From positions 6,017-33,773 of IMG/VR virus record IMGVR_UViG_3300030110_003411: a stretch of 27,757 nucleotides of DNA; one strand, given 5' to 3'. Of this stretch, positions 1-27,757 are shown piece after piece. How positions within the stretch are numbered: position 1 is the first letter of the stretch; the number at the start of each line of letters is the position of its first letter. The notes beneath the pieces are model-generated. The model did no database searches, was not told the DNA's origin, and saw only the letters and a list, made by a program, of their open reading frames with translations. Source of the stretch: a virus. A program made the translations under genes and the position numbers.

Positions 1-28
1 ATTTCATTTAATATGTCTGTTAACTTAA

Positions 29-778
29 TCATACTCTTGGTGTTCCCACCCTATCCCATAGTTTTAGGATTAAACGAATAAGTTGTTTTGTATTCATCTT
101 ATTCATTTTTTCTTTACTTGAGTCGTTTACCTTATTCCAAACTTGAGTCATCATATTTGCAGTAGTTCCATCTACAAGAGTACCACCAATCTTTTTAGCT
201 TGTTTGTTTTTAGCTACATCAAGAACTTTTTTAATATTACCAGTTGGTTCTACAGCTTCATTTACGGATTCTTTTATATCTGAAGTACCTGTTAATGTAT
301 ATCCTAATTGTTCACCGTTTGCTTTTCTTGCTTTTTCAAATTTTTGTTTAGCTCTACCTTTTAACTCACCACCAAAACCTTCATCTACTCCTTCAGCTGG
401 ATTCATAATATAATCACGAGACTTACTGACATAATCTTTTGCTAAAGTAATCTTATCAGTCCACCAACTTGGCAAAGAGTCATCGTTAGACATTGAACGT
501 AGTTTTTTAATGGTATCTACTGCATCTGCAATTATCAGTTTGAGTTTTCTCTCAACTGAAGCTACATCTGTATGACCGTCTTCATTCATATTTTCACTTC
601 TTACCTTGTTAGGTAGACCTTTGTGTTTTGTTTTAGCAAAGTCTTTAGTCGATTTTTTTTTCATTGACTTTGCGGCGTCCTTTACAGCTTTACTTACTTT
701 ACTAGCTGGTACTTCACCTTTTTTGTAAGCGTGAACCAGCCCCATAAATCTCTGTTGTGCTTTAGAGACAGATGGCAT
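29..778 (-). CDS. DUF3008-like N-terminus, conserved head/neck-region phage protein
   Basis: The 249-aa product begins with a short basic segment (MPSVSKAQQRFMGLVHAYKK) typical of the small DUF3008-type phage family, then a lysine-rich linker. Residues ~68-127 (DGHTDVASVERK... SLPSWWTDKIT ... SRDYIM) resemble a block I associate with conserved T4-like marine phage proteins of unknown role. The C-terminal ~70 residues are helical and basic. Its ATG overlaps the TAA of the upstream interrupted gene (TAATG), so it is translationally coupled. IKES (168-171) and VNEA (172-175) resemble prohead-protease sites. The stop is TGA. It lies at the end of the head-gene run, so a structural or neck role is likely, but this is inference from position. 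No enzymatic motif is visible. Confidence 0.8.
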   Translation of the reverse strand: MPSVSKAQQRFMGLVHAYKKGEVPASKVSKAVKDAAKSMKKKSTKDFAKTKHKGLPNKVRSENMNEDGHTDVASVERKLKLIIADAVDTIKKLRSMSNDDSLPSWWTDKITLAKDYVSKSRDYIMNPAEGVDEGFGGELKGRAKQKFEKARKANGEQLGYTLTGTSDIKESVNEAVEPTGNIKKVLDVAKNKQAKKIGGTLVDGTTANMMTQVWNKVNDSSKEKMNKMNTKQLIRLILKLWDRVGTPRV

Positions 779-1095
779 TACTTTCCACCAATTCTCTTAT
801 ATTGTTCTTTAAAATTAAGCTCTTCATTCTTTCCATCTTTTTTAATTTTTTTATCATCTAGTTCTTTACCACTTCTTTTATGTTGGTGTTCTTGCATTTG
901 AACTGGTTTTAAATGTTTTACATCCACATTTTCGTAAGTTTTATTTCCAAACTTTATATTACAAAATTCAACTTTACCATCCTCTGTTAGAGAATGCCAA
1001 GTTACTTCACCTACACCTTCATTCTTATACTTGGGAGACCCCCAAGTTGCGTGGTGAAATCATTGATGTTGTACTGATTTATTATATGTATCCAT
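778..1095 (-). pseudogene. Small conserved-looking phage ORF interrupted by an in-frame TGA
   Basis: Read on the minus strand, an ATG at 1095 preceded by a good Shine-Dalgarno (AGGAGACAAATAAAATG) opens a frame of 105 codons that ends at the TAA (780-778) overlapping the next ATG. Codon 12 is TGA (1062-1060). The 11 residues before it are MDTYNKSVQHQ and the frame resumes with FHHATWGSPKYKNEGVGEVT. The rest looks like a normal small phage protein (TWHSLTEDGKVEF, then a charged C-terminus with EHQHKRSGKE). No ATG follows the stop until PVQMQEH, so downstream re-initiation would lose half the protein. TGG to TGA (Trp) is the simplest explanation. The upstream gene's TAA is at 1099-1097, so spacing is normal for this operon. 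Function unknown. Confidence 0.6.
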
Positions 1096-1096
1096 T

Positions 1097-1648
1097 TTAT
1101 TTGTCTCCTAATATACGTTTAGCATATTCGTCTTTTGTAGGTTCTACTTTTCCTCTAACTACATCCAATACAAAGTTTATTGTAATATCGTTAGCTACTA
1201 AATCTCCACATCTGGCGGTAACCGTTCCTTTTAAACCATCTATAATGATTGAACCAGTTACACCAGCAAATTGTTTAAATAATTCTGTATCTATGTTATG
1301 TTTACCTTCGTCTTGTTGCCATTCAGGTACACTATAAGTGGTGTAAACAAAATCTCTATGGTCAGCTGGAAATGAATGTTTTATTGATTCATCCACTATG
1401 TAAACTTTATCAACTTTAGTTGTTAACATTTTATACGTACCATATGTCTCAGGTAATGTTACATCATACCAACCGTGTTCTTTATCACTTTGATATGTTG
1501 GTTCACCAATCAACTCAGTTAATTCTGTTAAATACTTATCAGCGTCTTCATTTTTAAAGACACCCTCGTTAAGTTTTAACTTTGGAAGAGGTTCACCAAA
1601 TTTTCTATCCCAAACATTTTCTTTAATTAATTTTTTTAGTTTAATCAT
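1097..1648 (-). CDS. Leader-bearing phage protein, paralogous N-terminus to next gene
   Basis: The 183-aa product starts MIKLKKLIKENVWDRKFGEP, almost the same as the start of the neighbouring 1648-2016 product. After residue 30 the two differ: here there is a mixed alpha/beta domain (YQSDKEHGWYDVTLPETYG, then VTGSIIIDGLKGTVTARCGD) that I do not recognise. The leader has the form MIKLKxxIxE; IKE (8-10) and LNEG (26-29) fit the (I/L)xE consensus of T4-type prohead proteases. The ATG overlaps the stop of the upstream gene (TAATG). Position among head genes suggests a virion or prohead-internal protein. No catalytic motif is evident. Confidence 0.8.
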   Translation of the reverse strand: MIKLKKLIKENVWDRKFGEPLPKLKLNEGVFKNEDADKYLTELTELIGEPTYQSDKEHGWYDVTLPETYGTYKMLTTKVDKVYIVDESIKHSFPADHRDFVYTTYSVPEWQQDEGKHNIDTELFKQFAGVTGSIIIDGLKGTVTARCGDLVANDITINFVLDVVRGKVEPTKDEYAKRILGDK

Positions 1649-2016
1649 TACTTCATTTTCTTAACGTATGAAATGGTGTCTCTCATAAATTTAGTAACAT
1701 TATCTTTATAAGACTTTTTTATATCTTTTGCTAGTTTCATATTTTCTTTTCGTGGGTCGTCTAAAAAAATCTGTTCTAACTTCATCATTCTTTCACGAAG
1801 TTTTGCTTCAGCTTTTATAATTCTTTGTAATTCTTTTTTAGCTTTTCTAACGTCATCTGGCCCCTCAGATACTACTCCTTCTTTAACTTCACAACATCCT
1901 CCACCACAGCCACAATCTTTTGATTTTTCTATGATTGATGTTAACGTAGGTAGTGGTTCACCAAATTTTCTATCCCATACATATGCTTCTGATAATATAT
2001 TTTTTAATTTAATCAT
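1648..2016 (-). CDS. Leader-bearing small protein with Cys cluster and coiled coil
   Basis: The 122-aa product begins MIKLKNILSEAYVWDRKFGE, the same leader and VWDRKFGEPLP block as its downstream neighbour. Residues 35-42 form a tight cysteine cluster (CGCGGGCC; C35, C37, C41, C42), which could bind a metal ion or form disulphides. From about residue 55 to the end the sequence is charged and heptad-like (KAKKELQRIIKAEAKLRERM), consistent with a helical or coiled-coil domain. LSEA at 8-11 is a good match to a prohead-protease site. The ATG overlaps the upstream TGA as ATGA. Function unknown; a prohead-internal or head-associated protein is inferred from leader and neighbours. Confidence 0.8.
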   Translation of the reverse strand: MIKLKNILSEAYVWDRKFGEPLPTLTSIIEKSKDCGCGGGCCEVKEGVVSEGPDDVRKAKKELQRIIKAEAKLRERMMKLEQIFLDDPRKENMKLAKDIKKSYKDNVTKFMRDTISYVKKMK

Positions 2017-2240
2017 TTAATTTTTAAAGAGGCTAACACCACTTTACCTTTTTTCTTTTTACCTTCAACAATATCTTTCAAATCGTTACCACTAAAGACT
2101 AATTTTGCAGAGAGCTTTCTACCCTTTACCATTATTGAATTTTTTCCAATTACTTCAAACGGAACGCTCGTTTCATTTTCTATTTCCTCGTCAAGTCTCC
2201 AACTTCTCCACCTATCCATCATTCTTCTATAATTAGCCAT
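2013..2240 (-). CDS. Small hypothetical head-region protein
   Basis: The 75-aa basic protein starts MANYRRMMDRWRSWRLDEEI. Its N-terminal 20 residues are Arg/Trp-rich and probably helical; the rest looks like short beta strands ending in a Lys-rich tail (EGKKKKGKVVLASLKIK). The gene sits directly after the prohead protease, with its ATG 4 nt beyond that gene's stop, and overlaps the next gene by ATGA. I do not recognise a family. The TGA stop inside an ATGA overlap is useful evidence that TGA is a normal stop codon in this genome. Confidence 0.7.
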   Translation of the reverse strand: MANYRRMMDRWRSWRLDEEIENETSVPFEVIGKNSIMVKGRKLSAKLVFSGNDLKDIVEGKKKKGKVVLASLKIK

Positions 2241-2243
2241 ATG

Positions 2244-2867
2244 TTAACCTCTCATAATATCATTAATTATGGATTCAACTTTACAATACTCACCACAAGT
2301 TCTACCCATCGTAACATTTTTATCTACAGATTCATTTACACCTGCTGGGTGCATAAACGCTCCGTGTGTAGATGGATTAGAAACAAAATCAAAAGCTATA
2401 AGTTCAAAATCAGGTTGTACTTGAGTTACTGAATCACCATCAGCTTCACTAACAGTTTCTACTGAACCCATACCTCTTGAAGAGATACCTAACTTAATAC
2501 CCGCTTTAAATAATTCTTTTAATATATTACCACTTGGTGTGCCTAATACCTCAACTTCACCTAAAAGGTTATCACCTTCCCAATGCATATCTCTAATATT
2601 ATGTGATACATTTTGTAGATTAACTACTGAACTCTCTGGATGGTCGAGTTCTCCCATAGCTCTACGTTCTGATATAAATTCTTTTGTGTACTTTTTAGCT
2701 TCACGTTGTAAAATCTCACGAGGATAAATTCTACCATTTTGATTTTTAGCTTCAGCACGTTGTAACACACCACGAACAATTAACTTACCGTTGTTTTGTT
2801 TCATTGATTCGTTAATCTGTTCTGGTTTTATTTCAAATGGTAAGTAATCTACTATTAAGTTCTTCAC
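2244..2867 (-). CDS. 21: Prohead maturation protease (T4 gp21-like)
   Basis: This 207-aa protein matches the T4 gp21-type serine protease that cleaves scaffold and capsid proteins during head maturation at (I/L)xE sites. Seen: GRIYPREILQREAKKY (~45-60), the His motif GELDHPES (His76), and the Ser motif LGISSRGMGS (Ser129/Ser130), followed by DFELIAFDFVSNPS. The order and spacing of His and Ser fit the family. INES (18-21) and VNES (177-180) could be self-cleavage sites, since T4 gp21 processes itself. The start is GTG: the SD GGAG lies 6 nt upstream, inside the end of the preceding gene, and an ATG 2 nt away is out of frame. It lies downstream of portal and scaffold-region genes, as in T4-like phages. 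Confidence 0.88.
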   Translation of the reverse strand: MKNLIVDYLPFEIKPEQINESMKQNNGKLIVRGVLQRAEAKNQNGRIYPREILQREAKKYTKEFISERRAMGELDHPESSVVNLQNVSHNIRDMHWEGDNLLGEVEVLGTPSGNILKELFKAGIKLGISSRGMGSVETVSEADGDSVTQVQPDFELIAFDFVSNPSTHGAFMHPAGVNESVDKNVTMGRTCGEYCKVESIINDIMRG

Positions 2868-2869
2868 AT

Positions 2870-3070
2870 TTAGCTCCGTGTTTTAATTATTTCGTTTTTT
2901 AAATCTTGTAGTCTTTTTATCCATCTATCTATAAAAAAGATAGTTTCAACTTTTGTTGGTTCTTCACCTTTAACTTTAGTTTCTTCGATGAGCCAACGTT
3001 TTTTTAACTTGGATAGACTTAACAATCTACCTAAAAAGTTAAGTCCATCTTTATCCCAAGATGGTTTCAT
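2870..3070 (-). CDS. Small hypothetical head-region protein
   Basis: A 66-aa protein beginning MKPSWDKDGLNFLGRLLSLS. It is amphipathic and highly charged, with a predicted helical end (IDRWIKRLQDLKNEIIK). No family is recognised. It sits between the 206-aa scaffold-region gene (7 nt gap) and the prohead protease (stop 3 nt from the protease GTG, and carrying that gene's SD within its own 3' end). No clear SD precedes its own ATG, so it probably relies on translational coupling. It occupies the place of small core proteins in T4-like head operons, but that equivalence is only positional. Confidence 0.65.
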   Translation of the reverse strand: MKPSWDKDGLNFLGRLLSLSKLKKRWLIEETKVKGEEPTKVETIFFIDRWIKRLQDLKNEIIKTRS

Positions 3071-3077
3071 TATAAGA

Positions 3078-3698
3078 TTAGTAAAGTTGACCGACTTTAT
3101 TTGCTAGTTTTACTAACCTTTCACTAATTTTTTTCATAGCTCCGTGAGTGTTTTTCCAATAGGTTTTAGAATCAACACCTATTTCGTTTTTCAATCTCAC
3201 ATTCATTTTAACAAGTTTATCTAACTCGTTTAATTTATCTCGAACCTCTCTCATTGAGTAACCAATTTTTTGTTTTGCTGTTAGAGATTCATCATTTCTG
3301 TAATTATGATAGTGACCTTCAGTTACATTCTCAAGTTTCTTATCAACTTGTTTTGCTTTACCAGGTTGAACTCTGGTCACACTTGTAATAGCTTTAATAC
3401 CACCTTTTAGTTTTTTAGCGACTATCATTTTAGCTTCACCTTTACCAGTAGCATCAACTAAAACACTACCTAAATCTCCTACTTTTACGTGAAATTTAGC
3501 TTCAGACATACTATAACCACTCTGTTTGGCTATTTTCTTTTCTTTGTCTTTATCCTTTTTACGTTTACCACTAAAAGCATATGGTGTTTTTGGAGGCCCA
3601 GCTCCACCATCAAGATTACCTGTTACAGATACTTCTTCTAATTCTTTTTTAATTAATTCTCTTACTAAAGCTTCTAATTTTTTAAGAGTTGTGGACAT
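3078..3698 (-). CDS. Conserved scaffold/core-region phage protein
   Basis: The 206-aa, Lys/Glu-rich product has a helical start (LKKLEALVRELIKKELEEVS), then VTGNLDGGAGPPKTPYAFSG, a segment I recall from uncharacterised marine T4-like phage proteins. A central beta-rich stretch (FHVKVGDLGSVLVDATGKGE, ~69-88) is followed by a helical C-terminus (~140-206). The gene has a strong SD (AAGGAGATAAAAAATG) and overlaps the upstream gene by 17 nt. MSEA at 64-67 is a weak protease-site candidate. Its place between portal and protease is where scaffold and core genes lie in T4-like phages; a prohead core role is inferred from position and composition only. Confidence 0.75.
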   Translation of the reverse strand: MSTTLKKLEALVRELIKKELEEVSVTGNLDGGAGPPKTPYAFSGKRKKDKDKEKKIAKQSGYSMSEAKFHVKVGDLGSVLVDATGKGEAKMIVAKKLKGGIKAITSVTRVQPGKAKQVDKKLENVTEGHYHNYRNDESLTAKQKIGYSMREVRDKLNELDKLVKMNVRLKNEIGVDSKTYWKNTHGAMKKISERLVKLANKVGQLY

Positions 3699-4551
3699 TT
3701 TTTATCTCCTTAACTAATTCATAATATCTCATTAGTGTTAGAACTTGTTTTTCATTAACTATTTTACCTGTTGTCATATTATCCATTTGATTAACAGCTT
3801 CTGTTAATTTTATTTTAGTAATAGTATCATTAACCTTTGGTAAATGTTTTTTTAATTCTTTTTTAATCTTAGATGATTCAACATCAACAAACTCTCTTAG
3901 AGAATTTGTGTTACTAACATTATTAATATAATGTTTAAGTAAGTTTCTTTGTGATTCATTAAGTGTTTTATATTTTTTATTAAACTTATCAACGAGTATT
4001 TGATATGCAAGCAATCTCAAATCTTTATCTTTTTTATTATACTCCTTTAATACGTGAGCTTTAGCTTCTTTAGAACTAATTTTTTTACTTGTAATATGTT
4101 CTAAAATAGTAAACTTAGCATTAACAGTTTGTTCTGGATTAAACGTTTCATCTACAGTTTCTGCTTGAAATGTATTATAGATAGAGGCTAAAAGTTTATA
4201 ATTAGAAATACGACCATTAAAAAAGTCATCAGAATTATAATTTTCTTTAATTTCTTTAATTAAGTTGTATTTTTCATTACGTAATTTAGAATTACTTAAT
4301 TTTTTTCTTGATTTTAATACAATATTTACTAAATCATTTGCACGATTTTCAGATTCATAGTGTTTTTCTGAAAGTAGACGATATAATTGTAGTTCTTTAC
4401 CCAATTCTGTATCTTCGTTAAAATATTTTTTTACAATTTTAACTGATTTAGTACTTTTTCCGGCTAATACATCTGCTGTTATCTGCCTTGTCAATAATTC
4501 AAAAAGAATACTTGTATTCTTTATTTTAGAATGCTTTAATTTTCGAGCCAT
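3682..4551 (-). CDS. Conserved helical head-assembly-region protein
   Basis: The 289-aa protein starting MARKLKHSKIKNTSILFELL is mostly helical, highly charged, and of a type found next to portal genes in T4-like marine phages, where it is usually uncharacterised. I chose the ATG at 4551 over a TTG 15 nt upstream: GGAG ends 9 nt before this ATG, and in the longer frame GGAG would be codon 2. LTEA (249-252) fits the prohead-protease consensus and is followed by 37 residues, so C-terminal trimming is possible. A 61-nt gap separates it from the portal gene, one of the few gaps in the cluster, and holds an AT-rich promoter-like motif. Scaffold role is inferred. Confidence 0.8.
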   Translation of the reverse strand: MARKLKHSKIKNTSILFELLTRQITADVLAGKSTKSVKIVKKYFNEDTELGKELQLYRLLSEKHYESENRANDLVNIVLKSRKKLSNSKLRNEKYNLIKEIKENYNSDDFFNGRISNYKLLASIYNTFQAETVDETFNPEQTVNAKFTILEHITSKKISSKEAKAHVLKEYNKKDKDLRLLAYQILVDKFNKKYKTLNESQRNLLKHYINNVSNTNSLREFVDVESSKIKKELKKHLPKVNDTITKIKLTEAVNQMDNMTTGKIVNEKQVLTLMRYYELVKEIKNVHNS

Positions 4552-4585
4552 TACAAAATACTCCAATATTTAATTATATTTACTC

Positions 4586-4596
4586 ATAAATAAATA
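4586..4596 (-). promoter_or_regulatory. AT-rich TATTTAT motif in portal/scaffold gap
   Basis: The 61-nt gap before the 289-aa gene contains overlapping TATTTAT motifs on the transcribed strand (TATATTTATTTATGAG). The same 7-mer appears in four other gaps before minus-strand genes. It could be a phage-specific promoter element; in such AT-rich DNA the evidence is weak. Confidence 0.3.
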
Positions 4597-4612
4597 TAAA
4601 GTTAAACAATAA

Positions 4613-6454
4613 TTAGTCATTTGATTTATCTTTGGTTAAAGAAGTTACCTCATTCTTGTATACTTCTTCAACTTCAGATGCTTCATTGATAATTTTTGCG
4701 TCAGTATTACCAAATTTCATTGATTTTTTTAATTTATCATAGTGTGATAGAGCTAATGGTTTACCATATTTAGGAGCTCCACTACCACCTTTTTTCTTAT
4801 CGTGAGCTCCAAGTGGGTCTCTACCTCTTGCACCACTATCTTTACCATACTTATTAGCTTCTTTTGGTCTACCAGCTCCTTCAAATCCACCTTCTGGTGC
4901 TCCACCTTTGTCATCCAACTCGTGACCTGACCTACCCATAGCCATATCTGATGGTGTTCCTTGAGATTCTCCACTTTTAGCTGGGTCATTACCCTCATTT
5001 TCTATCTGTTGTCGTCTGAATTTATTTTTATAATCAAAAACAATACCATCATCTTCATTTTTAATTTGTTCTTGTGTGAATCCAAATATATTTTTATAAA
5101 TCCACTCTGAAGATACTAATCCATCTTGTAACATTGAAGATGCTAATTGTGTTTTATTATTCCACAATTCAATCTTCTCTTGTTCATAAATTGTAGATGG
5201 ATTTGTTAAACCTAATTCAAAATCAACTAAATCTGAATCTTGATATCCTTGAGCATATAAATGAACAATAGCAATTTTAGTTAACTCTGATATTGTGATT
5301 CTTTGTATTCTTTCGATAGTTCTTGCAAACCTTACATCCTCTGCTGCCAATGTCGCCTTTGAACCAATTTGTTCTTCAAAACCTAAGAAAGCTTTAGGTA
5401 TTCTTAAAGCTGATAATAGTTTATTTTTTAAATACTCAATATCTTCAGTTGCTTCATAAGTCAAACCTGGAAGAGAGTCAATATTAGTTCCACTATCTCC
5501 ACCACGAACTGGTAAGAAGAAATCTTCAGTTATGTTTTGCATATTATATTTTAAGTTATAATCACCTGTAGTTTCATCTACAACTGGTGCTTTTTTCATT
5601 TTATTAATAACTTGTTGCATATAATTGTCAACTTCATTTGGTGGAATGTTACCGATGTCTAATTTAAATACTCTTTTTTCTGGCGCCCTCATAATTCTAT
5701 GAATTAACATAGCGTCTTCCATAAGAGTTAATTGTTTATAAATTTTACGTGCACCTTCAACTTGTGATTTACCATATGGTAAATAATTAGAATCAGATAA
5801 TAATCTAAAGTGAGCAACTTCATAGTTTTCTAACTCTTCTCTTGTTGAAGAACGTTCTGATTTATATCTATGTTCACTTGTTGTTGATTCAATTAAAAAT
5901 TTTACATACTCTGGATTTTCAGGGTCTAAACCTTCTAATCTTGAAACGTCATATACAGACATAGGTACAACATTTGTAATACCATATTTTTCATTTATAT
6001 CTAATTTCAAAAAGAAATCACCATACTTACACATATTACGAATCCAAGGCCATAAATTAAATTCAATATTTAATATATCATAAAATAAGTTATGTAGTAT
6101 TTGTTTTATTTGATCGTTATCAGATTTAATTTGTAATACTTCACCATATTCTGATTTCATAGTAGACTCATCTGAATATATGTCAAGTGCAGAAGAAATT
6201 ATAGCGTCACTATCCATAGCTTCATAATCTTTAAATAGATTTAATCTTACTGATTTTGTTAATAGTGAATCTGAGTATCCACTTAATCCTGCACCAGTAA
6301 ATATTTTTTGATATCTATCAACTAGATTATTTTTTGATATTGATTGTGTACGACTTGTATCGGCAACTTTTAATCGTTTACCACCTACATTTCTTACTAT
6401 TACGTTGGTAGAAAATAATCTTTGTAATCTACCAAATAGACTTGTGTCAGCCAT
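4613..6454 (-). CDS. 20: Portal vertex protein (T4 gp20-like)
   Basis: The 613-aa product is the dodecameric portal through which DNA enters the prohead. Typical features are the N-terminal motif (LVDRYQKIFTGAGLSGYSDS), DAIISSALDIYSDESTMKSE, NLWPWIRNMCKYGDFFLKLD, RAPEKRVFKLDIGNIPPNEV, and LRIPKAFLGFEEQIGSKATL, all arranged as in T4-like portals. From ~495 to 575 there is a Gly/Lys-rich, probably disordered tail. IINEA near the C-terminus (588-592) matches the prohead-protease consensus; T4 gp20 is not known to me as a substrate, so this is only a note. SD GAGG precedes the ATG by about 6 nt. The terminase stop is 8 nt upstream, giving the classic terminase-portal order. Confidence 0.95.
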   Translation of the reverse strand: MADTSLFGRLQRLFSTNVIVRNVGGKRLKVADTSRTQSISKNNLVDRYQKIFTGAGLSGYSDSLLTKSVRLNLFKDYEAMDSDAIISSALDIYSDESTMKSEYGEVLQIKSDNDQIKQILHNLFYDILNIEFNLWPWIRNMCKYGDFFLKLDINEKYGITNVVPMSVYDVSRLEGLDPENPEYVKFLIESTTSEHRYKSERSSTREELENYEVAHFRLLSDSNYLPYGKSQVEGARKIYKQLTLMEDAMLIHRIMRAPEKRVFKLDIGNIPPNEVDNYMQQVINKMKKAPVVDETTGDYNLKYNMQNITEDFFLPVRGGDSGTNIDSLPGLTYEATEDIEYLKNKLLSALRIPKAFLGFEEQIGSKATLAAEDVRFARTIERIQRITISELTKIAIVHLYAQGYQDSDLVDFELGLTNPSTIYEQEKIELWNNKTQLASSMLQDGLVSSEWIYKNIFGFTQEQIKNEDDGIVFDYKNKFRRQQIENEGNDPAKSGESQGTPSDMAMGRSGHELDDKGGAPEGGFEGAGRPKEANKYGKDSGARGRDPLGAHDKKKGGSGAPKYGKPLALSHYDKLKKSMKFGNTDAKIINEASEVEEVYKNEVTSLTKDKSND

Positions 6455-6462
6455 TTTTTACC

Positions 6463-8046
6463 TCACTTAATTAACCAAGTTAAATCCTCTTGTTTTTTAC
6501 CTATTTCCATAGTCCAAGAATCATTTTGGTTATTTTTTGGAGTATATACACCTTGATTAGATGTTATACTACTCATTGCTTTTTTTTGTAATTCTACACC
6601 TTCAGCTCTTAATCTCAGAGCTGTTTCTCGTATCCATAATCCCATAGCGTAAGACATTACCAAGTCATCATTATATCCACTCATTGCTTCTGCCCTACTA
6701 CCATTATATATAAATACAAACAATTCATCTATTAATCTCTGTGAATGAACTGTTACTAATTTTTCTCTAAAAAATTCTTCTAATTTAGACACAACTAATG
6801 GTCTTGTCTTAGAAGTTATTGTAAATCCTGGTACAAGTTGTTTTTCAGCTCTATTAATTTTATTATTAATCTGTCTATGAACATCTACCACTTGTAAATC
6901 TTTACTCATATAAAATAGGTTTTCATATTCCCTATCAATCACTTGTTGGATTGTAGCCCAACCAATGTTATTATTCTCAATAACAAGTAATGCATTATTA
7001 TATTCAGTAGCCATATTAACTAACAGATTACCATAATCTCTCGTAGACATTCTACCTTTATATTCTGCTACTTGCTCTAAACTTTCTACATCTAAAATAT
7101 GAAATGCAGAATAGTCTGTTGAATCACCTCTACTCACGTCAGCACATACCACATAATCTTTTGTGTAGTTTGGTGGCTCCCATATCCAAACATTTGAATC
7201 AATACCACGTTTTTCCATTGGTTCTTTAACTTGTGTAGTTCTATATTCTTCTAAAATAATACCATCAACTACTGATTGACCAGAGGTTATAAAGTCACAA
7301 TCACATTCTTGAGCAGCTAACGAAGGCCCTAATAAAGCATCTTGTTCATCTCTCCAATCTTGTTCTCTATCTGGATGTACAGTCCAATGAAGTTTAATAA
7401 AATTAAAATCATTTAAATGGTCTTCAGCATCCATCCAAGTTTTGTGAAACCAATTACCTACACCATTCGGTGTAGAAAGTGCAATACATTGTCCACCAGT
7501 TGATAACGTCTGTGATGCTGCAGCCCATATACCATCAATCTTATCGATAAACGCTGCCTCATCAAGTATCAATAAAGACAGAGCTTCTGAACGACCTGCG
7601 TCCTCACCACTCGATACAGCTTTTATTTGAGAACCATTTTTATATCTCAAACTTAATTTGTTATCTTCAACACATTTTTGTTTTAACCAACTTGGAAGAT
7701 TTGCGTGCATAACACGAACTTTCGTTACCAAGTTTTTTGCTACTTCTTGTTTTGTAGCAATTACTAATATATTTTTATCTTGATGAAACGTCATCATCCA
7801 TAAAGAATATCCAGCGGTTAATGTAGATATACCTAATTGACGTGCCTTTAAAATAATATTAAATCTGCTCTGTACAAAATCCTCAACTGTTTTTTCTTGA
7901 AAAGGATAAAGATGAAATGGTATTTTTCCCTCTATCGGATGTTGTATCAAACAATATTTTTTTAAAAAGTATACTGGGTCAGCAGCACACTTTACATACT
8001 CTTGTTTAATTACGTCTTTAAGTTGTCCTTGTGTATTACGTTCCAT
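6463..8046 (-). CDS. 17: Terminase large subunit (T4 gp17-like)
   Basis: The 527-aa packaging motor has both expected halves. ATPase: Walker A-like ARQLGIST (68-75, a lineage variant with Ile in place of the GK lysine), Walker B LLILDEAA (158-165) with catalytic Glu163, and coupling motif STPNG (191-195). Nuclease: VVCADVSRGDSTDYS with Asp303, LLVIENNN with Glu357, and YNDDLVMSYAM with Asp460/Asp461, the usual acidic triad of the RNase H-like fold. Length is somewhat shorter than T4 gp17. It is followed by the portal gene 8 nt downstream. No SD is evident before its ATG, which lies 1 nt past the stop of the upstream gene, so translation is probably coupled. Confidence 0.95.
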   Translation of the reverse strand: MERNTQGQLKDVIKQEYVKCAADPVYFLKKYCLIQHPIEGKIPFHLYPFQEKTVEDFVQSRFNIILKARQLGISTLTAGYSLWMMTFHQDKNILVIATKQEVAKNLVTKVRVMHANLPSWLKQKCVEDNKLSLRYKNGSQIKAVSSGEDAGRSEALSLLILDEAAFIDKIDGIWAAASQTLSTGGQCIALSTPNGVGNWFHKTWMDAEDHLNDFNFIKLHWTVHPDREQDWRDEQDALLGPSLAAQECDCDFITSGQSVVDGIILEEYRTTQVKEPMEKRGIDSNVWIWEPPNYTKDYVVCADVSRGDSTDYSAFHILDVESLEQVAEYKGRMSTRDYGNLLVNMATEYNNALLVIENNNIGWATIQQVIDREYENLFYMSKDLQVVDVHRQINNKINRAEKQLVPGFTITSKTRPLVVSKLEEFFREKLVTVHSQRLIDELFVFIYNGSRAEAMSGYNDDLVMSYAMGLWIRETALRLRAEGVELQKKAMSSITSNQGVYTPKNNQNDSWTMEIGKKQEDLTWLIK

Positions 8047-8047
8047 A

Positions 8048-8362
8048 CTAATATACTACTGCTACTCTTCCACTCCCACTAACTCTTTGAACTCCAATTG
8101 GATAAAGTTCTTTTGCAGTAATATTTCCTGCAGTAATACTTCCACCTTTAATTGGTGTTATTACTGTATTTCCAGCCACCTCTACTATAAATCCTTTAGA
8201 GCCAGCTTGTGAACCTGTAGCGTAATAATCTATTTGAGCGCCACCTGCACTTCCACTAACAATAACAACACTTTTAAATTCAGCGTTGTCTCTACGATCT
8301 ATAGAACCACTGCGACTAGATATATCGGTTCTACCTACAGAACCAGCTTTTATAGTTGCCAT
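8048..8362 (-). CDS. Small beta-rich, probably virion, protein
   Basis: The 104-aa product (MATIKAGSVGRTDISSRSGS...) is rich in Gly, Ser, Val and Ile, with no long helices, and ends in alternating beta strands (VQRVSGSGRVAVVY). This looks like a small structural decoration, tail or neck protein, but I do not recognise the family. The gene has a strong SD (AGGAGAAAATAGATG) and lies between an acidic hypothetical gene and the terminase, with TAG 1 nt before the terminase ATG. A structural role is inferred from composition and position. Confidence 0.75.
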   Translation of the reverse strand: MATIKAGSVGRTDISSRSGSIDRRDNAEFKSVVIVSGSAGGAQIDYYATGSQAGSKGFIVEVAGNTVITPIKGGSITAGNITAKELYPIGVQRVSGSGRVAVVY

Positions 8363-8632
8363 CTATTTTCTCCTGTTTGTTGTTAATCCAACATTTTTTA
8401 ACATTTTATCAAAGGTGTATTCACCTATTAAATCTTCAAATTCAATATCTTCAAAAGAATCAGATTTAAGAATATTTGATATTAAATCTTCATATATTTC
8501 TTCAACCTCTGTAGAATCTTCATCTTTTAAATGAGAATATTCAATGGCTACAATACGTAGTTCATTTAATAAAGAAATAATTTTTCTTATATTTCTACCA
8601 GAAATTATGTATATTTTGCTGTCTCTTACCAT
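8363..8632 (-). CDS. Small acidic hypothetical protein
   Basis: An 89-aa protein, strongly acidic in its middle (HLKDEDSTEVEEIYEDLIS, then DSFEDIEFEDLIGEY) with a basic tail (TTNRRK). No known family. It lies directly before the 104-aa structural-like gene (its TAG abuts that ATG) and 12 nt after the zinc-ribbon gene. No SD is seen; an AT-rich motif (TATTTAT) lies immediately before the ATG. It could be a small terminase partner or chaperone by position, but nothing in the sequence shows this. Confidence 0.65.
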   Translation of the reverse strand: MVRDSKIYIISGRNIRKIISLLNELRIVAIEYSHLKDEDSTEVEEIYEDLISNILKSDSFEDIEFEDLIGEYTFDKMLKNVGLTTNRRK

Positions 8633-8644
8633 TAAATAAATATA

Positions 8645-9166
8645 TCAACTTAAAGATTCTTCTAATTTATCTAAGTATTCTAAAGCCTCTTTTGCTTTTT
8701 CTTTTAATTCTTTACTATTTAAAGACCACTTTTCTTTATCTACTGAATAACCATCAGGTCTGTTTTGTAAAAGATACTCTGGTGTTTTTTGTTCTGCAAA
8801 TTCTACTAATTTTTGTTTTTGTTCTTTTATCCAAGATAATTTATTTTCTTTTATTTTATTATCTTTCCATTCATCATACTTACCATCAATTCTTAATCTA
8901 TTCTCAAATTCTACTTGACAATTAAAACAATGATTATGTACAGCCCAAGTTTTATTGTCTAATCTTTTTTTCATCACTTTTTTACAAGATGGGCAAAACC
9001 AAGGCATTCTAGCTTCTTTCATAATATCAGATAGTCTATCAATTTGGTCACCACTTGGTTTCTTATTGGTATCATATCCAACCATAATTCTTTTTTCAGG
9101 ATTTTCACCTCGTAAGATAGATTGCATTGCTTTATTCTCTCTTACATTTTCTTTACTTCTAGCCAT
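8645..9166 (-). CDS. Zinc-ribbon phage protein upstream of terminase
   Basis: The 173-aa product carries a clear four-Cys zinc ribbon: CPSC (58-61) and CFNC (80-83), 18 residues apart, preceded by a helical segment (QIDRLSDIMKEARMPWF). The C-terminal half (~90-173) is helical and charged, ending in KAKEALEYLDKLEESLS, consistent with a coiled coil. SD AGGAG precedes the ATG. A zinc ribbon plus coiled coil shortly upstream of the large terminase might suggest a DNA-binding packaging partner, such as a terminase small subunit; that is inference, as the usual gp16 helical core is not recognisable. It may also be an unrelated conserved phage protein. Confidence 0.75.
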   Translation of the reverse strand: MARSKENVRENKAMQSILRGENPEKRIMVGYDTNKKPSGDQIDRLSDIMKEARMPWFCPSCKKVMKKRLDNKTWAVHNHCFNCQVEFENRLRIDGKYDEWKDNKIKENKLSWIKEQKQKLVEFAEQKTPEYLLQNRPDGYSVDKEKWSLNSKELKEKAKEALEYLDKLEESLS

Positions 9167-9174
9167 TATAACTC

Positions 9175-12100
9175 CTAAAAATTTAATAAACCTAATATTT
9201 GATTAACTGGAGCAAAAGCACCAGTAAATTTATATGTTTTACCTTTGTACTTAAATACAATTCCTTCTGATGGAACTATTGCTGATAATCCACCAATCTT
9301 ATTTAACTTATCTAATTGTAACTTTAATGTTTGTATCTTTTTTATATCACCACCACTCTTAACTGTTTTGATTGCATTAATTACATCTTTTCTTATTTTC
9401 TGTACAGCTTTATCAGGTGATGCAGCTAGGTAACCACTAATGTTTTTTAATATCTCAGCACCAACGTCAAAGAATAATACTTCAAATGGTTTCATATTTT
9501 GCTTTACCCATTTTTGATGGTCATTTTTATCAAATGATAATACCCAATCTAAAAACTTTTCATTATCTATATTTTTTCGTATTGTTGGAATTTTATATGA
9601 CTTATCAAAAAACGCCCATCTCTTAGTTAAATCAACTAAAACTTTATTTGGTATTTTATATTTATATTGTTTAGACGCATTAAAAATAAACTCTTCCCAA
9701 AATGATTGATGATACTTAGATAGTGTATCATTATCTTTTAACTTAAATTGGTTTTGTAATTTTTTTAATCTATTTAAATATACTTTTTTCTTTTTACCAA
9801 AATCTTGTACTTTTGATACTTGTAAAAATTGTGGTTTACCAATCGTATAATTTTTTTGTACATTTTGATTTACTTGTTTAATCATACCAGCTAACATACG
9901 AGCTGAATCTTTAGGTTGACCTATTGCTTTAGCACTTTCATCGTACTCTAATGTTCCGTGAAATACTATTTGTGCTTTATCATAATCTACCACATTTACA
10001 GATTTAGGATACATAACTTCTAAGTTCATCCAACGTTTTCCATTACCAAATATTTTTTCTTTTTGTGAATCAGATAAAGAACCTATAGATTTACTTAAAT
10101 CTTTCATTGCAAAAACAAAAGCATCTTTAATATCACCTCTACCTGCAAACTTAGAAGCAACACCTGCTGTGTCCATTGCCGTTGCTCCAAAATTTTTCAA
10201 CTGGCCTTTGTTTCGAGCTGTTACCAGTTTACCTTTTACCCAAGAAACCATTAAGTTTTGACCATCAAGTTTCTCTGTAACTCCATCCTCTCGGTTTAAT
10301 TTACCACCGAGTCCATTAATAATTATCTGTTTTAAATCCGAAAATGTAATATTTTTATCGTCAAACGGATGATTCATATGTCCGTATGCTCCACCCTCTA
10401 TGATAAGTTTTATTTCTTCATCTAAATTAATTCTCTCTTTTAAGTCTAATTTATCTAATTCAGTATTTCCCACATTGTCTACACCGATACCAGGTAATAC
10501 TGGAGTTTCTACTTCTACACCTGTATAATTTTTACCATCAGGTGTTATACCCATCCATTTTAATATTTTATAACCCAAATTATGTAAAACTGTGTTCTCT
10601 ATGTAGTCTTTATATGAATCAATTGGACTTGTAACTCCAAATCTAGTACCATAATCACCAGATTGTTTTTTACCATATGCGACTGCAGGAACTGTATTAT
10701 ATTTAAGAGTGTAGTCATAATCAGGATTAATCGCACCCTTTCCTAAAATATATTGTAGTACTTCCCAACCAGTTCCAGCGTACATATCGTCTATCCATAT
10801 TTTAGAGAATTTTTTATAATCATCAAACCCTTTATAAAATGTTGGTGGCCCATCATCGGTTGGTGATAACGCTGTTGTGTTAACTTCTTTAATAAGTTTC
10901 TTTATATCATTATTGATTAAAAACTCATCTATAGATTCAAATAATTTTTTAAATTTATTAGTCATCATATTATAGATACCTTTATCAAAGTATCCAAAAG
11001 CTTTTTTAAATAACTTTTCTCTATCTTCTTCATAATTAGGTGAACCAAGTAATTGTCTCATTACCGTACCACTAACTTCATTACCAGCTACTTTGATTGA
11101 TACGTGAGGTGCTGTAAGAACATATCCATTATCCTCATATCCACTCATCTTGTTTTTGTTCTTCATATAATCTTGAAAGTATTTACCACCTTTTAATCTA
11201 CCAGCGTCTTTAGCTCCAAATATATAAACAACTGCTGTAGTATCTTTGTCATATTTCTTTAATACATTTTTTGCTACATAGGGTGACCTCTCTTCTATGA
11301 TACGATTTTTAGGTATACCCATTTTTGTCATATGACGAACTTTTTCTTTAAAGTTCATTGGATGTCTTGGTGGTTGTTTTATATTAGATGTAGTGATGTA
11401 AGCGTCATCTACTCTTTTCTTTAACCACTCATAAGTTTTTTTGTGATGAGGGCCAAATGGTTGAAATCTTCCACCATAGATACCTACAACTTTTTTGATT
11501 GTAGGTGATTTTTTTTGAAGAGCTTTACTTATCTTACGACCAGCTCCTTTTGGAAAAATTTCATTAGCTTTTTTACCTGTATCTGTTTTTAGAAAAGGGC
11601 CTCTTCGAAGTGTTTGAAATCTTACAGGTACTTCTTGACCAAATAAATTTTTAGGTGCTAAGATTCTTAATGTAACCATTTTTTTAGGATTATCAACTTT
11701 AATAGTTTCAAATTCTATCTCTTTATATTTTCTACCCTTATGTGTAAGATTCTTACCAGTTATAAACTTCTCTACTTTATTACCTCTGACTGCAAAAGCT
11801 TCATTAACTTTTTTATAACCACTACCATAAGGAACTGAAGTGTTACCTTTTTTCTTCATCTTCTCAACACCTTTACGACTCGGTGAAGCTATAGTGATTT
11901 CATTCTTCTTCTTAGTTTTCTTTTTCATTTTATTGATGAAAGCTCTATATACTGCGGCTTGAGATGCTTTACCCATTTCTTTAGCTCGTTGTTCCATAGC
12001 GACGGCCGCTTGTATTTTGTGTGCGTGAGACTTACCACTATTTTTTATTTTACTTACAGAAGCCTGAGCATCTTTTACTGTAGCAAACTTCAATCCTTTT

Positions 12101-13152
12101 ATTGTACCTTTTGGATTCTCATCTGTGTATAAATCTGAATGGGATTTAGAACCTCTGTGTTGTCCTTTTTTTCTTGGAACTCTTGGTGCTTCTGAAAGTC
12201 CTTGTTTTTTTAATATTTGTTGTTTTTTTATCCAACGTTTAGCTAGTTTATTTTTTATTGGTTTACTAACAAATTTAGTTATACCTTTTCTAACTAAGGA
12301 TGCAAACTTTCTTTCAGCGTCTTTAGGTTTTAAAAATTTAGAATTATCAACAATTAAAAAGTTTTGTTTGAAAAGATTTTGAAATTTACCTAAATTTTTC
12401 TGTACGTCTTTCCAACTTTTTTCTAATAACTTTGGTGGTAAAATTCTATCTCGTTCTTGATTTCTTTGTTGTGCAACTTCTAAGGATGTATTGACAAATA
12501 CCATATATGTATCATAACCATCTTCTTCAAGTTCTCTTTTCATTTTAGCAAGTTTACCGAAGTCGTGACCAGTACCATCAATAATCATACCCAACTTACC
12601 AGACTGATATTGTTTCATTCTTTGAGCAGTAAGTTCTTTACTATATGTTCTTAACCCACTATAATCTTTATCTTTTGGATTTGTAAGTTGACTAAATAAC
12701 TCATCTGGCATCTTATCTAAATCTGTACCAAATCCAAACTTGTTTAGAAGAAACTTTAACTCTTTATCTGAGTTTACCATCTTCAAACCACTCATACTGA
12801 TATTATATCTTTCAGGTATTCCAAATAGTTGTTTAGCAACATAAGTTTTACCACTACCTGGCCCACCAGCTAAAAAAACTGCTTTAAATATGCCAGGATC
12901 GTTTACACCCTCTGTAACATTTGGTCTTTTTTTACTGTTGATTATTTTTGTGTCGTCTTTTTTAGGGATTCTGAATGTAGTTGCTTTTCTACCATTGATA
13001 GTTGGCATACCGTGTTGGTCTTTACCAATATCTTTGACAATCATTTTCTTGTTTTTGAATTTACCAACAAGAATAGTATCACCAACCTTTACTGGTAGTT
13101 TGATATCCTCTTCTAAAAAAGGTTTAGTTAACCATTTGGTTAATTTGTTCAT
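9175..13152 (-). CDS. Multi-enzyme protein: P-loop kinase, NMNAT-like transferase, ligase-like domain
   Basis: The 1325-aa product is a chain of domains. 1-15: leader ending in LEE. 17-65: small beta domain (VKVGDTILVGKFKNKK). 88-290: P-loop kinase, zeta-toxin/polynucleotide-kinase type, with Walker A GGPGSGKT (96-103), IDGTG (191-195) and a basic lid (RNQERDR). 322-410: small basic domain (PRKKGQHRGSKSHSDLYTDE). 553-720: cytidylyltransferase/NMNAT-like fold with GGRFQPFGPHH (560-570) and EVSGTVMRQLL (692-702). 757-900: domain of unknown role. 920-1325: covalent-nucleotidyltransferase-like domain with KLDG (961-964), ARNKG (979-983), LEVMYP (1044-1049), EGIVFK (1296-1301) and KTYKFTG (1305-1311), resembling ligase motifs I, Ia, III, IV and V, with a helical insert. 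Junctions carry LSEA (319-322), LIKEV (753-757) and LIIEGG (916-921). Nucleic-acid repair or NAD-type nucleotide chemistry is likely; the substrate is unknown. TAATG overlap with the endolysin gene. Confidence 0.85.
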   Translation of the reverse strand: MNKLTKWLTKPFLEEDIKLPVKVGDTILVGKFKNKKMIVKDIGKDQHGMPTINGRKATTFRIPKKDDTKIINSKKRPNVTEGVNDPGIFKAVFLAGGPGSGKTYVAKQLFGIPERYNISMSGLKMVNSDKELKFLLNKFGFGTDLDKMPDELFSQLTNPKDKDYSGLRTYSKELTAQRMKQYQSGKLGMIIDGTGHDFGKLAKMKRELEEDGYDTYMVFVNTSLEVAQQRNQERDRILPPKLLEKSWKDVQKNLGKFQNLFKQNFLIVDNSKFLKPKDAERKFASLVRKGITKFVSKPIKNKLAKRWIKKQQILKKQGLSEAPRVPRKKGQHRGSKSHSDLYTDENPKGTIKGLKFATVKDAQASVSKIKNSGKSHAHKIQAAVAMEQRAKEMGKASQAAVYRAFINKMKKKTKKKNEITIASPSRKGVEKMKKKGNTSVPYGSGYKKVNEAFAVRGNKVEKFITGKNLTHKGRKYKEIEFETIKVDNPKKMVTLRILAPKNLFGQEVPVRFQTLRRGPFLKTDTGKKANEIFPKGAGRKISKALQKKSPTIKKVVGIYGGRFQPFGPHHKKTYEWLKKRVDDAYITTSNIKQPPRHPMNFKEKVRHMTKMGIPKNRIIEERSPYVAKNVLKKYDKDTTAVVYIFGAKDAGRLKGGKYFQDYMKNKNKMSGYEDNGYVLTAPHVSIKVAGNEVSGTVMRQLLGSPNYEEDREKLFKKAFGYFDKGIYNMMTNKFKKLFESIDEFLINNDIKKLIKEVNTTALSPTDDGPPTFYKGFDDYKKFSKIWIDDMYAGTGWEVLQYILGKGAINPDYDYTLKYNTVPAVAYGKKQSGDYGTRFGVTSPIDSYKDYIENTVLHNLGYKILKWMGITPDGKNYTGVEVETPVLPGIGVDNVGNTELDKLDLKERINLDEEIKLIIEGGAYGHMNHPFDDKNITFSDLKQIIINGLGGKLNREDGVTEKLDGQNLMVSWVKGKLVTARNKGQLKNFGATAMDTAGVASKFAGRGDIKDAFVFAMKDLSKSIGSLSDSQKEKIFGNGKRWMNLEVMYPKSVNVVDYDKAQIVFHGTLEYDESAKAIGQPKDSARMLAGMIKQVNQNVQKNYTIGKPQFLQVSKVQDFGKKKKVYLNRLKKLQNQFKLKDNDTLSKYHQSFWEEFIFNASKQYKYKIPNKVLVDLTKRWAFFDKSYKIPTIRKNIDNEKFLDWVLSFDKNDHQKWVKQNMKPFEVLFFDVGAEILKNISGYLAASPDKAVQKIRKDVINAIKTVKSGGDIKKIQTLKLQLDKLNKIGGLSAIVPSEGIVFKYKGKTYKFTGAFAPVNQILGLLNF

Positions 13153-13649
13153 TATACAGACAAGGCTCTTTTATACCAACCGTAAATAAATCTCTCTTGT
13201 TCTGGTTTTTTATTAACTAAATCGTAATAGTGTTTTAATCTATAGCAACGAACTCTATCTGTAGATGGTTTATATTTTTCTAACGCACCTTTTGTACCAG
13301 GCCCGAATCCACCGTCAACTTTTAAATCACCACCTTTACCATTGATTGCTCTCTGTAGAATCTTAACTGCAGTTCCTCTACCTTGATTCACACACATATC
13401 AAAAAAGATATGTTTTAAATCATCAGTTAATTCATCTACCTTATTCTTATCCCAATAATCTCTTTTATAGATTTCTTTAGCACCTTCTTCTGTAAGGTTC
13501 TTAATGTCTACGTCAGGATAGAATCGTTTTGCTATACCAAAATTAGTTTCACCACCTAAATCTTTTGGGTCGTGAACATAACCACCTTCGTGGTCAAGTG
13601 TGATTTGAATTATCTCATCAAATGTGGTTAAAGTTTTATCACTTTTCAT
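13152..13649 (-). CDS. Endolysin, glycoside hydrolase family 108 with peptidoglycan-binding end
   Basis: The product degrades cell-wall peptidoglycan for lysis. The GH108 signature FDEIIQITLDHEGGYVHDP holds the catalytic Glu in EGGY, followed by LGGETNFGIAKRFYPDV and IYKRDYWDK. The C-terminal half (VNQGRGTAVKILQRAINGKG, then VDGGFGPGTKGALEKY) is the PG_binding_3-type companion. I prefer the ATG at 13649 (165 aa): it has an excellent SD (AGGGAGTAAACCTATG). An in-frame ATG at 13703 would add 18 residues (MSIYEILKQIINILGSKP) but has no SD and overlaps an AT-rich promoter-like motif. No signal peptide is evident, so release probably needs a holin. The stop overlaps the next gene's ATG. Confidence 0.88.
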   Translation of the reverse strand: MKSDKTLTTFDEIIQITLDHEGGYVHDPKDLGGETNFGIAKRFYPDVDIKNLTEEGAKEIYKRDYWDKNKVDELTDDLKHIFFDMCVNQGRGTAVKILQRAINGKGGDLKVDGGFGPGTKGALEKYKPSTDRVRCYRLKHYYDLVNKKPEQERFIYGWYKRALSV

Positions 13650-13728
13650 AGGTTTACTCCCTAATATATTAATAATTTGTTTGAGAATTTCGTATATACT
13701 CATATATAAATATCAGTTTAGAATTATT

Positions 13729-14301
13729 TCAACTAACTCTTAACTTAAAAGCAAGTGTAACTCGTAAACCATTATATTGTTTACTTGGTGACATACCAAC
13801 GTGAGGTATTCTTGAGTCAAAGAAAACAAAACTATTTCTTTTTGGTTTACAAACTGCTATGACTTGTTCCTCATTGTCATCATAGAATAGAGTTTCTCCG
13901 TGCCAATTTGTATCCCAAGTATCATTAACTGCATAATATAAAACTGTATAATGACCAGGTTTACTTTCATCTTTATGTATAGTACCATCAAGTCCATACG
14001 TTTGACCATTAGCATATACTCTTAGTACTTCTATATTTTGATTGTCAATTATTTGTTGTGATTGAAGTGTTGTGTAAATTTCATTCCATAAATTAGAAAT
14101 AATTTTATTTTCTAATAAATTAAATTCACTTATCCAAAAAGTGGGTGAATTTGCATTATCAACGTAATTAGAACCATCATCAAAAGATGTTTGTGAAAAA
14201 TACCAGGGTAAATCTCTACTAAGTAAAAAATTATTAATTTCTTTAGTTGTTTTTTCCTGTAAACCATTTGATAATATTTTTATAATTTTTTGATTAATCA
14301 T
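13729..14301 (-). CDS. 2OG-Fe(II) oxygenase, prolyl-4-hydroxylase-like
   Basis: The 190-aa product has the double-stranded beta-helix motifs of Fe(II)/2-oxoglutarate dioxygenases: HxD in GTIHKDES (His109, Asp111), YTVLYYAVNDTWDTNWHGET (core strands), distal His in SRIPHVGM (His167) and the 2OG-binding Arg in GLRVTLAFKL (Arg180). P4H-type enzymes hydroxylate prolyl or other residues; the substrate here is unknown. It is followed by the endolysin and preceded, with a 0-nt gap, by a second oxygenase. Neighbouring tail-fibre and Gly-rich adhesin genes suggest a role in modifying phage or host surface molecules, which is inference. Ends in TGA. Confidence 0.88.
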   Translation of the reverse strand: MINQKIIKILSNGLQEKTTKEINNFLLSRDLPWYFSQTSFDDGSNYVDNANSPTFWISEFNLLENKIISNLWNEIYTTLQSQQIIDNQNIEVLRVYANGQTYGLDGTIHKDESKPGHYTVLYYAVNDTWDTNWHGETLFYDDNEEQVIAVCKPKRNSFVFFDSRIPHVGMSPSKQYNGLRVTLAFKLRVS

Positions 14302-14907
14302 TTATTTTAATTTTAAAAACCTTACTATACAATATCTTCCCATTCCAGAAAGTTTATCGGTTTGTTTTATCATTTTAACTGGGTCAACTGCGTGACGTGT
14401 GCTTGATGGCATAATCATCAATTGATTTCTTTCAATTGGTATTTCAATATCATAATCAGTAAGATGAAGATTACCACCTGTAAATGATTTGGGTTCTTCC
14501 CATAACCAATACATCATTGATATTACAGCAATGTCTCTGTGTGTTTTGTAATAATCTGTATTTTCATAATATGCTACAAAAGTATTATCATTATTTGTAT
14601 ATCCCCATACTTCATAAAACCAACTTGCAATTTCTAAATTACTTATTAATTCACCATCGTTATATATTTTGTTCATTACATTCAATATATTTGAAGTATC
14701 CCTATTTTCATATAACTTATCTAAATTAATTTGAACATTTTTCTTATGGTCTTTAGTTGGTAAATTTGTTCCATCTTGAAATTCCATCTTAGGTGTTAAA
14801 AATTTTAACTCTCTAAACATATGCTCTATATCATCTTCAGAAAAGTAATTTTTAACCAACATATATGGTATTGGTTTTTGATGTATAACGTATTCTTTTT
14901 TATTCAT
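14302..14907 (-). CDS. 2OG-Fe(II) oxygenase, second copy type
   Basis: The 201-aa product shows HxD in YYKTHRDIAVISMMYWLW (His123, Asp125), the strand motif FTGGNLHL, IERNQLMIMPSSTRHAV with distal His172, and GRYCIVRFLKL with Arg191/Arg196 for 2-oxoglutarate. It differs clearly from the adjacent oxygenase, so the pair is not a recent duplication. The N-terminus (QKPIPYMLVKNYFSEDDIEH) is typical of phage and cyanobacterial P4H-like proteins. A modest SD (AGGG) precedes the ATG, and the stop directly abuts the next ATG. The 57-nt gap upstream contains an AT-rich promoter-like motif. Substrate unknown. Confidence 0.85.
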   Translation of the reverse strand: MNKKEYVIHQKPIPYMLVKNYFSEDDIEHMFRELKFLTPKMEFQDGTNLPTKDHKKNVQINLDKLYENRDTSNILNVMNKIYNDGELISNLEIASWFYEVWGYTNNDNTFVAYYENTDYYKTHRDIAVISMMYWLWEEPKSFTGGNLHLTDYDIEIPIERNQLMIMPSSTRHAVDPVKMIKQTDKLSGMGRYCIVRFLKLK

Positions 14908-14948
14908 TATTATAACCCTATATTATAAATAGTTTGAAAAATTTGTAA

Positions 14949-14978
14949 AAACTATAATATATTTTTAAACTATAATAT
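14949..14978. repeat. 12-bp direct repeat at end of Gly-rich gene
   Basis: AAACTATAATAT occurs at 14949-14960 and again at 14967-14978, 18 nt apart; the second copy covers the last codons and stop region of the Gly-rich gene. No GC-rich stem or T-run typical of a terminator is seen nearby. It may be chance in AT-rich DNA or an AT-rich regulatory site. Confidence 0.4.
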
Positions 14979-15471
14979 GTTTTAACGTTCCATTAGCTCC
15001 TTCACCACCAGCTGCTCCACCTGAACCAGCACCATCACCTGAACCACCAGCTCCGTGTGTTGTGGTTACAGTTCCTCTATCTCCTGATTGAGTAGCTGAT
15101 GTTGTCGTAATTATAACAACAACTCCACCGTTTCCGCCGGCTCCTCCGCCTCCACCACCACCAGTTGTTCCTTGTCCTTGGCCACCAGCTCCACCAGACT
15201 GACCAGCAGAACTATTGATTACAGGAGATATTGTTGCAGTGGTTGGTTGTGTTCCAGCTTGAGCTGTTCCTGCACCAGAACCTGCACCACCACCTCCGCC
15301 TCCTCCACCTGCTGCGGCTCCCGAGACTTTTAAACGAGGTGCGGTTTCAGCTGTATTCATAACATCACGCATCATTATTAATACGTGTGGGTCTATTACT
15401 TCTATTCTTGTTACTGCGCGTGTTCCACCAACTGCACCACCAGCTGCACCGCCGGCTCCTACTGTTGCCAT
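14965..15471 (-). CDS. Glycine-rich adhesin-like tail protein
   Basis: The 168-aa protein is dominated by Gly and Ala, with poly-Gly runs (for example GAAAGGGGGGGGAGSGAG and TTGGGGGGGAGGNGG) interrupted by short beta strands (VVVIITTTSATQSGDRG). A non-repetitive N-terminal block (RIEVIDPHVLIMMRDVMNT) could attach it to the fibre. Poly-Gly sandwich domains are known in T-even gp38-type adhesins that sit at the tip of long tail fibres and decide host range; this relation is by architecture, not by recognised homology. It lies 38 nt after the giant tail-fibre gene with a strong SD (AGAGGAGTTATAATATG). Its DNA is markedly more GC-rich than its neighbours because of Gly/Ala codons. Confidence 0.75.
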   Translation of the reverse strand: MATVGAGGAAGGAVGGTRAVTRIEVIDPHVLIMMRDVMNTAETAPRLKVSGAAAGGGGGGGGAGSGAGTAQAGTQPTTATISPVINSSAGQSGGAGGQGQGTTGGGGGGGAGGNGGVVVIITTTSATQSGDRGTVTTTHGAGGSGDGAGSGGAAGGEGANGTLKHIIV

Positions 15472-15509
15472 ATTATAACTCCTCTCGATTAATTATTAAA
15501 TATTTCATA

Positions 15510-18500
15510 TTAAGAACCTGGTTCCTGACCATCTCCACCTTCTCCACCTTTGGATTGAATTGTTCCTGAATTTGCAATTGTTCGTGCGGAAATAAATACG
15601 AAACCACCTCCGCCTCCTCCGCCTCCACCTTGACCACCATCTTGAGCACCTTGACCACCGGCACCACTTCCACCACCACCGCCTTGTGTTCCATCTGAAC
15701 CTGCAGATAAGTTTCCTCCTCCACCAACAGGGCCTCCACCTTCACCACCTTGTCCTCCTGATGCATCAAATCCATCATTAGAAATTGTCGCACCACTAGC
15801 AATGGTTAATGTATCTTTAACAAAAAGTCTAAATCCATTAGTAAAAAGAGTACAAGGACTATTAAGGGTAAAATTCTGACAATAAATATCATTTTTCATA
15901 TGCCAATGTTGAGTAGATTCTCGTTTTCCATCATTATTTTCAGGGCCATTTAATAATACTCTAACACCATCAGCACCATCAACACCATAACTACTCTCAT
16001 TAAAAGTTGAACTACCACCATTATCATCACTTAGAATTATTGTAGCATCTATTCCACTACCAAACAATCTTGTTCTTTCAAGAATACTACCACTAACAGT
16101 AACTTCACCTTCAGCTAAAGATATAATCTCAGTACTACCATTTTTTAATTTTAGTGTGTTGCTAGTTATTGAAACGTGATTACCAGTCGTAACACCAATA
16201 GTAGTTGTTGAACCATATGAGGCAAGAACCGTAGTAGAATCTTTTAATTCCAATGAAGACGCTGTCAACTTAACGTGTTCATTTGAAGTGTTACCGATTG
16301 TTGTAGTTGCTCCAAATGTAGCTCGTGTTGTGTTTGCCGCAACGACATCAACTTCATCACTTTTTACATTAACATAGTCGTCTTCTGCAGCTCCATAAAG
16401 AAATGCACCACTATCTCCCATCTCAAACTTTTTAAGATTGTTACTTTTCATAATGATACTACCAGCTGCTAAGGTCATAAAATCATTACCAGAAGCTGGG
16501 CCACCAAATATAGTAACTCCAGTTGAATTTAGTACTAATCTTCTATCAGCAGATGCATCACCTACTCCATTAAAAAATGTTAGTTCCGTTCCTAAAGTTA
16601 CTAAATCAGGGTCACCATCTTCAGCTCTTATAGTTAGTCCGTCAGAATCTAATACGACTTGTGTTTCCATTGCGTCAATAGCAGCTTGAGCTGTATTGGC
16701 CAATGCTGATGCTGCATTAGCTTTAGTTGTAGCATCACTTGCGGCTGTATTTATTGCATTTGTTTGTGCAGCACTAGCAGAAGCAGATGCTCCAGCTCCC
16801 CTAAGAGAAGCTTTTGTATCAGCTAAAGATGCAGATGCAGTCGCTCCAGCTGCTCTATTTGAAGCTTTAGTATCAGCTAAAGATGCCGATGCAGTTGCTC
16901 CAGCTGCTCTATTTGAAGCTTTTGTATCAGCTAAAGATGCCGATGCAGTTGCTCCAGCACCCCTTGCTATACTTCTCTCCTCTTTGTCATTTGACGAACC
17001 ACTAATTTGATTTCTTAAAGCGGCAGTCATTGTTATAGAACCTTCTAAAGCTAGATTACTTCCATCCCAAGAAAATTTATTACCTAAAGAAAAATTACTA
17101 GCACTATCTATATAAAATGGTGTATTAGAATTACCGTAAGTTCCAACTCCATTAAATAACTTATTATTTTCCATCTTAATGCCACCAATAGAACCACTGC
17201 TAGCTTTTATCTGTCCTGATAAGAATACGTTTTCAGCTGCTAAACCAAAACCTGGAGTTCTTGTTATCCCAACTGAATCACCTAATGCAGAATCTGGAAG
17301 TCCACTTAAATCTCCTATGCGAGTTCTAAGCTTATAATCGTAAATATCACTACCAGTTCTTTCTTTAAAATCTATATAAGGTGTTGCTCCATAATTAGGA
17401 TTTGCATTCATTTCTATCCAACCACTACCTGTGGTGTTATTTTTTGTACCACCCATAAATTTACCAGTAGATACAAGTGTTTGTCCAGGATTATATTCAA
17501 CAGCTGGTGATACCAATCCACCTAAAATAGAAGCTTCAAAAGACAACTGATTTACATCAGCATCCACTGCGTGTGAAGTTTGAGGTGTACCATCAACACC
17601 TCTTAATACGTGTATTATGTTATTACTTGTAGACCCAGTAATTTTCATTATTTCCGTATCAACCATTATCAATCTACCATTAAGAGCAAATCCAGTATTT
17701 GAATCTACAGCTATATCTGTTTGTGTAGCATTTGGTTGTGTTCTTATTTCTGTTATTTTTGTTCTTGAACCAGACACAGTTGTAGCATTACCAAGACTAC
17801 GAGTTACCACAAGAAAACCTGATTGGTCATTATCAGATGCTAAATCCTTTCTACTTGAAGTATGTACTCTCATAAACTCTTTTGTAAATCCAGTAGCATT
17901 TACTTTTTTAGCAAATAATATTTCACCTCTTTCAAAAGCACTTACATTATCACAATGTATAATAGAAGATGTCGCTGGTACTGAAGCACTAACTGTTGTA
18001 GCGTTAGCTACCCATAGTTGACCACCTACAACATTGACTTGTTCTTTTTCAAAAACAGTTGTTGCGAGTGTACCACGAACATTTACATTTTCAAATTCAG
18101 CAAAACCATTTCCTAATGATGATATAATCCAACCAGTTGTACGGGGGTCATAATCCTTTGACCTTATTGTACCTCTATCTTCAAGTATTAAATTACTACT
18201 ACTAATTGTACTATTACCTATTGTAAATCCACCAATTTTACCACCTGTAAATAATACTTGTGAACCAGTTATATCACCACTTGATGATAATATTAGATTA
18301 TTATTAGAAGACCTTATTTTACTTGGTGATACTTGGAATCCACCAATAGATGCAGAAGCAAATCTTGCAAGTCCATCAGATTTTATTGAAGAAGATGCAT
18401 TTAAAACAGTAGAAGTAGTACCACCTATATTTGCAGGTGTTAAAATTTGATTAGCAGCAACTGTTCCCAAAACTTGAACATCATCTGATATTACACCACT

Positions 18501-21107
18501 TTCCATTAAAAAGTTTGATGCAGTTATATTACCTTGTCTTGTTAAGTGAAGATTACTTGCACTTATTTCTATATTACCATTTGAACCACTTACAAATGAA
18601 GACGACTGATTACCAAAGAAAAACCTTGAAGTTTTTACATCAAAAGATGAACTATAATTATTGTCTGCATCTATGGTTCTAAACTTAAAAAATGATTCGT
18701 TTGCACCAGTATTACCATCGTGTATTTCTAACCCAGCACCTGTATAATTGTCTTGTGTCTCACCACCAGGTTTTACAGAACCTGACCACATAAGAAATCC
18801 ACCACCTTGTCCAGCTGATGCACTTTTAAATCCTTGATAACCTACAGCTCTGATAAAAGCAGAGCCACCTTTCATTTCTATTCCACTTCCTTGTACATCA
18901 CCTATAAACAAAGAACCAGCTAACAAATTATCTTCACCATCTATCATTAAAGCAGAACCTGATAGTTCTACATCTCTTAAAACTGTAAAAGTTTCTGATT
19001 CAGTATTATTAACATCATAATATTGTAACAAAAAAGTAAATTTATCAGGTCTTAAAGTACCAGTTGGTATTGGAACTCTAACTTTTACTTGGTCTGGTGA
19101 AAAACCAGTATCCATTGCTGGTCTCAATGATATACTTTTTATATCCCATTCTCCAGCATCAACTCTAATTTGAAATACTGTATCTGTGTTTGTTGATTCA
19201 TTTGTCTTTAGTGGTGCTTTAAATGTATGACTTACTATGTCAAAATTCTTTTCATCTTCATCAGATGGTTTTAATTGTAAACCAACTATATTACCAGATT
19301 CGTCTGTTATGGTTGCACCATAATTTTGAGAATCATTATATTTTGCATTTTGGTCAATTGCAATGTTAGAACCTGATAAATGAAAGAATAATTTTGCAAT
19401 TCTTTTAACAACTCCATCAGATTGTATTTTTGGGCCTTTTTTACCCTTTACTTTCATACTTAATGTATAAATAACATCTCTATCTACAGTAAATTTATAA
19501 GTTGAATCTACATTAAATCTAGCGTTTTGATTGTGTTGACTATAACTACCTGACAAATGAATTGAATCTACAAAAGGATTGTTTTGATATGTAACCGTTA
19601 CATTTGAGCCACTATCCCAATATTTGTTAGTGTGAGCTTGGGATTGAAAATATCCTGACCTTAATACACCTGATGGTGATGTTGTATCTACTAATAATTC
19701 TGGTGATTCTAAAATTGTATCTAATAAAACAGGAAACTCACTAACACGAGTTTGACTACCACCTGAAACTTTTAACCTATATACATCACCACTAAAAGTT
19801 CTAGCTCTTTTAATAGTCATATCAACAAATGAATCAAATTGAAATGATGATGTAACAGATACAATATCTTGAAATGAAGATGTAAAATCTGCACGTGGTG
19901 AACCTGGTACAGATTGAGGTACATATGGATGATTACCAAAAGGTGCCACATAATATTTAGTAGGTGGATCATTTTGATTACCGGCCATTGATGGTGCATA
20001 TTTAAAATAAAATGGTTTATCTACGTGTACTTCTTTATCGGATACAACACTTTGTATTGAAGCTGTATAATCAGTTATAGTTATTCCTACTTCACCTTCT
20101 TCTAATTCTGCAGAACCACCTGGTAAATCAAGTGTACTTGGAATCTCACCTTTTGGGTCTTCAGTAATAAATTCTTCTGGTCTGAATACTATTATACTTT
20201 CTTTTGGTATTTTTATTTTTGCACCAACCATTTTAGAATTAAAAGTATCTGAACCTGTTGCGAATAATTTATATACGGGTGGGTCTGGTGAACCTCTATT
20301 TTCTTTTATTGCTGTCTTGTTAAAAAAAGCGGGAGCTTTAACTTCACCTGTTAAATACTTATGTAAATTTTGAATTGCTTTTACTTCCTCTGCAATTTCT
20401 CCTGGTATTGCGTCTCTTTGTGTGTCTCGTGTAGTATCTATTACTATACTCTCATCTGTTTCTTCTTCACCTTGTTCGTTTGTTGTGGACGCATCTGGAT
20501 AATATCTTTGACCTGGATTTAATGGTACACCAAAAATACCACTACCTGTTATTGTTGTTGTTATTTGTGTGTTTGTTCCAGGTGATAGTAATGCTTTTTT
20601 TACTAATTCTTGAGCAACTACTTTTGGTTGTCTGTAAAATAAAATAGGTGCTGTATTTACTGTTGCCGAAGAGTCTATATTTATTGTTTTTGTATATTTT
20701 ACATTATACCTTCCAATAAATTCTTGTGGTACATCAATTTTAGTATTATCTAATTCAGCTAATATAACTAATTGTGCAGCTCCACCAATATTTACTGGCG
20801 GGCCGTATACTTCTACACTAACATAGGTAAATGGAACAGTTGGTTGTGAACCACCATATCCATCATCTTCATATAGATATTTTATTGGTTGATTATAAAC
20901 TGTATTACCATTGTTATCTAAAATTTCTATTTTAAGAGGAACATTTGGTTTTAAAAAATCAGAACCAAGTATTTTAAATGCAGCCCTACCCTGTGTAAAG
21001 GTATCAGGCATATCTATTACTTTTATATACTCATTTTGTATATCATCTAAGAATACTTCAACTTTATCTAGGTCTTGTTTTATTAATCTACGAGCAAGAA
21101 CACCCAT
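15510..21107 (-). CDS. Giant tail fibre / host-recognition protein with poly-Gly tip
   Basis: The 1865-aa product starts MGVLARRLIKQDLDKVEVFL. The N-terminal ~850 residues are beta-sandwich-like virion modules. The middle has repeated fibre units (GGKIGGFTIGNSTISSSNL; ASIGGFQVSPSKIRSSNNNL; SIGGIKMENNKLFNG). Residues ~1381-1434 are three 18-aa Ala-rich repeats, then an Ala-rich helical stretch, then beta repeats (TTIGNTSNEHVKLTASSLEL). The last ~90 residues form a poly-Gly domain ending in IQSKGGEGGDGQEPGS. This is the architecture of a long phage fibre. I start at the ATG at 21107 (SD AGGAG, 9-nt spacing) rather than the TTG 24 nt upstream. Trimerisation and receptor are unknown. Confidence 0.85.
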   Translation of the reverse strand: MGVLARRLIKQDLDKVEVFLDDIQNEYIKVIDMPDTFTQGRAAFKILGSDFLKPNVPLKIEILDNNGNTVYNQPIKYLYEDDGYGGSQPTVPFTYVSVEVYGPPVNIGGAAQLVILAELDNTKIDVPQEFIGRYNVKYTKTINIDSSATVNTAPILFYRQPKVVAQELVKKALLSPGTNTQITTTITGSGIFGVPLNPGQRYYPDASTTNEQGEEETDESIVIDTTRDTQRDAIPGEIAEEVKAIQNLHKYLTGEVKAPAFFNKTAIKENRGSPDPPVYKLFATGSDTFNSKMVGAKIKIPKESIIVFRPEEFITEDPKGEIPSTLDLPGGSAELEEGEVGITITDYTASIQSVVSDKEVHVDKPFYFKYAPSMAGNQNDPPTKYYVAPFGNHPYVPQSVPGSPRADFTSSFQDIVSVTSSFQFDSFVDMTIKRARTFSGDVYRLKVSGGSQTRVSEFPVLLDTILESPELLVDTTSPSGVLRSGYFQSQAHTNKYWDSGSNVTVTYQNNPFVDSIHLSGSYSQHNQNARFNVDSTYKFTVDRDVIYTLSMKVKGKKGPKIQSDGVVKRIAKLFFHLSGSNIAIDQNAKYNDSQNYGATITDESGNIVGLQLKPSDEDEKNFDIVSHTFKAPLKTNESTNTDTVFQIRVDAGEWDIKSISLRPAMDTGFSPDQVKVRVPIPTGTLRPDKFTFLLQYYDVNNTESETFTVLRDVELSGSALMIDGEDNLLAGSLFIGDVQGSGIEMKGGSAFIRAVGYQGFKSASAGQGGGFLMWSGSVKPGGETQDNYTGAGLEIHDGNTGANESFFKFRTIDADNNYSSSFDVKTSRFFFGNQSSSFVSGSNGNIEISASNLHLTRQGNITASNFLMESGVISDDVQVLGTVAANQILTPANIGGTTSTVLNASSSIKSDGLARFASASIGGFQVSPSKIRSSNNNLILSSSGDITGSQVLFTGGKIGGFTIGNSTISSSNLILEDRGTIRSKDYDPRTTGWIISSLGNGFAEFENVNVRGTLATTVFEKEQVNVVGGQLWVANATTVSASVPATSSIIHCDNVSAFERGEILFAKKVNATGFTKEFMRVHTSSRKDLASDNDQSGFLVVTRSLGNATTVSGSRTKITEIRTQPNATQTDIAVDSNTGFALNGRLIMVDTEIMKITGSTSNNIIHVLRGVDGTPQTSHAVDADVNQLSFEASILGGLVSPAVEYNPGQTLVSTGKFMGGTKNNTTGSGWIEMNANPNYGATPYIDFKERTGSDIYDYKLRTRIGDLSGLPDSALGDSVGITRTPGFGLAAENVFLSGQIKASSGSIGGIKMENNKLFNGVGTYGNSNTPFYIDSASNFSLGNKFSWDGSNLALEGSITMTAALRNQISGSSNDKEERSIARGAGATASASLADTKASNRAAGATASASLADTKASNRAAGATASASLADTKASLRGAGASASASAAQTNAINTAASDATTKANAASALANTAQAAIDAMETQVVLDSDGLTIRAEDGDPDLVTLGTELTFFNGVGDASADRRLVLNSTGVTIFGGPASGNDFMTLAAGSIIMKSNNLKKFEMGDSGAFLYGAAEDDYVNVKSDEVDVVAANTTRATFGATTTIGNTSNEHVKLTASSLELKDSTTVLASYGSTTTIGVTTGNHVSITSNTLKLKNGSTEIISLAEGEVTVSGSILERTRLFGSGIDATIILSDDNGGSSTFNESSYGVDGADGVRVLLNGPENNDGKRESTQHWHMKNDIYCQNFTLNSPCTLFTNGFRLFVKDTLTIASGATISNDGFDASGGQGGEGGGPVGGGGNLSAGSDGTQGGGGGSGAGGQGAQDGGQGGGGGGGGGFVFISARTIANSGTIQSKGGEGGDGQEPGS
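16807..16968 (-). repeat. Three tandem 54-bp repeats inside tail-fibre gene
   Basis: Three consecutive 54-bp units start at about 16807, 16861 and 16915 and encode the 18-residue unit ATASASLADTKASNRAAG with few changes. A degenerate fourth unit (GASASASAAQTN) follows on the protein side. Such in-frame repeats lengthen a fibre shaft and can expand or contract by recombination. Confidence 0.85.
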
Positions 21108-21120
21108 ATTTTTAGTTCTC

Positions 21121-21141
21121 CTAATATACAATAAATATTAG
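21121..21141. promoter_or_regulatory. Inverted repeat overlapping fibre-gene leader, possible operator
   Basis: CTAATAT and ATATTAG form a perfect 7-bp inverted repeat around a 7-nt spacer, overlapping the start of the fibre gene's Shine-Dalgarno and an AT-rich TATTTAT motif. It lies between the fibre gene and the divergently transcribed ribbon-helix-helix gene, so it could be the operator of that regulator. AT-only palindromes are easily formed by chance here. Confidence 0.35.
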
Positions 21142-21208
21142 TTAAACAAATTATTTGAATAAAGTGGTTAAAAAAGAATTAAAAAGTATGTATATTATAC
21201 TTATTTAT

Positions 21209-21364
21209 ATGGAAAACAAATTTGTAAATATTAAAATACGAAAAGAATTTCGTGATATGATTAAGGAATATTCAAAGAATCACGGTTATAAGATGTATGC
21301 TCTTATTGAAGAACTTATAAAAGAAAAATGTACAAAGAAAATATTATACTCTAATCAAACATAA
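21209..21364 (+). CDS. Ribbon-helix-helix (CopG/Arc-like) small regulator
   Basis: This is the only credible plus-strand gene in the window. The 51-aa product (MENKFVNIKIRKEFRDMIKE...) has the ribbon-helix-helix pattern: a short basic strand (FVNIKIRKEF), helix A (RDMIKEYSKNHG) and helix B (KMYALIEELIKEKC). Such proteins bind DNA as dimers through the strand. I chose ATG 21209; an upstream ATG at 21188 would add MYIILIY and has no better SD. It diverges from the tail-fibre gene and its 3' end overlaps the SbcC-D gene tail-to-tail by 14 nt. It may regulate neighbouring promoters or itself. Being so short, it could also be an antitoxin-like or host-control protein. Confidence 0.65.
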   Translation: MENKFVNIKIRKEFRDMIKEYSKNHGYKMYALIEELIKEKCTKKILYSNQT

Positions 21365-24300
21365 TGTTACTATAATCTTTTTCTTTTTTGATTTCTAATA
21401 ACGTATCTACCGCATCCCTCATAGAATCTATATGAGATACAATCAATGTGAATTGAAATTGTGATTTAAGATATTGAAATAAACTATATACTGAGTTTAA
21501 GTTATCTGAATCCATCGTTCCCCAACCCTCATCAATAGCTAAGAAGTTACTACGTGGTAAGTTAGATACATTAATTAATGCAACTCTAATAGCAAGACTT
21601 GATATAAATCTTTCCATACCACTACTTAATTCAAGTGGCCAGACATTATCATCATCATATACAATATAGTTATTAATGTTCTTACCATCCATCTCAAATA
21701 ACATTTGGAAGTCTACAAGTTGTGAAAGAATATTATTTACTTCACCCTCAATGGTTGGAAGGGCTTTTGTAATTAAGTCATATGGTACACCATCACGTTT
21801 TACAGCATCAAGATAATATTGATAAGCTTCATATTTGTCTTCAAGTTCTTCTACCTTTTTAATATTATCTAATATAGTTCGTCTTTTAGTATCTACAACT
21901 TTTATCTCACCAAACATATTATTAGCATTATCAGTAACCATATCAAGACTATTGTTTACATCGTCAAGTTCAGATTCAACCTTTTTAATTTCATTCTCTA
22001 TTTGTTGATTGAACATTATATCATTTTCTTGTTCGTAATACTTTACTATTTTTTCCTCAATAGAAGTTAGTTGATGTAAAACATTTTTTCGTTTTTCTTC
22101 CAACAAAACCTTACTACTATTAGTTTCATTTATTAATGTTGATACTTGTTGTAGTTTATTTATATTATCATCTAAATCTAATTTAGCAGTTCTTAATTCA
22201 GGTAGTGTTTTCATTTCATACGATATGTCGTCCATTTTTTGTAAATGTTCTTTTACTCTGTCTTTATCCACTTCAACTAATTTTTTTGTTTCTATAGCAT
22301 CAAGAGTAAATGGATTTTTCATACAATAATCACAATCTTCATCATATTCTAAATCACCAAGTTTATCTATCTTATCTAATTTAGTTTTTACTTCAATTTT
22401 TAATTTGTATAAATCTTGACTCAACTTATCGTGTTCAGTATTTAATTTCTCACCTTCAACAAATTTTTCATTTGTTTTTTGTTCTTCGTGATATTTTATT
22501 TTTAATCTTATTTGTTTTTCTAATACATTAACCTTTTCAGTTTTTGAAGTTACCTCACCTAATTGATTGTCTATACCGCTTAATGTTTTAGTCAACACTT
22601 CTTTATTTTCTTTTAAGTTATTTATATCACCAATTGATTTATCTGTGGGTTTTAGTTTTTTAGTTAATGTAATAATTTGGCTTTCAACTAATTTCTTTTT
22701 AGATTGAATCTCATCTTTTTCATTTAATAATTTTTTGTGTGTCTTTTTAAATTCTGTTTTCTGTTCTTTAATGTCTGCTAAGTCTTTTTCCCAATCATTC
22801 TTTTTAAAGTTTTTAAGAACCGCAGATACATCTCGTATTTCCTCTGTAGCAGATACCCATAGTTTGTCAAATATTTCTAATCCCATAAATTGAGCAAGAA
22901 GTGTTTTCTTTTCTTTTTGAGTTTTTTCAATAAAGACAGAATTTTTAATTTGAGAAGAAAGAGCTGTTAGAATGAAGTCATCATATGAACCAATAACTTT
23001 TTTAATATTATTTTGTGTAGTTCTTCTTTGGTCTCCGTTCATAGAAACCTTTTCACCAGCGTCATCAAATGTATAGAAGTCTACATCTACTTTAACATTA
23101 CCTTTTCTTTGTTTTTTAGCTACTCGTTCTATATGATAATCTTGTCCATCTATCTCAAAGTTAACCTTACAAAAGAAATCACCTTTCTTATTATTAAGAA
23201 CGTTTTCTGCTTTAAAAGCTCGTGTACACGTGTCAAATAAACAAAAGGAAAGAGCATCTAAAAGAGAAGACTTACCAGCTGCGTTTGGAGCAAACATTCC
23301 AACTATACCATTTAGTTTAGTAAAATCTACTTTATTATTTTCACCATAACTAAACATATTAGAGAACTCAAACTTTTTAAGTTTCCAATTTACATTTCTA
23401 TAGACTTCTTCTTCTGGTATTATCTGATTTAGTGATTCATTAATATTTTTAATTTTAAGTAAAACTTCTTCACTTACAATATGATTGTTATTTAAGTAGT
23501 CTCTAATTAAATCAAATTGAACATCAGTGCTATTGATATCACCTACAGCTATCTTACCATTTCTAACTCTATCATTACCATAAATCGTATCAGTTCGTGT
23601 AACTGACATTTCTTCAACACCATACTTATCGTGAATTACTGCAAGAGCTTTTTTCAACTCAGTAGCTGAAGTATTGGCTACTCTAACACGAAGTCTAGCT
23701 TTAGATGGCATATCATCTACATCTGGAACTATACCATTATCTATATCTAATGTATAATAACCATAATCATTCTTTACTTCAATGTATTCTGATGTTCTCT
23801 TTGGAACATCCCATAAAAGATATCCGTGAGACAATCCCTCTCCGTGATTTTGTTGTACTAACGAACCACAATATGATATGGTTTCTTCTTTGTTAAGGTG
23901 TTGACGCTTATGGATATCACCAAGTAATCCCATATCGTAACCTTTAAACTTTGTAATCTTTACATCGGATGGTAATCTAAATCCTAAATCAGTTTCACAT
24001 CTATCTACTGTACCGTGAAATAAAACTACTTTTGTATCACCTTCAACTTGGTCAGCCGTAATAAAGTCTTTTTCATCTGTCCAACAATCCCATACTACAA
24101 ATGTAGTATCTGCACATTTATAAACACCACTATCTTTTAAATAATGTAAGTTAGAATGATTTAAGTTATCAACAATTGGTGTCAATACATCGAGTCGAGA
24201 ACGATTGTTTAGATTACAATCGTGATTACCTGCAATGATAATAGTTGGTACTATATCCGCTAAGTTTTTAAATAACCTTGATAACTGGTCAACCAATTCT

Positions 24301-24506
24301 GGTGACATATCTGTTTTAGAGTGAGCTATATCACCACCGATATAAGCTACTGCATTATCTTTATTCTTTCGTACTTCCTCGTAAGTTCTTTCAAAAACCT
24401 CTTCGTACTCCTTATGTCTTTTAAGGTTACGAATTTGAATGTCTGAAATGTGGTGTATGTGTTTTAATTTACGAAATGGAACTTTTACGATATTCGGTTC
24501 AATCAA
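21351..24506 (-). CDS. SbcD-SbcC (Mre11-Rad50; gp47-gp46) fusion nuclease
   Basis: The 1051-aa protein fuses a metallophosphoesterase nuclease to an SMC-like ATPase. Nuclease motifs: ISDIQI (20-25; Gln where the family usually has His), GGDIAH (57-62), GNHD (93-96), FHGT (163-166) and GDIH (196-199). ATPase: Walker A FAPNAAGKSS (405-414), long coiled coil with zinc hook CDYC (725-728), signature ELSSGMERF, Walker B FLAIDEGWGTMD, and SHIDSM near the end. In T4 these are separate gp47 and gp46, which process DNA ends for recombination-dependent replication and host DNA breakdown. The start is TTG, overlapping the upstream stop as TTGA, with SD AAGGA at 7 nt; the next Met is ~67 codons in, beyond essential motifs. 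Confidence 0.92.
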   Translation of the reverse strand: MIEPNIVKVPFRKLKHIHHISDIQIRNLKRHKEYEEVFERTYEEVRKNKDNAVAYIGGDIAHSKTDMSPELVDQLSRLFKNLADIVPTIIIAGNHDCNLNNRSRLDVLTPIVDNLNHSNLHYLKDSGVYKCADTTFVVWDCWTDEKDFITADQVEGDTKVVLFHGTVDRCETDLGFRLPSDVKITKFKGYDMGLLGDIHKRQHLNKEETISYCGSLVQQNHGEGLSHGYLLWDVPKRTSEYIEVKNDYGYYTLDIDNGIVPDVDDMPSKARLRVRVANTSATELKKALAVIHDKYGVEEMSVTRTDTIYGNDRVRNGKIAVGDINSTDVQFDLIRDYLNNNHIVSEEVLLKIKNINESLNQIIPEEEVYRNVNWKLKKFEFSNMFSYGENNKVDFTKLNGIVGMFAPNAAGKSSLLDALSFCLFDTCTRAFKAENVLNNKKGDFFCKVNFEIDGQDYHIERVAKKQRKGNVKVDVDFYTFDDAGEKVSMNGDQRRTTQNNIKKVIGSYDDFILTALSSQIKNSVFIEKTQKEKKTLLAQFMGLEIFDKLWVSATEEIRDVSAVLKNFKKNDWEKDLADIKEQKTEFKKTHKKLLNEKDEIQSKKKLVESQIITLTKKLKPTDKSIGDINNLKENKEVLTKTLSGIDNQLGEVTSKTEKVNVLEKQIRLKIKYHEEQKTNEKFVEGEKLNTEHDKLSQDLYKLKIEVKTKLDKIDKLGDLEYDEDCDYCMKNPFTLDAIETKKLVEVDKDRVKEHLQKMDDISYEMKTLPELRTAKLDLDDNINKLQQVSTLINETNSSKVLLEEKRKNVLHQLTSIEEKIVKYYEQENDIMFNQQIENEIKKVESELDDVNNSLDMVTDNANNMFGEIKVVDTKRRTILDNIKKVEELEDKYEAYQYYLDAVKRDGVPYDLITKALPTIEGEVNNILSQLVDFQMLFEMDGKNINNYIVYDDDNVWPLELSSGMERFISSLAIRVALINVSNLPRSNFLAIDEGWGTMDSDNLNSVYSLFQYLKSQFQFTLIVSHIDSMRDAVDTLLEIKKEKDYSNIMFD

Positions 24507-24727
24507 ACAAAATCCTTAATGTGTTTTTTTACGTCATCGATAAATACATCTGGTACTATAATATCCCAAGCTATTGGTTCGTTTAGATTTCCATTATAGT
24601 ATGTAGTGCATTTTTCAACTTGGTTCATAAGATTAAATTTTTGGCATACACTTTCCATAAGTTCGGAATCAGTAAGATGAACTTTCCAATCATCATAGTA
24701 TTTCCATATGTTTTTTTGTTTTGCCAT
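24503..24727 (-). CDS. Small hypothetical protein between primase and recombination nuclease
   Basis: A 74-aa product beginning MAKQKNIWKYYDDWKVHLTD, with aromatic residues and an acidic C-terminal half (DIIVPDVFIDDVKKHIKDF). No family recognised. It overlaps the primase gene by 35 nt and the nuclease gene by 4 nt (TTGA), so it is embedded in the DNA-metabolism operon; a role there is inferred only from location. Confidence 0.7.
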   Translation of the reverse strand: MAKQKNIWKYYDDWKVHLTDSELMESVCQKFNLMNQVEKCTTYYNGNLNEPIAWDIIVPDVFIDDVKKHIKDFV

Positions 24728-25643
24728 TTAGTTTTAACCTCATTAAATCTGAGAACTTAGTTTGTTTTGTCTTACTTATTAAATATAACAAACTTTTAAA
24801 ACCAGTCTCACTTGGGTCTTTTTCTTCAAATTTCATCATTTTAACTTTTATACCATTATTGATGAAATACTCTGAAATCTTTGTAGCATCAACGATTGCA
24901 TCGTTGTCTAAAGCTAAGTATATATTTTTTACTCTTGATTCAATTATTTTTTTCTGTAAAGTTTTCATTACAGTTTTACCAAATAAAGGGATTGCATTTC
25001 TTTTGAATGCCATAGCATCAAATACACCTTCACATAATATAATTGGTTCATCCCAATTAATAAATAAGTCAAATCCAATAATATCTTTAGATGTAGGTGA
25101 ATTACGATATTTCATTTTACTATTATAAAAATCTCTACCTACGAAAAAATTTAATGTACCATCTGAATCATATGATGGTATAATAATTCGATTAGAGTAT
25201 AAACCTGAATCACAATAACCAATATTATATTTTAATATATCACTATCTGTAATACCTCTTTTATATAAATAACTTAATGCATGTCGTTTTACAATACTAT
25301 CACTACCATTCCAAAGTGGTTTAAACTCTTTTGGTAATGATACTATTTCTTTATCTTTAGTTTTTTTATTTTTATTAAAGTAAGTAAAATCTTCAACTAA
25401 TTCAGATAATTCTTCAAAGTGTTGATTAGAGGCATTTACTTTTTTAAACAGTTGAAATAATGTACGACCGCCTGTATTTGAAACCCAACAATGCCAATTT
25501 TGATTTCTTATATTGATTTGTAACTTTTGTTTATGATGAGATACGAATGGACTCCAATACATATACTCATTCTCTTTTTTTAATTTAGTCCCATTAGATT
25601 TTAGAACTCTATTAATTAGATTTACAATTTTATTTTGTTTCAT
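24693..25643 (-). CDS. Toprim DNA primase with degenerate zinc finger
   Basis: The 316-aa product is a DnaG/gp61-type primase. The Toprim domain is clear: IILCEGVFDAMAF with Glu205, LALDNDA with Asp246 and Asp248, and KDPSE (275-279). The preceding RNA-polymerase-like part shows YNIGYCDSGLYSNRIIIPSYDSDGTLNFFVGRDF in order across ~139-172. The N-terminus looks like the CHC2 zinc finger (YWSPFVSHHKQK, then NWHCWVSNTGGR), but the first Cys is Ser and the last ligand is Asn, so zinc binding is probably lost. It synthesises RNA primers with the phage helicase, which lies outside this window. It overlaps the nuclease gene upstream by 14 nt and the small hypothetical gene downstream by 35 nt. Confidence 0.88.
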   Translation of the reverse strand: MKQNKIVNLINRVLKSNGTKLKKENEYMYWSPFVSHHKQKLQINIRNQNWHCWVSNTGGRTLFQLFKKVNASNQHFEELSELVEDFTYFNKNKKTKDKEIVSLPKEFKPLWNGSDSIVKRHALSYLYKRGITDSDILKYNIGYCDSGLYSNRIIIPSYDSDGTLNFFVGRDFYNSKMKYRNSPTSKDIIGFDLFINWDEPIILCEGVFDAMAFKRNAIPLFGKTVMKTLQKKIIESRVKNIYLALDNDAIVDATKISEYFINNGIKVKMMKFEEKDPSETGFKSLLYLISKTKQTKFSDLMRLKLNGKTKKHMEIL

Positions 25644-25971
25644 TTAATAATTCTAATAATTTATCAAACTCTAAGACTGCGTAAGTCTTTGTTCTGTTTC
25701 TTTTAAATATCAACAAAGGAGTGTGAACACCGCTATTATTTTCAGCCTGTTCTAATGATGACCATATATTTAATTTTTCTTGATTTTTACATTCTACTGA
25801 GAAAGGAAATAACTTTCTAGCAGCTGGTGATAAAAGAATATCTTCGCCACTATCACCCATAGTAATAGAACGAACATCATCTTCTTCTAAAGTATTGAAT
25901 TTTTCAAGGATTAAATCTCTAACGTCATTCTGTAACCGTTTACCTTTATTCTTTGCGGAACGAGGTTTCAT
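25630..25971 (-). CDS. PD-(D/E)XK-type endonuclease, putative
   Basis: The 113-aa protein has the arrangement of a small PD-(D/E)XK nuclease: a basic start (SAKNKGKRLQNDVRDLILEK, helix with possible catalytic acid), SGEDILLSP with Asp44, then PFSVECKNQ with Glu60-x-Lys62, and a following helix containing SSLEQAENN (Gln74). Similar short phage proteins are annotated as Holliday junction resolvases or recombination endonucleases. Its position before primase and SbcC-D supports a replication or recombination role. It starts 30 nt after a TATAAATA box. The exact substrate (junction, flap or nick) cannot be told from the sequence. Confidence 0.75.
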   Translation of the reverse strand: MKPRSAKNKGKRLQNDVRDLILEKFNTLEEDDVRSITMGDSGEDILLSPAARKLFPFSVECKNQEKLNIWSSLEQAENNSGVHTPLLIFKRNRTKTYAVLEFDKLLELLNETK

Positions 25972-25993
25972 CTATATATTCTTTTCTTCTTTT

Positions 25994-26001
25994 TATTTAT
26001 A
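25994..26001 (-). promoter_or_regulatory. TATAAATA, T4 late-type promoter box candidate
   Basis: On the minus strand the exact T4 late-promoter octamer TATAAATA lies 23 nt before the nuclease ATG, in one of the few gaps in the cluster. T4-like late promoters need only this box. The same 8-mer also occurs inside AT-rich coding regions here, so a chance match cannot be excluded. Confidence 0.45.
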
Positions 26002-26007
26002 ATAGAT

Positions 26008-26027
26008 ACTATAATAATTATTAAAGT
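26008..26027. repeat. 20-bp AT-rich near-palindrome
   Basis: ACTATAATAATTATTAAAGT is a palindrome with a single mismatched pair, lying just upstream of the TATAAATA box and after the Nudix-protease gene. It may be an operator, or a weak hairpin at the gene end. There is no GC stem, so it is not a classic terminator. Confidence 0.4.
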
Positions 26028-26038
26028 AAAACTTCAAA

Positions 26039-26911
26039 TCAAAATTTATTTTTCCACTTACGATATTCTTTTTGAGCCCAAGCTTCAGCAATTTCTTCAA
26101 ATTGATTATCATCGTGAAAATCACCACCTTTTTGTATAGCTAGTTCACCAGCCATAACATATGCCTTTTCGTAACGTTTCTTACCCATTCTTTTTGCATC
26201 AATAGCATGTTTGATTTCGTGTAGTACTGTTATAATAAATTCTTTTACTGATGAGTAACTACTTCTTAATCTAATTATATCTTTTTTCCAATCATAGTCA
26301 GCTTTAGTACCAGTTGCACCAAATTTGATTTTAGATTTTAAACCATATTGTTTAACTAATTCAGAAGCTACATATTGAAAATCAGCTCTTTCTAACAATA
26401 AGTAACCTGTACTATTTTCTATAGATTTTTTTAATGATTTCTTTTTAGCTTCCCACTCTTCTGGTTTAATAAAACCTGTCGCCCCTTTTAAACCTTTTAT
26501 ATCACCAGTAGATGAAGCTTCAGATATATTCTCAATAACCTGTACAACTCTTTCATCAAATGGTTTTGGTAAATCACGAATTGGAAAATAACCCCAATCC
26601 ATATGTTCGTGATTTATACGTGGTATAAATTGTTTATCACCTTTACACATAAAGACGTGAAAGTCACCACCATTTTTCTTTTTAGCTGTATGTGAAAATT
26701 CAATTGGTTTATTAAGTATAATTTGAGTTTCTTCAGAAAATTCTCTATAGGCTCCTTCTTCAGGTGTTTCATCAATGTGCATATGACCTTTAGGTATACC
26801 CCAACGACCTTCTGAACTTAAACAGCATAACAAAGTATTATCAAAGAAATAAGCTATGCCAGCTGCATTCTTTGAATCTTTACTTTCTAATATGTGTTTT
26901 AATTTAATCAT
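26039..26911 (-). CDS. Nudix hydrolase fused to HExxH metalloprotease-like domain
   Basis: The 290-aa product has three parts. Residues 1-10 (MIKLKHILES) are the leader shared with two head-region genes. Residues ~15-128 are a Nudix hydrolase with the full box G42-x5-E48-x7-REFSEET (42-62), expected to cleave a nucleoside diphosphate linked to another moiety. Residues ~165-290 contain FIITVLHEIKHAIDAK with zinc-site HEIKH (231-235) and a possible third ligand in FEEIAEAWA (271-279), resembling a gluzincin or SprT-like protease. The junction holds ISEA (129-132), a prohead-protease-like site. I start at ATG 26911, which overlaps the upstream stop as TAATG and gives MIKLK at the N-terminus; a TTG 6 nt upstream is less likely. 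Confidence 0.85.
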   Translation of the reverse strand: MIKLKHILESKDSKNAAGIAYFFDNTLLCCLSSEGRWGIPKGHMHIDETPEEGAYREFSEETQIILNKPIEFSHTAKKKNGGDFHVFMCKGDKQFIPRINHEHMDWGYFPIRDLPKPFDERVVQVIENISEASSTGDIKGLKGATGFIKPEEWEAKKKSLKKSIENSTGYLLLERADFQYVASELVKQYGLKSKIKFGATGTKADYDWKKDIIRLRSSYSSVKEFIITVLHEIKHAIDAKRMGKKRYEKAYVMAGELAIQKGGDFHDDNQFEEIAEAWAQKEYRKWKNKF

Positions 26912-27114
26912 TAACAATTCTCACATTGACATACTTTTAAATCATTTGGTAATTCTGTTCTTGTTATTTCATTACCATCTTTATTTTTTATAGTTAAATC
27001 AGAAGGTTTTTTTACCATTATATCTTCTACTGTTAAATCTTCTATGTGACATCTACAAATGTTACATATTTTTGTAATTTCTTGACCACTTGATGTAAAT
27101 TTTACTTGTATCAT
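26911..27114 (-). CDS. Cys-rich mini-protein, probable zinc binder
   Basis: The 67-aa product has two Cys clusters: CNICRCHI near residues 17-24 and CQCENC at the very C-terminus (62-67). Six Cys and a His in so short a chain suggest one or two zinc sites or an Fe-S-like site. The middle is polar (DIMVKKPSDLTIKNKDGNE). No family recognised. Its ATG overlaps the upstream gene's stop (ATGA) and its stop overlaps the Nudix-protease start (TAATG), so all three are coupled. Confidence 0.7.
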   Translation of the reverse strand: MIQVKFTSSGQEITKICNICRCHIEDLTVEDIMVKKPSDLTIKNKDGNEITRTELPNDLKVCQCENC

Positions 27115-27263
27115 CTTCTACCATATATTGGAAACTGTGGTCCTTTTTCTGCTTGTTTAGCTAACCATTTTTTATGTTGAGCTGCAGTTCTACCCTCTGA
27201 AGCCCATTTTTTATTTAATGCTGCTCTTTTACGTTTTCTATCTTTTGCGCCTCTATTTGGCAT
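27111..27263 (-). CDS. 50-aa basic small protein
   Basis: ATG at 27263 with a strong SD (GGGAGGTAAAGATG) opens a 50-codon frame to the TGA at 27113-27111: MPNRGAKDRKRKRAALNKKW, then ASEGRTAAQHKKWLAKQAEK and GPQFPIYGRR. It is extremely basic, likely helical, and could bind nucleic acid. It overlaps the holin-like gene by 11 nt and the Cys-rich gene by 4 nt (ATGA). Codon structure, SD and perfect operon fit make it credible despite its size. Function unknown. Confidence 0.7.
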   Translation of the reverse strand: MPNRGAKDRKRKRAALNKKWASEGRTAAQHKKWLAKQAEKGPQFPIYGRR

Positions 27264-27486
27264 CTTTACCTCCCATAACTTTTTCTACACCAGCTATTCC
27301 GAAACAACCTAATGTAATATATAGAAAACTATTATACACAAAATCGTTTATGGGTAATTCCATACCGAAATATCCAGTTACTAAATCTGTCATACTATAC
27401 ATAGTCATAACAGCAAATGACATAAAACCTATTATTGTTTTTTCGTTAAATTCATTTTCATCTTTGAAAATATCTTTAAATGCCAC
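27253..27486 (-). CDS. Two-helix membrane protein, holin-like
   Basis: The 77-aa product has a charged N-terminus (MAFKDIFKDENEFNEK), a membrane helix (IIGFMSFAVMTMYSMTDLVT), a short loop (GYFGMELPIND), a second helix (FVYNSFLYITLGCFGIAGVE) and a short charged tail. Size and topology fit a class II holin, which would let the GH108 endolysin reach the wall, but holins cannot be assigned by sequence alone and the endolysin gene is distant. The start is GTG with SD AAAGGAGAGAGAAGTG. Confidence 0.65.
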   Translation of the reverse strand: MAFKDIFKDENEFNEKTIIGFMSFAVMTMYSMTDLVTGYFGMELPINDFVYNSFLYITLGCFGIAGVEKVMGGKDAK

Positions 27487-27506
27487 TTCTCTCTCCTTTT
27501 ATAGTG

Positions 27507-27757
27507 TTACCACTTTCTGCAAGACCAATATCTTGCTTTATGTCTTGGTCCTGGATTATCACAATTGTGTCGTGCTCTGAATGATTTACGAGCGCCAGGA
27601 TTTGATTTCCTAATTCTCATAGTTCCACCTTTAGCACCACCACCTTGACCAAAGTTAACTTTAACTACGTTCCCTTTTGGATTTTTAACATATACTTTGA
27701 ACTTTTTAGTATCACCTTGCATAATCTTACCAAGTTTTACTTTTCTTCCTTGATAAT
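27507..27757 (-). CDS. DUF5872-like basic phage protein, cut by window edge
   Basis: The frame has an ATG at 27722 (71 aa) but stays open to the window edge, and the upstream codons read sensibly (YQGRKVKLGKIMQGDTKKF), as expected for a protein whose start lies outside the window. The body has FKVYVKNPKGNVVKVNFGQG and the conserved-looking C-terminus KSFRARHNCDNPGPRHKARY followed by WSCRKW, which I associate with the DUF5872 phage family. Two Cys and several His could bind a metal. It is strongly basic. Role unknown; such proteins are common in T4-like marine phages. Confidence 0.7.
   Translation of the reverse strand, partial: YQGRKVKLGKIMQGDTKKFKVYVKNPKGNVVKVNFGQGGGAKGGTMRIRKSNPGARKSFRARHNCDNPGPRHKARYWSCRKW

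Follow-up and report, generated by a model that had tools for sequence, protein, structure and literature searches.

A candidate selenoprotein family in the head region of T4-like phages, with a conserved in-frame UGA and a SECIS-like hairpin

Known selenoprotein genes and the phage locus

Bacterial selenoprotein genes, such as fdhF of E. coli, carry an in-frame UGA followed within the coding region by a hairpin, the small G-containing apical loop of which lies 16–37 nt downstream, and their selenocysteine (Sec) pairs with a Cys in homologous proteins. In the bSECIS model, the loop has the pattern N1-G-[G/U]-N-N2, the spacing is 16–37 nt and the stem is 4–16 bp long; SECIS-like elements are further described by a loop of 3–9 nt, a G within the first two loop positions, and an MFE of at most -7.5 (PMC13188914). 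In the open literature covered by our searches, viral selenoproteins are described only for poxviruses, as glutathione peroxidases (molluscum contagiosum, fowlpox) that are virus-encoded and need host machinery (PMC8310308). Phage tRNA-Sec genes have been reported in a paper on wastewater huge phages (PMC10747093). Searches of the open literature yielded no native phage selenoprotein, and none is mentioned in the prokaryotic selenoproteome review or the marine selenoproteome papers. New families with SECIS-like hairpins are known from the GOS and Sargasso Sea metagenomes (GOS_A to GOS_C, hypothetical protein 1).

The gene described here lies in a 27,757-nt stretch of DNA (the window) that belongs to a 33.8-kb virus record. 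It resembles bacterial selenoprotein genes in its in-frame UGA, its coding-region hairpin (loop spacing here 19–20 nt), and the pairing of the UGA residue with Cys of homologues. It differs from genes such as fdhF in being a phage gene, in its uninterrupted stem of 6–7 bp with no evident bulged U, and in its motif, which is H-x-U rather than U-x-x-C or C-x-x-U. Like the poxvirus proteins, its product is virus-encoded and would need host machinery, but those are captured host GPx genes of eukaryotic viruses with eukaryotic-type SECIS elements. The GOS and Sargasso Sea families are likewise marine and metagenomic; they are set apart by their descriptions, which state no phage origin, and, where a motif is given, by CxxU or UxxC. 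As far as sequence can test it, the gene has the anatomy of a bacterial selenoprotein gene, and we estimate a probability of about 87% that it encodes a small phage selenoprotein, with Sec inserted at the UGA by the Sec machinery of the host.

The features of the locus are collected in Table 1. The layout given by an earlier sequence-only reading (Shine-Dalgarno sequence, ATG, 11 codons, TGA at 1062–1060, 93 codons, and a TAA overlapping the next ATG) can be read directly from the minus strand. The start codon occupies 1095–1093, the first 11 codons encode MDTYNKSVQHQ, and the TAA at 780–778 overlaps the ATG at 778–776. A 183-codon gene (1648–1097) and a 249-codon gene (778–29) flank the TGA gene on the same strand. 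Judged from sequence, the region belongs to a T4-like phage near Mel-JY01 and the Flavobacterium immuto phages and represents its head gene cluster.

Other genes on the minus strand of the window are also of note. The adjacent genes at 1097–1648 and 1648–2016 have a common N-terminal segment, MIKLKxxLxExxVWDRKFGEPLPxL, which may serve both as a targeting leader or may reflect a duplication. A 1325-aa ORF (9175–13152) combines an ATP-binding kinase-like N-terminus with a cytidylyltransferase-like segment, which may be compared with the cytidylyltransferase gene that adjoins the cyanophage homologues of the TGA gene. Adjoining it is a 183-aa ORF (13152–13703) with the appearance of a phage lysozyme-type endolysin.

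Table 1. Positions of the TGA gene, its elements and its neighbourhood in the window
Feature	Position	Strand	Basis
Whole gene: ATG, 11 codons, in-frame TGA (proposed Sec), 93 codons, TAA	778..1095	-	Sequence; layout shared by 34 homologous contigs of family 1
Shine-Dalgarno AGGAG	1105..1109	-	Sequence
In-frame TGA, proposed Sec codon (residue 12), motif H-x-U	1060..1062	-	TGA in 63/63 contigs, three families; Cys in distant clade
SECIS-like hairpin, nt +14 to +30 after TGA, 6 bp plus closable seventh pair, loop GGUCU	1030..1046	-	Covariation; synonymous-codon null; absent in Cys homologues
His10 codon, invariant H of H-x-U/C	1066..1068	-	Alignment of 48 sequences
His34 codon, invariant (WHSL/MHTL)	994..996	-	Alignment of 48 sequences
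His70-x-His72, nearly invariant C-terminal H-x-H	880..888	-	Alignment of 48 sequences
Context: prohead core protease-like gene, upstream in head cluster	2244..2867	-	68% identical at the DNA level to the annotated prohead protease of Microcystis phage Mel-JY01
Context: large terminase	6463..8046	-	56-57% aa to T4-like Mel-JY01 and Flavobacterium immuto phages (closest)

Conservation of the TGA codon and its cysteine counterpart

Each of the 63 homologous IMG/VR contigs carries TGA at the same place, within H-x-[TGA]; together they form three divergent families of 34, 26, and 3 members. Every IMG/VR relative of the downstream half confirmed by tblastn has TGA at this codon. A DNA pattern that left codon 12 free recovered 27 contigs, each with TGA, and a profile search added seven family-1 contigs, all with TGA, to give the total of 34; these include the divergent L077 (MDKQDKIKHQ*MHHARWGDP, where the asterisk marks the TGA). 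The looser motif VxWHSLxExGxV led to the second family (...DDIIGHT*LTHVRKKGSSLNEVGYVLWHSLNESG...) and the third (...LEHQ*IKEATLSSALM...), which grew to 26 and 3 contigs in profile and single-sequence searches, again with TGA throughout. Because the TGA is kept in every relative found (63/63), two explanations offered by the sequence-only reading, a nonsense mutation of a Trp codon and a sequencing error, are ruled out, and their chance is close to nil.

The protein is conserved on both sides of the TGA, and nucleotide changes fall mostly in third positions. In all 63 contigs, the in-frame UGA is itself conserved and is flanked on either side by conserved coding sequence, as in bacterial selenoproteins. 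This pattern also bears on the idea that the locus makes two products, namely a short, conserved leader peptide that stops at the TGA and a downstream protein with a start of its own. The 11-codon ORF with a good Shine-Dalgarno sequence in the window family would suit such an arrangement, but the codons right after the TGA (FHHATWG, LTHV) show conservation at the protein level, a start codon is lacking there in most members, family 2 has long upstream coding regions (23–282 open codons) rather than a leader, and the Cys clade described below reads straight through. Two separate products are thus very improbable.

The families vary in the regions attached to the domain. In part of family 1 (L018:11015-11428, L022:8941-9327, L028:561-974, L031, L032, L040), it is fused to a C-terminal domain, EKNVPTNPSKWSYYKSQAKKKFDVYPSAYANAWAAKQYKAAGGGWKKG, while L047:3001-3240 and L065:2011-2202, also of family 1, have a different C-terminal fusion with CxxC-like pairs (NLCIYCGHPVNEDLRNWFKQKWV...). 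Family-2 proteins begin with an N-terminal segment (MKLTRRQLRKLILEQ-like) that might, speculatively, be a capsid-targeting leader.

A fourth, distant clade of cyanophage type (phrog_764) has Cys (TGT/TGC) at the TGA position. In ten of ten cyanophage-type records, H-x-C (HDC, HSC, HNC, HIC) takes the place of the H-x-TGA of the window family. TGT or TGC is present at the site in the 80 best-matching IMG/VR relatives of this clade; in two of them the automatic pattern fell on the adjacent His, and HNC and HDC are evident in the sequence. Trp was found at this position in none of the relatives examined, comprising the three TGA families and the Cys clade. The alignment at codon 12 that the sequence-only reading had proposed as a check thus returns TGA in 63/63 contigs, Cys in the distant clade, and no Trp, so its suggestion of Trp suppression is not supported.

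The phrog_764 proteins, which are cyanophage proteins linked to “cytidyltransferase” (S-RIM8 AOO10550, S-ShM2 ADO97794, P-HM1 YP_004322588), contain the same small domain, with H-x-C, H[TS]L-x-E-x-G, and H-x-H. They differ from the window family in that a Cys codon replaces the TGA, the hairpin is absent, and the domain often lies within a larger protein. A published survey did not find the Sec-decoding trait in Cyanobacteria (PMC1794560), which fits the use of Cys in cyanophages.

When the UGA residue is masked as X, hhalign pairs X with Cys (VQHQX/KGHDC; IGHTX/KGHDC) at a probability of 97%. MAFFT with X at the UGA places a gap before X, while the profile alignment places the gap after X and pairs X with Cys. 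Family 1 has an indel of 3–5 residues just after the Sec/Cys site, and the Cys pairing therefore rests on the H-x-[U/C] anchor together with the profile alignment. Homologues that align a Cys with the UGA, as known for bacterial selenoproteins, are thus at hand, including in the masked alignment. The match of the family to phrog_764 has an E value of 0.014 alone and a pairwise profile probability of 97%, and the best viral matches of the AF2 model (Foldseek) are the same cyanophage proteins as in the Cys clade. By both sequence and fold similarity, the family belongs to the phrog_764 domain superfamily. In a short-domain tree of 62 columns, which is shallow evidence, the three Sec clades and the one Cys clade separate with supports of 0.92, 0.94, 0.95, and 0.67 (Cys clade).

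The hairpin downstream of the UGA

The hairpin CUUGGG-GGUCU-CCCAAG noted in the sequence-only reading at 1046–1030 is present and covaries at a fixed position. Its stem begins at nt +14 after the TGA, with a gap of 13 nt. Families 1 and 2 provide 37 distinct sequences, in which +14..+20 pair with +24..+30 without gaps, even though the sequence is wholly different, as in GGUGGG-GGGAC-CCUACC, GGAAGA-AGGGU-UCUUCC, and AGCGGA-AGGAU-UCUGCU. Across 24 distinct rows, the covariation is 0.856 compared to 0.344 in shuffled rows (0/500) and at most 0.39 in slid controls; 98.2% of cells are paired, and two-sided compensatory changes occur at 6 of the 7 pairs. In family 3, a stem particular to that family, likewise compensated (CGCUG/CAGCG, AGCUG/CAGCU, AGUUG/CAACU), encloses AGUU. 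When synonymous codons are resampled with the amino acids fixed, comparable hairpins are rare (P ~0.001 for most representatives; for L015 and L040, 2 of the 12, the energy is only marginally better than the synonymous nulls, with P 0.05–0.09). Moreover, the Gly codon GGG in the hairpin is invariant in all family-1 sequences, compared to 9 of 447 Gly codons (2%) in six long window genes. Selection acts on the hairpin at the RNA level.

The window hairpin (MFE -10.2) falls within the published limits for SECIS-like elements, although a few members miss the energy limit of -7.5, such as L206 (-4.1). The loops G-GUC-U, A-GGA-U, A-GGG-U, and G-GGA-C fit the bSECIS model, with spacings of 19–20 nt; folded as a yardstick, E. 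coli fdhF has its loop at +19 (spacing 18). The likeness of the GGUCU loop to the fdhF SECIS, raised in the sequence-only reading, is apt. However, of the bulged U and GGUC-type loop that characterize the E. coli-type SECIS, the window hairpin has the GGUCU loop on a stem that folds without a bulge, and the family-2 loops are AGGAU/AGGGU. An Rfam search of the region gave chance matches only.

Stimulated readthrough likewise involves a conserved UGA with a hairpin 3′ of it. In this case, a near-cognate tRNA (e.g., Trp) would read a fraction of the UGAs under stimulation by the hairpin, so that an 11-aa peptide and the full-length protein would be made in a regulated ratio; the use of TGA as a true stop elsewhere suits this reading. 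Among the alternatives to Sec, only such readthrough, with insertion of a standard amino acid, is a serious competitor, but the Cys of the distant clade, the lack of Trp in any relative, and the SECIS geometry, namely a hairpin with the loop pattern and the distance of a SECIS (PMC13188914), argue against it. In addition, the residue before the UGA (Q, N, T, D, K; in family 1 the codons CAA, AAC, ACA) and the base after it (A, C, or T) vary, and the family-1 product would be just 11 aa if the UGA were unread. Readthrough is therefore improbable. Sec, which the sequence-only reading had named but ranked last as “much less likely”, is instead the reading best supported by TGA conservation, the Cys clade, and covariation.

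Local recoding and the predicted protein

TGA is a true stop in 9 of the 29 window genes and also ends many of the family's own genes. The recoding is therefore site-specific, and global recoding, already considered unlikely in the sequence-only reading, does not apply. In a filtered scan of eleven related contigs and the window (~0.7 Mb), the TGA gene was the sole coding-strand case of an in-frame TGA that is conserved. The filter discarded any site lying within an ORF of 110+ codons, which eliminated nearly all antisense shadows of long ORFs but also missed sites covered by such ORFs, and the few other survivors were judged to be antisense shadows. Stop codon recoding occurs in some phages, which lends some general plausibility to the idea that a phage or host tRNA suppresses UGA or partly changes the code (UGA = Trp). 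This reassignment is largely refuted, and very unlikely, since TGA stops 9/29 window genes, conserved in-frame TGA occurs in one gene of the filtered scan rather than in many, and no UGA-reading (UCA) tRNA is among the tRNAs found on the contigs searched.

No match to selB, selD, or tRNA-Sec was found on the contigs searched either, and the host would therefore have to provide the decoding machinery. Two queries found no relatives in GTDB contigs, and there is thus no link to a host. Among the family-1 contigs searched, tRNA genes occur only in L022 (G006; Cys and Ala) and L023 (G007; Ala, Glu, and Thr). No homologue was recognised near the prohead protease genes of the isolate phages Mel-JY01 and immuto.

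Across 48 sequences, H10, Sec/Cys12, G29, H34, and L36 are invariant, and H70 and H72 are nearly so. A Pfam search gave no family above the cut-off and matched no known selenoprotein family. AlphaFold predicts, with moderate confidence (core pLDDT ~70–83), a small barrel with strands at 8–18, 28–36, 42–49, 52–58, and 62–72, for which a PDB fold search returned weak Tudor/SH3-like matches only. With this fold, the first and last strands, which carry H-x-U and H-x-H, could lie side by side and make up a site for metal binding or redox chemistry. A His4-Sec/Cys metal or redox site is likewise suggested by the invariance of H-x-U/C, H, and H-x-H. Four His and one Cys are also the ligand set of superoxide reductase, to which the TGA gene product shows no sequence or fold link.

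From these features we infer Sec insertion, use of host machinery, and a metal or redox role. During infection, host SelB and tRNA-Sec would bind the hairpin just 3′ of codon 12, and Sec would be inserted at the UGA to give MDTYNKSVQHQ-Sec-FHHATWG... (105 aa). The Sec would stand in for the Cys kept at the same H-x-C position by other T4-like marine phages of the cyanophage-type clade. Together with the four conserved His (H10, H34, H70, H72) on a small SH3/Tudor-like β-barrel, it would form a probable redox-active or metal-binding site in a protein encoded in the head-assembly gene cluster.

It appears likely, though less so than the Sec reading itself, that large T4-like marine phages of three divergent lineages have retained a head-region selenoprotein with a small barrel, an invariant His4-Sec site, and a phage-borne SECIS, that they depend on Sec-decoding hosts and are tied to host selenium metabolism, and that relatives infecting Sec-lacking cyanobacteria use Cys. 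If true, such a conserved family would mean that bacterial viruses depend on the selenium metabolism of their hosts, and the TGA conservation would be a clue to host range, pointing to Sec-decoding hosts only. It would also mean that such genes are truncated by standard gene callers, and work on SelB would gain a naturally occurring collection of SECIS elements that covary.
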